Part shown: piece after piece, positions 1-64,000 of the stretch
How the letters are laid out: each line of letters opens with the position of its first letter
How positions within the stretch are numbered: the stretch's first letter is position 1
Assembly: GCA_018669795.1 (NCBI GenBank)
Contig: JABHSQ010000008.1
Coordinates: 62,001-126,000, forward strand
Length of the DNA: 64,000 nucleotides
Origin: Flavobacteriaceae bacterium
Lineage (GTDB): Bacteria > Bacteroidota > Bacteroidia > Flavobacteriales > Flavobacteriaceae
Reading direction: 5' to 3'
Position numbers and translations under genes: made by a program
Notes under the pieces: model-generated
Databases searched by the model: none
What the model was told of the DNA's origin: nothing
Seen by the model: the letters and a program-made list of their open reading frames with translations, nothing else

Positions 1-117
1 GTTGGAGGCATCGCTGAATTAAATCAACGTGATGGTATTCATCCAACCGTTGAAGGTCATAAAATAATTGCTAATACCGTTTGGGAAGTTTTAGAAAATA
101 TGGTCAACCCTTTATAA
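1..117 (+). CDS. SGNH/GDSL-family esterase (TesA-like), C-terminal end only
   Basis: The window opens inside a reading frame that runs to TAA at 115-117, giving the last 38 residues of a protein. They contain DGIHPT, the block V DxxH motif that supplies the catalytic Asp and His of SGNH hydrolases, followed by the usual EGHKIIA helix. This fits an arylesterase or lysophospholipase of the TesA type. The start, nucleophilic Ser and signal peptide lie outside the window, so substrate and location cannot be judged. Confidence 0.8.
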   Translation, partial: VGGIAELNQRDGIHPTVEGHKIIANTVWEVLENMVNPL

Positions 118-369
118 AAAAATTTCAGAATACAGGGGTATTTTTTTCGAAGTGACCTGACTTGATAAGAACTATTTTAGTGTAAAATTAATTTTTAATA
201 GGTACATAAAAACACCTTATATCCTGTAAACTAATAAACGGAAGTGCACCTAGAAAAATTCAAAAAGATCTATAGATATTAATATATATAAACATAAAAA
301 GCTCTTTTTTTTAATTGATCCGCAAGTATTTTTTAAAAATACCATCTAAATCATTAAGGAAAACAGTAG

Positions 370-1098
370 ATGTTAAAAAGCAAAACAATAAAAACGATTA
401 CATCAAAAAAGATAAAGCTAGTTACTTTAGTTTTATTATTAGCGAATAGCATTCTTTTTGCACAAGGAAATCATTTGAAAATAGAGATTAACCCATTTTT
501 TAAAACAAAAGTTTTAAAAAAAGACTCTTGGTATGTTTCAAAAAACAATGATTCACTTCAGTTTTCTAAAATAAAATTTTACCTAACAGATTTTAAAATT
601 TTAACAAAAGAAGGTAAAACCAAGCAGCTCCCAAATAGTGATTTCTTAGTAAGTATTTTTAATGTTGAAAGTAGAAGTATACTTCTAGAAAACATCAGTT
701 ATAAAACAGGAGATCAATTATTATTTAACATAGGAGTGAACGAAAAAATGAATACTTCAGGAGCACTTTCTGGTTCTTTAGATCCTGCTAATGGTATGTA
801 TTGGTCTTGGCAAAGTGGTTATATTAACTTTAAGATAGAGGGAAAAAGTCCTAGCTGTAGCACTAGAAAAAACAAATTTCAATTTCACATTGGAGGCTAT
901 AAAAAACCATTTGCTGCTACCCGATTTAAAAGTGTAACTATTACTAATGCAATTAATAATGTACTTATAATTGATTTTGATATTGCTATATTATTTGATT
1001 CTATTGACATAAGTAATCTAAACCAGGTAATGATTCCTGGGAAAGAAGCTATTGAAATCGCTGATATACTTCCGAATTTATTTTCATTAAATGAATAA
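370..1098 (+). CDS. MbnP-like family protein, probable periplasmic copper-binding protein
   Basis: 242 residues with an N-terminal signal sequence (hydrophobic about 17-30, cut near LFA/QG). The body matches the MbnP-like family: KFYLTDF near 69-75, NGMYWSW at 141-147 and FHIGGY at 172-177. In characterised MbnP a Trp is oxidised to kynurenine by the partner di-haem enzyme MbnH, and the product helps bind one Cu(I). Candidate residues here are Trp54, Trp145, Trp147, His35 and His173; which of them act is inference. The last 8 bases overlap the start of the downstream di-haem peroxidase gene, so the two are very likely co-translated as an MbnP/MbnH-type pair. Family assignment is good; metal and function are not proven. 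Confidence 0.8.
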   Translation: MLKSKTIKTITSKKIKLVTLVLLLANSILFAQGNHLKIEINPFFKTKVLKKDSWYVSKNNDSLQFSKIKFYLTDFKILTKEGKTKQLPNSDFLVSIFNVESRSILLENISYKTGDQLLFNIGVNEKMNTSGALSGSLDPANGMYWSWQSGYINFKIEGKSPSCSTRKNKFQFHIGGYKKPFAATRFKSVTITNAINNVLIIDFDIAILFDSIDISNLNQVMIPGKEAIEIADILPNLFSLNE

Positions 1099-2131
1099 AT
1101 TGATAAGAAATATGAGCTTTATTATAGGAATATTTATATGCCTAGGTTTTGTATTGGTTAAAAATGAAGAAGTATTTTTTGAATATCCTGAGTATTGGCC
1201 AAAACCTGTTTATAATTTTTCTAAATTATCAATGACAGAAGAAGAATTTCAGTTGGGACGGCATTTATTCTACGACCCTTTATTATCAAGAGATCATACA
1301 ATTTCCTGTGCATCCTGCCATTTACAAGCTACTGGTTTTACTCATGTTGACCATGACTTAAGCCATGGTATTGAAGGACGTATAGGTACTCGAAATTCGA
1401 TATCAATAATGAATTTAGCTTGGAATACTTCATTTATGTGGGATGGAGGAGTCAACCACATAGAAGTTCAGTCCTTGGCCCCTATTTCTAGCGAAAATGA
1501 AATGGATACCTCTTTAGCTATAATCGTTGAAAAGCTAAATAAGTCTGAAAAATACAACTCTTTATTTCAGAAAGCATACCAAGACAGTCTTGTGACAGGT
1601 CAGAAAATACTATTGGCATTAACTCAATTTGTAGTGATGCTAAACTCCTATAATTCAAAGTATGATAAATACATTAGAAATGAACTTGGAGGTAAATTTA
1701 CTGAACAAGAAAAAATTGGATTAAAAATTTTTAGAAATAATTGTGCTTCTTGTCATAAAGAACCACTTTTTAGCAGCAACGATTTTAAAAACAATGGTTT
1801 AAATGTCGACAGCACCTTAAATGATTTTGGAAGAATGATGGTTACAAAAAAACCTGAAGATTCATTAAAATTTAAAGTACCAACATTACGCAATATTCAA
1901 TTTACGCAACCTTTTATGCATGACGGTCGTTTTGAAACCCTACAAGAGGTAATTAACCATTACACTTCCGAAGTTCAACATAGTCCTACGCTAGCTAATG
2001 AATTACAAGAACAAATAATACTAACACATAAAGAAAAAGTAGACTTACTTGTTTTTTTAAGAACCTTAACCGATCAAAAATTTTTATATAATAAACGTTT
2101 TTCTTACCCTAGAGAAACACAAACTAATTAA
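1091..2131 (+). CDS. Di-haem cytochrome c peroxidase family protein (MauG/CcpA/MbnH type)
   Basis: 346 residues with an N-terminal membrane anchor or signal (about 9-23) and two CASCH haem c motifs at 73-77 and 218-222, the two-domain layout of bacterial di-haem peroxidases. PTLRNI (264-269) and FMHDGRF (275-281) are the conserved C-terminal region that usually carries an axial or active-site ligand. The enzyme should act in the periplasm. Either it reduces H2O2, or, as suggested by the overlapping MbnP-like gene, it oxidises a residue of that partner as MbnH and MauG do. The ATG lies within the last codons of the upstream gene. The family is certain; the substrate is inferred from context. 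Confidence 0.9.
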   Translation: MNKLIRNMSFIIGIFICLGFVLVKNEEVFFEYPEYWPKPVYNFSKLSMTEEEFQLGRHLFYDPLLSRDHTISCASCHLQATGFTHVDHDLSHGIEGRIGTRNSISIMNLAWNTSFMWDGGVNHIEVQSLAPISSENEMDTSLAIIVEKLNKSEKYNSLFQKAYQDSLVTGQKILLALTQFVVMLNSYNSKYDKYIRNELGGKFTEQEKIGLKIFRNNCASCHKEPLFSSNDFKNNGLNVDSTLNDFGRMMVTKKPEDSLKFKVPTLRNIQFTQPFMHDGRFETLQEVINHYTSEVQHSPTLANELQEQIILTHKEKVDLLVFLRTLTDQKFLYNKRFSYPRETQTN

Positions 2132-2151
2132 TAATAATTAAAATTTAAACG

Positions 2152-3501
2152 ATGGATAAAAAAGTATTAAGCCTTATTGCGCTGTTTGCATTTACAATAA
2201 TTACGGTAGCGCAAACCAACCCAATAATCACAGCGCCTATACAAAACCAAACTGGAATTACTGGACGTCATTATATACAAGGAAACTCAACTCCTATAGA
2301 GGATGGTGTATTGGCAAACGTTCAATCTGTTGACTTCTCTGAGGATTGGGTATATATTACCGCAACAGGAATTCCAGCCTATATAACCGGTCCATTTTTA
2401 GATGGCAATCCTTCACTAGCACAAAACCAAAATGCTATTTATAAATTACCATTAACGCCAATTGAAAATACAGGAACACCTACCGCAACAAATGGAGGTA
2501 ATATTGGCATATTTATAAACGGGGTATCCTTGTTTGATTATAGAGACGGTGTGGCATGGAATAATGATACCATGAATCTATGTGGAGGACCTCCAGGTGG
2601 ATACCCACCCTGTCCAGGAGGACCTAATGGCACTCAAGACTGGAATAGAGATGCAATACCTGCAGAAATGGGAGGTTTTGATTGTAATAAAGCCCATCCA
2701 GCTATGGGTAATTATCACCATCATCAAAATCCAAGTGCATTTAATTTAGACCTAATTATAGTATCAAATATTTGTGAAACCTACCCTGCAGACGGCTTAT
2801 ATGTAATTGATACTGAAAGTCATTCTCCTTTAATAGGTTTTGCATATGACGGATTTCCAATTTACGGAGCCTATGGTTTTGCAAATGCAGATGGTGCTGG
2901 TGGAATTGTTAAAATGAATTCCAGCTACGAATTACCGGGTGCAACTACAAGAGTAAATGGTCCTGATGTAGATAATACCTATTTTGAAGGATACTTTAGA
3001 GAAGATTATAATTATGTATCCCATACAGAAGATTTTTATTTAGATGAACACAATGGCCGTTTCGCAATTACACCAGAATATCCAGAAGGTATTTATGCCT
3101 ATTATGCGACCGTAGATGAAAACCATAACTCAGCATATCCATATGCAGTTGGACCTACTTTTTATGGCAATGTAGTGGCTACAAATGTAAATACAATTAA
3201 TGAAGATACTACAAATTACGATTCCTCTTTAGGAATTGAATCATTCGACGAAAGCAACCTTAATTTGGTAATTTATCCAAACCCTGCTCAAGATTTTATT
3301 GCAATTCAATCGAACATGGTTCCTGAAAATTTAAAATTAGAATTGATCAATGAATTGGGGCAAGTTATTTTAAACAATCAAATTTTACAGGGAAGTACCT
3401 TAAGCATCATGGAAATACATACACTTTATGATGGCATTTATTTTTTGAGAGTTTCTAAACAAAATAATTCTAAAACCTATAAAATCATCATAAAAAAATA
3501 A
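2152..3501 (+). CDS. YHYH-domain protein with type IX secretion sorting domain
   Basis: 449 residues. There is a signal peptide (about 1-20), a central YHYH domain whose signature reads GNYHHHQNP (186-194), and a C-terminal type A T9SS sorting domain of about 75 residues beginning near VIYPNPAQDF and ending in the basic KIIIKK. The domain is rich in His, Asp and Gly, and two Cys pairs may form disulphides. It should be exported by T9SS and kept at, or released from, the cell surface. It starts 20 bases after the di-haem peroxidase stop, so it is probably the third gene of that operon. The YHYH domain has no settled biochemical role; metal binding through the His cluster is a guess. Confidence 0.85.
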   Translation: MDKKVLSLIALFAFTIITVAQTNPIITAPIQNQTGITGRHYIQGNSTPIEDGVLANVQSVDFSEDWVYITATGIPAYITGPFLDGNPSLAQNQNAIYKLPLTPIENTGTPTATNGGNIGIFINGVSLFDYRDGVAWNNDTMNLCGGPPGGYPPCPGGPNGTQDWNRDAIPAEMGGFDCNKAHPAMGNYHHHQNPSAFNLDLIIVSNICETYPADGLYVIDTESHSPLIGFAYDGFPIYGAYGFANADGAGGIVKMNSSYELPGATTRVNGPDVDNTYFEGYFREDYNYVSHTEDFYLDEHNGRFAITPEYPEGIYAYYATVDENHNSAYPYAVGPTFYGNVVATNVNTINEDTTNYDSSLGIESFDESNLNLVIYPNPAQDFIAIQSNMVPENLKLELINELGQVILNNQILQGSTLSIMEIHTLYDGIYFLRVSKQNNSKTYKIIIKK

Positions 3502-3625
3502 TCTTTAATTACAATTACATTAAACATAAAAAAGTGTTTTATAAGACTAGTTATAGGTCATCGTTTAAATATATATACTTTAGGTTCGATAGCCAGTATT
3601 ATTAAGATAACACAATTAAATACCT

Positions 3626-3633
3626 TAGTTTTG
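3626..3633 (+). promoter_or_regulatory. Possible -7 box TAGTTTTG for the MFS transporter gene
   Basis: TAGTTTTG fits the Bacteroidota -7 consensus TAnnTTTG and lies only four bases before the ATG at 3638. No TTG sits at the proper -33 distance. If it is real, the transcript would be nearly leaderless. Confidence 0.25.
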
Positions 3634-3637
3634 CACA

Positions 3638-4840
3638 ATGCAAAAACAAAATAGCTCACAAATTGAGTTTGTAGCGATGATGGCTTCATTAATGTCAGTG
3701 GTAGCATTTGCTATTGATGCCTTGTTACCAGCATTGGACATTATTGGAATTTCAATTCATACTAATAATGCTACCGACAATCAATTATTGATCACCATGA
3801 TTTTTATAGGTTTGGGCTTTGGTCCATTACTATTTGGTCCAATATCAGATAGTCTAGGCCGAAAACCGATGGTATTTGTAGGTTTTGGAGTATTCTTTAT
3901 CGCTAGTATTGTTTGTGTACTTGCTGAAAGTTTGGAGCTAATGATTTTTGGAAGAATATTGCAAGGTATTGGTCTATCTGCTCCCCGAACCATTAGCATT
4001 GCTATTATACGAGATATTTATAGTGGTGACCGAATGGCAAAAGTGATGTCCTTTGTTGCAGTCATTTTTTTATTGGTACCTATTATAGCCCCTGCTATGG
4101 GCAAATATGTATTGGACCATTTTAGCTGGCAAGCAATTTTTTACACTCAAATTGGTTTTTGTTCCATCATTGCCTTATGGTTTTGGAAACGACAAGCGGA
4201 AACCCTCTTATTGGAAAACCGTATAAAATTCACTAAAAATCTATTTATAGATGGTTTTAAGGAATTAATTAAATACCCAAATACTATTGGCTATACCATA
4301 ATATCTGGATTTGTAATGGGCTCATTTATGGTGTATTTAAGTAGTTCGCAACAAGTATTTCAAGATCAGTATTTTCTGAAAGAAGAATTCCCATACATCT
4401 TTGCAGGTCTTGCCATTTCAATGGGCTTAGCTATATTTTTAAACGGGATACTTGTTATGAAATTAGGAATGAAGAAAATCATTGATTTTTCGATGCTTGG
4501 ATTTATGTTGGTTTCTTTGACCTATGTGCTGCTATTTTCTCAAACAAAAAACCCATCGATTGAAGTGTTATTACTATTTTTTGCAGCTCAGTTTTTTACA
4601 ATTGGTTTCTTATTTGGTAACTTAAGAGCAATGGCTATGCAACCAGTTGGACATATTGCTGGAATAGCTTCTGCAATTACAGGCTTAATTTCTACCCTAA
4701 TGGCAGTATCCATTAGTGTTTTTATTGGCAGGTATGTTACAGATACCGTACTTCCTTTATTTGTTGGTTTCTTTGTATGTTCTATTTGTTCAATTTTTAT
4801 TATTATCTATTTATCTAGAATAAATAAAAAAAATAGTTGA
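3638..4840 (+). CDS. MFS multidrug efflux transporter, Bcr/CflA type
   Basis: 400 residues with about 12 hydrophobic segments. The MFS motif A, GPISDSLGRKP (67-77), lies between helices 2 and 3 as expected. The N-terminal DALLPAL sequence in helix 1 and the length match the Bcr/CflA drug:H+ antiporter subfamily. It should sit in the inner membrane and export drugs or small metabolites; the substrate cannot be read from sequence. It is transcribed alone, convergent with the rRNA methyltransferase gene, with only 13 bases between the stops and no clear terminator. Confidence 0.85.
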   Translation: MQKQNSSQIEFVAMMASLMSVVAFAIDALLPALDIIGISIHTNNATDNQLLITMIFIGLGFGPLLFGPISDSLGRKPMVFVGFGVFFIASIVCVLAESLELMIFGRILQGIGLSAPRTISIAIIRDIYSGDRMAKVMSFVAVIFLLVPIIAPAMGKYVLDHFSWQAIFYTQIGFCSIIALWFWKRQAETLLLENRIKFTKNLFIDGFKELIKYPNTIGYTIISGFVMGSFMVYLSSSQQVFQDQYFLKEEFPYIFAGLAISMGLAIFLNGILVMKLGMKKIIDFSMLGFMLVSLTYVLLFSQTKNPSIEVLLLFFAAQFFTIGFLFGNLRAMAMQPVGHIAGIASAITGLISTLMAVSISVFIGRYVTDTVLPLFVGFFVCSICSIFIIIYLSRINKKNS

Positions 4841-4853
4841 GCTAATTAATGTT

Positions 4854-6035
4854 TTATAAAAAACGGTAAAAACCAGTCTTTAAATAGGCACCTTCTTTAA
4901 AACTTATTGGATGATCCACATCGTGTTGGGTTTTATTTTGAAGTACATAAGGACGCGATTGATGATCTAAAACTTCTTTATTTATTTGAAAAAAACTATC
5001 GGCTACAATTCTTGAAGAACAAGAGGCAAGAACCAACATCCCCCCCATTGCAGTCAGTTGAAATCCCAATTCTGCTAATTGTCTATATTTCTTTTTTGCA
5101 ATCTCTATTTCATCTTTACTTTTTGCAAAAGAAGGAGGATCTATTACGACAACATCAAAAGTTTGTTTTTTAGAAATTAACTCTCGAAGGATTTCAAAAG
5201 CATCCCCCGCTAAGGTGTTATGAGTGCCTTTAAAAGAGTTTAATTTTCCATTTTCAATGGCTAAAGCTAAGGCCTGTTTGCTAATATCTACACTTGTTAC
5301 CTCTTTTGCTTGATTGGCCAGTGCATGAACCGAAAAGCCTCCAGCATACGAAAATACATCCAATACCGTTTTATTTTTTGAAAGCATTCCTACCCTTTTT
5401 CGATTATCCCGATGGTCTAAAAAATAACCTGTTTTATGTCCTTTTATAACATTTGCTGAAAAGTTAACTCCATGTTCAATAAAGGGAATGACTTCATTGC
5501 TTAAGGTTCCAAAAATTACTTGTCCTTCGGAAAGTCCATAGGTATTATTCATTTGCTGAAGAGATCTACTCAATCGTAGAACTACAGTTTTTACTTGGCT
5601 AACTTCTATTAATTCCTTTAAAATAATTTCTAAATACGGAAACCAGATGGCCGTGTATAACTTAACAACCAAAACTTCATTATAAACATCTGCAATTAGT
5701 CCCGGAAAGCCATCATTTTCTCCAAATAGAAGTCGGTAACTATTGGTATTAGTCGCCAATAATGGAATTCGCAACTCAAAAGCTTTATTTATTTGCTTAG
5801 CGAAAAATTCGGTTTCTAATTTTACAGCCCCATTGTGATAAAGCATTTTTATACGTATAGGAGAATCAGGATCGTATAAACCCACTCCAATCACTTTGTT
5901 TTTAGTGTGACTAAATATAATCGCTATATCTCCTGAAGCTCCCTCCTTGTTAATTTTTTCGATGCTATCGGTAAATATCCAGGGATGTTCACTTCTAACA
6001 CTGCGCTCACCAATGGTTGTTAATTTAACAGCCAA
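4854..6035 (-). CDS. rlmI: SAM-dependent 23S rRNA (cytosine-C5) methyltransferase, RlmI-like
   Basis: 393 residues, close to the 396 of E. coli RlmI. An N-terminal PUA-like domain (about 1-75) is followed by a linker with KTGYFLDHRDNR (201-212) and a Rossmann methyltransferase domain: motif I DVFSYAGGFS (226-235), DPPSF (299-303) and SCSSR (338-342), where the Cys is the expected catalytic residue. RlmI methylates C1962 of 23S rRNA; the same target here is by homology. The gene starts with ATG and stands 92 bases after the cupredoxin stop on the same strand. Confidence 0.85.
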   Translation of the reverse strand: MAVKLTTIGERSVRSEHPWIFTDSIEKINKEGASGDIAIIFSHTKNKVIGVGLYDPDSPIRIKMLYHNGAVKLETEFFAKQINKAFELRIPLLATNTNSYRLLFGENDGFPGLIADVYNEVLVVKLYTAIWFPYLEIILKELIEVSQVKTVVLRLSRSLQQMNNTYGLSEGQVIFGTLSNEVIPFIEHGVNFSANVIKGHKTGYFLDHRDNRKRVGMLSKNKTVLDVFSYAGGFSVHALANQAKEVTSVDISKQALALAIENGKLNSFKGTHNTLAGDAFEILRELISKKQTFDVVVIDPPSFAKSKDEIEIAKKKYRQLAELGFQLTAMGGMLVLASCSSRIVADSFFQINKEVLDHQSRPYVLQNKTQHDVDHPISFKEGAYLKTGFYRFL

Positions 6036-6127
6036 ACGATTAGGTTGTATATGTGGAAATTGTACGATATTAATCTGGTATTATAATTGAATACCTTATG
6101 AGTCAATTACTGAAGAGAATATTCCTG

Positions 6128-6547
6128 TTATTGAACTGTAATTACTCCATACATGCCATTATGAGCTGAACATTGGTAATAATAAGTTCCAGCAGCTGCA
6201 GGTGCCCAACTAACAACACCATTTGTAGTTCCATTATTACTTACGCCACTTACCTGATCACTTGTTCCGCCACCTTGAACTGTCTTGATATAAAATGGAT
6301 GACTAGCTGCATTTACACTAAAGCTAATTGTCTCTCCTACACTAATTGTTATTGAAGGGTCATTACCGTTAACCCCTCCATTAGCGTCAGTTCCTACAAG
6401 GGTATAATCGTTATCAGAGCTCGCAGTTACAGAAATTGAGTAAGTAGACGATGGTGCATCAGGGGTATCACCATTACTATCGTCATCACTACAAGCAACG
6501 ATTAATACTGTTAAAAGTAAAATTCCAAATTTTTTAATAGTTTTCAT
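6128..6547 (-). CDS. Cupredoxin-domain lipoprotein (plastocyanin/azurin-like)
   Basis: 139 residues. A short signal ends in LIVAC, with Cys19 the probable lipidated residue. The next residues, SDDDS, resemble the lipoprotein export signal that sends flavobacterial lipoproteins to the cell surface. The fold carries a complete type 1 copper site: His83 in SHPFY, Cys126 and His129 in YQCSAHNGM, and Met132. It should be a small blue-copper electron carrier on the outer membrane. It stands alone, about 2.6 kb from the MbnP/di-haem cluster, which may or may not share its physiology. Confidence 0.88.
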   Translation of the reverse strand: MKTIKKFGILLLTVLIVACSDDDSNGDTPDAPSSTYSISVTASSDNDYTLVGTDANGGVNGNDPSITISVGETISFSVNAASHPFYIKTVQGGGTSDQVSGVSNNGTTNGVVSWAPAAAGTYYYQCSAHNGMYGVITVQ

Positions 6548-6761
6548 TGTTTTTAATTTTTATTTTAAAATGCTAAAGTAATACATTATGTAGAGATTGT
6601 ATTGGTTAAAAGCATTAGTATCTAAAACATATAATTCATATCATTCAGACGATTCAGCTCTCAAGAACTTATTGCAATAAATTTAAATTAATGCTTTTAT
6701 ACACAGCAATTAAAATATCTAACCGCTTAAAGGATCGTTAATATTACAAAACAAGCACTAA

Positions 6762-8768
6762 TTAATAGGCTATTAAATCTAATAAATCTGTTTTAAATGT
6801 ATTCTTCGATAAGTAATTCGCCTCTAGATTTGCTGCAAAAGGAATTGGAGTATCTAAACTAGCTACACGCTTAACAGGAGCATCTAATTGTTCAAAACAG
6901 TTTTCCATAATCATAGCAGCAATATCGGAAGCAATTCCTCCAAACATAGAATCTTCTTGTAGTATAATTACTTTTCCAGTTTTTTTAGCAGAAGTATAAA
7001 TCGCTTCTGTATCTAAAGGTGCTAAGGTTCTTAGGTCTAATAAATCAGCTGAAATATCTGATAGTTCTGCTAAGGTATCTATAGCCCAATGAACACCCGC
7101 GCCATACGTAATAATTGTAATGTTATTTCCTTCTTTTAAAAGCGAAGCTTTACCTAAAGGCAGGGTATAATAGTCGGTTGGAACTTCTTGTCGTATACTT
7201 CGGTACAAGGCCTTATGTTCAAAAAATAAGACCGGATTTGGATCTTCAATGGCTGTTGTTAATAATCCTTTTGCATCGTAAGGAAAAGCCGGATATACTA
7301 CTTTTAAGCCTGGCGTATGAGTAAACCAAGCTTCATTGGTCTGACTATGAAAAGGACCTGCTCCTACTCCTGCGCCGCAAGGCATTCGAATTACTACATC
7401 TGCCTTTTGGTTCCACCTATAATTAGATTTGGCCAATAAATTTACAATGGGATTAAAACCTGAAGTTGCGAAATCTGAGAATTGCATTTCCATCATCGTC
7501 TTATAACCATTGATAGAAAGCCCCATTGCTGCCGAAACAATAGCCGACTCACAAATAGGAGTATTTCGAACTCTAGCTTCTCCAAACTCTTCGAAAAAAC
7601 CGTCGGTTACTTTAAAAACCCCACCATATTCTGCAATATCTTGACCCATTAAAATCAAGTTATCATGACGTTGCATGCTTTGTTTTAATCCTTCAGAAAT
7701 CGCATCAATTAATCGAATTTTTTCACGATTATCATTTTCTTTAACTTCTTTATAATTAAATACTTGAAACACATCACTTAACTCTTCACTTACAGATGAT
7801 TCAATGGCTGGTTCTGCAGAAGCAATTTCTAATCCGTCGTTAATTTCCTTCATAATAACTTGCTTACAGACTGCTTCAATTTCGTCTGTAAGTATATTTT
7901 CATCTCTTAGGAAAGCGGTATAGTTTTCTAAAGGATCTTTTAAATGCCAAGAATGCAATAATTCTTTTGGAACATACTTCGTACCACTAGCCTCTTCATG
8001 CCCACGAACTCTAAATGTCATGAACTCTAATAGTACAGGACGTGGATGCTCACGAACATCTGCAACTATTTCTTGTAGTTTTGTATAAACTTCTAAAATA
8101 TTATTACCATCAATAATGTGAGATTCCATACCGTATCCTTGAGCACGGTCTGATAAGTGATCGCAATTAAACTGTTGCGAGCTAGGAGTAGAAAGGCCAT
8201 AACCATTATTCTCTATGCAAAATAACACGGGTAATTGCCAAACAGATGCTACGTTTAAGGCTTCGTGAATATCACCTTCACTTGTACCTCCATCACCAGT
8301 AAATACAGCACAAACTTTATTATTCTTCTTTAATTTATTTCCTAAGGCAATCCCATCTGCTACTCCAAATTGTGGACCTAAATGCGAAATCATACCCACA
8401 ATATTATACTCCTGTGTGCCAAAATGAAAACTACGATCCCTTCCTTTGGTAAAGCCGCTAGCCTTCCCTTGCCATTGAGAAAACAGCCTGTCTAAAGGTA
8501 TGTTACGCCCAGTAAACACTCCTAAATTACGGTGCATCGGCATAATGTATTCATCCGTATCTAAAACAGCAGTTAATCCAACTGATATCGCTTCTTGACC
8601 AATCCCACTAAACCATTTGGATATTTTCCCTTGACGTAATAAAATTAACATTTTCTCCTCTATTAAACGAGGCTTAAGCATTAATTTATATAAATTTAAT
8701 AAGGTTTCATCATCTAGTTTACCTCGGTCGTAATCAAAATATATAGTAGTTGTTGTATCAGATTTCAT
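6762..8768 (-). CDS. Fused alpha/beta E1 subunit of a 2-oxoacid dehydrogenase (branched-chain type)
   Basis: 668 residues from the ATG at 8768. An upstream TTG at 8789 keeps the frame open but is a poorer start. The alpha half (about 1-330) has the thiamine diphosphate motif GDGGTSEGD (158-166) through NN (187-188). The beta half (about 345-668) carries the transketolase pyrimidine-binding and C-terminal domains ([22 protein letters not shown]). In most bacteria these are two proteins; the single chain is common in Bacteroidota. It decarboxylates branched-chain 2-oxoacids, or a related 2-oxoacid, and passes the acyl group to E2. No E2 or E3 gene is adjacent. A 121-base divergent region separates it from the dioxygenase gene. 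Confidence 0.9.
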
Positions 8769-8862
8769 CTCTAAATGTTTACGTTTCAAAAGTAGAAAAA
8801 AACCGAGTGTATCAAACTATTTCTTTTCATTTTTTATCATTTCTATTCTTAGGCTAATTTGG

Positions 8863-8870
8863 TATATTTG
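8863..8870 (+). promoter_or_regulatory. Possible -7 box TATATTTG for the dioxygenase gene
   Basis: TATATTTG matches the Bacteroidota -7 consensus TAnnTTTG and lies 20 bases before the ATG at 8891. No TTG is visible at the -33 distance, so this rests on one element. Confidence 0.35.
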
Positions 8871-8890
8871 TTTTATTAAAATTTATAAAA

Positions 8891-9835
8891 ATGACAAATA
8901 TACCAAGTGTTGATTTAGCAGACTTTCTTTCGAATGATCCTGTTAGAAAAGAAAAATTTGTTCAAGAGATTGGAGTTGCTTATTCTGAAATTGGATTTGC
9001 ATCTGTTAAAAATCATTTTTTAAGTGATGATTTAATGAATAAACTTTATGGGGAAGTCAAAGATTTTTTCGCACTTCCTGAAGATGTAAAAAAGAACTAT
9101 GAAATGGAAGGTTTGGGGGGACAACGAGGCTATATATCATTTGGCAAAGAACACGCTAAAGGTAAAAAAGAAGGGGATTTAAAAGAGTTTTGGCATTTTG
9201 GTCAAGAACCTTCTAATGATGCAAATTTAATTGAAAAATACCCTGATAATGTAAATGTAAGCGAACAACCATCTTTTAATGAGGTGGGATTAGAAGCTTA
9301 TCGTTTACTGGAAAAAACAGGTATGTATGTTTTAAGAGCACTTTCATTATACATCGGATTGGATGAGTTTTATTATGATAAATGGATTACTGACGGCAAT
9401 AGTATTTTAAGGCCCATCCACTACCCTCCTATTAAAAACGAACCTAAGGGAGCAGTAAGAGCTGGAGCACACGGAGACATCAATCTCATTACTTTATTAA
9501 TGGGTGCATCTGCTGGAGGTTTACAAGTTCTTAGGAATGATGGAGAATGGATTGAAGCAAAACCGGAAGCTGGTAATCTAGTAGTTAATGTAGGTGATAT
9601 GTTAGAAAGGCATACTAATAATAAACTGCGATCAACCATTCACCGCGTAGTGAATCCTCCCAAAGAAGAATGGAAAAACCCTCGTTATTCTATACCATTT
9701 TTTATGCATCCTCGAAGTGAAATGAAATTAAACTGCTTAAAAGAATGTATTGACGAAAAACACCCCAAAGCTTTTGATGACATTACAGCAGGTGAGTTTT
9801 TAAATCAGCGTTTGCGTGAAATAGGAATGAAATAA
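8891..9835 (+). CDS. Isopenicillin N synthase-like 2-oxoglutarate/Fe(II) dioxygenase
   Basis: 314 residues: an N-terminal DIOX_N domain and a C-terminal double-stranded beta-helix. The iron ligands are HGD (His194, Asp196) and His251 in TIHRVV; RYS (266-268) is the expected 2-oxoglutarate-binding RxS. The family hydroxylates or oxidises many small molecules, and the substrate cannot be told here. The stop overlaps the next ATG (TAATG at 9833-9837), so it is coupled to the eIF1-like gene. Family assignment is firm. Confidence 0.9.
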   Translation: MTNIPSVDLADFLSNDPVRKEKFVQEIGVAYSEIGFASVKNHFLSDDLMNKLYGEVKDFFALPEDVKKNYEMEGLGGQRGYISFGKEHAKGKKEGDLKEFWHFGQEPSNDANLIEKYPDNVNVSEQPSFNEVGLEAYRLLEKTGMYVLRALSLYIGLDEFYYDKWITDGNSILRPIHYPPIKNEPKGAVRAGAHGDINLITLLMGASAGGLQVLRNDGEWIEAKPEAGNLVVNVGDMLERHTNNKLRSTIHRVVNPPKEEWKNPRYSIPFFMHPRSEMKLNCLKECIDEKHPKAFDDITAGEFLNQRLREIGMK

Positions 9836-10161
9836 TGGATTTTCAAGATCAATTAAAAAACTTATTCCCAGAACATCAGCATACTGATAATGACGCTCAA
9901 ATCGAAGATTCTTCAATTTGGCTGCAAGAGGAACCTATGATTTGTAAATATGAAAAACGAAAAGGAAAACCTACTACCATCATTGAAGGATATACTGGAG
10001 CAGATTCAGATTTTAAACAATTAGCAAAAGAAATTAAAAAAATGTTAAGTGTAGGAGGAAGTTTTAAGAATGAACAAATTATTATACAAGGAGATTATCG
10101 TGATAAAATTATGGATTTTCTCAAAAATAAAGGGTTTAAAGTAAAAAGAGTTGGTGGCTAA
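9835..10161 (+). CDS. SUI1/eIF1-family translation factor (YciH-like)
   Basis: 108 residues, the usual length for bacterial SUI1 proteins. The C-terminal half (about 35-105) has the SUI1 pattern: KRKGKPTTIIEGY, then LAKEIKKMLSVGGS, IIIQGDYRDKIMDFL and GFKVKRVGG. In eukaryotes and archaea eIF1 checks start-codon choice; bacterial YciH has been linked to translation under stress. Its start overlaps the dioxygenase stop, so it probably has no promoter of its own. Confidence 0.9.
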   Translation: MDFQDQLKNLFPEHQHTDNDAQIEDSSIWLQEEPMICKYEKRKGKPTTIIEGYTGADSDFKQLAKEIKKMLSVGGSFKNEQIIIQGDYRDKIMDFLKNKGFKVKRVGG

Positions 10162-10305
10162 ATAATTCACAGCTATTAAAGCTTTCCATCCAACTATTAA
10201 AAAATCAGGAAATTAAATAATAAAATTTATCCTAATTTACAATTAGCGAGCACTATGCTTTTAAAGAGCTTATCGATGATGATCAGTTTAATATAATAAT
10301 GTAAT

Positions 10306-11175
10306 ATGAGAATAAAAGAATCAGAATTAATATTAAATTCAGATGGAAGTGTTTACCATCTAAAATTAAAACCAGAACAAATTTCTGACACTATCCTATT
10401 TGTTGGCGATCAAGATCGAGTTGAAAAAATAACTAAACACTTTGAAAATATTGAGTTTTCAATACAGAAAAGAGAATTTAAAACTCAAACAGGAACTTAT
10501 AAAGGAAAACGTATAACGGTAATATCTACCGGAATTGGATCAGGTAATATTGATATCGTTTTAAATGAATTGGATGCTTTAGTAAATATTGATCTAGAAA
10601 AAAGAATACTAAAAGAGCATCTAAAAAGCTTAAAAATTATTAGAATTGGCACTTCAGGATCATTGCAATCTGATATACCAGTCGATTCTTTTCTCCTTAG
10701 TACTCATGCTTTGGATTTAAATGGAATGCTTCATTTTTATAAAATTGCCGGCATCACAAACCCATTATTAGAAGCAGCTTTTATTAATCATACCCAATGG
10801 AGTTCAAATAAATCCAAGCCTATTGTTTTCAATAATAATAATGAACTAGAAAAATTATTTGAAAGCAAGCAAACTTTTAAAGGAATGACTGCTACAAAAG
10901 GAGGGTTTTATGGTCCACAAGGAAGAGTTTTAAGATTGGCTATTGAAGACCCTTGTTTAAATAATAAAATGGATTCTTTTAGTTATAATGGAATTAGAGT
11001 TTCAAATTTAGAAATGGAAACTTCTGCAATTTATGGTTTATCAAAATTATTAGGACACCAAGCATTATCATTAAATGCAATTATCGCTAATAGAGCTAAT
11101 GGAACATTTAGTAAAGACCCTGATATGATTGTGGAAAAACTTATAAAATACACGCTGGATAAATTAGTAGAATAA
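10306..11175 (+). CDS. Nucleoside phosphorylase (uridine phosphorylase-like)
   Basis: 289 residues of the PNP/UDP superfamily. FVGDQDRVEKI near 27-37 is the phosphate-binding start; STGIGSGNIDIVLNEL and RIGTSGSLQ are the conserved core; KGGFYGPQGR and the base/ribose-binding NLEMETSAIYGL follow. It should cleave a nucleoside with phosphate to a free base and ribose-1-phosphate in the cytoplasm. Uridine-type substrates are likely but unproven. The ATG at 10306 follows a 144-base gap with no recognisable feature. Downstream is the ruin of a substrate-binding-protein gene. Confidence 0.85.
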   Translation: MRIKESELILNSDGSVYHLKLKPEQISDTILFVGDQDRVEKITKHFENIEFSIQKREFKTQTGTYKGKRITVISTGIGSGNIDIVLNELDALVNIDLEKRILKEHLKSLKIIRIGTSGSLQSDIPVDSFLLSTHALDLNGMLHFYKIAGITNPLLEAAFINHTQWSSNKSKPIVFNNNNELEKLFESKQTFKGMTATKGGFYGPQGRVLRLAIEDPCLNNKMDSFSYNGIRVSNLEMETSAIYGLSKLLGHQALSLNAIIANRANGTFSKDPDMIVEKLIKYTLDKLVE

Positions 11176-11184
11176 AAAAATACT

Positions 11185-11452
11185 ATTGGTGGTGTTCCTG
11201 AACATTTTAACCTTACTCATAGAGATAAGGAGATTGACATAGCTATAATTCTAACAGAAGAAATTTTATAAACGTTAGCACGTAAGAGTGTTCAAGTATT
11301 TATAAAAACATCGTTTTATTTAGGGGAATTCACGTTGCTGTTAACTCAGATTACCAAACATAAAGAAATTAAAAGGAACTATAGCAGCTATTTGTAGATT
11401 TGAAAGCGGATCTTATTTGATAGCTTATATCAATGCAGAAAACAATCAATAG
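11185..11452 (+). pseudogene. Decayed periplasmic substrate-binding-protein gene
   Basis: Three short stretches, in different frames and broken by stops, resemble parts of one flavobacterial substrate-binding protein in the right order: GGVPEHFNL and EIDIAIILTEEIL (11185-11268), then GIHVAVNSDYQ (11325-11357), then IAAICRFESGSYLIAYINAEN (11381-11443). Intact homologues, as I recall them, carry about 40 residues between the first two blocks and more after the last, so deletions as well as frameshifts are present. No start or usable frame remains. It begins 9 bases after the phosphorylase stop, consistent with an old operon partner. Confidence 0.7.
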
Positions 11453-11581
11453 AATCAATAAAAATTTCTAAAATCAGAATTAATTGATGCTAAAATTCTG
11501 ACCCATAATTTATTGCATTTTTTTCTTAAAAAAATATTAAAAAAAAACGCAACCCTTTTTTAAATAATACATCTAACAATT

Positions 11582-11686
11582 ATGAAAATAGCATTCATCA
11601 TTATTGGAACACTATTAGTAGCAAATTACTTGTTACTTCAATTTAGCACTAACGATCCAGAATCTCATATGCCAGAAGACGAATAG
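11582..11686 (+). CDS. Short single-span membrane peptide, 34 residues
   Basis: ATG to TAG encodes 34 residues: a basic start (MKIAF), one hydrophobic span (about 4-20, IIIGTLLVANYLLL) and an acidic tail ending PEDE. The spacing is tight against the ung stop at 11698, which is on the other strand. The hydrophobic helix with a charged tail is a coding-like pattern in a region otherwise full of decayed DNA. I recognise no family. It could be a real small membrane protein or chance. Confidence 0.45.
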   Translation: MKIAFIIIGTLLVANYLLLQFSTNDPESHMPEDE

Positions 11687-11697
11687 AATTTTTTCTA

Positions 11698-12363
11698 TTA
11701 CCAACTTATTTGTTGTATTCCCACTTCTTTTAAATATGTATTCGTTGCACTAAAATGCTTGTTACCAAACCAATACCCTCTATTTGCACTTAAAGGCGAT
11801 GGATGACCACAAGATAAAACCAAATGTTTATCACTATTAATCTTTTCTCCTTTCTTTTTTGCAAATCCACCCCATAATAAAAAAACTACTTTTTCTTTTT
11901 TCTCTGATAGTAATGAAATAATAGTATCAGTAAATTGTTCCCAGCCTTTCTTTTGATGACTACCAGCCTCATGAGCTCTTACTGTAAGTGTTGCGTTTAA
12001 AAGTAATATGCCTTGATCTGCCCATCGTTCTAAGTTTCCACTTTTAGGATAAGGGATTAATAAATCAGATTCAATTTCTTTAAAAATATTCGTTAAAGAT
12101 GGTGGATGAGAAATTTCATCATTTACCGAAAAACACAAACCATTAGCTTGATTCAAACCGTGATATGGATCTTGACCAATAATTACCACCTTAACTTTAT
12201 CAAAAGGTGTTCGGTTGAATGCAGAAAAAATTGAGTTTCCTGGAGGAAAGCATTCGTTTAAAATATATTCTTGCTTGACAAATTGAGTTAAATCTTTAAA
12301 ATATTCTTTAGAAAATTCATCTTCTAATTGTTCCTTCCAACTTGCCTCCATTTTTACAGTCAT
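11698..12363 (-). CDS. ung: Uracil-DNA glycosylase, family 1
   Basis: 221 residues, the normal Ung length. The water-activating loop GQDPYHG (63-69; Asp65, His68), the uracil-binding LLLNATLTV (120-128) and the Leu-loop HPSPLSANRG (187-196; His187) are all present. It removes uracil from DNA to start base-excision repair. ATG start at 12363; it is divergent from the YfcC transporter gene 71 bases away. Confidence 0.97.
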   Translation of the reverse strand: MTVKMEASWKEQLEDEFSKEYFKDLTQFVKQEYILNECFPPGNSIFSAFNRTPFDKVKVVIIGQDPYHGLNQANGLCFSVNDEISHPPSLTNIFKEIESDLLIPYPKSGNLERWADQGILLLNATLTVRAHEAGSHQKKGWEQFTDTIISLLSEKKEKVVFLLWGGFAKKKGEKINSDKHLVLSCGHPSPLSANRGYWFGNKHFSATNTYLKEVGIQQISW

Positions 12364-12434
12364 AATTAGTACTTTTGAACAAAATTACTAATAAAGAAAA
12401 GATAACTAATTATTAATTATTTTAATTATAACCT

Positions 12435-13946
12435 TTGGCTTCAAAAAATAATAAATCAAAGTTTCCTACAGCTCAAACTGTTTTATTAATCATAGCTGGC
12501 TTGGTAGCTTTATTAACATGGTTTGTGCCAGCTGGACAGTATGATAGACTTTCTTATAATAAAGAAACAGAAACTTTCACAAGAACCCACTTAACAGAAA
12601 CCATTACCTTAGTCGCTAGTCAAAAGACTTTAAATGATTTAAAAGTTAAAATTCCATTAGAAAAATTTACCAATGGTGATTTATGGAAACCAATTAGTAT
12701 TCCTGGCACTTACCTAAAGCTAGAACCCCGTCCCCAAGGATTATTAGCATTTATTAAATCTCCTTTATTAGGGATATTAGCAGTATCTGATATTATTCTT
12801 TTGGTATTAATTATCGGTGGTCTTATTGGTATTGTAAATTCTACTGGAGCTTTTGAAGCTGGAATTTCATGGCTAGCTACTGTATTAAAAGGAAAAGAGT
12901 ATGTTTTAATAATCTTAGTAACAACTCTTATTGCAATTGGCGGAACAACCTTTGGTTTAGCAGAAGAAACCATTGCGTTTTACCCTATATTAATCCCTGT
13001 ATTCCTTGCTGCTAGATATGATGCAATAGTTGCTTTAGCATCAATTTACATAGGTTCTTCAATGGGGACAATGGCATCTACAGTAAATCCTTTTAGTACT
13101 ATAATTGCTTCTGATGCTGCAGGAATTAATTGGACTGTCGGAATTAATGGGCGATTTGTTATGCTTGCATTGGGACTTTTAATATGTATTACTTATATTA
13201 TTTGGTATGCTCAAAAGGTAAAAAAAGATCCAACAAAATCTATAATTTACAGTCAAAAAGAAGAAATAGACAAAATGTTTGGAAGTATAGTGTCCAATGA
13301 CAACTCAACTAAACTAACATTAAGAATGCGATTGATATTAATTGTATTTGTTCTTTGCTTTATAGTAATGATATATGGTGTTTCTAAATTAGATTGGTGG
13401 TTTTTAGAAATGACATCTGTTTTCTTTGTCGGCGCGTTATTAATTGGTTTTATTTCAAGAATTAATGAACGGGTTTTTGTAGATACTTTTGTAAAAGGCG
13501 CAACCGATTTACTTGGTGTTGCTTTTATTATTGGTATTGCAAGAGGCGTTACCATATTAATGGAAGATGGTTTAATTAGTGATACGCTGCTTTATTATTC
13601 GAGTAATTTAACAAATGGGATGAGTAAAGGTTTCTTTATAAACACCATGTTATATATCTATGGTGGGTTATCATTTTTCATTCCCTCATCATCTGGAATG
13701 GCTGTATTAACAATGCCAATCATGTCACCACTAGGAGATGGTGTTGGAGTGGCAAGAGAACATATTGTAAATTCCTATCAATACGGAATGGGCTTATTTG
13801 CGTTTATTAATCCTACTGGGCTAATACTAGCATCATTGGCAATTGTAAATATAGGTTATGATAAATGGTTAAAATTTGTAACTCCACTAGTTATTATTCT
13901 TTTAATACTGACGATGACAATATTAACCATTTCTGTTTATTTATAA
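12435..13946 (+). CDS. YfcC-family (DcuC/ArcD superfamily) inner-membrane transporter
   Basis: 503 residues with about 12-13 hydrophobic segments. The opening pattern, a helix ending LLTWFVPAGQYDR, and the central GGTTFGLAEETIAFYP and FIPSSSGMAVLTMPIMSPL segments are typical of YfcC proteins. Substrates of this family may be amino acids or carboxylates; none can be assigned. The start is TTG (MASKNNK) because the first helix begins about residue 13 and no ATG lies closer. It is followed 21 bases later by mutS2. Confidence 0.82.
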   Translation: MASKNNKSKFPTAQTVLLIIAGLVALLTWFVPAGQYDRLSYNKETETFTRTHLTETITLVASQKTLNDLKVKIPLEKFTNGDLWKPISIPGTYLKLEPRPQGLLAFIKSPLLGILAVSDIILLVLIIGGLIGIVNSTGAFEAGISWLATVLKGKEYVLIILVTTLIAIGGTTFGLAEETIAFYPILIPVFLAARYDAIVALASIYIGSSMGTMASTVNPFSTIIASDAAGINWTVGINGRFVMLALGLLICITYIIWYAQKVKKDPTKSIIYSQKEEIDKMFGSIVSNDNSTKLTLRMRLILIVFVLCFIVMIYGVSKLDWWFLEMTSVFFVGALLIGFISRINERVFVDTFVKGATDLLGVAFIIGIARGVTILMEDGLISDTLLYYSSNLTNGMSKGFFINTMLYIYGGLSFFIPSSSGMAVLTMPIMSPLGDGVGVAREHIVNSYQYGMGLFAFINPTGLILASLAIVNIGYDKWLKFVTPLVIILLILTMTILTISVYL

Positions 13947-13967
13947 ATTACATTAATTAATTAAAGA

Positions 13968-16136
13968 ATGATTAATATTCATAGCAAGACATTAGAAAGT
14001 TTAGAATTCCCACTGGTTTTACAACAAGTAGCTTCAGCTTGTATTACTGTATTGGGTGAAGAAAAAGTGTTATCTATCGTTCCTTTTTCTAAGATGGAAG
14101 AAATTAATCCTGAGCTGTCAAGAGTAAAGGAATTTACAGTTTCATTAAATGGTGATAATGCGATTCCTAATCATGGTTTTGAAGCTATAGAAAAAGAGTT
14201 ATTCCTATTGGATATAGAAAATAGCTCCCTAGAGGTCCTAGGTTTTAGGCGTATTCTATCAGTTACCTTAACCACACAAACGCTAATTAAATTTTTTAAA
14301 AAATTTGAAATATTCTATATTTACTTAAACTCATATTCAGAAAGCATCACCTATAACCCTTTATTCTCTGAAGAAATCTTTAAAATAATAGATAAGTACG
14401 GACTAATTCGTGATGATGCATCATCAGAGTTATCTACAATTCGAAAGCGTTTAAAGCATGTAAAAGGAAAAATTAATTCTTCATTCTTAAAATCCTTATC
14501 AAACTATATTAAACAAGATTATTTAGATGACATAAAGGAATCTATCGTTGATAATCGAAGAGTTTTAGCTGTTAAAGCAATGTATCGCAAGAAAATTAGG
14601 GGTACCGTTTTAGGAAACTCTAAAACAGGTAGTATTGTTTATATGGAACCTCAAGAAACATTAGAGTACTCCAATGAATTAAGCAATCTAATGTATGAAG
14701 AACAGGAAGAAATAAAGAAAATTTTAAAAAATTTAACTGAATATTTTCGTCCATATAAATCACTATTAAAGCATTATCAAGATTATTTAACAACGATAGA
14801 TGTATTGTATGCGAAAGCAAAATTCGCGTGTCAAATAAATGGAGTCTTACCTTTATTGTCAGATAATAGAAGGCTTTATCTAAAAAACGCTTACCATCCT
14901 TTACTTTTATTGGCAAATAAAAAAAGAAAAGAAAAAACATTCCCTCAAACAATAGAATTAAATTCAGATAATAGGATTATTGTTATTTCAGGCCCTAATG
15001 CTGGAGGTAAAAGCATTACTTTAAAAACTGTTGGTTTATTACAAGTTATGTTACAAAGTGGGCTTTTAGTACCTACAGATCCACTTAGTGAATTCTGTTT
15101 TTTTGATAAAGTTTTAACGGACATTGGTGACAATCAATCTATCGAAAACCAACTGAGTACCTATAGTTATCGTTTAAAAAAAATGAATCAATTCCTAAAA
15201 AAATGTAAAGAAAAGACATTATTCCTTATCGATGAGTTTGGTACTGGTAGTGATCCAGAATTGGGAGGTGCTTTAGCAGAAATATTTTTAGAAGTATTTT
15301 ATGAACGCAAAGCTTTTGGTGTGATCACTACCCATTATGCCAATTTAAAATTGTTAGCAAATGAATTACCTTTTGCAACAAATGCAAATATGCAATTTGA
15401 CAATAGAACACTAGAACCTATGTATCGATTAAATCTTGGTGAAGCTGGAAGTTCTTTTACTTTTGAGGTTGCTCAAAAAAATGGAATCCCTTATAGTTTA
15501 ATTAATAGAGCAAAAAAGAAAGTAGAACGCGGTAAAATACGTTTTGATAAAAGCATTGCAAATCTTCAAAAAGAACGTTTCGAATTAAGGAAAACGTCAG
15601 AATCTTTAAAAACGGAAGAACAAATAGCAAAAGAACATAGCAAAGAGTTGGAAGAAACCAATAATAGGGTTCAAAGTAAATTAGAAAGTTACCAAGAATT
15701 ATTTGATTCTAATCAACGGTTAATCAGTTTAGGTAAAAGATTAGATACACTCTCGAAGCAATACCTAAATAATAAGAAGAAAAAATCTTTAATGGATGAA
15801 CTTTTTAAATTGGTTTTGGTAGAAAACAGTAAAATTAAAAAAACAGTTCCAAAAACAAAAGAAATAAAGAAAGTACAAAAAGTAAAGCAGCGAGTTATTA
15901 AAAAGGAGTTAGAAAAGAAAGTTGCCGTTATAAGGAAAAAGAAGAAAATAGAAAAAGAAGAAGCTAAAAGAACACCAGCACCAAAGCCTAAATCATTATT
16001 AAAATTAGGAGATAAAGTACGAATGATAGACGGCATTGCAATTGGGACTATTGATAAGATTGAAAAAAAGAAAGCTTTTGTAAACTATGGAAGCTTTAAA
16101 ACAAAAGTTAACTTAGCGGAATTAGAAAAAATTTAA
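13968..16136 (+). CDS. mutS2: MutS2-family ATPase without Smr nuclease domain
   Basis: 722 residues. The core and clamp helices lead to the MutS ATPase: Walker A GPNAGGKS (342-349), Walker B LIDEFGTGSDPE with Asp422-Glu423, and TTHYANLKLLA. A long charged coiled-coil/KOW-like tail follows (about 520-722), very rich in Lys, ending LGDKVRMIDGIAIGTI. MutS2 proteins usually end in an Smr domain; I see none, and the chain is shorter than the usual 780 or so. MutS2 suppresses recombination or rescues stalled ribosomes in other bacteria. The stop overlaps the next start (TAATG). Confidence 0.9.
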   Translation: MINIHSKTLESLEFPLVLQQVASACITVLGEEKVLSIVPFSKMEEINPELSRVKEFTVSLNGDNAIPNHGFEAIEKELFLLDIENSSLEVLGFRRILSVTLTTQTLIKFFKKFEIFYIYLNSYSESITYNPLFSEEIFKIIDKYGLIRDDASSELSTIRKRLKHVKGKINSSFLKSLSNYIKQDYLDDIKESIVDNRRVLAVKAMYRKKIRGTVLGNSKTGSIVYMEPQETLEYSNELSNLMYEEQEEIKKILKNLTEYFRPYKSLLKHYQDYLTTIDVLYAKAKFACQINGVLPLLSDNRRLYLKNAYHPLLLLANKKRKEKTFPQTIELNSDNRIIVISGPNAGGKSITLKTVGLLQVMLQSGLLVPTDPLSEFCFFDKVLTDIGDNQSIENQLSTYSYRLKKMNQFLKKCKEKTLFLIDEFGTGSDPELGGALAEIFLEVFYERKAFGVITTHYANLKLLANELPFATNANMQFDNRTLEPMYRLNLGEAGSSFTFEVAQKNGIPYSLINRAKKKVERGKIRFDKSIANLQKERFELRKTSESLKTEEQIAKEHSKELEETNNRVQSKLESYQELFDSNQRLISLGKRLDTLSKQYLNNKKKKSLMDELFKLVLVENSKIKKTVPKTKEIKKVQKVKQRVIKKELEKKVAVIRKKKKIEKEEAKRTPAPKPKSLLKLGDKVRMIDGIAIGTIDKIEKKKAFVNYGSFKTKVNLAELEKI

Positions 16137-16549
16137 TGAATACTAAATCAAAACATAAAATAATTCTCTTTGATGGTGTTTGTAACCTATGTAATTCTTC
16201 CGTTAATTTTATTATTAGAAATGATAAAAAAGAAGTTTTTAAGTTTGCGCCAATACAAAGTGATTTTGGTGAAATAGCACTAAAAAAACACCGTATTAAT
16301 TCGAAAGATACCGATTCTATTATTCTAATTGATGATGACAACTATTATATCAAATCATCCGCAGCATTATATATTGCTAAAGAACTTTCAGGAGCCTACC
16401 CTCTTTTATTTTGTTTTATGATTGTTCCAAAATTTATACGAAATTGGATTTATGATTTAGTTGCTAAAAACCGTTACAAATGGTTTGGAAAAAAAGTAAG
16501 TTGTATGATTCCGACACCAGAACTAAAAGATAAATTTTATAGTTCATAA
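16136..16549 (+). CDS. DCC-family thiol-disulphide oxidoreductase (DUF393)
   Basis: 137 residues. It starts with the family signature ILFDGVCNLCN (10-20), which gives the DxxCxxC motif with Asp13, Cys16 and Cys19. SSAALYIAKEL and the C-terminal RNRYKWFG-like segment (KNRYKWFGKK) complete the domain. The fold is thioredoxin-like and probably acts on disulphides; no partner is known. Its ATG overlaps the mutS2 stop, so the two are co-translated. Confidence 0.9.
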   Translation: MNTKSKHKIILFDGVCNLCNSSVNFIIRNDKKEVFKFAPIQSDFGEIALKKHRINSKDTDSIILIDDDNYYIKSSAALYIAKELSGAYPLLFCFMIVPKFIRNWIYDLVAKNRYKWFGKKVSCMIPTPELKDKFYSS

Positions 16550-16603
16550 AATAAATAATTATTGTTTTTTTGGAGTAATATAAAATTAATTAAAATTATT
16601 ACT

Positions 16604-17422
16604 ATGAATAATATTGATCTAGACGAATTGAAAAATTTGCTTATTGATTACGGAACTGAATATAGCCTAAAGCTACTAGGTGGAATACTAATATGGATTA
16701 TTGGCTCTTGGCTTATTAAAAAAGTAAAAAAAATACTTTTAAAAGCAATGGATCATTTAGATTATGACGAAACTTTAGAACGTTTTTTGTCTAATTTAAT
16801 CATTGGTGGTTTAAAAGTAGTTTTAGTCATTGCCATTCTTGGGCAATTAGGTGTTCATACGACTTCTTTTGCCGCTATATTGGCTGCAGCAGGTTTAGCA
16901 GTTGGTCTTTCTTTGCAAGGATCACTTTCAAATTTTGCGGGTGGAGTTTTGATAATGATATTTAAACCCTATAAAATTGGTGATTTTATTGAAGCACAAG
17001 GCGAAATGGGTACTGTAAAAGAAATTGAGATTTTTACAACAAAATTAAATACAACTGATAATAAAGAAGTGATTATTCCGAATGGCACTCTTTCAAATGG
17101 AAACATCACAAATTATTCAACAGAAAAAACGAGAAGAATTGATATTACTATGGGAGTTAGTTATGATGCTGACATCAAGCAAACAAAAGATTTGCTAATG
17201 AATATTATGACAGACCATCCAAATATCTTAAAAGAACCTGCACCTATAGTGGTATTAGGAGAATTAGCAGATAGTTCTGTTAATTTTAAAATGAGACCTT
17301 GGACATTAACAGAAGATTACTGGCTTGTTTATTATGAAATAATGGAAACTTGTAAAATTGAACTTGACAAAGCAGGTATCGAAATTCCCTATCCTCAAAT
17401 GGATATTCACAAGAAAAGCTAG
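16604..17422 (+). CDS. Small mechanosensitive channel, MscS family
   Basis: 272 residues from the ATG at 16604; a TTG at 16562 adds 14 non-conserved residues and is less likely. There are three membrane spans. The third (about 85-120) is the Ala/Gly-patterned pore helix AAILAAAGLAVGLSLQGSLSNFAGG, seen here as AAILAAAGLAVG and QGSLSNFAGG. The beta domain then has FKPYKIGDFIEAQG and the C-terminal cage. It opens under membrane tension to release solutes during osmotic downshock. A terminator follows the gene. Confidence 0.93.
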   Translation: MNNIDLDELKNLLIDYGTEYSLKLLGGILIWIIGSWLIKKVKKILLKAMDHLDYDETLERFLSNLIIGGLKVVLVIAILGQLGVHTTSFAAILAAAGLAVGLSLQGSLSNFAGGVLIMIFKPYKIGDFIEAQGEMGTVKEIEIFTTKLNTTDNKEVIIPNGTLSNGNITNYSTEKTRRIDITMGVSYDADIKQTKDLLMNIMTDHPNILKEPAPIVVLGELADSSVNFKMRPWTLTEDYWLVYYEIMETCKIELDKAGIEIPYPQMDIHKKS

Positions 17423-17441
17423 ATTTTTTAATTTAAAAAAA

Positions 17442-17475
17442 AATCCCGAAAACTATGTAGTTAATATTCGGGATT
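17442..17475. terminator. Bidirectional intrinsic terminator between mscS and the symporter
   Basis: Arms AATCCCGAA (17442-17450) and TTCGGGATT (17467-17475) pair perfectly over 9 bases around a 16-base loop. An A-run precedes and a T-rich stretch follows, so it can serve both convergent genes. Confidence 0.85.
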
Positions 17476-17492
17476 CTTGTTTTATAGTAATT

Positions 17493-18800
17493 TTACCTTA
17501 CATCTTCATAATGATCATCCCAGTCTTTTAACTCTGGGTCTCCTAATTTACCAATAGATTTAGCTATAATCATAGACACAGCAGCATCACCAGTGACATT
17601 TACCGTTGTGCGACACATGTCTAAGGGTCTATCTACAGCAAAAATTAATGCTAACCCTGCTTCAGGAATTCCTGCATAACCAAGAACTCCCACTAACATC
17701 ACCATACCTGCTCCAGGAACAGCAGCACTTCCTATAGAAGCTAATGTTGCGGTAGCAATAATTCCTAATTGTGTTCCAAAACTAAGATCCATACCAAATG
17801 CCTGAGCAATAAAAACTGCAGCTACTGCCTGGTACAAACTTGTTCCGTCCATATTTATAGTAGCTCCAATTGGCAAAACAAAACTTGCAACTTCTTCTTC
17901 TACACCTAAATGTTCCGTAACCCTTTCCATAGTAACAGGTAAAGTTGCTGCAGAAGAACTTGTTGAAAAGGCTAATAATTGGGCTGGTGATATTCCATTG
18001 ATAAAGAATTTAGGATTCTTTTTAGTATAGAATGCTACGATTAAAATATAAATTCCAATCATAGTTACTAAACCTAAAACGACGGTTACTGAATACCAAC
18101 CTAATGCTTTAAAGAGGTCAACACTTGGAGATTCAACAACCAAAGCTACTAATAATGCAAATACACCATAAGGTGCAGCTAACATAATTAAATCGACCAT
18201 CTTTAGTATAACATCATTAAAACCGTCAAAGAATTTTTTAACGATTGCTCCCTTTTCTTCAGGAATTAAAATCAATCCGATACCAAAGAAAATTGCAAAG
18301 AAAATTACTTGCAACATATTTTTGTTACTTGTAGAGGCTTCAAATATATTTTGTGGCACTAAATCTTCTAATGCTTGTAAAGGTCCTGACTCTTTTTGCT
18401 TAAGAGCTGTTTCTTGATATTTAACTGTATTTCTACTGTAATTTTCTACCATTTCGGATCTAGTTTGTTCTGAAATAGATTTTCCTGGATTTATGGTATT
18501 TACAAGTATTAAACCAACAGATACCGCAATTATAGTTGTGGTAATATATATTAATATGGTTCTAGTTCCCATTTTTGATAGCTTAGAAATATCTTTCAAA
18601 TCGGATACGCCTTTAATTAATGCAGCTAAGATTAAAGGAATTGCAATTAGTTTTAATGAATTAATAAATATATTTCCAAAAGGTTTAATCCAGTCTTGTA
18701 CGATACCCATACCTCCATTTACCTTGGTCATTAATAATCCAACGATGACTCCTAAAGCCATACCTATAAGTATTTTCCAATGCAAAGCTAGTTTTTTCAT
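17493..18800 (-). CDS. Dicarboxylate/amino acid:cation symporter (DAACS, GltP-like)
   Basis: 435 residues with about 8 spans plus re-entrant loops. Family marks are the serine-rich hairpin STSSSAATLPVTMERV, the NMDGTSLYQAVAAVF segment in helix 7 and the helix 8 substrate residues MCRTTVNVTGDAA. These carriers import glutamate, aspartate or C4-dicarboxylates with Na+ or H+; the Arg before TTVNV fits an acidic substrate. The gene is convergent with mscS, and its start is 32 bases below the aroC stop on the same strand. Confidence 0.93.
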   Translation of the reverse strand: MKKLALHWKILIGMALGVIVGLLMTKVNGGMGIVQDWIKPFGNIFINSLKLIAIPLILAALIKGVSDLKDISKLSKMGTRTILIYITTTIIAVSVGLILVNTINPGKSISEQTRSEMVENYSRNTVKYQETALKQKESGPLQALEDLVPQNIFEASTSNKNMLQVIFFAIFFGIGLILIPEEKGAIVKKFFDGFNDVILKMVDLIMLAAPYGVFALLVALVVESPSVDLFKALGWYSVTVVLGLVTMIGIYILIVAFYTKKNPKFFINGISPAQLLAFSTSSSAATLPVTMERVTEHLGVEEEVASFVLPIGATINMDGTSLYQAVAAVFIAQAFGMDLSFGTQLGIIATATLASIGSAAVPGAGMVMLVGVLGYAGIPEAGLALIFAVDRPLDMCRTTVNVTGDAAVSMIIAKSIGKLGDPELKDWDDHYEDVR

Positions 18801-18831
18801 AAAATTCTTTTAATCAAATAAATTTTGGCTA

Positions 18832-19896
18832 TTATATTTTATTAATTCTATTTAGTAAATAAAAATCTGCCAATACCAATGCAGCCATAGCTTCCACTAT
18901 AGGAACTGCTCTAGGCACTACACAAGGGTCATGCCTTCCTTTTCCTTGCATATCAACTATATTTCCTTGTGTATCTAGGGCTTTTTGCTTTTTAATTAGC
19001 GTTGCAACGGGCTTAAAAGCTACTCTAAAATAAATATCCATACCATTGCTAATACCACCTTGAATTCCACCCGAAAGATTGGTTTTTGTAGTCCTATCTT
19101 TATTAAAAAGGTCATTATGCTCACTTCCTTTCATGGTTGTCGAACAAAATCCAGCTCCATATTCAAATCCTTTTACAGCATTGATAGACAACATTGCTTT
19201 TCCTAATTGTGCATGAAGCTTATCAAATACTGGTTCTCCTAAACCAATTGGAACATTTTGTAAAACACACATTACTGTGCCACCAATAGTGTCACCTTCT
19301 TTTTTAATTTCTTTAATTTTAGAAATCATTTTATGAGCAACTTCTTCATCTGGACAACGAACGACATTATTTTCAATGGTACTGAAATCTAATTCTTGAT
19401 ATGGCTTATCTATTCGAATAGCTCCTACTGAAGATACAAAAGCATTTATTTTAATACCATTTAAAAGCTGCTTGGCAATACTACCAGCAGCAACTCTACA
19501 AGCAGTTTCTCTTGCAGAAGTTCTTCCACCTCCTCGATAGTCGCGATGTCCATATTTTTGATCGTAAGTAAAATCAGCATGAGACGGTCTATAAACATTT
19601 TTTATGTGTGAATAATCTTTAGATTTTTGATTGGTATTTTCAATAATAAAACCAATAGAAGTTCCCGTCGTTTTACCTTCAAATATTCCTGATAAAAATT
19701 TTACCTGGTCTGGTTCTTTACGTTGAGTTGTTATTTTTGATTGCCCGGGTTTTCTGCGAGCCATATCTATTGCTATTACATCAAAATCAATCTCCAAACC
19801 AGCTGGACAACCATCGATAATTCCGCCAATAGCTTCACCGTGTGATTCGCCAAAAGTTGTAAGTTTAAAAATATTTCCAAAGGTATTTCCCGCCAT
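18832..19896 (-). CDS. aroC: Chorismate synthase
   Basis: 354 residues. It holds the three conserved blocks: [11 protein letters not shown] (15-25), [11 protein letters not shown] and [17 protein letters not shown] near the C-terminus. It converts 5-enolpyruvylshikimate 3-phosphate to chorismate with reduced FMN, the last common step to the aromatic amino acids. A good promoter lies 14 bases upstream of the ATG. aroB is about 39 kb away, so the pathway is not an operon here. Confidence 0.98.
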
Positions 19897-19910
19897 CTAT
19901 GTATTTTTAA

Positions 19911-19941
19911 CAAATGTATATTTTAATATTGCAATATCCAA
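19911..19941 (-). promoter_or_regulatory. Flavobacterial promoter for aroC
   Basis: On the minus strand, TTG (19941-19939), a 20-base spacer and TACATTTG (19918-19911) match the Bacteroidota -33 TTG / -7 TAnnTTTG promoter with proper spacing. The box ends 14 bases before the aroC ATG, giving a short leader. Confidence 0.65.
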
Positions 19942-19988
19942 AAGAGACCTGTAATTGTTAAGTTTAAAATGAATACATAAAGGATAAA

Positions 19989-22907
19989 CTACATTAATGC
20001 TTTTCTTAAAATAGTAACTGGGTGAAAAGCTTCTTTCTTAGTACCATCTTTAATCTGATGCCTACAACTGGTTCCATTAGCCGAAATTATAGTTTCATTT
20101 TCAAATTTTCTAATAGCTGGAAAAAGCTTTAATTCTCCAATTTGCATAGAAACTTCATACGTGTCTTTTTCAAATCCAAAACTTCCTGCCATACCGCAAC
20201 ATCCCGAAGTAATAATAGTTGGTTTGTAGTTTAAAGGAAGATTTAAAATATCAAAAGTTACTTTTTGATTACTCAATGCCTTTTGATGGCAATGATTATG
20301 GATTTTAATTACTTTTTTTTCTGAAGAAAATTGAGAAGATTTAATATTACCCAATTGGATTTCAGAAGCAATAAATTCTTCAATTATAAAGCATTGCTTT
20401 GATATTTTACTAGCAATTTTATGGTCTTTTGCCAATCGAAGATACTCATCTCTAAATCCTAAGATTGAAGATGGTTCTATACCTAAAATTGGTATAGAAG
20501 CTGAAATATTTTCATGCAAGTAAGCAATATTTTTATTTATTATGGATTGCGCTTCTTTGAGGAAGCCCTTGGATAATAATGCCCTTGCACTGTCCAAATG
20601 ATCTATAATAATTACTTTATAATTTAACTTTTTAAGCAAATAAAATGCATCTCTAGCGATTGGAGCATCTAAAAAATTACTAAACTCATCCACAAATAAA
20701 ACTACTTCTTTAATAAATGTATTGTTTTGACATACTGCATCTTGCGTTATTTTACTGAAAGGCTTAGATGAAATTATAGGGAGACTTCTTTTAGGTGCTA
20801 TACCCGAAATATTCTTAATAATTGCTCCTGTCATCTTGTTTGTAAAAACAGTATTTGACACTCTTGGAAACTTAGCAGCAATACTGTTATAATAACTACT
20901 TTTTCCAAATAAAATATCTGAAAATTTTCTTTTATTAGATCTATGATATTGGTATAGGAATTCTGCTTTTGCAGTAGCAATATCAACATTACTTGGACAC
21001 TCAGAACCACAAGCTTTACAACTCAAACATAAATCAAACGCCTCTTTTAATTCTTGTGAATCAAACCTATTTAAAGAATCATTATTGGTTAAAACTTCAC
21101 GAAGGACATTTGCCCTTCCTCGTGTAGTATGCAATTCATTTTTTGTAGCTTGATAACTTGGGCACATTACTCCATTTGAATGTTCTGTTTTTCTACAATC
21201 TCCACTCCCATTGCACTTTTCCGACATTCTGAGAATTCCTTCAGAATCTTTAAAGTTAATTAATGTATCAATTATAGGTTCATTTCTTTCTTCTTTATAA
21301 CGCAACGATTTATCCATTGGAAAAGCATCAATTATCTTTCCTGGATTAAAAATATTATTGGGATCAAATGTATTTTTAATTCGCTTTAACAGTTCATAGT
21401 TTATGTTTCCAATCATTAGCGGTAAAAACTCTCCTCTTACAATACCGTCGCCATGTTCTCCAGAAAATGAACCTCTATATTTTTTAACTAATTTTGCAAC
21501 TTCTGTAGTAATCTCCCTAAAATATTGAATTCCTTCCCTTTCCTTTAAATTTAAAATAGGTCTTAAGTGTAACTCTCCAGCTCCAGCATGTGCATAATAA
21601 ACTGCTTTTTGATTAAATTTATTCATCAGTGCTGCAAATTCACGTATGTAATTTGGTAAATCAATAAGTGATACAGCAGTATCTTCAATACAGGCAACTG
21701 CTTTATGATCACCTACCATATTACCTAATAATCCTAGTCCTGCCTTGCGAAGTTCTAATGCATTGTTAATTTCATTTCCTTTTAAAGTTGGATATGCATA
21801 ACTTAATTTTGAATTCTTTAATGAAATTAATAATTCGTCAACTTGCGCTTTTAAATCATTTTTTTCATCTGCTTTAAGTTCTAGAAGTAGCAATGCTTTT
21901 GGAGTTCCTTCAACAAATTTTCTATATTCATTATAAACCACATTCTTTTTCGTGCATTCCAGAATAATATCATCCATCATCTCACAGGTATGAAGGTTAT
22001 GACTCATTACTGTTGAAACATCGTTTAAACAATTTTCTAAGCTTGAGTAATGTGAAACTACCATAGCAGTTTTTAGCGGTGGCAAATCATCTAGTTGAAG
22101 AGTTATTTCAGTCGTAAAAGCTAAGGTGCCTTCACTTCCACATAATAATGCGGCTAAATTAATTGGCTTGTCTGAATCACTAAAAATCTGTGTTTTAATC
22201 AATTCATCCAATGCATATCCAGTATTTCTACGATGAATTTCTGGTTTGGGGAAATTATTAATTATTTCTAACTGAGCTTCTTCGCTTTTTAACTCCTTAT
22301 AAATTGAATTATAAATAATTCCTTCTAAAGATTTTAATTTCTTTTTTTCTTCGAAAGTCTCTTTATTTAAGGTTTTAAACGTTGCTTCATCGCCATTGGA
22401 TAAAATAGTTTTAAGTTCTACAACTTTATCTCTTGTAACTCCATATTGAATAGAAGTTGTTCCACTTGAGTTATTTCCTACCATACCTCCAATCATACAT
22501 CGGTTTGATGTTGAGGTATTGGGTCCGAAAAAAAGCCCGAATGGCTTTAGATAGTCATTTAATTCATCTCGGATAACACCTGGCTGAAGGCGTATCGTTT
22601 TATTATGTTTATCTAATGAGATTATTTTTGTAAAATATTTCGATACATCCACAATAATTCCATCACCTACACATTGTCCTGCTAATGAAGTTCCTGCGGT
22701 ACGCGGTATTAAAGAAGTATGGTGTTTAGTTGCAAAGTCAATTAACTGTTTGATGCCATTAATAGTTTTTGGAAAAGCGACTGCCAAAGGTAGCTTTCGG
22801 TAGACCGAAGCATCGGTAGCATATAAATATTGATGCAGTTTACTGAAGTAAAATTCACCTTCAAAAATTGATTTAAAATATGCTAATTGTTCTTTCATTA
22901 AGTGCAT
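19989..22907 (-). CDS. FAD-binding and 4Fe-4S dehydrogenase (YdiJ / D-2-hydroxyacid type)
   Basis: 972 residues in one chain. A PCMH-type FAD domain (about 1-270; RTAGTSLAGQC, MIGGMVGNNSSG) and an FAD-oxidase C-terminal domain (to about 540; HGDGIVRGEF) are followed by a 4Fe-4S region (CNGSGDCRK, GVMCPSY, CLSCKACGSECP). Two CCG-type half domains follow, with HNHCHQKAL and SGCCGMAGSFG. This fuses what are GlcD- and GlcF-like subunits elsewhere. Related proteins oxidise D-2-hydroxyglutarate or D-lactate and pass electrons to quinone. ATG at 22907, with a second at 22898. Confidence 0.9.
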   Translation of the reverse strand: MHLMKEQLAYFKSIFEGEFYFSKLHQYLYATDASVYRKLPLAVAFPKTINGIKQLIDFATKHHTSLIPRTAGTSLAGQCVGDGIIVDVSKYFTKIISLDKHNKTIRLQPGVIRDELNDYLKPFGLFFGPNTSTSNRCMIGGMVGNNSSGTTSIQYGVTRDKVVELKTILSNGDEATFKTLNKETFEEKKKLKSLEGIIYNSIYKELKSEEAQLEIINNFPKPEIHRRNTGYALDELIKTQIFSDSDKPINLAALLCGSEGTLAFTTEITLQLDDLPPLKTAMVVSHYSSLENCLNDVSTVMSHNLHTCEMMDDIILECTKKNVVYNEYRKFVEGTPKALLLLELKADEKNDLKAQVDELLISLKNSKLSYAYPTLKGNEINNALELRKAGLGLLGNMVGDHKAVACIEDTAVSLIDLPNYIREFAALMNKFNQKAVYYAHAGAGELHLRPILNLKEREGIQYFREITTEVAKLVKKYRGSFSGEHGDGIVRGEFLPLMIGNINYELLKRIKNTFDPNNIFNPGKIIDAFPMDKSLRYKEERNEPIIDTLINFKDSEGILRMSEKCNGSGDCRKTEHSNGVMCPSYQATKNELHTTRGRANVLREVLTNNDSLNRFDSQELKEAFDLCLSCKACGSECPSNVDIATAKAEFLYQYHRSNKRKFSDILFGKSSYYNSIAAKFPRVSNTVFTNKMTGAIIKNISGIAPKRSLPIISSKPFSKITQDAVCQNNTFIKEVVLFVDEFSNFLDAPIARDAFYLLKKLNYKVIIIDHLDSARALLSKGFLKEAQSIINKNIAYLHENISASIPILGIEPSSILGFRDEYLRLAKDHKIASKISKQCFIIEEFIASEIQLGNIKSSQFSSEKKVIKIHNHCHQKALSNQKVTFDILNLPLNYKPTIITSGCCGMAGSFGFEKDTYEVSMQIGELKLFPAIRKFENETIISANGTSCRHQIKDGTKKEAFHPVTILRKALM

Positions 22908-22993
22908 AAAAGTATTAAAATTCTATCGAGTTTTATGCTTTTATAATTAATTTAAAAAAACAACTTAAAATGAATTACTAAAATGTATGTCAT

Positions 22994-23028
22994 AAAAAAA
23001 GCCTACATCTGAAGATATAGGCTTTTTT
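22994..23028 (-). terminator. Intrinsic terminator after the beta-barrel protein gene
   Basis: GCCTACATC (23001-23009) and GATATAGGC (23014-23022) form a 9-pair stem with one G-U pair and a short loop, flanked by A7 and T6 runs. Read on the minus strand it ends in T7 and lies about 70 bases after the beta-barrel gene stop. Confidence 0.8.
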
Positions 23029-23096
23029 ATTTATTAATAGTACTAAAAAGTATCATTTACTATAAAAATGAATAGCAAAAAGAATTCAAGTAATTA

Positions 23097-23912
23097 CTAT
23101 TGCAGTTTGTATGCGTAACCTAATGATAAAATAACTCCTCCAATATTACTCTCACCATATTCATCTTTAATTTGAATAGAATTAATACCGTAAGATGCTC
23201 TTGCGTCAACAAATAATTGACCCATATCACCAATATTTTTACTAATCCCTATCGCAAAAGTTCCTCCAAAATTAACAGTTTTTAAATCATCCTTTATATT
23301 TGTTTTAGCGTCGAGTGATACAGCATCAGATATTGGCATTGTACCTTCACTGTCTAAATAAAATGGACTTGTACCACTAGTTACTTGTGTTGCTTTTAAT
23401 AAGATTCCAACATAAGGACCTATAGCTGCAGAAAACCTTAAATTATCTCCCCAACCAAATTTAATCAATGCAGGTACTTCTAAATATTGCAAATCTGATT
23501 CACTATCAAAAGTAGCATACAAAGGGTTTGCATTTGTGATCAGCGGTAATCCTGTAAAAGGGTAAAAACTATTTAATGTTTCGCTTAATTCATTTGCTGT
23601 AACTGGTTGCAAACCATTTCTCTCGCCTCCACGATGTGTATAATTTAATTCAGTTTGCATAGAAATAAGCGCTGTTAACTTAAACTCAAAAGTTAAACCA
23701 AAATCAATACCACTTATCGATTCATAATCATCTGTAAAAATATTTTCGGTACTACTGGTTAAACTTCCTAGACTGTAACCTACTTTCCCACCTATTTTAA
23801 TTTCAGTTTTTGTAGTTTCAGTATCAGACTCTGCAGTATTATCTTGTGCAAAGCTAGATATACTAGCTCCTATTATGAATAAGTACAATAAGTTCTTTTT
23901 AATTAATGTCAT
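23097..23912 (-). CDS. Outer-membrane beta-barrel protein (PorT-like family)
   Basis: 271 residues: a signal peptide (about 1-22, cut near SFA/QD), a short acidic linker, then alternating hydrophobic strands from KIGGKVGYSLGSL to the end. It finishes in SLGYAYKLQ, an aromatic-rich C-terminal strand. Strand patterns such as LISMQTELNYTHRGGE and FGGTFAIGISKNIG fit the porin-family outer-membrane beta-barrel domain of Bacteroidota. The function is unknown. It is monocistronic with its own terminator. Confidence 0.8.
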   Translation of the reverse strand: MTLIKKNLLYLFIIGASISSFAQDNTAESDTETTKTEIKIGGKVGYSLGSLTSSTENIFTDDYESISGIDFGLTFEFKLTALISMQTELNYTHRGGERNGLQPVTANELSETLNSFYPFTGLPLITNANPLYATFDSESDLQYLEVPALIKFGWGDNLRFSAAIGPYVGILLKATQVTSGTSPFYLDSEGTMPISDAVSLDAKTNIKDDLKTVNFGGTFAIGISKNIGDMGQLFVDARASYGINSIQIKDEYGESNIGGVILSLGYAYKLQ

Positions 23913-24130
23913 AATGTTGTTTTAAATTTATTTAAAATCGAATGTACTAATTTTTTATAATATAGGTAACGGATAATCTACTTTTAATAAAAAAAAACTG
24001 ATGTAAAAAAAATACTAACGACTCTATAGCCTTAAAAGTCAGAACAATATATATATATTGATTGTAAAAAATTGCTATTTATTTATTAGTATATTATATT
24101 TTTTTTAAATAAAACGCTTCTAATTTAATT

Positions 24131-25129
24131 TTAACTAATCTTTAAAATCAATTTACCTTTTTTATCACCTGAAAATAATCGTAAAAATGTTTCATAAAAG
24201 TTTTCAATTCCTTCATAAATATCTTCGCGACTTTTTATTTTTCCTTGCATCATCCACATAGCCATTTCTTTTGCTGCGAATTCATATTCACTTGCATAAT
24301 CCAAAACGACCATACCTTGCATAGTTGCTCTATTTACTAATAAAGACAAGTAATTTTTTGGAGCTACAATATCGTTTTTATTATTGTATTGAGAAATTGC
24401 TCCACAAATGACTACACGAGCATTTAATCGTAATTTAGTTAATGCTGCATCCAATATTTCTCCTCCTACATTATCAAAATACACATCAATACCCTTAGGG
24501 CATTTCTTATCAAGAGCTTCTATTAAATTTTCCGACTTATAATCAATGGCTTCATCAAATCCCAAATCGTTCAATAAGTAATCACATTTTTCTTTTCCAC
24601 CTGCAATTCCTATGACAATACATCCCTTTAATTTTGCAATTTGACCTACTAAACATCCAACTGCTCCAGCTGCTCCAGACACTAACACTGTATCCCCTTT
24701 TTTAATTTTACCAACCTGTAAGATACCGAAATAAGCAGTCATTCCGGGCATCCCTAATGCTCCTAGGTATTTTGGCATTGGAACTATAGAGTCATCTACT
24801 TTATAACAATTTTCTCCATTTGTAGTATAGTATTGTTGAACACCTCCCCAATCTACAATACAATCACCGACATTAAAATCTGGATGGTTATTAGCTTCAA
24901 TTACTTTACCGATACTTCCAGAACGCATCACTTCACCTATTTGAACTGGAGGTATATAAGATTTTCTATCCATCATCCAACCTCGCATTGCAGGATCTAA
25001 AGAAATATAATGATGTTGTATCAAGACTTCTCCATTTTTTGGCCTTATAATGGCGTTTTCCTCTAAATTCCAAGTGTTGCTTTCTGGCAATCCCTCTGGA
25101 CGTTTTACAAATATTAATTGTTTGTTCAT
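24131..25129 (-). CDS. Zinc-free NADP-dependent oxidoreductase (MDR superfamily, CurA/leukotriene-B4 reductase type)
   Basis: 332 residues. The N-terminal GroES-like domain lacks zinc ligands and has HYISLDPAMRGWM, typical of the subfamily. The Rossmann part has the nucleotide loop SGAAGAVGCLVGQIAKLKG, and VYFDNVGGEILDAAL follows. Enzymes of this group reduce C=C bonds of enones or curcumin-like compounds with NADPH. No neighbour points to a pathway; the 129-base region to the penicillin acylase gene is divergent. Confidence 0.9.
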   Translation of the reverse strand: MNKQLIFVKRPEGLPESNTWNLEENAIIRPKNGEVLIQHHYISLDPAMRGWMMDRKSYIPPVQIGEVMRSGSIGKVIEANNHPDFNVGDCIVDWGGVQQYYTTNGENCYKVDDSIVPMPKYLGALGMPGMTAYFGILQVGKIKKGDTVLVSGAAGAVGCLVGQIAKLKGCIVIGIAGGKEKCDYLLNDLGFDEAIDYKSENLIEALDKKCPKGIDVYFDNVGGEILDAALTKLRLNARVVICGAISQYNNKNDIVAPKNYLSLLVNRATMQGMVVLDYASEYEFAAKEMAMWMMQGKIKSREDIYEGIENFYETFLRLFSGDKKGKLILKIS

Positions 25130-25225
25130 GTTATAATTTTTATCGGGTTGAATTTAATGTAATTCATTTAATTTTCCATCAAATAATTACTAAATATAAA
25201 ATAATAAGGTTCAAAATTTTCAACT

Positions 25226-25233
25226 TATATTTG
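25226..25233 (+). promoter_or_regulatory. Possible -7 box TATATTTG for the penicillin acylase gene
   Basis: TATATTTG fits TAnnTTTG and ends 25 bases before the ATG at 25259. No TTG is at the proper -33 distance. Confidence 0.35.
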
Positions 25234-25258
25234 AATTATAAAACATCCTTCTTAACGT

Positions 25259-27646
25259 ATGCGAAATCTCAAAATATTATTAAAATTTTTCTTGATTGTA
25301 GTAATTTTAATAACCGTTTTTGGTTTTTGGTATTACCATCATTTAAAACCCAGTTATTCAGGTGAAATTTTATTAACTAGCATTGAAAAAGAAACCAAAG
25401 TATATTTTGATGATTTTGGAATCCCTCATATTTATGCCAACAGCCATAAAGATGCTATAACAACACTCGGATATGTTCAAGCTCAAGATCGGTTGTGGCA
25501 GTTGGAATTAATGAAAAGAATTGCACCTGGCCGACTGGCTGAATTATTTGGAAAAAACCTTATTGAAAACGATAAATTCTTCGCAAGCCTTGGTATTGAA
25601 GAATATTCTGAAAAATCTGTAGCTAATTTAGATCCTGATAGTGAAATTTATCTATTGATGAGTTCTTATCTAAAAGGTATTAATCAATTTATAGATGATG
25701 GCCCCACACCGATAGAACACATATTAATAGGTCTTAAAAAAGAGCATTTTGTAATGAAAGACATCTATAATGTATTGGGATATATGTCTTTTAGCTTTGC
25801 CATGGCACAAAAAACAGATCCACTAATGAGTTCCTTGCAGCATAAATTAGGCGAAGAATATTTAAAAGCATTAAATATTGATATCAATTCTGAAACATTA
25901 TTTATTAAAAATTCAAAAGAAGATATTGAAAGCTATAACAAAATGGTTTCAAATATAAATACCATCATGAACACCTCTCCCATCCCACCTTTTATAGGAA
26001 GTAACAGTTGGGTAATTAGCGGCGATAAAACAGAAAGTGGAAAAGTACTATTTGCAAACGATCCTCATATTGGTTTTTCACAACCTTCAATTTGGTTTGA
26101 AGCGCATATAGTAACTCCTAATCATGAGATTTATGGTTATTTTTTACCCTGTATACCTTTCCCTCTTTTAGGGCATAATAGAGAACATGCTTATGGGTTA
26201 ACTATGTTTGAAAATGATGATATTAATTTTTATAAGGAAAAGAATCACCCTACAGATTCCACTAAATATATGACTCCTACTGGTTATGATTCCTATATTT
26301 CAACATCAAAAACTATAAAAGTAAAAGATGAAGAGGAAATTGTTTTTAATTATAAAAGTAGTCGACATGGTCCAATAGTAAATGATGTTTTAGCTACCAT
26401 AAATGAAAGTTCACCTATTGCCTTATCTTGGATATTTACAAAGTTCGAGAATAAATTATTACAGGCCATTTACACGATGTCAATGGCAAATTCAAAAGAA
26501 GAATTTAAAATTGGGGCATCTATGATTCATGCTCCTGGTTTAAATGTAATGTATGGAGATTCTAAGGGAAATATTGCTTGGTGGGCTTCCGCAAAATTAT
26601 ACAAATTTTTACCTCATGTAAAAACTAAATTTGTAATGGATGGTGCTTCGGGTAAGGATGATATTATTGAATATTTAGATTTTTCACAAAATCCAATGGC
26701 CGAAAACCCTCCTTGGAATTATGTGTATTCAGCAAATAATCAGCCAGATAGTATTGCTGGAATGATATATCCTGGTTATTATTTACCTGAAGATAGAGCG
26801 AAAAGAATTGTAAGTTTATTAAAAGCAAAAAATAATTGGAATAAAAAATCTGCTAAAAAAATGATTAATGATGTCAAATCAACAGTATCAGTTGATATTA
26901 TAAAAGAGCTTATAAACAACATTAATTTCAATTCTTTTAATAATCAAGAACAAGTCGCTATTGAAAAATTAAAATTATGGGATGGATCTAATAACCTTGA
27001 CGAGGTAGCACCTACTATATATAATAAATTTATTTACAACTATTTAAAAAACACTTTTCAAGATGAAATGGGTAAAAAATTGTATCAACAATTTGAAGAA
27101 ACTCATATGATAAAAAGAGTTATTGCCGATCAAATGTTTAGCGATGAAATAATTTGGTGGGATGACATTAACACTCCAACTATTATAGAAACAAAAAATA
27201 ATATTCTTTCCAAGTCAATTACTGAAACTGTAGCAGATTTAAAGATGCAACTGGGAGAAGATATAAATTATTGGACTTGGGATAAGGTTCATATATTAGA
27301 ACATAACCATCCATTGGGATCTGTAGAATTTTTACGAAATTTTTTTAATGTAGGTCCTTTTTCAGTAAATGGTGCTTCTGAAGTAATTAATAATTTAGCG
27401 TATAAGAGAGATAAAACTGGAATTTATAATGTAAAAGCAGGCCCTTCTACAAGACGTATTATAGATTTTAATGACATCGAAAATAGCATAAGTATTCTTC
27501 CTACAGGACAATCTGGAAATCAATTTAGTAAACATTATAAGGATCAAGCAGAAATGTTTAATACTGGAAAGTTTAGAAAAATGAAAATGAATAAGGAGGA
27601 GATTATCAATACCTCTACGATAGTAAATTTTAAACCTAAATTTTAG
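25259..27646 (+). CDS. Penicillin acylase family N-terminal nucleophile hydrolase
   Basis: 795 residues with an N-terminal signal or membrane anchor (about 8-24). DDFGIPHIYA (51-60) and GYVQAQDRLWQLELMKR (71-87) mark the alpha chain. The precursor is expected to cut at Gly247/Ser248 in IGSNSWVISG, making Ser248 the beta-chain nucleophile; NDPHIGF follows as in the family. It cleaves amide bonds of acylated compounds such as beta-lactam side chains, N-acyl-homoserine lactones or peptides; which one is not visible. It should work in the periplasm. It is transcribed alone. Confidence 0.92.
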   Translation: MRNLKILLKFFLIVVILITVFGFWYYHHLKPSYSGEILLTSIEKETKVYFDDFGIPHIYANSHKDAITTLGYVQAQDRLWQLELMKRIAPGRLAELFGKNLIENDKFFASLGIEEYSEKSVANLDPDSEIYLLMSSYLKGINQFIDDGPTPIEHILIGLKKEHFVMKDIYNVLGYMSFSFAMAQKTDPLMSSLQHKLGEEYLKALNIDINSETLFIKNSKEDIESYNKMVSNINTIMNTSPIPPFIGSNSWVISGDKTESGKVLFANDPHIGFSQPSIWFEAHIVTPNHEIYGYFLPCIPFPLLGHNREHAYGLTMFENDDINFYKEKNHPTDSTKYMTPTGYDSYISTSKTIKVKDEEEIVFNYKSSRHGPIVNDVLATINESSPIALSWIFTKFENKLLQAIYTMSMANSKEEFKIGASMIHAPGLNVMYGDSKGNIAWWASAKLYKFLPHVKTKFVMDGASGKDDIIEYLDFSQNPMAENPPWNYVYSANNQPDSIAGMIYPGYYLPEDRAKRIVSLLKAKNNWNKKSAKKMINDVKSTVSVDIIKELINNINFNSFNNQEQVAIEKLKLWDGSNNLDEVAPTIYNKFIYNYLKNTFQDEMGKKLYQQFEETHMIKRVIADQMFSDEIIWWDDINTPTIIETKNNILSKSITETVADLKMQLGEDINYWTWDKVHILEHNHPLGSVEFLRNFFNVGPFSVNGASEVINNLAYKRDKTGIYNVKAGPSTRRIIDFNDIENSISILPTGQSGNQFSKHYKDQAEMFNTGKFRKMKMNKEEIINTSTIVNFKPKF

Positions 27647-27687
27647 TTAACTATTTTAAAAAGGTTTAAAATTAAAAACTATTTTTT

Positions 27688-27921
27688 TTATTTTTTTGGC
27701 ATAGGTCCACGAAGATGAATCACTAGACCGTTTAAAAAATTTCGAAGAATTTGATCCCCACATTCTACATATTTTGGATGTTTTTCATTTCTAAAAAAAG
27801 ACCCAATTTCACTTTTAGTCACTTTAAAATCAACCAAAGCTAAGATATTTACTATTTCTTCGTCTCTTAATTTTAGTGCTACTCTTAATTTTTTAAATAT
27901 ATCGTTATTGGATAGTGCCAT
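27688..27921 (-). CDS. DUF1456-family protein, single-repeat form
   Basis: 77 residues: NNDIFKKLRVALKLRDEEIVNIL, here split as NNDIFKKLRVAL and KLRDEEIVNIL, then KSEIGSFFRNEKHPKYVECGD. This is one DUF1456 unit; the E. coli homologue YehS (about 150 residues) has two. It lies 17 bases after the DEAD-box helicase stop on the same strand, so it is probably in the same transcript. Role unknown. Confidence 0.8.
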   Translation of the reverse strand: MALSNNDIFKKLRVALKLRDEEIVNILALVDFKVTKSEIGSFFRNEKHPKYVECGDQILRNFLNGLVIHLRGPMPKK

Positions 27922-27938
27922 TATAATTCTTATTAATT

Positions 27939-29057
27939 TTATAACATTTGTTCTTCAAACTTTATGCCTAAAGCTTTTTGGATTTCGTGAATTCGCTGCA
28001 ATTCACTTGGTAAAATTAAAGCCAAAGATATTCCTGTTTTTCCAGCTCTTGCTGTTCGTCCACTTCTGTGGGTATAGTATTCTAAATTTTCAGGCAATTG
28101 GTGATGCATTACAAACGCTAAGTTAGTTACATCAATACCCCTTGCAGATACATCGGTAGAAATTAAATACTGTAAAGTTCCTTTTTTAAACATTCTCATC
28201 ACTTTATCTCTATCTCTTTGCTGCATATCTCCTTCTAAAGCATCTACAGAAAAACCTTCTTCTTTAAGATCTTTGACTAATTTTTGAACCCCTAATTTTG
28301 TTCTACAAAAAATGATACCTCTTCCTTCATTAAATTTATCTAACAATTGAGATACAACTGTTGTTTTTTCTTTGATTGAAGTGATTAAATATTGATGACT
28401 GATATTGGCGTTTACAAGAGATTCTTTATTAACACTAACCTTCACTGCACTTGGCTCCATGTATTTTGAAATAATTCGTAGTATTTCATCTGGCATCGTT
28501 GCTGAAAATAACCAGGTATTTCGAGATCCACTTGTATAATTTAAAATAGCATCTAATTCTTTTTTAAACCCCATACTTAGCATTTCATCAGCTTCGTCTA
28601 GTACTACTGTTTTAATGCTTCTAAGGTTCACATTTCCTTTTTCAATTAAATCTATTAACCGGCCAGGAGTAGCGACAATAATATGGGTGGGTCTTTGTAG
28701 CCTTTGCATCTGCTTTTCAATTTTTTCACCTCCATATACAGCTTCCACGAAAATCTTTTCTTCATTAAATTTAGTAAACTTAAAAAGTTGTTTTTTTATT
28801 TGCTGAACCAATTCACGTGTTGGAGATAATATTAAAGCTTGCACTACTGCAGAATTAGTATCGATACTATTTAATACTGGCAGACCATAAGCAGCGGTTT
28901 TACCCGTACCAGTTTGAGCTAAACCTATATAATCTGTTTTAGTTTTTAGCAAAACCGGAATGGTTTTTTCCTGAATCTCAGTAGGAACTTTTATCTGAAG
29001 CTCTTTTAATGCTTTAATATAATTGCTATGAACCCCTAAACCTTTAAATGTTACCAT
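27939..29057 (-). CDS. DEAD-box RNA helicase
   Basis: 372 residues, a nearly minimal helicase core. It has the Q motif near LKELQIKVPTEIQ, motif I AQTGTGKT, PTRELV, TPGRLI, the VLDEADEM Walker B box, SATMP, ARGIDV and HRSGRTARAG. It lacks the long basic tail of many RhlE proteins. It should unwind RNA in ribosome assembly or decay, often with cold induction in this group. A DUF1456 gene follows. A TATCTTTG box lies upstream. Confidence 0.95.
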   Translation of the reverse strand: MVTFKGLGVHSNYIKALKELQIKVPTEIQEKTIPVLLKTKTDYIGLAQTGTGKTAAYGLPVLNSIDTNSAVVQALILSPTRELVQQIKKQLFKFTKFNEEKIFVEAVYGGEKIEKQMQRLQRPTHIIVATPGRLIDLIEKGNVNLRSIKTVVLDEADEMLSMGFKKELDAILNYTSGSRNTWLFSATMPDEILRIISKYMEPSAVKVSVNKESLVNANISHQYLITSIKEKTTVVSQLLDKFNEGRGIIFCRTKLGVQKLVKDLKEEGFSVDALEGDMQQRDRDKVMRMFKKGTLQYLISTDVSARGIDVTNLAFVMHHQLPENLEYYTHRSGRTARAGKTGISLALILPSELQRIHEIQKALGIKFEEQML

Positions 29058-29074
29058 ATTTTATTTTGAAGATG

Positions 29075-29082
29075 CAAAGATA
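29075..29082 (-). promoter_or_regulatory. Possible -7 box TATCTTTG for the DEAD-box helicase gene
   Basis: On the minus strand TATCTTTG fits TAnnTTTG, 17 bases before the ATG at 29057. No TTG at the -33 distance was found. Confidence 0.4.
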
Positions 29083-29227
29083 CGTATAGCAATACCAGTA
29101 TTTTATCTATTTGCTTTATTTATATGGCACCAATTTAACCATAAAATGTAACTGCTAAAAACAATACTTTATTCACAACTAAAATAGGTTTTGGGATGTA
29201 TAGAAAACTTAACAAGTTATAGATAAA

Positions 29228-29887
29228 TTATTCTTTAATAATAGTAACCATTGCTTTTCTTCCAGTGGTAAGGTTCCATTGGTTTGCGGAAATAACATCG
29301 CCTTCATCGTTAAATATTCTTAATTCGGCTGTATTTGGGCCCGACGAACCTTGATTTAATGCTTGAAATTCTACTTTATTAAAACCTGGTTGTAGTAGAA
29401 AAGTAAAACCATTAAATCCCGCAGATAAATAAACACTAGACTTTACTATATCACCGTTAACATAGATTCTTACTCGATCTCCATCTACATATTCATGATC
29501 ACGATACATTATTGTTACATTTAATGAGCCCGTTCGAAGTTCTCCTAAATATTGATCCCTTCCAAATTCTTCAGCTATTTTTTTGTCTTTTGTGAAGTAT
29601 TTCGGAGCCTCATTCGTTTTTAAATCCAAAAAATTATCTTTATGAGTTATATCGAGCAATTCTGATTCCTCAAGACCCAACCCAGAATAATCATTCATTC
29701 GTAAAGGGTTTTTAGATTTAATAATACTTGGTAATTTAATTGCAGGAAGTTCCATACCATCCGGTGTTTTAAAGTCATCTTCTACAACTTCAAATTGAAC
29801 CGAGTTATTGGAGTTTTCAAATTGTGCAAATAATATTGCTTCACAATTTATTAATAAAAAAAGAATAAATAATAATTTAAATTTCAT
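29228..29887 (-). CDS. Secreted protein of unknown function
   Basis: 219 residues with a signal peptide (about 1-22, cut near LFA/QF). The N-terminal half is acidic with Pro-rich segments (TPDGMELPAIKLPS). The C-terminal half looks like a beta-sandwich: GELRTGSLNVTIMYRDHEYVDG (as LRTGSLNVTIMYRD), DRVRIYVNGDIV, LQPGFNKVEFQALNQG and ELRIFNDEGD. No T9SS or lipoprotein signal is seen. I recognise it only as a conserved flavobacterial secreted type. It is monocistronic. Confidence 0.7.
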   Translation of the reverse strand: MKFKLLFILFLLINCEAILFAQFENSNNSVQFEVVEDDFKTPDGMELPAIKLPSIIKSKNPLRMNDYSGLGLEESELLDITHKDNFLDLKTNEAPKYFTKDKKIAEEFGRDQYLGELRTGSLNVTIMYRDHEYVDGDRVRIYVNGDIVKSSVYLSAGFNGFTFLLQPGFNKVEFQALNQGSSGPNTAELRIFNDEGDVISANQWNLTTGRKAMVTIIKE

Positions 29888-30229
29888 TCAACAATATTGT
29901 ACGTTTTCCTAAGACAATTATCAGGCCAAAATTAAGGATTTTTAAAATTATTAAAACTTAAATAAATTATAATTTTATTCTAAAACTATTAATTAATTTA
30001 ACTTTTCAAAATAACTTATATTAAAATACATTGATCAAGGAACGACAAGCCTCATGAATATTTCAATTTCAGAAACTAAAAAACACACGATGGATACTTA
30101 ATTCATGTTCAAAATAACAACATTCACTTAGAACTATTATCTTCTAAAGGTTTCATAAAAATAGTATTGAAAACAAGAATAAACATATATATTACCAAAG
30201 CCTTGTTATCTTTGAAAAAAATACACGAC
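29888..30229. other. Intergenic region with no supported gene
   Basis: 342 bases between the secreted-protein gene and the DUF3817 gene. The region is very A+T-rich and carries short broken frames only. The one element I can point to is TATCTTTG at 30207-30214, a -7 box that would serve the downstream pair. Confidence 0.5.
30207..30214 (+). promoter_or_regulatory. Possible -7 box TATCTTTG for the DUF3817-mscS pair
   Basis: TATCTTTG fits TAnnTTTG and ends 15 bases before the ATG at 30230. It lies downstream of the alternative TTG at 30167, which favours the ATG as the true start. No -33 TTG at proper distance. Confidence 0.4.
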
Positions 30230-30511
30230 ATGAATTTATCAATAAAATCATTTAAAATAATTAGTGTTTTAGAGGCATTGTCCTTTTTAATTTTATTGGG
30301 GATTGCAATGCCATTAAAGCATATAGCTGGTATACCAGAGCCCGTAAGCGTATTTGGGATGGCTCATGGAATTTTATTTATTTTATATATTCTTGGAGCA
30401 TTGGTAATGAAAAGAAAAATAAATTGGCCATTACAAACATTATTAATTGTAATTTTATGCTCGGTCTTACCTTTTGGACCTTTTTATATAGAACGTAAAT
30501 ATTTATCATGA
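30230..30511 (+). CDS. DUF3817 small membrane protein
   Basis: 93 residues from the ATG at 30230; an in-frame TTG at 30167 gives 21 extra unlikely residues. There are three hydrophobic spans. The family pattern FKIISVLEALSFLILLGIAMPLK (as SVLEALSFLILL), GMAHGILFILYI and VLPFGPFYIERK is clear. The role is unknown. It overlaps the following MscS gene by ATGA (30508-30511), so they are coupled. Confidence 0.8.
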   Translation: MNLSIKSFKIISVLEALSFLILLGIAMPLKHIAGIPEPVSVFGMAHGILFILYILGALVMKRKINWPLQTLLIVILCSVLPFGPFYIERKYLS

Positions 30512-31770
30512 TTAAAAAATTTATACAAAAATATGGCGAATGGTTTCAAACCCTTCTTACAGAAAATGGAATAAACCATAATATGGCTGCGATCTTTAAT
30601 ATGATTATTATAGTATTATTGTTTTTTGGAACTATGTATTTTATTGATCAATTAATAAAAAAAATTATAATTAGTTTCTTTAAAACTTTCAGAAAAAAAA
30701 GAAAAAAAACATTAGATCAATTTTTAATATCAAGTGACCTGCCCAAATACTTGGCTCACTCACTACCTCTATATATAATATGGAGTTTTATTCCCGAAAT
30801 ATTTATTGAATTCCCTGTCTTATCTAAATTTATGTTAAAATTTATTGACATATATATAATATTTCTGAGTATAAGTATTGTTAATAGTATTTTGCGTTCT
30901 CTTAAAAAATACTTATTTAAAAAACCAAAATTCAAAGACAAACCATTAGAAAGTTACTTACAGGTACTGATGATGTTTTCTTGGGGTGTAGGTACATTTT
31001 TAATCATAAATAGTATTACTGGTTATTCCACAATAAGTGTTACTACTTTAAGTGCTGCTTCTGCAATTTTACTTCTTATTTTTAAAGATACCATACTTGG
31101 CTTTGTTGCAAGTATACAAGTTACTATTAATGATATGGTACGAATTGGAGATTGGATTACATTTAGTCAATATGGTGCAGATGGTAATGTTATTGAAATA
31201 ACATTAGCTACAGTAAGAGTTCAAAATTGGGATAATACATACACAACGATACCTACCTATAGTTTGATTTCAGATTCTTTCAAAAATTGGAGAGGAATGG
31301 AAGAATCTGGTGGTAGAAGAATTAAAAGAGCAATTCATATAAAACAAACTTCCGTAAAGTTTTTAACGAAAGAATTAATTGAAGATTTAAAAAAAATTAA
31401 TTTGGTAAGTAATTATCTAGATGATCGTGAAAAAACAAATGATAAATTTAATAAATCCAAGGACATTGATAAATCTTTATTAATTAATGGAGAAAACCAA
31501 ACAAACTTAGGGGTTTACAGAAAGTATGTAGAAGCTTATCTCGGAAAAATTCCTGCGATTAGTGCAAATATGTTACAGATGGTAAGGCATTTAAAACCTA
31601 CTGAAAAAGGAATACCAATAGAAATATATTGCTTTAGTAAAGACCAAGAATGGTTAAGTTATGAGCATATACAAGCAGATATTTTTGATCATATTATAGC
31701 ATCTGCTGCGTATTTTGATTTGGAAATATTTGAATTCCCTACAGGAAATGATGTAAATTTTAATAAATAA
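30508..31770 (+). CDS. Large mechanosensitive channel, MscS family (YbdG/MscM-like)
   Basis: 420 residues with about five membrane spans. The pore-domain region is TTLSAASAILLLIFKDTILGFVASIQ (as LSAASAILLLIFKDT), followed by NDMVRIGDWITF and IPTYSLISDSFKNWRGMEESGGRRIKR (as NWRGMEESGGRRIKR). The latter is characteristic of the YbdG subgroup. It is distinct from the smaller MscS at 16604. The start overlaps the DUF3817 stop. Expected role: osmotic pressure relief. Confidence 0.9.
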   Translation: MIKKFIQKYGEWFQTLLTENGINHNMAAIFNMIIIVLLFFGTMYFIDQLIKKIIISFFKTFRKKRKKTLDQFLISSDLPKYLAHSLPLYIIWSFIPEIFIEFPVLSKFMLKFIDIYIIFLSISIVNSILRSLKKYLFKKPKFKDKPLESYLQVLMMFSWGVGTFLIINSITGYSTISVTTLSAASAILLLIFKDTILGFVASIQVTINDMVRIGDWITFSQYGADGNVIEITLATVRVQNWDNTYTTIPTYSLISDSFKNWRGMEESGGRRIKRAIHIKQTSVKFLTKELIEDLKKINLVSNYLDDREKTNDKFNKSKDIDKSLLINGENQTNLGVYRKYVEAYLGKIPAISANMLQMVRHLKPTEKGIPIEIYCFSKDQEWLSYEHIQADIFDHIIASAAYFDLEIFEFPTGNDVNFNK

Positions 31771-31839
31771 TATCTTTTTTATTGTAACAAACACTTGTAT
31801 TTAGCGTCCTAAATAATAACAAAAAATAATAATCAAATT

Positions 31840-32598
31840 ATGAAAACAATTAAAACACTATTCATCGTACTATTAATATTAGTATTAACTCCTTTAAATG
31901 CTCAAACAGCAGATGAAATCATCAATAATTATTTTGAAAATACTGGAGGCATTTCCAATTGGGAAAAATTAGGCGGTATAAAAATGGAAGCTGAAGCAGA
32001 TGCTCAGGGAATGATAATTCCAGTAACTATTTTTCAAACTAAAGATGGAAAACAATTATTTAAAATTAATTTACAAGGTCAAGAAATGACACAGTTTTCA
32101 TTTGATGGAGAGGTATTATGGACCACTAATTTTATGACGATGGCTCCAGAAAAAAGTGATCAAGAGACAACAGATAATATGAAGAAACAGATGAAAGATT
32201 TTCCATCTGCATTATTAAATTATAAAGACAAAGGCTATAGCGTTGAAAAATTAGAAAACGAAACGATTGAAGGTACAGAGACATTTAAACTGATGCTTAC
32301 TCAAGATCCTTTAACTGTAAATGGTACTGAGGTAGCAAATGTTACATATTATTATTTTGAGACAGAAAACTTTGTTCCAATAGTAACGGAGTCAAAAATT
32401 CAACAAGGTCCAATGAAAGGACAAATGAACAAAACAACATTTAGTGATTATGAAGAAGTAGATGGACTTTATTTTCCATTTTCTATGAATATGGGAGGAC
32501 AAGGAATCTCCATTAAAAATATTACTTTAAATCCAGAAATTAGTATGGACATGTTTGCTTTTCCAGAAGCTGCTATAATAACTGAAGAAGGGAAATAA
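31840..32598 (+). CDS. Secreted LolA-like/outer-membrane lipoprotein-sorting family protein
   Basis: 252 residues with a signal peptide (about 1-21, cut near LNA/QT). The mature part begins TADEIINNYFENTGG and continues as a beta-rich fold. Charged beta strands (KTDGKQLF-like, YYYFETENFVPIVTES) resemble the half-barrel of LolA/LppX proteins. It may carry a lipid or lipoprotein in the periplasm, but that is by fold only. A strong terminator follows at 32620-32668. Confidence 0.6.
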   Translation: MKTIKTLFIVLLILVLTPLNAQTADEIINNYFENTGGISNWEKLGGIKMEAEADAQGMIIPVTIFQTKDGKQLFKINLQGQEMTQFSFDGEVLWTTNFMTMAPEKSDQETTDNMKKQMKDFPSALLNYKDKGYSVEKLENETIEGTETFKLMLTQDPLTVNGTEVANVTYYYFETENFVPIVTESKIQQGPMKGQMNKTTFSDYEEVDGLYFPFSMNMGGQGISIKNITLNPEISMDMFAFPEAAIITEEGK

Positions 32599-32619
32599 CA
32601 CTAAATTATTTTAATTTTA

Positions 32620-32668
32620 AGCCCCCCTCCTAGTTTGTTTTCAACAACTGTTTGGGGGATTTTTTTTA
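32620..32668 (+). terminator. Intrinsic terminator after the LolA-like gene
   Basis: A G+C stem (CCCCC at about 32622-32627 with GGGGG at 32654-32658), extended by AGTTTGTT/AACAACT inside, is followed by T8. It closes the LolA-like gene and precedes the BNR-repeat gene. Confidence 0.75.
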
Positions 32669-32682
32669 ATCAAAACAAAGCA

Positions 32683-35600
32683 ATGAAAAAAATAATATAC
32701 TTTTTAGCAATACTTATTTTATTACCATTAATAAATTATGCACAAGACATTTCATTAAAAGGCAAAGAACTCTTTGGCGGAATGCAAGCAAGACATATAG
32801 GGCCAGCTTTAATGAGCGGTCGCATTATAGATGTTGAAAACCATCCAACAAATCCAAGAATCATATATTTGGGTGCTGCTGGTGGTGGTGTATGGAAATC
32901 TAGTGATAGCGGAACAACATTTAGCCCAATTTTTGATGATTATGCACAATCCATCGGTGTTGTAAAACTAGACCCTAAAAATCCAGATGAAATTATTTGG
33001 GTTGGTACTGGAGAAATTTGGACACGTAATTCAGTTTCTGTTGGAGACGGTTTATTTAAATCTTCAGATGGAGGTAGTAATTGGACAAAAATAGGGTTTG
33101 AAAATTCAGAACGTATTTCATCCATTGTAATAAATCCCAATAATACAGATGAAATGTATGTAGGTGTTTTAGGAGCCTTATGGAGTGATAGTGAAGACCG
33201 AGGAGTTTACAAATCTTTAGATGGCGGAAAAACATGGAATAAAATACTATACGTTGGCCCATCAACTGGAGCTGCAGATGTGATTATAGATCCTAATAAC
33301 CCTTCAGTTTTATATACCTCTATGTGGGAGTTTAGACGTTCTGGATGGGGTTTCTCTTCCGGAGGAAAAACAAGTGCATTATATAAATCTATAGATAGTG
33401 GAACAACATGGAATAAAATTCATAATGGGTTTCCTGAAGGGGATCTAGGCAGAATAGCAGTGGCTATTGCTCCTAGCGATAATAATATATTATATGCTGT
33501 TTTAGAAACAGTAGAAAAAGCAACTAACGGTCTTTGGAAATCATCTGATGCAGGAAATAGTTGGGAGCATTTAAATAATGACTTTGGACTAACCGTTAGA
33601 CCATTTTACTTTTCAAGAATTACGATTGACCCTAAAAACCCTGATGTTGTCATAAAGGGCGGTTTAAATGGTTCTATTAGTAGAGATGGAGGTAAAACAT
33701 TCAAGTCTTTAGGAAATATGCACAGTGACATTCATGATGTGGTTTTTGATATAAATAATTCTGATGTATTGTATTCTGGAACTGATGGTGGCATCTATCG
33801 CTCATGGGATGGAGGAACAACTTTCGAAATAGTTGAAAATCTCCCATTGTCTCAATTTTATCATATCAGCGTAGATAATGAAACGCCTTATAATGTGTAT
33901 GGCGGATTGCAAGACAATGGATCTTGGTATGGCCCTTCTTCTTCTCCAGGTGGTGTTAATGCTAGAGATTGGAATAGTGTAGGATATGGTGATGGTTTTA
34001 GAGTTTTAAAACATCCAACAAAAAATATTATCTATTCTGAAATGCAAGGTGCAGCTAATGTATGGCGATATGATGTTGACAAAAACAGAACTCGAACTGT
34101 TCAACCCATGAAAAGAAAAGGAGATCCAGATTTACGATTTAATTGGAATGCTCCTATGGCAATAAGTGCATTTGTACCCGATCGTTTTTATATGGGAAGT
34201 CAGTTTTTGCATAAATCGGAGGATATGGGTGATTCATGGGATATTATATCACCAGATTTAACTACAAATGATTCTACAAAACAAGATCAATCTAGTTCTG
34301 GAGGATTATCTGTTGACAATAGCGGTGCTGAAAATCATACAACTATTTTTACAATAGCCGAATCTCCTTTAGATGAAAACATTTTATGGGTTGGTACTGA
34401 TGACGGAAACGTAAAGGTAACAAAAGATGGAGGTGAAAACTGGAGCAATGTTACAGAGAACTTAGTAGGTATTCCTGCTAATACTTGGGTGTATCATATT
34501 GAAGCAAGTGTACATGGTAAAGGAACCGCTTATGCAGTTTTTGAAGGACATACCAGTGGAGACATGAATCCATATACCTTAAAAACAATAGATTATGGTC
34601 AAACATGGAGCAATATTATATCAGAAGATGTTCATGGTTTTATAAGAAACATACAAGAAGATTATGAGAGTGAAAATTTATTATTTTTAGGCACAGAGTT
34701 TGGTCTTTATGTAACCATAGACGGAGGTGAAAACTGGTCAAAGTTTGAGAATAATATGCCAGCAACAGCAGTGCATTTTATGGAACTTCAAAAGCAAACA
34801 AATGATTTAGTAATGGGTACTCATGGTAGAGGTGTTATTATAATTGATGACATTAGTCCATTGAGAGAACTAAGTCAAGAAGTACTTGCTCAAGATGTAT
34901 ATTTTTTCAAAAACAAACCTTTTACAATGCTTGAAGACAGCGGATTTTCAGGAAGTTTTGGAACTGAAACACAGTTTGTAGGACAAAGTAAAAGTAGCGC
35001 AGCTAGAATTGTTTATTATTTAAAAAAAAGACATACGTTCGGTAAAATGAAAATGGAAGTATTTGATATGGAAGGGAATAAAATTACAAATCTTAGCCCT
35101 GAAAAATCAAAAGGAATTAATGTCATTACTTGGGGTTTCAATAAAAATGTCCCTAAAATGGCTCAAGGTAAAACCTTATCATTTGGAGGTTTTACCTCTC
35201 CAAGAGTTACTGCTGGCAACTATAAAATAGTGCTTACCAAAGGAAAGAACACTTACGAACAGATCATAGAAGTTAACTATGATGAAAATTCCATAACAAG
35301 CCTGGCAGAAAGAAAAGAACAAGAAGCTTTAACTGAAACTCTATTTAATATGGTAGAAGATTTAGCCTATATGGTTTATGAAATCAACGGTGCGATGGAT
35401 AAAGCGAAAGAGGTAATTAAAGAGGATCCAAAAGGAAAGAAAAAAGCGCAACAAGCTTATAATGCATTAAGCACTTTATTAAAAGAATTAGTAGTTACTA
35501 CAGGTGATAATTATGTAGCATCTGCAACGCCAGAATTACGCGAAAAAATGGGAGATTTGTATAGTAATATTGCGAGTACTTATGACAAAGTTTCAGGATC

Positions 35601-35763
35601 AAATAGAGATAATTTCGAATTGATTGCTGAAGAATTTGATACCGCAAAATCTAAATACCAAGAAATTCAGAATAAGGAAGTAAAGAAATTTAATACTTAT
35701 ATAGAAAAAAGTGGAAAGGAACAAACTACCCTAAAAAGCAAAAAAGAGTTTTTAGAAAAATAA
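32683..35763 (+). CDS. Large secreted BNR/Asp-box repeat protein (sortilin/VPS10-like propeller)
   Basis: 1026 residues from the ATG at 32683. An upstream TTG lies inside the terminator hairpin and is not a start. The signal peptide (about 1-19) ends NYA/QD. Many Asp-box units follow: SSDSGTTF, SSDGGSNW, SLDGGKTW, SIDSGTTW, SSDAGNSW, TKDGGENW and TIDGGENW, spaced along about 40-700, making beta-propeller(s). The C-terminal third (about 740-1026) is a beta domain, then a coiled helical tail. It may be a surface or periplasmic glycoside- or protein-binding protein; no catalytic site is clear. No T9SS tail is seen. Confidence 0.85.
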   Translation: MKKIIYFLAILILLPLINYAQDISLKGKELFGGMQARHIGPALMSGRIIDVENHPTNPRIIYLGAAGGGVWKSSDSGTTFSPIFDDYAQSIGVVKLDPKNPDEIIWVGTGEIWTRNSVSVGDGLFKSSDGGSNWTKIGFENSERISSIVINPNNTDEMYVGVLGALWSDSEDRGVYKSLDGGKTWNKILYVGPSTGAADVIIDPNNPSVLYTSMWEFRRSGWGFSSGGKTSALYKSIDSGTTWNKIHNGFPEGDLGRIAVAIAPSDNNILYAVLETVEKATNGLWKSSDAGNSWEHLNNDFGLTVRPFYFSRITIDPKNPDVVIKGGLNGSISRDGGKTFKSLGNMHSDIHDVVFDINNSDVLYSGTDGGIYRSWDGGTTFEIVENLPLSQFYHISVDNETPYNVYGGLQDNGSWYGPSSSPGGVNARDWNSVGYGDGFRVLKHPTKNIIYSEMQGAANVWRYDVDKNRTRTVQPMKRKGDPDLRFNWNAPMAISAFVPDRFYMGSQFLHKSEDMGDSWDIISPDLTTNDSTKQDQSSSGGLSVDNSGAENHTTIFTIAESPLDENILWVGTDDGNVKVTKDGGENWSNVTENLVGIPANTWVYHIEASVHGKGTAYAVFEGHTSGDMNPYTLKTIDYGQTWSNIISEDVHGFIRNIQEDYESENLLFLGTEFGLYVTIDGGENWSKFENNMPATAVHFMELQKQTNDLVMGTHGRGVIIIDDISPLRELSQEVLAQDVYFFKNKPFTMLEDSGFSGSFGTETQFVGQSKSSAARIVYYLKKRHTFGKMKMEVFDMEGNKITNLSPEKSKGINVITWGFNKNVPKMAQGKTLSFGGFTSPRVTAGNYKIVLTKGKNTYEQIIEVNYDENSITSLAERKEQEALTETLFNMVEDLAYMVYEINGAMDKAKEVIKEDPKGKKKAQQAYNALSTLLKELVVTTGDNYVASATPELREKMGDLYSNIASTYDKVSGSNRDNFELIAEEFDTAKSKYQEIQNKEVKKFNTYIEKSGKEQTTLKSKKEFLEK

Positions 35764-35966
35764 CTTTTGTAAATAGTTTCTCTAAGAAGGAATGAAATAT
35801 CTTAAGGATCTTTTTTTTTCAATACTTAAAAATTTTTTAACTGTTCTGAATGGTATTATTTATCAACTGATTTTATTTCAATAATTGTTAAAAAACAGGT
35901 GCATAACTATTTTGATTAACTATAAATAAAAGAGTTTAAAATTATAGTTTTAATAAAACTCAAATC

Positions 35967-36374
35967 ATGGATTCACGCGATACTTCGTTATTGAAAATTA
36001 GACCAGAAATTCCAAATGCAAAAGTGACTTTATTAATGTCTGAAGAAGAATGTTTTCAGAACAAAACGATTCGGCCTATTGCAAAACTTCAAAATAATTT
36101 ATTAGTGGAAGTTTTTAAACATTATATTAAAAAACATAAAAATGTTTTTTATAACCTTTCTATTGAAAAACGCATGCATTATATTGAAAATGCAATACAT
36201 AAGAATATGAAATTCAGAAATTCCTTAAAAGGAATTATGATAGGTCAATTTACAATTGAGGAGCATCGAAAATACACAAGTAATTCATCAGCGATAAACA
36301 AAAGAATGATGGGTATTGTAAAAGAACGTTTAAAACAAAATATACAATTATTGGAGTTCCATTGTGCAAGTTAA
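35967..36374 (+). CDS. Conserved flavobacterial protein of unknown function
   Basis: 135 residues, mostly helical and basic, no signal peptide. It has a conserved-looking core: LRPIAKLQNNLLVEVFK (as IRPIAKLQNNLLVEVF), IEKRMHYIENAIHKNMKFRNSLKG and INKRMMGIVKERL. Some databases label such proteins glyoxalase, but I see none of the metal ligands or repeats of that family. The stop abuts the convergent DUF2461 gene with no gap. Confidence 0.65.
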   Translation: MDSRDTSLLKIRPEIPNAKVTLLMSEEECFQNKTIRPIAKLQNNLLVEVFKHYIKKHKNVFYNLSIEKRMHYIENAIHKNMKFRNSLKGIMIGQFTIEEHRKYTSNSSAINKRMMGIVKERLKQNIQLLEFHCAS

Positions 36375-37049
36375 CTACAATAGCGAAACACCATTTAAAT
36401 CTGTAGTTAATACCTCACTCATATAATCAAAGTAAGGACGAAGTAATAAAAAATGATGCATTAATCGATCTTCAAAATCTTTCGACAATACTTGATCGTC
36501 TGTAAAACGATGAGCTACAAAATAATTTTTCAATTTTATTAAATCAATATTTGGATCTTCTTTATTAAAATCGCGGGGAGCAGTTTTTAATTTATTTTCT
36601 TGATTAAATCCCTCAAAAGCTTTTTTAAATTCTTTTTGATTAAGAATTGTTCTAATTTCAGTTGCATCCATTTCAAACTCTCTTCTTATTCTTAACAAGT
36701 CATGAGTTTCTGGAGAGAAAAAACCTCCCGCCATCGAAGATTTTCCTGGCTCAATCCTTAAATAATAGCCTCCTCTTCTATAGGCACCTGCCCTACTAAA
36801 ACTTACACTTCGGTGAATATTATAAGGAGTTTTATTTTTGCTAAATCGGAGATCTCTATTAATTCTAAATACTTTTAATTTTGAAATTTCATCAGTAATA
36901 TTTAAACTAGCTTCAACTGAACTGTAAAATTGTTTTAATATTTTTTCATTGGATTGATATTCCTTTTTATGTTCCGTCATCCAATCTCTATTGTTATTCT
37001 TATTCAACTTATTTAAAAAAGATAGATTTGATTTTTGTAGGGTAGCCAT
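36375..37049 (-). CDS. DUF2461 family protein
   Basis: 224 residues, the normal family length. The signature runs FLNKLNKNNNRDWM (11-24), then FRINRDLRFSKNKTPYN (61-77), GYYLRIEPGKSSMAGG and the C-terminal LRPYFDYM. The function is unknown. The last base of its stop codon is next to the last base of the convergent gene. Confidence 0.85.
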   Translation of the reverse strand: MATLQKSNLSFLNKLNKNNNRDWMTEHKKEYQSNEKILKQFYSSVEASLNITDEISKLKVFRINRDLRFSKNKTPYNIHRSVSFSRAGAYRRGGYYLRIEPGKSSMAGGFFSPETHDLLRIRREFEMDATEIRTILNQKEFKKAFEGFNQENKLKTAPRDFNKEDPNIDLIKLKNYFVAHRFTDDQVLSKDFEDRLMHHFLLLRPYFDYMSEVLTTDLNGVSLL

Positions 37050-37246
37050 TTCTTATTTTTCTTTTAAAGATACTACTAAATATGAATCTCATAAAACCGA
37101 ATAAATTAATAATTTATACATAAAGTTAAAGCAACATTTTTAGGCTAGTTATTCTTGCACTTATTTGGATCAGGTTATATAACTGATAAAGTAAAATTTT
37201 TATGGTCTGAAACAGATTAACTCTTTACGATAACATTTCTGTTTTG
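37050..37246. other. Gene-free stretch with broken frames
   Basis: A+T-rich region before the membrane-protein remnant. Translating 37155-37212 gives LFGSGYITDKVKFLWSETD before a stop, which might be an upstream part of the same ruined gene, but I cannot tie it to a family. Confidence 0.35.
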
Positions 37247-37418
37247 ATGACTATAGCTTTTACTATAGCTGAATTTGGAGTAATTTCAGCTACCACAGCT
37301 ATTTTATGGAGAAAACGATAGCAAAACTTTTATTAGTGATGCTATGAACATATATGGTCCTGTACAAATTAACATACCCGCTATGGTAATTGTAATTGGT
37401 CTTTCCTTACACATCTAA
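37247..37418 (+). pseudogene. Remnant of a small membrane protein gene, one frameshift
   Basis: ATG at 37247 opens MTIAFTIAEFGVISATTAIL, then WRKR and a stop at 37319. A +1 shift there continues SKTFISDAMNIYGPVQIN and a hydrophobic end to TAA at 37416. Two hydrophobic segments flank a polar loop, so together it reads like a membrane protein with one indel. I recognise no family. Confidence 0.4.
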
Positions 37419-37644
37419 AGTAAAAAGTAAATTATGAACGGGTGGTTAAGCTAATGTTTTAATTATTCTGTTTTGTTAAGAATATGTGGAAAACATATCC
37501 TTAAAATGTATTATAAGATAGATAAAATTTAATAAATTTGGTTGATAAGATTAAGAAACATAAACTCTAACAAGTTGCTGTTTAATAATATGAAAAAAAA
37601 TAATCATATTTAGTGTATTTATAGTATGGCCTGTATTTGTACTG

Positions 37645-38118
37645 TTGATTTACTTTTGGATTCAGACCAAATCCATTGTTGGCATAGCAGTAATTAAAAT
37701 TCTAGTATTGAAAAAAAATCATAACATTTACACTTTTTTTACTGAAATAAAACCAAAATATTTAAATCTAGCTCCCAAAGAACAAAAACAGGTTATAGAA
37801 GGAAAAAAATTAAAAAAAGCCTTAACAAATAAAGCAAAGACAAGTTATATAACATATACAAAAACAAAAACAGAACTTGATTCTAATAATTTTAGTGAAG
37901 CATTAGAAAACCAAAATGATGACCTTATAAAACTTGATGGTATTGGTCCTTATATTGAACAACGATTAAATGATATTGGAATTTATAATTACGAACAAGT
38001 AAGCAAACTAAACAATGAAGATATTCATAAAATTACAGAATTAATAGATTTTTTTCCTGGAAGAATCGAACGAGATAATTGGGTGGAAAAGGCACAATTA
38101 TTTAAAATAAATACATAA
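37645..38118 (+). CDS. Membrane-anchored helix-hairpin-helix protein (start probably broken)
   Basis: The open frame encodes 157 residues from a TTG, beginning in the middle of a membrane helix. The C-terminal domain is a helix-hairpin-helix fold: LIKLDGIGPYIEQRLNDIGI and IYNYEQVSKLNNEDI, ending FFPGRIERDNWVEKAQLF. That is like DUF4332 or the HhH domains near NADH dehydrogenase genes. In the same frame the helix extends upstream to 37594. An ATG at 37590 would join it if the A8 tract at 37593-37600 had seven A's (see findings). The sodium symporter gene starts 7 bases later. Confidence 0.65.
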   Translation: MIYFWIQTKSIVGIAVIKILVLKKNHNIYTFFTEIKPKYLNLAPKEQKQVIEGKKLKKALTNKAKTSYITYTKTKTELDSNNFSEALENQNDDLIKLDGIGPYIEQRLNDIGIYNYEQVSKLNNEDIHKITELIDFFPGRIERDNWVEKAQLFKINT

Positions 38119-38125
38119 ATTTTTC

Positions 38126-39961
38126 ATGAAATTAGCACCATTAGATTGGATATTAATAATATCTTTTTTTTCGCTTATATTAGCAATAGGAATTATTGTT
38201 TCTAAAAAATCTGGTCAAAGTACTTCTGAATACTTTTTATCCAACAGAAATATGCCCTGGTGGTTACTCGGGTTTTCGATGGTTGCTACTACTTTTTCAA
38301 CAGATACTCCAAACCTTGTAACAGATATTGTAAGAAATAATGGGGTTTCAGGTAACTGGGTATGGTGGGCATTTTTATTAACAGGCCTTCTTACTGTTTT
38401 TGTATATGCAAAGCTCTGGAGAAGATCTGATGTAAATACCGATTTAGAATTTTACGACCTTCGCTATGGAGGAAAACCTGCACATTTCTTGAGGGGTTTT
38501 CGGTCTGTATATTTAGGTGTAGTTTTCAATATTATGGCAATGGCAGCTGTTACACTTGCAGCTATAAAAATTGGACAGGTAATGTTAGGACTTAGTCCCA
38601 TACAAACAGTTTTAATTGCTGGCTCTATAACTGTTATATTTAGTGCTTTAGGAGGTTTTCGAGGTGTTGTTTATACAGATTTTGTGTTGTTTTTTGTCGC
38701 TATTGCAGGTGCTATTGGTGCTGCTTATTATTTAATAAATCTTCCTGAAATTGGAGGTTTATCAAATTTAATTAAACATGAAAATGTTGTAGGTAAAATT
38801 TCTATTTTTCCTGATTTTTCTGATACAGAAGCGTTGATAGGTATATTTATAATACCGCTAGCTGTCCAATGGTGGAGTGCATGGTATCCTGGAGCTGAAC
38901 CTGGTGGAGGTGGCTATATTGCACAAAGAATGTTGGCTGCAAAAAATGAGAATCATGCTATTGGAGCAACTTTCTTTTTCAATATTATGCATTACGCATT
39001 ACGTCCTTGGCCCTGGATTTTGGTAGCCTTGGCTTCATTGGTCTTATATCCAGATTTGGCGAGTATACAAACAGAATTCCCAAATGTTGAAGAAAGTAAA
39101 TTAGGACATGATTTGGCTTACTCTGCGATGTTAACAAAACTTCCTCCAGGACTAATGGGTTTAGTTCTTGCATCATTGGGATCCGCTTATATGTCAACAA
39201 TTTCAACCCATTTAAATTGGGGTTCGTCCTATATTGTGTATGATTTTTATAAACAACATATTGATAAAAGTGCTTCTGAAAGAAAGCTTGTAAATGTTGG
39301 AAGAATATCAACAGTTGTATTAATGCTATTTAGTGCTTTACTTGCATTAGTATTAACAAATGCTTTACAGTTATTTGAAATTATTCTGATGTTTGGTGCT
39401 GGAACAGGTTTGATCTTTATTTTGCGTTGGTTCTGGTGGAGAATAAATTCCTGGAGTGAAATATCTGCAATGTTTGCTTCTGGAGTCATTTCTATTCTTT
39501 TAAATTTTACTAGCCTAAAAACACTACTATTCGATCATAAAATTGACGGTGGAATCCTAGTAGGAGGTGTTTTTCCTGCTTGGTCAAAATTTCCTTTGGT
39601 AGTTTTAATAACTACAATAGTTTGGGTTGTTATAACTTTTTTAACTAAACCAGAAAAGGATGAAACTTTAAGAGAATTCTACAAACAAACAACACCCGGT
39701 GGTCCCGGCTGGAAGAAGGTGTTAAATACATTTAATGATACTGAATTTATTGAAAAAGAAACTACTAAAAAATGGTCTGTTCCTTCAGGAATTTTAGCAA
39801 TGGTATTAGGGTGTATATTAGTTTATAGTACCATGTTTGCTACTGGAAATATTTTGTATGGCAATTATAATATTGCTTTAGGGCTTATCGTTTTAATTAT
39901 CATATCTGGTATATTATTAATAATACTTTGGAAGAAAAACAAACTTTCTACTTTAAGTTAG
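38126..39961 (+). CDS. Sodium:solute symporter (SSS family)
   Basis: 611 residues with about 13-15 hydrophobic helices. Family marks: GQSTSEYFLSNRNMPWWLLG near 32-51, ATTFSTDTPNLVTD (the sodium-site helix 1 region), ALGGFRGVVYTDF and GGGYIAQRMLAAK. SSS carriers take up sugars, acids, amino acids or osmolytes with Na+; this branch has no set substrate. It is 7 bases after the HhH gene, so the two may share a transcript. Confidence 0.93.
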   Translation: MKLAPLDWILIISFFSLILAIGIIVSKKSGQSTSEYFLSNRNMPWWLLGFSMVATTFSTDTPNLVTDIVRNNGVSGNWVWWAFLLTGLLTVFVYAKLWRRSDVNTDLEFYDLRYGGKPAHFLRGFRSVYLGVVFNIMAMAAVTLAAIKIGQVMLGLSPIQTVLIAGSITVIFSALGGFRGVVYTDFVLFFVAIAGAIGAAYYLINLPEIGGLSNLIKHENVVGKISIFPDFSDTEALIGIFIIPLAVQWWSAWYPGAEPGGGGYIAQRMLAAKNENHAIGATFFFNIMHYALRPWPWILVALASLVLYPDLASIQTEFPNVEESKLGHDLAYSAMLTKLPPGLMGLVLASLGSAYMSTISTHLNWGSSYIVYDFYKQHIDKSASERKLVNVGRISTVVLMLFSALLALVLTNALQLFEIILMFGAGTGLIFILRWFWWRINSWSEISAMFASGVISILLNFTSLKTLLFDHKIDGGILVGGVFPAWSKFPLVVLITTIVWVVITFLTKPEKDETLREFYKQTTPGGPGWKKVLNTFNDTEFIEKETTKKWSVPSGILAMVLGCILVYSTMFATGNILYGNYNIALGLIVLIIISGILLIILWKKNKLSTLS

Positions 39962-40144
39962 TGTTTTATATAGAAAAAAATAAATAACTGTTTTAAAGGT
40001 GTTTTTTCTTATTTGTTTATTAATATAATATCACACTATCTTTTATTTAGTAAATTGCATTCTTTAAAGTAATACTCTATTAACTACTAATAACTCTTAT
40101 TCCTAACTCTTAGGTTTATTTAAAAATTTAGCACATTCGATACA

Positions 40145-40993
40145 TTGACAAATCAATTTACTAAAGAAAAATACATTGATGTTGCGAAATCAATTAAAGA
40201 AAGTGATTCAAAACTCTTAACTAAACTTCCAAGTTTTGTAGTTCGATTAATTTCTAAAATTGTTAAAGAAAAGCAAATCAATGAATTATTAAACAAATAT
40301 TCTAATGACATTGGTGGAGGTTTTTTGGAAAACATATTAAAAGAACTCAATATTACTCTAAAAATAGAAGGCTTAGAAAATCTACCTAAAAACGAAAAAT
40401 GTTTTTTTGTTTCAAATCATCCATTTGGAATCATAGATGGTTTAATATTAACATCTATTGTAAACCACAAGTATGGTCATTTAAAGGCCATTGCTAATGA
40501 TGCATTTGATTACATACCACATTTAAAACCTTTTATCATATCAGTAAATGTTTACGGAAAATCATCAAAAGAACACATTACAGCACTAGAGAAAACCTAT
40601 CAAAGTAATATTCCAGTTACTCATTTTCCTGCTGGTGCAGTATCGAGAATTACTACTGGTAAAATTCAAGATGATTTTTGGAAAAAAAGTTTTATTAAAA
40701 AAGCTAAACAATACAAAAGAGATATTGTTCCTTTTTATATTCATGGAAAAAATTCAAACTTATTTTATTCGGTTTATAGAATTAGAAAATGGTTTGGAAT
40801 TAGTCAAAACATAGAGTTAGTATTATTACCAGGCGAAATGTTTAAGAAAAAAAATAAAATAATAAAAATTAATATTGGAAATCCAATAGCTCATAGCTCT
40901 TTAGATAAAAAAGCTTCTGACTCAGAATGGGCTCAAAAAATACGCAATCAAGTATATCAACTAGGAAAAAAATATGACTGGCATAAAATTTAA
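40145..40993 (+). CDS. PlsC-like glycerolipid acyltransferase (putative hemolysin type)
   Basis: 282 residues. The active-site block reads SNHPFGIIDG (around residues 90-100): an NHPxxxxDG form in which His and Asp are five residues apart, not the usual four, as in the NHPLGGLDG subgroup. HFPAGAVSR is the acyl-acceptor block. It should transfer an acyl chain to a lipid at the inner membrane. The start is TTG, as no ATG fits. It overlaps the next gene by 20 bases. Confidence 0.85.
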   Translation: MTNQFTKEKYIDVAKSIKESDSKLLTKLPSFVVRLISKIVKEKQINELLNKYSNDIGGGFLENILKELNITLKIEGLENLPKNEKCFFVSNHPFGIIDGLILTSIVNHKYGHLKAIANDAFDYIPHLKPFIISVNVYGKSSKEHITALEKTYQSNIPVTHFPAGAVSRITTGKIQDDFWKKSFIKKAKQYKRDIVPFYIHGKNSNLFYSVYRIRKWFGISQNIELVLLPGEMFKKKNKIIKINIGNPIAHSSLDKKASDSEWAQKIRNQVYQLGKKYDWHKI

Positions 40994-41756
40994 CTTTAGA
41001 GAGTATTTATTTAAAATTTGGTATTTATATGTAAACAAAGTAGATAAAAATGCCGAAGTTTTATTTATGAATTATGGTTATAGTAATAATGATCAAATAA
41101 TTACTTTAGACCAAAAAGACGAAATAAATAGGTATTCCATTCAACTTTATGCTCACTTTACAGCAGACGTTCCTATTAAGGACAAAGATATTGTAGAAAT
41201 TGGTAGTGGCCGTGGTGGTGGCTTAAACTTTTTAACAAAAACGTTTAAGCCAACTACTGCAATCGGTGTTGAATTAGATAAACGTGCTATTACTTTCTGT
41301 AACAAATACTATACACAAGACAATTTAAACTTTATACACGGTGATGCACAAAAACTTACTTTAAATAACGAATCCTGCGATATTATACTTAATGTAGAGT
41401 CATCGCATAGGTACTTAAATATGCAAAGTTTTTTAGGGGAAGTATATCGCACTTTGCGACCAGGGGGTCATTTTCTATTTACAGATTTTAGATACGATTA
41501 TGAAATAGATGAGCTAAACAAGCAACTAGAGTTAAGCGGTTTAAAAGTAGTTAAAGAAAGAAACATTAACCAAGAAGTAATAACTGCACTAGAACTTGAT
41601 GACTCTAGAAAACGCAGCCTTGTAAAAAGATTAACACCAAAATTCCTTAATAAAATAGCTTTAAATTTCAGTGGAACCATTGGTTCAGAAACATACTATC
41701 AATTTGTATCTAACAAATACATCTATTTTAGTTACATACTAACTAAGCCTGCATAA
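40974..41756 (+). CDS. Class I SAM-dependent methyltransferase
   Basis: 260 residues. Motif I is DIVEIGSGRGGGLNFL (residues about 65-80). GVELDKRAITFC and FIHGDAQKL follow, then NVESSHRYLN and LRPGGHFLFTDFRYD: a Methyltransf_11 fold. The target is unknown. Overlap with the acyltransferase gene suggests a joint role in modifying a lipid or lipid-like molecule; that is inference. Nothing further is coupled downstream. Confidence 0.88.
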   Translation: MTGIKFNFREYLFKIWYLYVNKVDKNAEVLFMNYGYSNNDQIITLDQKDEINRYSIQLYAHFTADVPIKDKDIVEIGSGRGGGLNFLTKTFKPTTAIGVELDKRAITFCNKYYTQDNLNFIHGDAQKLTLNNESCDIILNVESSHRYLNMQSFLGEVYRTLRPGGHFLFTDFRYDYEIDELNKQLELSGLKVVKERNINQEVITALELDDSRKRSLVKRLTPKFLNKIALNFSGTIGSETYYQFVSNKYIYFSYILTKPA

Positions 41757-42139
41757 GCAAAAAAAAGACATTTAAATAATTGATTTACAACTAATGAATG
41801 CTTTAGTATATCCTTAGGTTAACTATTTTTGACCTTATTTTAATATGCTATTGACTAGATCTGACCTATTTTTTAAAGTTCCTTAAAAATATAATATATC
41901 CCGAATATATGCAGCTTATCAATATTATTGTTCCTAAACAATTCCTATCATAGTATCTAAACTCATCATTTTCTATTTGTTATCATTGCTTTCACTTGCC
42001 AATTTAGGATAAAAAAACCTCTTACAAATTAATGTAAGAGGTTTAAGTTTTAGTTTAATTGAAAACTAATCTAATAGTTTTACGCCAAACAAAAAGACCC
42101 AATAAAATGCGGTTTTTTGTTATAAAATTAATTAGAACG
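41757..42139. other. Intergenic region between convergent genes
   Basis: 383 bases with no gene I can support. It holds the terminator at 42015-42044 and is otherwise A+T-rich unique sequence. Confidence 0.5.
42015..42044 (-). terminator. Intrinsic terminator after the prohibitin-like gene
   Basis: Arms AAACCTCTTACA (42015-42026) and TGTAAGAGGTTT (42033-42044) pair perfectly over 12 bases around a 6-base loop. On the minus strand T7 follows. It lies about 95 bases after the prohibitin stop. Confidence 0.85.
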
Positions 42140-42955
42140 TTAGTTGTTACCTAATATTAATGGCAAACCAGAATCACCAGATCCAATAACAATTACTTTA
42201 GTATTTGGAGATTCCGATAATTTGATCGTTGCATCAATCCCTTTATCTTTAAGTATTTTATCGGTTAAAGATGCACTTAAAATTCTATTAGATTCTGCTT
42301 TACCCTTCGCTTCAATAATTACTTTTTCAGCTTCTTTTGAAGCAGTTACTAGTCTAAATTCATATTCTAAAGACTCTTGCTCTTGCTTTAATTTACGTTC
42401 AATAGCACCTTTAATAGTTAATGGTAAGGTAACATCACGTATTAAAATTTCATTTAATTGCACAAATTGATCAGACACAATATTTTGAGTCTCTTCCAAT
42501 ATTTCAACCTGAATAGCGTCACGTTTACTAGAATATAATTGCTCTGGCGTATAACGTCCTACAACACTTCTTGCTGCACTACGTATCGCTGGTTGTAAAA
42601 CTCTAGATACATAATTCTGACCCTTTTGCTGGTGTAAATTACCAAGATTACTGATATCTGGCTGAAACCATGCAGAAGCCTCTAATTTAATATCTAGTCC
42701 GTTAGAAGATAATACTTGCATATTCTCAACTATTTCTTGTTGTCTTACTTCATAAATAAAAACTTTATTCCAAGGTGCAATAATATGAAAGCCTTCACCT
42801 AAGGCAGGCTTATTCGTTACAACTCCATTATCAAATGTTTTATATAATACTCCAGCTTCTCCAGATCCTATTGTTACAGCAGATTTTGCAACTATAACTA
42901 TGACTAGTATTAATAATATAATTACTGGTATTCCAATTTTCGGTAATTTTTCCAT
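42140..42955 (-). CDS. Prohibitin-family SPFH membrane protein
   Basis: 271 residues: an N-terminal membrane span (about 7-28), then the SPFH domain (GSGEAGVLYKTFDNG, GEGFHIIAPWNKVFIYEVR) and a coiled-coil region (EAKGKAESNRIL). It forms ring or raft-like complexes in bacterial membranes; the exact role is unknown. It ends in its own terminator. Its start is 28 bases after the stop of the VWA-like gene on the same strand, so the two may be co-transcribed. Confidence 0.93.
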   Translation of the reverse strand: MEKLPKIGIPVIILLILVIVIVAKSAVTIGSGEAGVLYKTFDNGVVTNKPALGEGFHIIAPWNKVFIYEVRQQEIVENMQVLSSNGLDIKLEASAWFQPDISNLGNLHQQKGQNYVSRVLQPAIRSAARSVVGRYTPEQLYSSKRDAIQVEILEETQNIVSDQFVQLNEILIRDVTLPLTIKGAIERKLKQEQESLEYEFRLVTASKEAEKVIIEAKGKAESNRILSASLTDKILKDKGIDATIKLSESPNTKVIVIGSGDSGLPLILGNN

Positions 42956-42983
42956 TTTGTTTTTTTTAGTTTATTTATGATTT

Positions 42984-45020
42984 TTATAAGAGTCCGTTAT
43001 ACTTTCGCAGAAACCATTCTGTTGACAAAGATAAGATTATTAGTACTAATAAATATATCCATTCTATAAGAGGTTCAATTTTTTCTTCACTTTTCTCAAC
43101 TTGCTTAAAAGTATCATCCTTAATAAGAGAATCCATTAATGACGAAGCATCAGAAATATAATAGTTCTTCCCTTCTGTATTTCTGGCTATTCTTGATAAT
43201 TTTGCTACATCCGCATTTAAAAACTGTTGTTCTATATTAAAATCTAGTATCGTAAATGCTCCATTTTTAGTTAATACACTTTCACCATTTACAGAAACTT
43301 TAAATACATATTCACCTGCCTCCAAATTACTTAAATCAATTTCATAATAGTTTCTTTTCAATAATAATGGATATTCAGAGTTTTGTTTAGTATCCATATT
43401 TGTAACTAAAATGGATAAATTTGCATTCAAATTAAATACAAAATTTTTATCAAAATATTGAGCTGAAATACGAATAGCATTATTGTTATAGTAAAAATTC
43501 TCGTAAGAAATTTCTAGGCGACTCCTTCTTTTATTAGATGCCAAATACTGAATAACTTTTCCAAAAAAATCATCAAATTCTTTATAGTTTTTAGATTCAA
43601 TAAATGATTGTGCTCTCCATTTCCAAATACCTTCTCCATCAAAGATCGCATTTCTAGTACCATTTATTTCGGTGGTGGCCAGCAATGGTGTTTCTGTTTC
43701 GAATTCATCGATAGATTGTCTTAATATAATATCATGAGGAACTAGTATTTCTAAAGTTCCAAATAAAGTAATTAAGGGTCTATAATCTGAAAAATCAAGT
43801 TCATCAATTGCAAAAGCACCATAATTTTGGTTTAAAATACCCACAACATTCTCAGATTGATTGGTCACTTCTTTTATATAATTATCCTGAATGCTATTCA
43901 GAAAATACCAATCTGTTTGTTCTCCGGTAAAAACCAAGGTATTTTTATTTAATTTATTGAGTTCAGAATAAATTTTAGCAAAATTTTGATTTGGTTGATA
44001 AAGGATTATTAATTGATAATCACCTATTAATGATAAAGCTTCAGAAGGTTTTTTAACAGTAACTTTTCTTTGTTTATTACTTTCAGCAGACCTTTTTATA
44101 GCTCCAATATCCGGGTGAACAATATCGCTTATTATAAGTATATTTGTGGATTGATCAATAACTTCTACAGCAAATTGTTTGCTGTTATTTATTTTATTTT
44201 TTTCTTCAAAAATTGGATTGATTTGTGCTGTATATTTTTGAAACCCAACATTAGAAGCTGGCAAGGTAAAGTCTAATATTTTGGTATTTTCATTTTCTGT
44301 AAATGAAATATTCTTTTTATACACAGTTGTAGTGGCTTTTTTAACTTCAAATTGCGCCCTTATATTTTTTGCACCTTGGTAAACCACGATTACTTCTACT
44401 GGAAAATTATTCTTTAAAAACGCATAAGAATTACTGTTTAATTGCGCTATTTTTAAATCTATATATTTTGTAGAATCACCTATAACTACAGAGTATATTC
44501 TGTTTTTAAAGTTTATTGAACTAAATTCATAATCATTACCTAAGGTTTGATTTCCATCAGTAATTAATACTGTTGGAGCAACTTCATCTTTAAATAATTG
44601 ATTGATGAATGATAAAGCTTCAGAAATATTAGAATTTTTTTCATTAAAAGTTAAGGAGTCATTAATTTTAAATTCATTCCCAAAAGTATAAAATGAAAGA
44701 TCAAATTTTTTATTTAAATCTTCATTAGCTTTAAGAGATGCGACAAAATCAGAAACGTTTATGGCTTGATTTAATTCAGATACAGATTCAGAATTATCAA
44801 TTAAAACAGGAAGCTTAGGTTTTGTGATAGCATAAGTCTCCGTTTTAAATTTAGGGTTTATCAATAATAATAAAACTGAAAATAGGGTGACAAACCTTAA
44901 AGAGCCATAAATCCATGCAATATTTTTTGAAAATTTAGTTTTATAGCCATACATAAAAACTGCCAATACAATTGAAATTATAATGGCAATAAGAATATAT
45001 AAAATAGTTTGTGTAGTCAT
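42984..45020 (-). CDS. Membrane protein with VWA-like domain, unknown function
   Basis: 678 residues: two N-terminal spans (about 5-24 and 37-55), then a large periplasmic part, and a last span near 655-670. A MIDAS-like DNSES (75-79) and TVLITDGNQTLGN suggest a von Willebrand A fold. The middle holds NILIISDIVHPDIGAIKRSAESN and the region GALEILVPHDII-like (GTLEILVPHDII). This build resembles BatA-adjacent flavobacterial proteins whose job is not known. It is upstream of the prohibitin gene on the same strand. Confidence 0.75.
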   Translation of the reverse strand: MTTQTILYILIAIIISIVLAVFMYGYKTKFSKNIAWIYGSLRFVTLFSVLLLLINPKFKTETYAITKPKLPVLIDNSESVSELNQAINVSDFVASLKANEDLNKKFDLSFYTFGNEFKINDSLTFNEKNSNISEALSFINQLFKDEVAPTVLITDGNQTLGNDYEFSSINFKNRIYSVVIGDSTKYIDLKIAQLNSNSYAFLKNNFPVEVIVVYQGAKNIRAQFEVKKATTTVYKKNISFTENENTKILDFTLPASNVGFQKYTAQINPIFEEKNKINNSKQFAVEVIDQSTNILIISDIVHPDIGAIKRSAESNKQRKVTVKKPSEALSLIGDYQLIILYQPNQNFAKIYSELNKLNKNTLVFTGEQTDWYFLNSIQDNYIKEVTNQSENVVGILNQNYGAFAIDELDFSDYRPLITLFGTLEILVPHDIILRQSIDEFETETPLLATTEINGTRNAIFDGEGIWKWRAQSFIESKNYKEFDDFFGKVIQYLASNKRRSRLEISYENFYYNNNAIRISAQYFDKNFVFNLNANLSILVTNMDTKQNSEYPLLLKRNYYEIDLSNLEAGEYVFKVSVNGESVLTKNGAFTILDFNIEQQFLNADVAKLSRIARNTEGKNYYISDASSLMDSLIKDDTFKQVEKSEEKIEPLIEWIYLLVLIILSLSTEWFLRKYNGLL

Positions 45021-45089
45021 TTAATTATTTGTTAAGGCTTATGACCACTTATAAAAATAGGTAAATATTAGAATTTAAATTTAGTCACT

Positions 45090-45836
45090 TTACGTAAGCA
45101 TACCGCCGTCAACATTTAAAACTTGACCCGTAATATATGCAGACATATCACTAGCTAAGAATACACAGGTGTTTGCAACTTCTTCTGGTGTCCCTCCTCT
45201 TTTTAAGGGAATATTTTCATAATATTTTTTAATAGTTTCTTCACCTAAATTTTCTGTCATTTCAGTAACAATAAATCCTGGTGCAATAGCATTACTCCTA
45301 ATATTACGAGAGCCTAATTCTATTGCCATTGATTTTGTAAAACCTATAACACCAGCTTTTGAAGCTGCATAATTACTTTGACCTGCGTTTCCTTTTAAAC
45401 CAATTACAGAACTCATATTAATAATAGAACCTTTACGCTGTTTCAGCATTACACGTTGAACTGCTTTTGTCATATTAAAAACAGATTTTAAGTTAACTTG
45501 AATAACACGATCAAAATCTTCTTCACTCATTCGCATCAAAAGGTTATCTTTTGTAATCCCGGCATTATTTATTAAAATATCTATAGAACCAAATTCTTTA
45601 TGAACAGCAGCAGCTAAATTTTGAGCATTATCAAAATTAGACGCATCACTTTTATAGCATTTTACCTTTACTCCTTCTTTAGAGACTTCAGCTGCAATAG
45701 CTTTTGCAGATTCCGCAGATGAGTTGTATGTAAATGCTACATTAGCACCATGTTTTGCAAAAATTTCAACAATTGACTTACCAATTCCTCTACTACCTCC
45801 AGTAATTATTGCTGTTTTACCTTCTAATAATTTCAT
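45090..45836 (-). CDS. fabG: 3-oxoacyl-[acyl-carrier-protein] reductase
   Basis: 248 residues of the classical SDR type. TGGSRGIG (12-19) is the NADPH loop, NNAG at 90-93, and the catalytic Ser143, Tyr156 and Lys160 in SVIGLKGN and NYAASK. FabG reduces 3-oxoacyl-ACP in fatty acid elongation. It stands alone, with a 307-base region upstream that holds a 19-base palindrome. Other SDRs resemble FabG, so the substrate is by homology. Confidence 0.92.
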   Translation of the reverse strand: MKLLEGKTAIITGGSRGIGKSIVEIFAKHGANVAFTYNSSAESAKAIAAEVSKEGVKVKCYKSDASNFDNAQNLAAAVHKEFGSIDILINNAGITKDNLLMRMSEEDFDRVIQVNLKSVFNMTKAVQRVMLKQRKGSIINMSSVIGLKGNAGQSNYAASKAGVIGFTKSMAIELGSRNIRSNAIAPGFIVTEMTENLGEETIKKYYENIPLKRGGTPEEVANTCVFLASDMSAYITGQVLNVDGGMLT

Positions 45837-46091
45837 GTGTCTTTCTTTATTTTTTTTTAATGGTCACTTGCTATTCGTTATTAATCATCCCTTTGAGTAT
45901 AAACAATTTTAACATGCTCGTTCCAAAATAATATAATTAGCTTTTAAAAATTATAAGCACTAATATAATAAGTTATTAGTCCAATATGGACTAAAACGGA
46001 TGAATTTTATTTTTTTCAAAAAAATAATATCAAAAAAATATAAGCATGGGCTTAGCAATAAAGAAAAAGATAGAAAAATAGAAATTTGACA
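45837..46091. other. Intergenic region upstream of fabG
   Basis: No gene is supported here. The stretch carries a perfect dyad at 45976-45994 and is otherwise A+T-rich. The sucD terminator lies just beyond it. Confidence 0.5.
45976..45994. repeat. Perfect 19-base palindrome, possible operator
   Basis: TTAGTCCA and TGGACTAA are 8-base arms around a 3-base centre (ATA). It sits 140 bases upstream of the fabG ATG. No T-run follows, so it is more like a protein-binding dyad than a terminator. No regulator is nearby to pair with it. Confidence 0.4.
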
Positions 46092-46126
46092 TAAAAAAAA
46101 GAGCTAATAATTAGCCCTTTTTTTTA
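46092..46126 (-). terminator. Intrinsic terminator after sucD
   Basis: GAGCTAA (46101-46107) pairs with TTAGCCC (46111-46117) over seven pairs, one of them G-U, with A8 before and T9 after. On the minus strand it lies just past the sucD stop. Confidence 0.8.
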
Positions 46127-46143
46127 TTCTAATCTTTATAATT

Positions 46144-47016
46144 TTAATCTAAAATTTCTTTTACTTTTTTTCCGATTTCAGCAGGAGAATCTACTACATG
46201 AATTCCATGTGCCCTCATTATTTTCTTTTTTGCTTGGGCTGTATCATCACTTCCCCCAACTATTGCACCTGCGTGTCCCATAGTTCTTCCTGCAGGAGCA
46301 GTTTCTCCAGCAATAAAACCAATGATAGGCTTTTTGCTTCCACTCTCTTTATACCATTTAGCAGCATCAGCTTCTAAGTTTCCTCCAATTTCACCAATCA
46401 TGACGACACAATTTGTATCTTCATCATTGATTAACATCTGTACTGCTTCTTTTGTGCTAGTCCCAATAATTGGGTCTCCACCAATTCCAATAGCTGTTGA
46501 AATTCCATAACCTTGTTTTACAACTTGGTCGGCAGCTTCATAAGTTAAAGTACCTGATTTAGAAACTAGACCTACATTTCCTTTTTTAAACACAAAACCT
46601 GGCATGATACCAACTTTTGCTTCTTCTGGTGTTATAACTCCAGGACAGTTTGGTCCAATCAATCTACAATCTTTATCTTTTATATAATCTGAAACCTTAA
46701 TCATATCAGCAATAGGAATACCTTCTGTAATAGTTATAATTACTTTAATTCCAGCTTCTGCAGCTTCCATTATAGCATCAGCTGCAAATGCAGGAGGCAC
46801 AAATATAATAGATGTATCAGCTTCAACTTTTTCAATCGCTTCTGCAACCGTATTAAAAACTGGTTTATCTAAATGAGTTTGTCCACCTTTTCCAGGGGTG
46901 ACTCCACCAACTACGTTGGTTCCGTAATCTATCATTTGACCCGCATGAAAAGTTCCCTCTCCACCAGTAAATCCTTGTACAATTATTTTTGAAGATTTAT
47001 TTACTAAAACACTCAT
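46144..47016 (-). CDS. sucD: Succinyl-CoA synthetase alpha subunit
   Basis: 290 residues. GFTGGEGTFHAGQ is the CoA-binding loop and PNCPGVITP the conserved core. The active-site phosphohistidine is His248 in GHAGAIVGG. It makes succinate plus ATP or GTP from succinyl-CoA in the TCA cycle, with a beta subunit that is not in this window. It follows the wrecked NTF2-like gene at the end of the lipid A block and ends in a terminator. Confidence 0.97.
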   Translation of the reverse strand: MSVLVNKSSKIIVQGFTGGEGTFHAGQMIDYGTNVVGGVTPGKGGQTHLDKPVFNTVAEAIEKVEADTSIIFVPPAFAADAIMEAAEAGIKVIITITEGIPIADMIKVSDYIKDKDCRLIGPNCPGVITPEEAKVGIMPGFVFKKGNVGLVSKSGTLTYEAADQVVKQGYGISTAIGIGGDPIIGTSTKEAVQMLINDEDTNCVVMIGEIGGNLEADAAKWYKESGSKKPIIGFIAGETAPAGRTMGHAGAIVGGSDDTAQAKKKIMRAHGIHVVDSPAEIGKKVKEILD

Positions 47017-47074
47017 TTATATGAAATATTTATTGATTTTTTATAAGTGCGAATATACTTTTTTTATAAAAATT

Positions 47075-47480
47075 TTAGCGCATTTCACACTTTAAATTAT
47101 GGTAAGATTCTGTAGTGTCATCCATTTCAGTAAGGGGCTGACTAAGCAAATGTCCCCGATACATTTTATCATCTTTAACCTCCCATATTCCCTATAAAAT
47201 GAGAGATTCCAAGTTCTTCCTCTGGATTTTCAAGAGTGCTAGCATAATACTTATATCGAACGGTAACCTGATTAGCGTCTTATAACAAATGACTTATTTC
47301 TATTCTTAAATCATTATAAGTCCTTCTGATTTCAAAAAAAAAAACGCAATTAAATCATCATAATGGACAATCCATCTGCAATATTCCAAATTAAAACTAG
47401 ATCTTTATGAAAATAGTTTTATCATTAATAATATTCGCTTGATGAAAATCTTTTACAACTTGCTTTGGAGAGGTACTCAT
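47075..47480 (-). pseudogene. Broken NTF2/SnoaL-like gene coupled to the LpxD paralogue
   Basis: ATG at 47480 overlaps the stop of the upstream LpxD-like gene (ATGA), as in a live operon. The frame gives MSTSPKQVVKDFHQANIIND, then a stop at 47397. Farther on, in another frame, come VTVRYKYYASTLENPEEEL and SHF, then, after a further shift, IWEVKDDKMYRGHLLSQPL to a stop at 47075. Together these look like one NTF2-like protein of about 130 residues with several frameshifts, one near an A10 run. The function is lost. Confidence 0.7.
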
Positions 47481-48415
47481 TTTAATTTATCTAATTTATC
47501 CATTATTTCAGGTATCAACCTAATAGCAGCTATTTCTTTATATTTTTTTCTAAAATCATCAGCTGGAGTACCAAAATAAGATTTATGACCTTCTAATGAT
47601 TTACTAACACCACTTTGAGCAGAAATTACTGCCTTTTCACCAATCGTAACACCACTTGTAACACCAGCTTGTCCCCAAATAGTAACAAAATCCTCAATGA
47701 TGACACATCCAGAAATTCCAACCTGTGAAGCAATTAAACATCGTTTTCCTATTACAGTATCATGACCAATATGTACTTGATTATCTATTTTAGAACCTTT
47801 TCCAATGGTTGTTGAAGCAGTTACTCCTTTATCAATAGTACATAAGGCACCAATATCTACTTGATCTTCTATAACCACATTTCCCCCACTTAAAAGTTTG
47901 TCAAATTTCTCAGGTCTATTTTTATAATAAAAAGCATCAGCTCCTAATATGGTTCCACTATGAATGGTTACATTATTTCCTATGATTGCATTATCATAAA
48001 TACACACATTAGAATGGATGATACAATCGTTACCAATTTGAACATTATTTCCAATAAATACATTGGGTTGCAAAACCGTATTATTACCAATAATTGCAGA
48101 TATTGAAATAGTTGCAGTAGCTGCAATAAAGGGATTAAAATGATTGGTTAATTTATTGAAATCTCTAAAAGGATCATCAGATATTAATAAAGACTTCCCA
48201 TCAGGACAGGATACTTCTTTATTAATTAATATGATCGTTGCTTTAGATGCTAGGGCTTTATCATAATACTTTGGATGATCAACAAATACTATATCTCCCG
48301 ATGCAACCATATGAATTTCATTCATTCCAAGAACAGGAAACTCAGCATCACCAATATAATCACAATTTAAAATTCTTGCGATACCTTCAATGGTTTGGGG
48401 AGTATAGAATTTCAT
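47477..48415 (-). CDS. LpxD-like N-acyltransferase paralogue (left-handed beta helix)
   Basis: 312 residues: an N-terminal uridine-binding-like domain (about 1-95), then hexapeptide repeats (NNTVLQPNVFIGNNVQIGND-like; seen as VFIGNNVQIGND) forming a left-handed beta helix. HIGHDTVIG puts His218 where LpxD has its catalytic His. It is a paralogue of the LpxD at 51194-52219 and shares its layout but little sequence, so it may act on a different sugar. It is 14 bases after efp and was coupled to the NTF2-like gene. Confidence 0.85.
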   Translation of the reverse strand: MKFYTPQTIEGIARILNCDYIGDAEFPVLGMNEIHMVASGDIVFVDHPKYYDKALASKATIILINKEVSCPDGKSLLISDDPFRDFNKLTNHFNPFIAATATISISAIIGNNTVLQPNVFIGNNVQIGNDCIIHSNVCIYDNAIIGNNVTIHSGTILGADAFYYKNRPEKFDKLLSGGNVVIEDQVDIGALCTIDKGVTASTTIGKGSKIDNQVHIGHDTVIGKRCLIASQVGISGCVIIEDFVTIWGQAGVTSGVTIGEKAVISAQSGVSKSLEGHKSYFGTPADDFRKKYKEIAAIRLIPEIMDKLDKLK

Positions 48416-48429
48416 TTATAGCTATTATA

Positions 48430-48996
48430 TTATTCTTTTACACGTTCTTGATAGTTACTCTTATCAGTATCTATTCTAATTTTATCTCCTTCATTAATAA
48501 AAAGAGGAACATTAATTTTTGCTCCAGTTTCAACAATGGCAGGTTTTGTAGCATTAGTTGCGGTATTTCCCTTAATACCTGGTTCAGTACTTGTTACTTC
48601 TAAAATTACGTGAGCTGGTAAATCTACTGAAAGCGGCATATCATCATCAGCATTAATTTGAATAGTAACCGTTTCTCCTTCTTTCATTAAACCGGAATTG
48701 TCTAAGGTATCTTTTTCTAGTTGAATCTGAGAATAATCTTCATTATTCATAAAATGATAGGTACTCCCTTCATTATATAAAAATTGGAATTTATGAGTTT
48801 CTACCCTGACTTCATCAATTTTATGTCCAGCAGAAAAAGTATTATCGATTACTTTTCCTGAAGTCACACTTTTTAATTTTGTTCTTACAAATGCAGGCCC
48901 TTTACCAGGTTTAACATGCATAAATTCTATAATTTTAAATATATCATGATTATATTTAATACATAAGCCTTTTCTAATATCTGAAGTACTCGCCAT
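48430..48996 (-). CDS. efp: Translation elongation factor P
   Basis: 188 residues, three OB-like domains. The N-terminal tip PGKGPA carries Lys32, the residue modified in some bacteria; VRTKLKSVTSGKVIDNTFSAG (as SVTSGKVIDNTFSAG) and GLMKEGETVTIQ follow, and the C-terminal IRIDTDKSNYQERV is conserved. EF-P rescues ribosomes stalled at polyproline. It lies between lpxA and the LpxD paralogue, 15 bases after lpxA. Confidence 0.96.
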   Translation of the reverse strand: MASTSDIRKGLCIKYNHDIFKIIEFMHVKPGKGPAFVRTKLKSVTSGKVIDNTFSAGHKIDEVRVETHKFQFLYNEGSTYHFMNNEDYSQIQLEKDTLDNSGLMKEGETVTIQINADDDMPLSVDLPAHVILEVTSTEPGIKGNTATNATKPAIVETGAKINVPLFINEGDKIRIDTDKSNYQERVKE

Positions 48997-49011
48997 AATT
49001 ATTTTAATTTA

Positions 49012-49794
49012 TTAATTTGAAAAATAACCTTTCATTATTCCTCTTTTTGAATTTTTTATAAACTGAAGGATTTCATCTCTTTCGGTTGTTGCCTCCATAT
49101 CAGCTTCAATAAGTTGAACCGCCTGAGTATTGTTAAATCCTTTTTGAAATAAAGTTCTATAGATATTCTGAATTTCTCTAATTTTTTCAGAATTAAACCC
49201 TCTTCTTCTTAAACCAATAGAATTAATCCCAACATAAGACATTGGTTCACGAGCTCCTTTTACAAAAGGAGGAACATCTTTTCTAACCAAAGATCCTCCA
49301 GTAATAAATGCATGTTGACCTATAGTGCAAAATTGATGAACTGCTGTCATTCCAGCTAAAATAACGTAATTACCAATAGTAACGTGTCCTGCAAGTGTGC
49401 TGTTATTTGAAAAAATACAATTATCACCCACAATACAATCATGAGCAATATGGCAATATGCCATTATCAAACAATTTTTACCAACCACTGTTTTACCCCT
49501 ATCAACTGTTCCACGATTAATAGTTACATATTCACGTAAGGTTGTATTATCACCTATTATAACAGTAGTTTCTTCGTCTTTAAATTTTAAATCTTGCGGT
49601 ATCGCAGAAATAACACATCCTGGAAAAATATTGCAATTTTTTCCAATACGAGCACCTTCCATTATAGTTACATTAGATCCTATCCAAGTACCTTCGCCAA
49701 TAATTACATTATTATGTATTGTCGTAAATGGTTCTATTACAACGTTTTTAGCGATTTTAGCTCCCGGATGTACGTATGCTAAGGGTTGATTCAT
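49012..49794 (-). CDS. lpxA: UDP-N-acetylglucosamine O-acyltransferase
   Basis: 260 residues, a left-handed beta helix of hexapeptide repeats plus a C-terminal helical part. CHIAHDC (114-120) holds the catalytic His118, which matches E. coli His125, and His115. It starts lipid A synthesis by adding a hydroxyacyl chain to UDP-GlcNAc. Its ATG follows the lpxC-fabZ stop with no gap. Confidence 0.95.
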   Translation of the reverse strand: MNQPLAYVHPGAKIAKNVVIEPFTTIHNNVIIGEGTWIGSNVTIMEGARIGKNCNIFPGCVISAIPQDLKFKDEETTVIIGDNTTLREYVTINRGTVDRGKTVVGKNCLIMAYCHIAHDCIVGDNCIFSNNSTLAGHVTIGNYVILAGMTAVHQFCTIGQHAFITGGSLVRKDVPPFVKGAREPMSYVGINSIGLRRRGFNSEKIREIQNIYRTLFQKGFNNTQAVQLIEADMEATTERDEILQFIKNSKRGIMKGYFSN

Positions 49795-51201
49795 CTATAA
49801 ATTTTTTGTTTTAACAATTTTTGCCATCAATTCTGCTTCTGCTACTAATATTCCATTTACATAAGCTTTTCCGTGCATTATACAAATCCCTCTTCTCATT
49901 GGCTCGTCTAAAACAAGATCAAAAATTAAGGTATCTCCTGGAATCACTTGTTTTTTAAATTTAACGTTATTCATTTTCAAAAAGAAAGTTAAATAATTTT
50001 CTGGATCTGGCACCACACTTAATGCCAATATTCCTCCAGCTTGAGCCATTGCTTCAACTATTAATACTCCTGGCATAACAGGTGCTCCTGGAAAATGACC
50101 TACAAAAAAAGGTTCATTCATGCTTACATTCTTAAGCCCAACTACATGACTGTCAGTAAGTTCCAAAATTTTATCTACTAATAAAAAAGGAGGTCTATGA
50201 GGCAGTATATCCATAATGGCATTAACATCTTTTATAGGCTTTTTAGTTAGATCAAAAACAGGTACTTTATTTCTTTTTTCAGTTTTAATAATTTTAGAGA
50301 GCTTTTTTGCAAACTGAGTATTTACATAATGTCCTGGTTTAGTTGCTATTATTTTTCCTCTTATTCGAGTTCCAATTAATCCAAGATCACCAATAACATC
50401 TAATAATTTATGTCTTGCTGCTTCATTAGGGTGATTTAATGTAAGGTTGTTTAAAATTCCATTAGGTTTAACAGCTATATCATCTTTATCAAAAGCAACC
50501 CGAAGTTTATCCATTGTTTCTGGAGATAACTCTTTATCTACATAAACAATAGCATTGTTTAAATCTCCACCCTTAATGAGGCCATGATCTAATAACATTT
50601 CAATTTCATGTAAAAAACTAAAAGTTCGGGAATCAGAAATTTCTTTTTTAAACTCTGAAATTTCATTGATAAAAGCATTTTGAGTTCCTAATACATTAGT
50701 TCCAAAATCAACCATGGTAGTAAGTTCATATTTTTCTGAGGGTAAGATCATGATCTCACTACCAGTTTTTTCATCTTTATAGGAGATTATTTCTTTTACT
50801 ACATATTCTTCTACAAAAGCTTCTTGTTCAATAAGACCAGCTGTTTCTAAAATTTCAATAAAATATTTTGATGAACCATCCATTATAGGAGGCTCTGATG
50901 CATCAAGTTCAATAATACAATTATCAATTTGCAAACCTACTAAAGCAGCTAATACATGTTCTGAAGTATTTATATTGACTCCATTTTTTTCAAGATTTGT
51001 ACCTCTTTCTGTAGTAACCACATAATTAGCATCTGCTTCAATAACTGGTTTTCCTTCTAAATCTATTCGTACAAAAGCATATCCATAATTCTCTGGAGCA
51101 GGCTTAAAAGTCATGTTTACAGATTTTCCAGTATGCAATCCTACACCTGATAGTGAAACTTCTTTTGCAATTGTTTTTTGTTTAATATCTAGATTAGTCA
51201 T
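49795..51201 (-). CDS. lpxC-fabZ: Bifunctional UDP-3-O-acyl-GlcNAc deacetylase / 3-hydroxyacyl-ACP dehydratase
   Basis: 468 residues in two domains. LpxC (about 1-315): [17 protein letters not shown] with zinc ligand His82, and [14 protein letters not shown] with a further zinc ligand. FabZ (about 325-468): [15 protein letters not shown] and [15 protein letters not shown] with the catalytic His. The fusion is usual in Bacteroidota and couples lipid A to fatty acid synthesis. It overlaps lpxD by 8 bases and abuts lpxA. Confidence 0.97.
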
Positions 51202-52219
51202 TCGTAATATTTTTCTCTATAGTATTAAGTCTATTAATTATTTTAGGCAGGTTTTTAAAATGCACATAGCTTTTGTTATAATCATTATAAGTGAATGCAG
51301 GTGACCCCTGCAATGTCTCGTTATCCTTTACATTTCTACCTATTCCACTTTGCGCTTGTATTCTTACATTGTTTCCAATGGTTATGTGACCTACAATTCC
51401 AACTTGCCCACCAATTATACAATTTTCTCCTATTTTAGTAGATCCTGCAATTCCAGTTTGAGCTGCAATAACAGTGTTTTTTCCAATTTCTACATTATGA
51501 GCAATCTGAATTTGATTATCCAACTTCACTCCTTTTCTGATAATTGTAGACCCTAAAGTAGCTCTATCTATAGATGTAGCTGCACCAATATCAACATTAT
51601 CTTCAATGATCACATTTCCAGTTTGAGGAACTTTTATAAATTCACCTTTTTCATTAGGTGCAAAACCAAAGCCATCGGCTCCAAGAATGACACTACTATG
51701 AATAACACAATTATTGCCTATTTGTGTATCGGAATATATTTTTGCTCCAGAAAATAAAGTGACATTATTACCAATTGTTACATGATCACCTAAATAAACA
51801 TTTGGATAAATTTTTACATGATCACCTATTTTTACATGATCACCTATATAAGCAAAAGCACCAATGTAAATGTTTTTACCATAATTAGCACTTTCAGAAA
51901 TAAAAACTGGTTGTTCGATTCCTGTCTTATTCATTTTTACTTGATTATAGTACTCTAGCAATTTTGAAAAAGACTTATAAGCATCATCAACTCTTATTAA
52001 GGTTGCACTAATTTTATTTTCAGCTTTAAAATTTTTATCTACAATAACGGCAGAAGCCTTAGTGGTATAAATATATGATGTGTATCTTGGGTTAGAGAGG
52101 AAACTTAAACTTTCTGGTATTCCTTCTTCAATTTTAGAAAGCTTAGATACCTCTACTTCTGGATCACCCTCTACTTCACCTTCTAAAATACCTGCTATTT
52201 GAGCTGCTGTAAATTTCAA
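51194..52219 (-). CDS. lpxD: UDP-3-O-acylglucosamine N-acyltransferase
   Basis: 341 residues: an N-terminal uridine-binding domain (about 1-100) and a long beta-helix of hexapeptide repeats. QIAHNVEIG places catalytic His241 where E. coli has His239. It adds the second acyl chain in lipid A synthesis. It is the first of the lpx genes after the HD-domain gene. A short in-frame duplication, [12 protein letters not shown] (126-137), is seen in the helix. Confidence 0.95.
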
Positions 52220-52252
52220 ATTTTATTTGTTTTAAGAATATTCATTTCCATG

Positions 52253-52260
52253 CAAAAATA
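52253..52260 (-). promoter_or_regulatory. Possible -7 box TATTTTTG for the lpxD-led operon
   Basis: On the minus strand TATTTTTG fits TAnnTTTG, 33 bases before the lpxD ATG, in the 55-base gap after the HD gene. No -33 TTG at proper spacing. Confidence 0.35.
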
Positions 52261-52274
52261 GAAAAAAAGGTTTA

Positions 52275-53501
52275 TTAATTGGTTTTTGGGAAACACATAT
52301 AATTTTTAATCACTTTTTTAGACAATGCTTTTAAGTTAAATTGATCACTTGCTTTTGCCACATCAATCACTTTTCCGCTTTTTGTATATAAATTAATAGT
52401 CTCTTTTTCCATACTATATGCTTGATTAGTGATTTGTCCAGTAAAAACAAAATAAGAAGCTTCACTTTCATTGATATTGTATTTTGATATTAAATCTTTT
52501 TTTGCATTTTTAATTTTATCAATCGAAAATTCTTGATTCTGGATTTCAATACTCAATAAATCACGATTTAGTAACATTTGTGAAATAGTACTCAACACAA
52601 AATCCTCTTCAGATTGCCATGATTTCATAGCAGATATAATATCATAGTCATCTAACTTAGCAAAAACATCTAAAATTTCATTATTTATATTCCCTTTGGT
52701 TACAGTTGAGTTTAAAAAATAGATTAAAGCGGTACTTGCTTCTAATTTTATTCCTTCACTGCTAAGCTCTTTTGCTCTTTTTAAAAGTCTAGTAACTAAC
52801 TGTTCTGCTACAAGACTAGTTTTGTGCAAATAACCCTGCCAGTACATCAACCTTCTTGCTAGAATAAATTTTTCAACTGAGTAAATTCCTTTTTCTTCAA
52901 CTACAATTTTGTCTTCAAAAACATTTAGCATACTAATTAAACGTTGTGAATTTATGGATCCTTCAGAAACACCAGTGTAAAAACTGTCTCTCCTTAAATA
53001 GTCCATTCGATCCATATCCAATTGTCCGGAAATTAATTGATAAAGGAACTTCCTAGGGTATTCATTCTTGAAAATTTGAATAGCAAGCGTTAATCTAAAG
53101 CTAAATTCTTTATTTAATACGTCCATAAAAAGCAACGAAATAAACTCATGATCTATGTTTTCAACAATACTATGCTCCATCGCATGCGAAAACGGACCAT
53201 GCCCTATATCATGAAGTAAAATAGCTATATAAAGAGCTTCAGACTCTTCTTCACTAATTTCAACACCTTTAAAACGAAGTACTTGAACCGCTTTTTGCAT
53301 TAAATGCATGGCGCCTAAAGCATGATGAAAACGAGTGTGATGGGCTCCAGGATAAACCATATACGACATACCCATTTGTGAAATCCTACGCAATCGTTGA
53401 AAATATCGATGCTCAACTAATTCAAAAATAAGTGGACTTGGTATCGTAATAAAACCATAGATTGGATCGTTTATTATTTTGAGTTTGTTTTGCGAATTCA
53501 A
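52275..53501 (-). CDS. HD-domain phosphohydrolase (dNTPase/SAMHD1-like)
   Basis: 408 residues. The N-terminal HD domain has HTRFHHALGAMHLM (55-68) with the first His ligand and LLHDIGHGPFSHAMEHS with HD. LDMDRMDYLRRDSF and the C-terminal helices match the HD superfamily of SAMHD1-like proteins. It may hydrolyse dNTPs or another phosphate ester. It precedes lpxD by 55 bases and is divergent from porX. Confidence 0.9.
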   Translation of the reverse strand: MNSQNKLKIINDPIYGFITIPSPLIFELVEHRYFQRLRRISQMGMSYMVYPGAHHTRFHHALGAMHLMQKAVQVLRFKGVEISEEESEALYIAILLHDIGHGPFSHAMEHSIVENIDHEFISLLFMDVLNKEFSFRLTLAIQIFKNEYPRKFLYQLISGQLDMDRMDYLRRDSFYTGVSEGSINSQRLISMLNVFEDKIVVEEKGIYSVEKFILARRLMYWQGYLHKTSLVAEQLVTRLLKRAKELSSEGIKLEASTALIYFLNSTVTKGNINNEILDVFAKLDDYDIISAMKSWQSEEDFVLSTISQMLLNRDLLSIEIQNQEFSIDKIKNAKKDLISKYNINESEASYFVFTGQITNQAYSMEKETINLYTKSGKVIDVAKASDQFNLKALSKKVIKNYMCFPKTN

Positions 53502-53551
53502 TCTTTAAATTTTTTTATTAATAAAAATTATTTTAATAGGTACTTCGGAAT

Positions 53552-53559
53552 TATTTTTG
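53552..53559 (+). promoter_or_regulatory. Possible -7 box TATTTTTG for porX
   Basis: TATTTTTG fits TAnnTTTG and lies 55 bases before the porX ATG in the divergent gap. No -33 TTG at proper distance. Confidence 0.3.
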
Positions 53560-53614
53560 CTGTACACATTGAAAATTCTTTTTAAAATTTCAATTAATTA
53601 ACAAATATACATAT

Positions 53615-55168
53615 ATGAGCGAAATAAAAGTACTTTGGGTTGATGACGAAATAGAATTATTAAAACCACACATTATATTCCTTGAAAAAAGAAATTATAG
53701 TGTTACAAAAGCCCTAAGTGGTATGGAAGCTCTAGAAGAAATTAAAAAACAAAATTTTGATATTGTTTTTTTAGATGAAAATATGCCAGGTCTAACTGGT
53801 ATTGAAACTTTAGCCGAAATTAAAGAACATCAAGCTAATCTTCCTGTTGTAATGATTACTAAGAGCGAAGAAGAGTATATTATGGAAGAAGCTATAGGCT
53901 CTAAAATTGCAGATTACCTTATTAAACCTGTTAATCCAAATCAAATATTATTAAGTTTAAAAAAGAATTTAGACCATTCAAGGTTGGTTTCTCAAAAAAC
54001 AACATCTTCATACCAACAAGAATTTAGAAAAATAGCAATGGATCTATCCATGATCAACTCTTATGAGGAGTGGATGGAAATGTATAAAAAACTTGTTTAC
54101 TGGGAATTGGAACTAGAAAACATTGATGACTCTGGTATGTTTGAAATTTTAGAATCTCAAAAAAATGAAGCTAATATACAGTTTTGCAAATTCATAGAAA
54201 AAAACTATCCAGATTGGTTTAATAGCAATGAAGACAAGCCAATAATGTCACACACGTTATTTAAAGAGAAAGTTTTACCAGTTATAGAAACACAAAAAAC
54301 ACTATTTATAGTGGTAGATAATTTACGATATGATCAATGGAAAGCATTCGAACCTTTTCTAAATAGTAGTTTTAAGAAAAGCAGTGAAGAGCTTTATTAT
54401 AGTATTTTACCTACCGCAACTCAGTATGCAAGAAATTCAATATTTTCAGGATTAATGCCTAGTGAAATGGAAAAAACTTATCCTAATTATTGGCTAAATG
54501 ATACTGATGAAGGAGGGAAAAACATGTTCGAAAAGGAATTTTTAGAAACTCAATTAAAAAGATTAGAGAAAAATTTAAATTGGAGTTATCATAAAATTAC
54601 AAGTTTAAGACAAGGCAAAAAATTATCAGCCAATTTTAAATCACATAAAAATGAAGATTTAATCGCGTTGGTTTATAATTTTGTAGATATGCTTTCACAT
54701 TCAAAAACTGAAATGGAAGTGATAAAAGAATTAGCTTCCACAGATAAATCTTATAGATCTTTAACACAAAGTTGGTTTAAAAACTCACCATTACTTGATA
54801 TTATCCAACAAGCTTCTGCCTTAGGGTTTAAATTAATTATCACTACAGATCACGGAACTATTAATGTTAAAAACCCAACTAAAGTAATTGGTGATAAAAA
54901 CATTAGCTCTAATTTAAGGTATAAAACAGGAAAAAGCTTGTCTTATGAAGAAAAAGATGTATTGGTATCTAAAAATCCTAAAAACATATGCTTACCAGCT
55001 ATTAACATGAGCAGCTCATTTATTTTTGCAAAAGGAGATATGTTTTTTGCCTACCCCAATAGATACAATCATTTCGTAAACTACTTTAGAAATACCTATC
55101 AACATGGTGGCATATCGATGGAGGAAGTTTTAATTCCATTCATTGTTTTAGACCCAAAGCAGGCATAA
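53615..55168 (+). CDS. porX: PorX, T9SS response regulator with PglZ phosphatase-like domain
   Basis: 517 residues. An N-terminal receiver domain (1-120) has the acidic pair VDDE (9-12), the phospho-acceptor Asp54 in FLDENMP, Thr82 and Lys104. A helical linker leads to a PglZ/alkaline-phosphatase-like domain (about 200-517) with likely metal ligands Asp235, Thr267 or Thr269, Asp358, His362, Asp412, His413 and His497. PorX works with PorY and sigma factor PorL-type genes to control type IX secretion; its PglZ domain is reported to hydrolyse phosphodiester or oligonucleotide substrates. The tsaE and ald genes follow. Confidence 0.95.
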   Translation: MSEIKVLWVDDEIELLKPHIIFLEKRNYSVTKALSGMEALEEIKKQNFDIVFLDENMPGLTGIETLAEIKEHQANLPVVMITKSEEEYIMEEAIGSKIADYLIKPVNPNQILLSLKKNLDHSRLVSQKTTSSYQQEFRKIAMDLSMINSYEEWMEMYKKLVYWELELENIDDSGMFEILESQKNEANIQFCKFIEKNYPDWFNSNEDKPIMSHTLFKEKVLPVIETQKTLFIVVDNLRYDQWKAFEPFLNSSFKKSSEELYYSILPTATQYARNSIFSGLMPSEMEKTYPNYWLNDTDEGGKNMFEKEFLETQLKRLEKNLNWSYHKITSLRQGKKLSANFKSHKNEDLIALVYNFVDMLSHSKTEMEVIKELASTDKSYRSLTQSWFKNSPLLDIIQQASALGFKLIITTDHGTINVKNPTKVIGDKNISSNLRYKTGKSLSYEEKDVLVSKNPKNICLPAINMSSSFIFAKGDMFFAYPNRYNHFVNYFRNTYQHGGISMEEVLIPFIVLDPKQA

Positions 55169-55253
55169 TTAATTTTTTAAAAAAATAATGCTCCTTACTG
55201 ATATTTTTTGTTGACTATCTGTATTAATTTGTATGTTTGTTTTTAAGTTTACT

Positions 55254-55667
55254 ATGGAATATATTTTTAATTTACAAGATTTGCCATCAGTTGCAAAACA
55301 AGTGCTAACAGAAGTCCCTAATAAGATTCTCCTTTTTTATGGAGACATGGGAGTTGGAAAAACAACACTTATAAAGGAAATTGCAAAACAATTAGGAGTA
55401 AAAGGAGTAATTAATAGTCCAACATTTGCATTGGTAAACGAATATGAAATTAAAGATGATAAGGTCTATCATTTTGATTTTTATAGAATTAATAATGAAG
55501 AAGAAGCTATGGATATAGGAATTGAAGATTATTTTTTTTCAAGCCATTGGAATTTAATAGAATGGCCTCAAAAAGTAACTAATCTTTTACCTGTAAATAG
55601 CACCAAAATACAACTAACTAAAAATCAAAACGGAACTAGAACATTAAATATGATACCTGTGAAATAG
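55254..55667 (+). CDS. tsaE: tRNA threonylcarbamoyladenosine biosynthesis ATPase
   Basis: 137 residues from the ATG at 55254; the upstream ATG at 55233 adds seven residues outside the family. The P-loop GDMGVGKTT (30-38) and the conserved SPTFALVNEY and HFDFYRI are clear; NLIEWPQK marks the C-terminal part. TsaE helps TsaB-TsaD make t6A37 in tRNAs that read ANN codons. It lies downstream of porX. Confidence 0.95.
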   Translation: MEYIFNLQDLPSVAKQVLTEVPNKILLFYGDMGVGKTTLIKEIAKQLGVKGVINSPTFALVNEYEIKDDKVYHFDFYRINNEEEAMDIGIEDYFFSSHWNLIEWPQKVTNLLPVNSTKIQLTKNQNGTRTLNMIPVK

Positions 55668-55807
55668 ATTGCGATGATTAAAACCCTTTGAAGAGCAACG
55701 CTCTCAAAAAAGAGTCCCTATCAACAAAGCAAATATTTATTTAGATAATCATCTAATTTTCTAATTGACATTTATTTACGTAATTTAGTACTTCTAACAA
55801 TTCACAA

Positions 55808-57007
55808 ATGTCTGAAATAAAATCTCCTTTTACCAAAGCTCAATTACTGCCTCAAGAAGAAACCCTTGAAATTCCGAAAGAAAAAGGTGAATTATTTATC
55901 GGGATTCCGAAAGAAACTCATTTTCAAGAAAAAAGAATATGCTTAACTCCTGACGCGGTTGCAGCAATAGTTGCCAATGATCATCGAGTTTTGATAGAAA
56001 ATGGAGCTGGTGAAAAAGCAGGTTTTACAGATGCTGATTATAATGAAGCTGGTGCTGAATTAACAAAGGAGACTAATAAAGTATTTGCTTGTCCTATCAT
56101 ATTGAAAGTAGAGCCCCCTTCTATAGACGAGATAGCACTCATCAATCCCAAAACGATTTTAATTACTGCTCTTCAATTAAAAACAAGAACTAAAGAATAT
56201 TTTGAAGCTTTAGCAAAAAAGAAAATTACAGCCTTAGCTTTTGAATTTATTAAAGATGAGGCCCATAGCTATCCAGCCGTAAAAGCACTTAGTGAAATTG
56301 CTGGAACCGCATCTGTTTTAATCGCTTCTGAATTAATGGCAAACAATGAAATAAGCAACGGTATGCTATTTGGAAATATTAGTGGGGTTCCGCCAGTTGA
56401 GGTTGTTATTATTGGAGCTGGAACAGTGGGTGAATTTGCAACTAGATCTGCGTTGGGTTTAGGTGCAAATGTCAAGGTGTTTGATAGCTCCTTAACTAGA
56501 TTAAGGAATTTACAAATAAAAGCTGGAAGACCATTATTTACCTCTACCCTACAACCAAAATATCTTATGAAAGCACTTAGGAGATGTGATGTCGCAATTG
56601 GTGCCTTAAAAGGATCAAATAGATCTCCAGTAGTAGTAACAGAAACGATGGTCGAAAAAATGAAAAAAGGTGCTGTTATCATTGATGTTAGTGTAGATAT
56701 GGGTGGATGTTTTGAAACTACCGAAGTCACTAGTCATGATAATCCAACAAGGATTAAACATGGAGTTATCCATTATGGTGTTCCTAATATTCCTGCCAGG
56801 TATCCAAAAACAGCTTCTATATCTATAAGTAATATTTTTACTCCATATCTTTTAAATATTGCTGAGTCAGGTGGATTAGAAAATGCCATACGTTTTGATA
56901 GTGGTTTAAAAAATGGGTTGTATTTTTACCGTGGTATTTTAACCAATAAAGCTGTTGCTGATTGGTACGGAATACCCTATAGTGATCTCAATATTTTAAT
57001 ATTTTAA
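55808..57007 (+). CDS. ald: Alanine dehydrogenase
   Basis: 399 residues, of which the first 28 or so are an extra N-terminal stretch common in Bacteroidota. IGIPKETHFQEKRICLTPD (as GIPKETHFQEKR and CLTPDAV) opens the enzyme. VVIIGAGTVGEFATRSALG is the NAD-binding loop, and VDMGGCFETT follows. It turns L-alanine to pyruvate and ammonia with NAD+. It sits 140 bases after tsaE. Confidence 0.95.
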   Translation: MSEIKSPFTKAQLLPQEETLEIPKEKGELFIGIPKETHFQEKRICLTPDAVAAIVANDHRVLIENGAGEKAGFTDADYNEAGAELTKETNKVFACPIILKVEPPSIDEIALINPKTILITALQLKTRTKEYFEALAKKKITALAFEFIKDEAHSYPAVKALSEIAGTASVLIASELMANNEISNGMLFGNISGVPPVEVVIIGAGTVGEFATRSALGLGANVKVFDSSLTRLRNLQIKAGRPLFTSTLQPKYLMKALRRCDVAIGALKGSNRSPVVVTETMVEKMKKGAVIIDVSVDMGGCFETTEVTSHDNPTRIKHGVIHYGVPNIPARYPKTASISISNIFTPYLLNIAESGGLENAIRFDSGLKNGLYFYRGILTNKAVADWYGIPYSDLNILIF

Positions 57008-57056
57008 AGAATAAACGAATCACATTTATATTAATTATTGAACCCCTGATTATCAA

Positions 57057-57446
57057 ATGAGTCTTTTAAAACGATTTGCATTCTATTTTGGAGGATTTGC
57101 CATTGGTCTTATTCTTTTATATTTTTTTATTGGTGGAAGTGGAGCTTCCTGTGAATATGATTATGGCCCGAATTCAAGAACATTAAAAAACATTAGACTA
57201 AAAAAGCGTGTATACACAAACAAAGCTTTAGATGCGCTAAAAAACAATCAAATAGATACTTCTGATATTTCTAATTTATTATTAAAGGGTGATGTTTTAT
57301 TCTCTCAAAGCAATACAAAGCTAGATTCTTGTGATGTTTATGTAATAGAAGGAGCTTATAAAGGAAAGCCAAAAGAGAAACTAAAAATTTCAGTTAAAAA
57401 TTGCAACAAAAAAGCGACTATTCAAAAAATAACTATCATCAAGTAA
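57057..57446 (+). CDS. DUF4258-domain membrane-anchored protein
   Basis: 129 residues: one N-terminal span (about 5-24), GASCEYDYGPNSRTLKNI, then a DUF4258 fold up to NCNKKATIQKITIIK. Two Cys lie outside the membrane. The role is unknown. It begins 49 bases after ald on the same strand. The stop is one base from the proline dehydrogenase stop on the other strand. Confidence 0.75.
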   Translation: MSLLKRFAFYFGGFAIGLILLYFFIGGSGASCEYDYGPNSRTLKNIRLKKRVYTNKALDALKNNQIDTSDISNLLLKGDVLFSQSNTKLDSCDVYVIEGAYKGKPKEKLKISVKNCNKKATIQKITIIK

Positions 57447-57447
57447 T

Positions 57448-58620
57448 TTATACTTTTCTTCTTTCTTTTTCCTTTTTCAATAAAGAAAGCTCTCTACTAG
57501 TTTGACCAGCAACAGAAGTGTTTTCTTCAGCTCGCCGAATTAAGTAAGGCATTACGTCTTTAACTGGACCAAAGGGTATGTATTTAGCAATATTATAACC
57601 CAAAACCCCTAAGTTAAATGAAATATGATCACTCATTCCGTATAATTGTCCAAACCAAATTCTAGAATCGTTAATTGCAATATTTTTTTCTTTCATTAAG
57701 TCCATTGCTAAATAAACGCTCTCTTCATTATGTGTTCCAATAAATAATTCTATATCACCTATATTGCTTAATATATAATTTAAAATCTTATTGAAACAAT
57801 CATCGGTAGCTTGTTTACTTTTATGCATTGGAGATGTATATCCTTTTTCTTCTGCTCTATCATTTTCTTTTTCTAAATAAGCCCCTCGAACAATTTTATA
57901 ACCTAATTTATATCCACCTTCTTTTGCTTTTCTATGCGCTTCTTTAAGATAATTGAAACGGTCCCATCTATAACATTGTAATGTGTTAAATACAACTGCG
58001 CGCTCTTTATTATAGGCAAGCATCATTTTTTCGCAAAGTTGGTCTGCAGCATTTTGCATCCAAGATTCTTCAGCATCTATTAATAATGTAATATTAGCAT
58101 TTAAGGCTGCCTTACAAGCTTTATCAAATCTATTTACAACTCGCTCCCATTCATTGACTTCTTCTTCAGAGAGTTCAATATTTTCAGATTTTTTTTGATA
58201 CAATTCAAAACGACCTAGACCTGTTGGCTTAAATACAGAAAAAGGCATTGCTTTTTTAGTTTCAGAAAAATCTGTCAACTCCAATATTTTATTTAATGTT
58301 GAATCTAATTGATCATTCCCTTCTTTACCTTCCACTGAATAATCCAATACCGAAAAAACTCCAACATCATAAAGATTATCGACAACTGGCATACAATCAC
58401 TCTCATTAACTCCACCACAAAAATGATCAAAAACCGTAGACCTAATCAAGCCTTCTACTGGTAAACGCATATTTAATGCAAATTTTGTAGCGGCGGTACC
58501 GATTTTAACCAAGGGCTCAATTGATATCATTTTAAAAAGAAAATAAGCGCGTTCAAGCTCAGAATCACTTTTAAGTCTAAAAGCAGTCTCTGTATTGTCG
58601 AAAATAGAATTTGTAACCAT
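57448..58620 (-). CDS. Proline dehydrogenase
   Basis: 390 residues, a single-function protein. LRLPVEGLIRSTVFDHFCGG (as RLPVEGLIRSTVFD) and FKPTGLGRFELYQK lead to the FAD barrel with YKIVRGAYLEKENDRA and IGTHNEES, ending RRAEENTSVAGQTSREL. It oxidises proline to pyrroline-5-carboxylate with FAD. No P5C dehydrogenase gene is beside it, unlike fused PutA. It is divergent from aroB with 160 bases between. Confidence 0.93.
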   Translation of the reverse strand: MVTNSIFDNTETAFRLKSDSELERAYFLFKMISIEPLVKIGTAATKFALNMRLPVEGLIRSTVFDHFCGGVNESDCMPVVDNLYDVGVFSVLDYSVEGKEGNDQLDSTLNKILELTDFSETKKAMPFSVFKPTGLGRFELYQKKSENIELSEEEVNEWERVVNRFDKACKAALNANITLLIDAEESWMQNAADQLCEKMMLAYNKERAVVFNTLQCYRWDRFNYLKEAHRKAKEGGYKLGYKIVRGAYLEKENDRAEEKGYTSPMHKSKQATDDCFNKILNYILSNIGDIELFIGTHNEESVYLAMDLMKEKNIAINDSRIWFGQLYGMSDHISFNLGVLGYNIAKYIPFGPVKDVMPYLIRRAEENTSVAGQTSRELSLLKKEKERRKV

Positions 58621-58780
58621 AAGTGTATATTATATTTAAACATCAAATATAACTAATTTTGCTTTTTGTTAATTTATAAAGTAGCTATAAAATTTCATTT
58701 TAAATAGTAGAATCAGATGGTGATTTTAACATAAAATATAATTAGATTTGGAATGAATATATATTTCAATTTCTGATTAT

Positions 58781-59854
58781 ATGAAAGAAATTATTAAAAA
58801 TAAAGGATCTGTTTATTGTAGTTCAAATAATTGGGATTCTCTGAATATTAGAATTAAGGAAATAAACCCTTCTAATATTTTTATTATAGTAGACACCAAT
58901 ACTAAACAATATTGTTTACCTCTTTTTATTGAAAAAAAATCATTTAATCAGTCATTTGAAGTTTTAGAAATTCCAGATGGCGAAATTAACAAAAACATAA
59001 ACACCTGCTCTCTTCTTTGGAATGAACTTTCTGAAAATGTAGCAGACAGGAATAGTTTAATCATCAACCTTGGAGGTGGTGTTGTTACAGATTTGGGCGG
59101 ATTTGTTGCTTCTACTTTTAAAAGAGGGTTGTTTTTCATAAATGTTCCAACAACACTCCTTTCTATGGTTGATGCTTCTGCAGGAGGGAAAAATGGGGTT
59201 GATTTGGGCTTACTTAAAAATCAAATAGGAGTTATTAACGATCCAGAAATGACGTTAATTGATACCGATTTTTTAAGGACATTACCTAAAAATCAAATGC
59301 TATCAGGTTTAGCAGAAATGATAAAACATGGTTTAATCCATTCAAGAGAATACTGGGATAAAGTAAAAAGTTTTGATATTTTGAAAATGGATGAATTGGA
59401 AGATTTGATTTGGGAATCTGTTTTGATTAAAAATGACGTTATTACAAAAGATCCATTTGAGAAAAACCTAAGAAAAACATTAAACTACGGACACACCTTA
59501 GGCCATGCAATTGAATCTTATAGTTTAGACCAAAACAAGTTTCCTGTTTTATTACATGGTGAAGCAATTGCTATTGGCATGGTATTGACAACTTATATCT
59601 CCCATAAGCAATTAGGGTTTCCAGAACAAACACTATCAGATATCAGCCATCATATTATTAAATATTTTAATAAATCTCTATTTAACAAGGAAGCTATGAA
59701 TGCTGTAATTGAATTATTAAAATTTGACAAAAAGAATTATAACGGCACGGTTTTATTTGTTCTATTAACCGATATTGGTAATTATAAATTAAACTGTGAA
59801 GTTTCTAATTCATTGATTTTTGAAGCTTTTGAATATTATAAAAACTATAAATAA
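58781..59854 (+). CDS. aroB: 3-dehydroquinate synthase
   Basis: 357 residues. LGGGVVTDLGGFVAST and PTTLLSMVDASAGGKNGVD (as TTLLSMVDASAGGK) bind NAD and substrate; AEMIKHG, GHTLGHAIE and LHGEAIAIGM supply the metal Glu and two His. It makes the shikimate ring from DAHP. It partly overlaps the convergent DinB gene by 10 bases at its end. Confidence 0.97.
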   Translation: MKEIIKNKGSVYCSSNNWDSLNIRIKEINPSNIFIIVDTNTKQYCLPLFIEKKSFNQSFEVLEIPDGEINKNINTCSLLWNELSENVADRNSLIINLGGGVVTDLGGFVASTFKRGLFFINVPTTLLSMVDASAGGKNGVDLGLLKNQIGVINDPEMTLIDTDFLRTLPKNQMLSGLAEMIKHGLIHSREYWDKVKSFDILKMDELEDLIWESVLIKNDVITKDPFEKNLRKTLNYGHTLGHAIESYSLDQNKFPVLLHGEAIAIGMVLTTYISHKQLGFPEQTLSDISHHIIKYFNKSLFNKEAMNAVIELLKFDKKNYNGTVLFVLLTDIGNYKLNCEVSNSLIFEAFEYYKNYK

Positions 59855-60360
59855 CGCTCCTCTATTACTTCTTTATGGTGAGTTTCGTGACCGCAAATTA
59901 AAAATCCTGCTGCCCTAACCGATAAGGAATTATCATTAGCTTTTCCAATTCGTTTCAAACTGTCTTCCGAAAAGTTTTTAAACAATACAATTGAAGCAGC
60001 TCTAACAATGCTATATTCTTCCAAAACACTATCAATAGTCCTTGTATTTAAATCGGCATTGCGAACAAATTCATTTTCGTTAAAGCCCTCTAAATTAGCA
60101 TTATCAGAACGTGCGAACTGCAAGGCTCTATAATTAAAAACTCTTTCCGTGTCAATAATATGAATTAAAATCTCTTTAATGGTCCATTTGCTTTCTTCAT
60201 ACCGATATTCCAATTTCGATGTTGGAATATTTTTAAAAAAATTAATAGTCTCAAGCTTACCATTGACTAAAGAATCTAATAATGGTAAGTCATTAACTTT
60301 ATCCAAATAAGTTTTGAAATATGAATGGTATTCATTTGAGCTAAGAGCAGATATCTTCAT
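59845..60360 (-). CDS. DinB-family protein
   Basis: 171 residues of four-helix-bundle type. The metal His are in ILIHIIDTERVFNYRALQFARSD (as LIHIIDTERVFNYRAL) and GHETHHKEVIEERYL. Members act as metal-dependent thiol transferases; the substrate here is unknown. Its 3' end overlaps the aroB 3' end by 10 bases. Confidence 0.88.
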   Translation of the reverse strand: MKISALSSNEYHSYFKTYLDKVNDLPLLDSLVNGKLETINFFKNIPTSKLEYRYEESKWTIKEILIHIIDTERVFNYRALQFARSDNANLEGFNENEFVRNADLNTRTIDSVLEEYSIVRAASIVLFKNFSEDSLKRIGKANDNSLSVRAAGFLICGHETHHKEVIEERYL

Positions 60361-60432
60361 ATTCAGTATTTTTTTTAAATAAAAAACTCTTGCTCATCAC
60401 AAGAGGTAGCTTTAATCATTTATTGTTTTTTT

Positions 60433-60912
60433 TTAAAATTCTTTAAAAATAGAATGCATCAAACGTTTTTTATCATTGATACTTTCTTCTAAAGATATCA
60501 TGGTCTCCGTTCTTGTAACTCCTTCAATATCATCTAATTGATAAATAATATTTTTTGCTTGATTGGTATTTTTTGCACGTATTTTACAAAAAATATTAAA
60601 TTTACCAGTAGTAACATGAGCAACGGTTACAAAAGGGATTTCATTAATCCTTTCCAAAACAAATTGTGTTTGAGATGTTTTATTAAGAAATATACCTACA
60701 TAAGCGATAAACGAATATCCCAGTTTTTTATAATCTATTGTCAAAGAAGATCCTATAATTAACTTTACATCTTCCATTTTACGAACTCTTACGTGAACAG
60801 TTCCAGCTGAAATATTCAACTTCTTTGCGATATCTGTAAAGGGAATTCTAGTGTTTTCAATCAACATATCTAGAATTTTATGATCAGTATCGTCTAATTT
60901 AAATTTTCCCAT
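60433..60912 (-). CDS. Lrp/AsnC-family transcriptional regulator
   Basis: 159 residues: an N-terminal winged helix-turn-helix (DDTDHKILDMLIENTRIPFT to VHVRVRKMEDVKLI, split here) and a C-terminal RAM ligand-sensing domain (AYVGIFLNKTSQ). Such regulators respond to amino acids. It starts with ATG, 42 bases before the M14 peptidase stop. A TAGATTTG -7 box lies at 60937-60944. Confidence 0.92.
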   Translation of the reverse strand: MGKFKLDDTDHKILDMLIENTRIPFTDIAKKLNISAGTVHVRVRKMEDVKLIIGSSLTIDYKKLGYSFIAYVGIFLNKTSQTQFVLERINEIPFVTVAHVTTGKFNIFCKIRAKNTNQAKNIIYQLDDIEGVTRTETMISLEESINDKKRLMHSIFKEF

Positions 60913-60936
60913 TTTTTATTTTACCTATTTTTTTTG

Positions 60937-60944
60937 CAAATCTA
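60937..60944 (-). promoter_or_regulatory. Possible -7 box TAGATTTG for the Lrp-family gene
   Basis: On the minus strand TAGATTTG fits TAnnTTTG, 24 bases before the ATG at 60912. No TTG lies at the -33 distance. Confidence 0.35.
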
Positions 60945-60954
60945 CTAACAAAAA

Positions 60955-62118
60955 TTAAAGTAAGAAATTATTTTCATTAAAATAAATCAATGATTTGTCG
61001 TTTTTATTATTAATAATAAAAACATTTAAACCTATTTCTATATTATTTTGAGAATTCACTAATATTTCTGAATTATCCCCATCTTTTTCAAGATGTCCAT
61101 AAAAACCATCTAATCCTCCAATTTTAGCAATTTTTGGAATAAATTTTATGGTTTCATTTTCTAGTGATTCTGTAAATTGAATTGCAATTGAAGTTGGCTT
61201 AATACTGTCATTAACCAATACATTTCTTAGAATATAATCATAATAGTTCTTTTTATTTTCAGGAATTAAAAAATATTTTTTATAATTAATAGGAAAATTA
61301 TCTTGCTTTGTAATCCCAAACAAATTGACGAAAGCATAAAACAGATACGCTCTTGTTTTTTCTCGCCGATAATCATCACCTAAATGCCCTGCCTCAAATA
61401 AGATTACCGGAACTCCTTTCATTTGAAAAGCATCACCAAAACAGTTAGCATTAAAGGAATCATAGTACCTACCAACTTGTCCTGGTATCAGTTTTTGCAA
61501 ATATTCATTCAAACCCACAATCAGTTCCATAGCTATTCTCCTAGAGTCCGTAACTTTTCTATCCATATTTGAAGAAGGTGACAAAAAAGAAACTGTGGCT
61601 GGTTTTTTTGTTTCCAATCCAAAAATTGATCGTTGCCCATGTAAATTCAAACATAAATTCGGTTTCAATTTATTAAAGGCATTCATTAAAACCCTACTTT
61701 CATTTTGAGATAAATCTTGAGCTTCACGGTTTAAATCAATGTTATTTGCATTATTTCGAGTATACAAGCTAGCTCCATCTGGATTTAATATAGGAATGAC
61801 GTATAGCGTGAAATCATTTAAAAAGCTCTTAATTTCATCCTTAAAATCGTCCTTTTGAGTGACAAATTTCAAAAAATCAAAAATTGTCTTTGTTGTGGTT
61901 GATTCGTTTCCATGCATTTGTGACCAAGCAAGAACAATTCTTTTGCCAGATCCAATTTTTATCATTGGTATTTCTTTTCCTAGTTCTGAAACACCAAGTA
62001 TAGAAATTTCATAGTAATTATCATACTTTTTTAATAGTGGTTTTATATGCTCTAGAGTAACATATCTACCACTTATTAATGACTCGAAATTATTGGAATA
62101 CCAAGCTTCTATCTCCAT
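60955..62118 (-). CDS. M14-family zinc carboxypeptidase
   Basis: 387 residues from the ATG at 62118. A farther in-frame start at 62238 would add 40 Cys- and Leu-rich residues that look non-coding. HGNES (69-73) gives His69 and Glu72; RNNANNIDLNRE and LHGQRS (His160) complete the zinc site, and Glu242 in LFEAGHLG is the general base. No signal peptide is clear, so it may be cytoplasmic. It may hydrolyse peptides or peptidoglycan-like amides. Confidence 0.85.
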   Translation of the reverse strand: MEIEAWYSNNFESLISGRYVTLEHIKPLLKKYDNYYEISILGVSELGKEIPMIKIGSGKRIVLAWSQMHGNESTTTKTIFDFLKFVTQKDDFKDEIKSFLNDFTLYVIPILNPDGASLYTRNNANNIDLNREAQDLSQNESRVLMNAFNKLKPNLCLNLHGQRSIFGLETKKPATVSFLSPSSNMDRKVTDSRRIAMELIVGLNEYLQKLIPGQVGRYYDSFNANCFGDAFQMKGVPVILFEAGHLGDDYRREKTRAYLFYAFVNLFGITKQDNFPINYKKYFLIPENKKNYYDYILRNVLVNDSIKPTSIAIQFTESLENETIKFIPKIAKIGGLDGFYGHLEKDGDNSEILVNSQNNIEIGLNVFIINNKNDKSLIYFNENNFLL

Positions 62119-62350
62119 TTTAAAAATTGTTCTCCAACAAAGGTAAACAATGTGGAGTTTACATCTGTAACCAGTAATTTGAGCCACTAATGTTTGGTTT
62201 TGTAAACAATCAGCAAGGCTTATTTGATCAAAATACACTAAAAAATAATATTAATTATTTTTATTTACACAACTTTATCTATTTCAAGCATTTAAATATA
62301 TTTTAATAAAGCTAAAGTTTAACTATATTAAGGGTAAATACATTCATTCT

Positions 62351-62380
62351 TTGAATTCTAAACTTAATATATTACATTTG
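62351..62380 (+). promoter_or_regulatory. Flavobacterial promoter for the XRE regulator gene
   Basis: TTG (62351-62353), a 19-base spacer and TACATTTG (62373-62380) match the Bacteroidota -33/-7 consensus with exact spacing. The ATG is 31 bases downstream of the box. Confidence 0.7.
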
Positions 62381-62411
62381 TAAACATTAACACTCATCTT
62401 ATAAAATTACA

Positions 62412-62819
62412 ATGGTAAACAGTTCAGATTTTGGAAATAGACTTCAAAAAATCATTGATTTTTATAATATTTCTGCTACAGAACTATCCAATCAAATAAG
62501 CTTTAATAGGTCTACAATTTCTCACCTCCTATCTGGTAGAAATAAGCCTAGTTTAGATTTCGTGATGAAGGTGCTTCAGAAATTTCCTGAAGTAGAATTG
62601 TATTGGTTACTAAATGGAAAAGGATCTTTTCCGGCAGTTAAAAGCACTCCTAATTCTATACTTACACTTTCTAAAAATAAGCTTCCTACAGAAAAAGAAG
62701 ATCATTTAACGAAAGAAGTTGATTTCTCAGAAGTTATTTCAAACTCAATCAATGATACGGATATAGATAGAATTGTTATTTTCTTTAAAAATGGCACTTT
62801 TAAATCCTATAAAAATTAA
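62412..62819 (+). CDS. XRE-family helix-turn-helix regulator
   Basis: 135 residues. Residues 7-60 are the Cro/CI-type HTH: FGNRLQKIIDFYNISATELS and FNRSTISHLLSGRNKPSLDFV (in parts). The tail (about 60-135) has no known domain and may allow dimer formation or sensing. It has a strong promoter of its own, so it may be autoregulated, but no operator was found. Confidence 0.88.
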   Translation: MVNSSDFGNRLQKIIDFYNISATELSNQISFNRSTISHLLSGRNKPSLDFVMKVLQKFPEVELYWLLNGKGSFPAVKSTPNSILTLSKNKLPTEKEDHLTKEVDFSEVISNSINDTDIDRIVIFFKNGTFKSYKN

Positions 62820-62863
62820 GATATATCGCTTAAAATTCGGATTTTAGCAGTAAATATTATTCG

Positions 62864-63235
62864 ATGCGATTTATAACTGGACTTTTACTTTCTTTTTTAA
62901 TTTTCAGCTGCTATGAACCTGAGCGTAATTGCCAAGACTTTAAAACAGGTACTTTTGAGTACGAAGCTTTAATTGGTAAAGAAGTACTTAGCACCACCTT
63001 TACTCGCAATGATACTTTAGAAATAGATTACTTTAATGGTAAATCGGATAGCTCCTCCATCCGATGGATAAATGATTGTGAATACATTGTAAAGAAGATT
63101 AATCCTAAGAATATGGCAGAAGAGAAAGCAATCCATATGAAAATACTTACAACTAAAGGCAATGAATATAATTTTGAATACAATATAGTTGGTGACACTA
63201 ACAAACAAAAAGGAACTGCTAACAAAATAGACTAA
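62864..63235 (+). CDS. Small lipoprotein of unknown function
   Basis: 123 residues. The signal ends FLIFSC, with Cys16 as the lipidated residue; YEPERN follows. The mature part is beta-rich (FEYEALIGKEVLSTTF, DCEYIVKKIN). Similar flavobacterial proteins are sometimes labelled DNA topoisomerase IV by error; nothing here supports that. The stop overlaps the trmL start (TAATG). Confidence 0.72.
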   Translation: MRFITGLLLSFLIFSCYEPERNCQDFKTGTFEYEALIGKEVLSTTFTRNDTLEIDYFNGKSDSSSIRWINDCEYIVKKINPKNMAEEKAIHMKILTTKGNEYNFEYNIVGDTNKQKGTANKID

Positions 63236-63687
63236 TGCCTTTAAACATAGTACTTGTCGAACCAGAAATACACACCAATACAGGTAATATTGGACGTTTA
63301 AGTTTAGCTTCTGGATCTAATTTACATTTAATAAAACCATTTGGGTTTGAATTATCGGATGCTAGGTTAAAACGTGCAGGACTGGATTACTGGAAACATA
63401 TTTCTCTTTTTATCTATGACGATTTTAATGATTTTTTAAACAAAAATCAGCATGCAGAAATGGTTTTTCTATCAAGTCATGGTAAAAAATTATACTGGGA
63501 TATTAATTATACAGAACATATGTTTTTAATCTTTGGTAAAGAATCTAAAGGCTTATCACCAGATATTATAAAAAACAACCTAAATCACACCTATAAAATT
63601 CCTTTGCAAAGTGATAAAGTAAGAAGCATCAATCTTGCAAACGCTGTAAGCATAGTTGTCTATGAAGGATTACGAACTCTATTATGA
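63235..63687 (+). CDS. trmL: tRNA (cytidine/uridine-34-2'-O)-methyltransferase
   Basis: 150 residues, a SPOUT fold. [18 protein letters not shown] (in parts), [11 protein letters not shown] and the knot [11 protein letters not shown], then [19 protein letters not shown] are characteristic. It methylates the wobble base of leucine tRNAs. It overlaps the lipoprotein gene upstream by one base and the VF530-type gene downstream by four (ATGA). Confidence 0.95.
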
Positions 63688-63908
63688 CACAAGAACAACA
63701 AGCCAATAATCCATTACACGGAATTACATTAAAAACAATTTTAGAGCATCTAGTAGCCACTTATGGCTGGCATGAATTGGGAGGAAAGATTAAAATAAAT
63801 AGTTTTAACTCCAATCCTACTATTAAATCGAGCTTAACATTTTTAAGAAAAACACCTTGGGCAAGAGAAAAAGTGGAACGATTGTATTTAAAGTCTTTAA
63901 ATAAATAG
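63684..63908 (+). CDS. VF530-family (DUF2132) small DNA-binding-like protein
   Basis: 74 residues. The family signature is [25 protein letters not shown], seen in parts, then [25 protein letters not shown]. The fold is a small helical bundle likened to DNA-binding proteins; the function is unknown. It is coupled to trmL by ATGA. Confidence 0.88.
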
Positions 63909-63939
63909 AAATTTTATTGAAAATCGAAGAACACTTCTA

Positions 63940-64000
63940 TTAATAGAACTTGCCACCAGTTGTATCAATCATATTGTCTTTTAGCGAAAAATCTCTAAAA
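63940..64000 (-). CDS. C-terminal end of an unidentified minus-strand gene
   Basis: Read on the minus strand, the frame entering from the window edge ends in RDFSLKDNMIDTTGGKFY and TAA at 63942-63940. It follows the convergent VF530-type gene by 31 bases, as a real gene end would. Nineteen residues are too few to name a family. Confidence 0.35.
   Translation of the reverse strand, partial: FRDFSLKDNMIDTTGGKFY

Follow-up and report, generated by a model that had tools for sequence, protein, structure and literature searches.

What is a three-gene locus of a Flavobacteriaceae bacterium doing when it places an MbnP-like protein, a di-haem enzyme and an exported YHYH protein in a row? MbnP and MbnH form a rare machine in which a copper site is built through tryptophan oxidation, and the locus studied here joins relatives of both to a third gene. 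Within the window, as we call the whole analysed stretch of 64,000 nucleotides, positions 370-3501 were confirmed to encode an MbnP-family protein (242 aa, 370-1098), an MbnH/MauG-like di-haem c-type enzyme (346 aa, 1091-2131) and a YHYH protein with a T9SS type A sorting tail (449 aa, 2152-3501), all on the forward strand, as are the features within them given below. The ORF coordinates bear out the spacing given in the initial annotation, with 8 bases shared by the first two reading frames and a gap of 20 bases before the third. The mbnH-like gene adjoins the MbnP gene, as expected of the MbnH family. No exact TAnnTTTG promoter motif lies between position 1 and the MbnP start, and the window trio has no ECF sigma factor, sensor-like gene or other extra operon gene nearby.

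The first protein carries the Pfam domain PF20243 (E=2e-39; 135.9 bits against a gathering score of 27), which is also matched at E<=0.001 by 55/55 relatives, while its score of 43.8 bits against TIGR04052 (MbnP_like_WxW) lies under the curated equivalog cut-off of 140. Trio-type MbnPs, the window's included, form one group in the tree (SH-aLRT 98). Met143, both tryptophans of the WxW motif (W145-S-W147, codons at 802-810) and His173 (codon at 886-888) are invariant in 55/55 sampled trio-type MbnPs; by homology W145 is the expected kynurenine precursor, and His173 is a putative copper ligand. The N-terminus is not that of a lipoprotein: by a simple pattern, trio-type MbnPs have no lipobox, whereas most MbnPs lacking a trio-type YHYH partner do have one. 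When MbnP alone was compared with solved structures, no match was found at E<=1, and a profile of trio-type MbnPs recovered channel proteins only, at E 0.29 or worse; there was thus no solved relative to supply the geometry of MbnP. Among plasmid records, a search at E<=1e-5 brought up nothing related to MbnP, while YHYH gave a single, partial match.

The second protein has two CxxCH sites and a CCP_MauG domain (PF03150, E=2.1e-53), as the MbnH family requires. Its best NCBIfam match is TIGR04039, 'MbnH family di-heme enzyme' (E=4.2e-63), at 213.4 bits and hence under the curated cut-off of 362.85, and its closest solved chain is 6e1c, 'Di-heme enzyme' (E=8e-39). The proposed pairing of MbnP with an MbnH-like enzyme is supported, and the WxW of its neighbour is intact. 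The haem sites, both CASCH, are at C73-H77 (1307-1321) and C218-H222 (1742-1756), and their two cysteines and histidine (C73, C76, H77; C218, C221, H222) are constant in 50/50 enzymes. W117 (1439-1441), presumably the inter-haem tryptophan known for the family, is Trp in 49/50 and aligns with a Trp in 6e1c and four solved peroxidases. After the first haem site follows an HxxHxxxH motif (H85, H88, H92; 1343-1366), found in 66/66 enzymes of the 80 loci described below and in 11/13 of other trio-side loci; none of its three histidines aligned with a His in the five solved chains.

The third protein matches PF14240 (E=5.1e-53; 180.3 bits against a gathering score of 25) and ends in a Por_Secre_tail (aa 374-447, 3271-3492) recognised by Pfam PF18962 (E=2e-12; 47.6 against 27 bits) and by NCBIfam (47.1 against 23 bits), and both features are found in 50/50 YHYH relatives of one alignment. 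By eye, its N-terminus shows a signal-like stretch. The histidine cluster noted in the initial annotation is present as YHHH at Y188-H191 (2713-2724); it corresponds to the motif YHYH typical of the family, one Tyr having been replaced by His. A first structure model, built with 50 close relatives, came out with a low pLDDT of 54.1 and was set aside; a second, built with 54 diverse rows, reached a pLDDT of 86.3 and a pTM of 0.88, and one Foldseek search of it against the PDB gave 0/53 matches at E<=0.001. Viral YHYH proteins were matched in a fold search, and the family has been reported from phages, diatoms and bacteria. Our search of the literature found no experimentally tested function for it.

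Is the trio a peculiarity of this genome? Conservation limited to one genome was the outcome that the initial annotation had set against its own proposal, and we found the opposite. Using the YHYH protein as query, 80 loci were fetched, of which 55 were evaluable (at least 5 kb upstream); MbnP and MbnH lie within 5 kb upstream of the YHYH gene in 53/55, more than a chance grouping, which makes the YHYH protein a recurrent third partner. Across 392 evenly sampled Bacteroidota genomes, MbnP adjoins YHYH in 8/17 of those that bear a YHYH gene, and the same gene order occurs in at least 5 of 249 genomes of the family. The stop-start overlap of MbnP and MbnH is 4 bases in 41/64 pairs and 8 bases in 7/64. 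Loci with the trio include those of Ulvibacter litoralis, Nonlabens xylanidelens and several Flavobacterium strains.

Many of these loci are larger than that of the window. Genes for an ECF sigma factor and for a sensor-like protein lie near 37/53 full loci and at 0/8 MbnP/MbnH loci without a trio-type YHYH protein, and neither is present at 15/53 full loci or in the window. Pfam Metal_resist is matched by 22/45 of the sensor-like proteins and not by the other 23/45, and the small putative anti-sigma proteins have no Pfam match. Further genes at some loci encode a multicopper oxidase resembling CueO, a redoxin, a protein with a CotH domain or another di-haem protein; for the one operon oxidase tested, CueO was the best NCBIfam match, below its cut-off. 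At one locus (L036), the divergent genes next to the trio encode Sco1 and a second YHYH protein. In the window genome, neither Metal_resist nor Cu-oxidase_2 gave a match. The wider operon of the larger loci, with its ECF sigma factor, sensor-like protein and, in some cases, CueO-like oxidase, strengthens a copper or metal reading. The proposal of a surface system stands for the YHYH protein and, where present, for the oxidase, CotH-type and arylsulfotransferase-type proteins, for each of which one tested member has a T9SS tail; it does not extend to the trio-type MbnP, which lacks a lipobox. A blue-copper lipoprotein at 6128-6547, which had been considered as possibly related, was rejected as a trio partner: a phmmer search covering the ORFs of the 80 loci, other fetched stretches and the window matched only the lipoprotein itself at E<=1e-3.

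We see roughly even chances that the trio forms the centre of an operon, conserved in Bacteroidota, through which copper is handled at the cell envelope. For its chemistry we infer a sequence of steps that would begin, by analogy with the biochemistry of the methanotroph MbnP/MbnH pair, with oxidation of the first WxW tryptophan of MbnP to kynurenine by the MbnH-like enzyme. The modified MbnP, unanchored in the periplasm, would then bind one Cu(I) through His173, probably a Met, and the pocket of the kynurenine, and the copper-loaded protein would support or couple to type IX cargo that folds in the periplasm. Candidate cargoes are those associated with the pair in the operons, namely the YHYH protein and, in some, the CueO-like oxidase. 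Where sigma, putative anti-sigma and sensor-like genes exist, expression may answer envelope metal. A narrower version, in which the YHYH protein is a surface copper enzyme or carrier that receives its metal from kynurenine-MbnP in the periplasm and then leaves by the type IX route, strikes us as rather unlikely. In favour of the copper operon are the linkage and adjacency counts, the constant MbnP and haem residues, the grouping of trio-type MbnPs in the tree, the 6e1c-like residues of the enzyme given below, the sigma and sensor-like genes with their Metal_resist matches, the CueO-like oxidase, Sco1 at L036 and the T9SS tails of the YHYH rows. Several observations count against a copper operon as such: the window's enzyme and MbnP fall under the TIGR04039 and TIGR04052 cut-offs; the enzymes match the MauG model as well (50/50); about half of the sensor-like proteins (23/45) lack Metal_resist and the putative anti-sigmas lack any Pfam match; sigma and sensor are missing from the window and 15/53 full loci; neither Metal_resist nor Cu-oxidase_2 is matched in the window genome; and the YHYH domain occurs without MbnP/MbnH, in other Bacteroidota proteins, in phages, and at two loci (L059 and L129) with an oxidase and a redoxin and no MbnP nearby.

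These last cases bear on a tentative alternative, in which two modules share one operon: MbnP/MbnH would form a copper protein, and the YHYH protein would be a co-regulated secreted Zn-hydrolase that does not touch copper. Many genomes have YHYH without MbnP, and a jumbo-phage paper predicts YHYH proteins to be metal-dependent hydrolases with a Zn site of three His and an Asp (PMC7824862). The residues expected of such a hydrolase are present in 54/54 diverse YHYH rows, in which H182, H189, H191, D177, D233 and D298 are all invariant. The tight and repeated linkage of YHYH to MbnP/MbnH speaks against such independence, as does the enrichment of further histidines: those at 190, 224 and 300 are found in 31, 32 and 29 of 32 MbnP/MbnH-linked rows and in 6, 7 and 4 of 22 unlinked ones, and they may form an additional metal site. 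On the other hand, the extra histidines, 224 foremost, are also kept by nested rows of the trio clade without MbnP, so they track clade rather than link, which again favours a separate hydrolase. The link itself does not define a single YHYH clade, a possibility ruled out by a tree that requires at least 4 changes. Two rows of that tree count as linked on slender grounds: L059, whose 5.4 kb upstream shows only oxidase and redoxin, and L047, where the contig ends within MbnH. A two-Cys insert is found in 23/32 linked rows and 0/22 unlinked ones.

It is also conceivable, if improbable, that the enzyme belongs to the classical H2O2 peroxidases, with MbnP and YHYH serving an oxidative or envelope-stress response and not copper handling. 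ECF sigma systems often respond to stress, a second di-haem peroxidase-like protein follows in 8/80 loci, and in alignments Q127 and E137 have identical counterparts in solved peroxidases, although 6e1c has both too. Against a peroxidase, position 94 is Ile in 49/50 enzymes (the window's included) and Val in 1, whereas a His is found there in 3o5c, 1iqc and 6qkn, three of the four peroxidases shown, and is absent in 6e1c; likewise M276 (1916-1918), Met in 50/50, is Met in 6e1c and Phe in the four solved peroxidases shown. The best E-value of TIGR04039 across the 50 enzymes, all of which it matches, is 9.5e-71 and beats that of the MauG model (5.5e-59), and the gene overlaps that of an MbnP whose WxW, His and Met143 are constant in 55/55. 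Least probable of the readings considered is an MbnH with two substrates that also oxidises W164 of the YHYH protein before export. Type IX cargo crosses the periplasm and could there come within reach of a MauG-like enzyme, and W164 is kept in 32/32 linked rows; it is kept in 16/22 unlinked rows as well, however, and is therefore probably structural.

The conserved operon ties MbnP/MbnH to one exported family and, in many loci, to what is probably a switch that senses metal, so that the role of the pair outside methanotrophs becomes testable in named Flavobacteria carrying the trio, which would also offer a lead on the YHYH family. If the YHYH protein were indeed a copper client, the operon would serve to mature exported copper proteins, the CueO-like oxidase being another of its clients, and the YHYH family would gain its first copper function.

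How does the trio compare with known systems? It shares adjacent genes, the WxW motif and a di-haem partner with the methanotroph MbnP/MbnH, and differs from it in that the window pair is below both curated cut-offs, in its tie to a T9SS-tailed YHYH protein and, at other loci, in the additional sigma and sensor-like genes. Its own genome also gave no MbnB match in a search that matched in one control; an MbnC search found nothing in this genome and nothing in any control either. According to one report, MbnP/MbnH pairs occur far beyond methanobactin producers, and MbnP shows no marked sequence similarity to MopE or CorA (PMC3621798). For CorA/CorB and MopE/SACCP of methanotrophs, another describes a cell-surface copper protein that has a kynurenine close to its Cu(I) and shares a transcript with a di-haem peroxidase (PMC3912023). 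Our locus likewise has a copper protein, here putative, beside a di-haem enzyme gene, but the exported protein belongs to the YHYH family and the trio-type MbnP is without a lipobox. In CnrYXH-type and other ECF systems, metal is sensed by a periplasmic sensor, and upstream of many trios there is a row of genes for a sigma factor, a small putative anti-sigma protein and a sensor-like protein, although the putative anti-sigmas have no Pfam match and the set is absent in the window. Finally, viral YHYH proteins frequently form part of fusions with tail or baseplate proteins, according to the jumbo-phage paper (PMC7824862). The YHYH proteins of phages and other Bacteroidota have the same PF14240 domain as those of the trio, whereas most trio rows carry in addition the two-Cys insert, seen in none of the 22 unlinked rows, and the extra histidines.

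Reading of the open reading frames places three plus-strand genes at 370-3501 of the window, exactly as the initial annotation had claimed. Pfam assigns them to MbnP (370-1098), CCP_MauG (1091-2131) and YHYH with a type IX sorting tail (2152-3501), and the top NCBIfam names are MbnP for the first protein and MbnH for the enzyme, both below the curated cut-offs. Among solved structures, the nearest match of the enzyme is chain 6e1c, named 'Di-heme enzyme' (E=8e-39), which we take to be MbnH of Methylosinus trichosporium.

Among 249 genomes of the same family, MbnP occurs in 119 and a YHYH match in 73, many of the places listed for the latter spanning just part of the profile; the MbnP-MauG-YHYH order with close spacing is found in at least five (G000, G063, G122, G151 and G242). 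An even sample of the phylum (392 genomes, completeness at least 85%) contains a trio-like YHYH protein in 17 genomes (E<=1e-30) and MbnP in 78 (E<=1e-10), and 12 of the 17 have both. In eight of these 12 the two genes share a strand and are no more than 3 kb apart, the order, which was checked, being that of the window in G000, G260, G291, G442, G450 and G458, with YHYH first in G274 and G356; by a rough estimate, chance alone should produce well under one such adjacency in the sample. In the other four (G346, G384, G431 and G619) they are on separate contigs. The remaining five of the 17 gave no MbnP match, one of them (G512) carrying an MbnH-like fragment 5' of YHYH on a 5.1 kb contig.

A search of genome contigs with the trio YHYH profile returned at least 420 relatives, the best 80 of which were analysed; these loci, being picked by YHYH similarity, reveal the company of this YHYH type and not its frequency. 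MbnP is encoded at most 5 kb upstream of YHYH and on its strand in 65 of the 80, MbnH in 70, and several loci without upstream MbnP/MbnH sit at contig ends. Both genes are present in 63 of the 67 loci with at least 2.7 kb upstream (exceptions: L059, L064, L074 (MbnH present) and L115) and in 53 of the 55 with at least 5 kb. Neighbours were clustered from 8 kb upstream to 3 kb downstream and named by running one member per cluster against Pfam; clusters in fewer than four loci were left unnamed, so that the neighbour counts are lower bounds. Regulators comprise an ECF sigma factor (at least 44 loci), a sensor-like protein (at least 45) and a small putative anti-sigma protein (at least 30), this last label being a guess from position and size, since the two such proteins run against Pfam matched no family. 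The 53 full loci include 37 with sigma factor and sensor, 28 with all three regulators and 15 with neither sigma factor nor sensor. Sigma factors and sensors of these kinds were found in none (E<=1e-6) of eight MbnP/MbnH loci without a trio-type YHYH gene in the stretch (L038-L042, L123, L124 and L127); in L039, a more divergent YHYH protein is encoded about 4 kb off. Other neighbours are a multicopper oxidase (at least 8 loci), a redoxin (at least 10), a CotH-domain protein (at least 12), an arylsulfotransferase-type protein (at least 6) and a second di-haem protein downstream (at least 8). The eight oxidases share 74-90% identity with the top row of their alignment; the one operon oxidase run against NCBIfam came closest to CueO, below the cut-off (317 vs 525 bits), and carries a T9SS tail.

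The window genome gave no Metal_resist, Cu-oxidase_2 or MbnB match; a distant sensor may be encoded elsewhere in it, given that only 22 of the 45 sensor-like proteins match Metal_resist (E<=0.001; no match in 23). The plastocyanin/amicyanin-like lipoprotein (Pfam, NCBIfam) on the minus strand at 6128-6547, which had been proposed as possibly related to the trio, has no relative near other trios, and that connection is not supported.

The same genome holds a second, divergent MbnP/MbnH pair (L038, 9620-11462, contig C25) with lipobox-like N-termini on both proteins, three similar proteins of about 470 aa 5' of it and a cluster resembling SUF genes (by eye) 3' of it; about 11 kb before the window, L037 4763-5488 encodes a protein in which a heavy-metal-associated (HMA) domain is fused to a MauE-like membrane domain. 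In another trio (L036 5603-7618), MbnP is identical to that of the Ulvibacter litoralis locus L043, and the divergent neighbours are Sco1/SenC, a repeat-like protein and a short YHYH protein whose N-terminus is lipobox-like. A tandem second YHYH gene adjoins the trio in L069, L070, L090, L092 and L094. In the YHYH-free setting of L040 and L042, MbnP/MbnH are preceded by a Cys-containing protein of about 130 aa and followed by one of about 340 aa; the L042 copies matched no Pfam family. Locus L053 comes from a MAG titled Bifidobacterium breve yet is Bacteroidota-like (trio-type YHYH protein, oxidase, redoxin), and the MAG is probably a mislabelled bin.

The MbnP alignment (55 rows: window, L033, L035 and 52 of 61 usable MbnPs from the best 80 loci, after thinning with a 75% identity threshold and exclusion of L055 and L088 by hand) has M143, W145, W147, H173 and P223 invariant in all rows and Met at M221 in 50. 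A quick tree of 65 rows, 61 of them distinct (32 of the 61 usable best-80 MbnPs plus others; SH-aLRT support only), unites all 42 trio rows and L130 in a single group with support 98, with long branches in three rows; in L130, sigma factor, sensor, MbnP and MbnH share a contig, and the YHYH gene of that genome is on another. Using a simple pattern over the first 45 residues, we found a lipobox with acidic residues in 16 of 19 MbnP rows (14 of 17 distinct) without a trio-type YHYH protein, and in none of the 42 trio rows (40 distinct); in some trio ORFs the start is called too far upstream, and this could mask a few. Because of this absence, MbnP of the trio probably resides in the periplasm in soluble form.

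Across 50 enzyme rows (window, L033, L035 and 47 of 66 others; thinned at 80%), both CxxCH motifs, W111, Q127, E137, M276 and H277 are invariant, and W117 is Trp in 49. W117, Q127 and E137 do not discriminate, because 6e1c and the four solved peroxidases shown share them. At position 276, 6e1c has Met where those four peroxidases have Phe; position 94 holds His in 3o5c, 1iqc and 6qkn, Val in 9qdt and Ser in 6e1c, and in our alignment Ile in 49 rows and Val in one. In such peroxidases the His at position 94 serves as distal ligand to the peroxidatic haem. Judged by its sequence, the trio enzyme sides with 6e1c at positions 94 and 276. All 66 enzymes of the best 80 loci have an HxxHxxxH motif directly after the first haem (window 1343-1366), as do 11 of 13 from other trio-side loci (absent from both L125 enzymes) and 14 of 19 rows whose loci lack a trio-type YHYH protein, two row pairs being duplicates. 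No His is aligned to these histidines in five solved chains, and the motif is a possible extra metal site.

For the YHYH protein, D177, H182, Y188, H189, H191, D233, Y238, D298 and Y317 are invariant among 54 rows. Rows labelled as linked to MbnP/MbnH (n=32) have His at H190 in 31, H224 in 32 and H300 in 29; the corresponding counts for unlinked rows (n=22) are 6, 7 and 4. Since seven unlinked rows branch from inside the linked portion of the tree, and seven have His at H224, these residues may be the signature of a clade and not of the MbnP/MbnH link itself. The linked label requires at least four changes on the tree, and the link was therefore gained or lost more than once. A T9SS tail on 50 of 50 rows argues that the protein is probably exported. 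For the structure model (window protein, aa 20-350; pLDDT 86.3, pTM 0.88), no PDB entry matched at E<=0.001, and 15 viral structural neighbours were found, the seven named being five YHYH/YhyH proteins and two phage structural/baseplate proteins. YHYH is listed among phage domains tied to host recognition in the accessible text of PMC7029224; that of PMC7824862 predicts a hydrolase and a Zn site from three His and one Asp, a set with which the conservation seen here is consistent.

Among the papers listed, mostly without subscription papers, none links YHYH to MbnP or copper proteins. The most likely reading of our analysis is that MbnH would form kynurenine in MbnP, that MbnP would bind Cu(I), and that these steps would support exported proteins, under metal-responsive control wherever regulators occur. 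We propose the kynurenine and Cu(I) steps because of work on Methylosinus MbnP, reportedly published in PNAS in 2021. They are proposed also because CorA/CorB, as described in the accessible text of PMC3912023, offers an analogous case for both.
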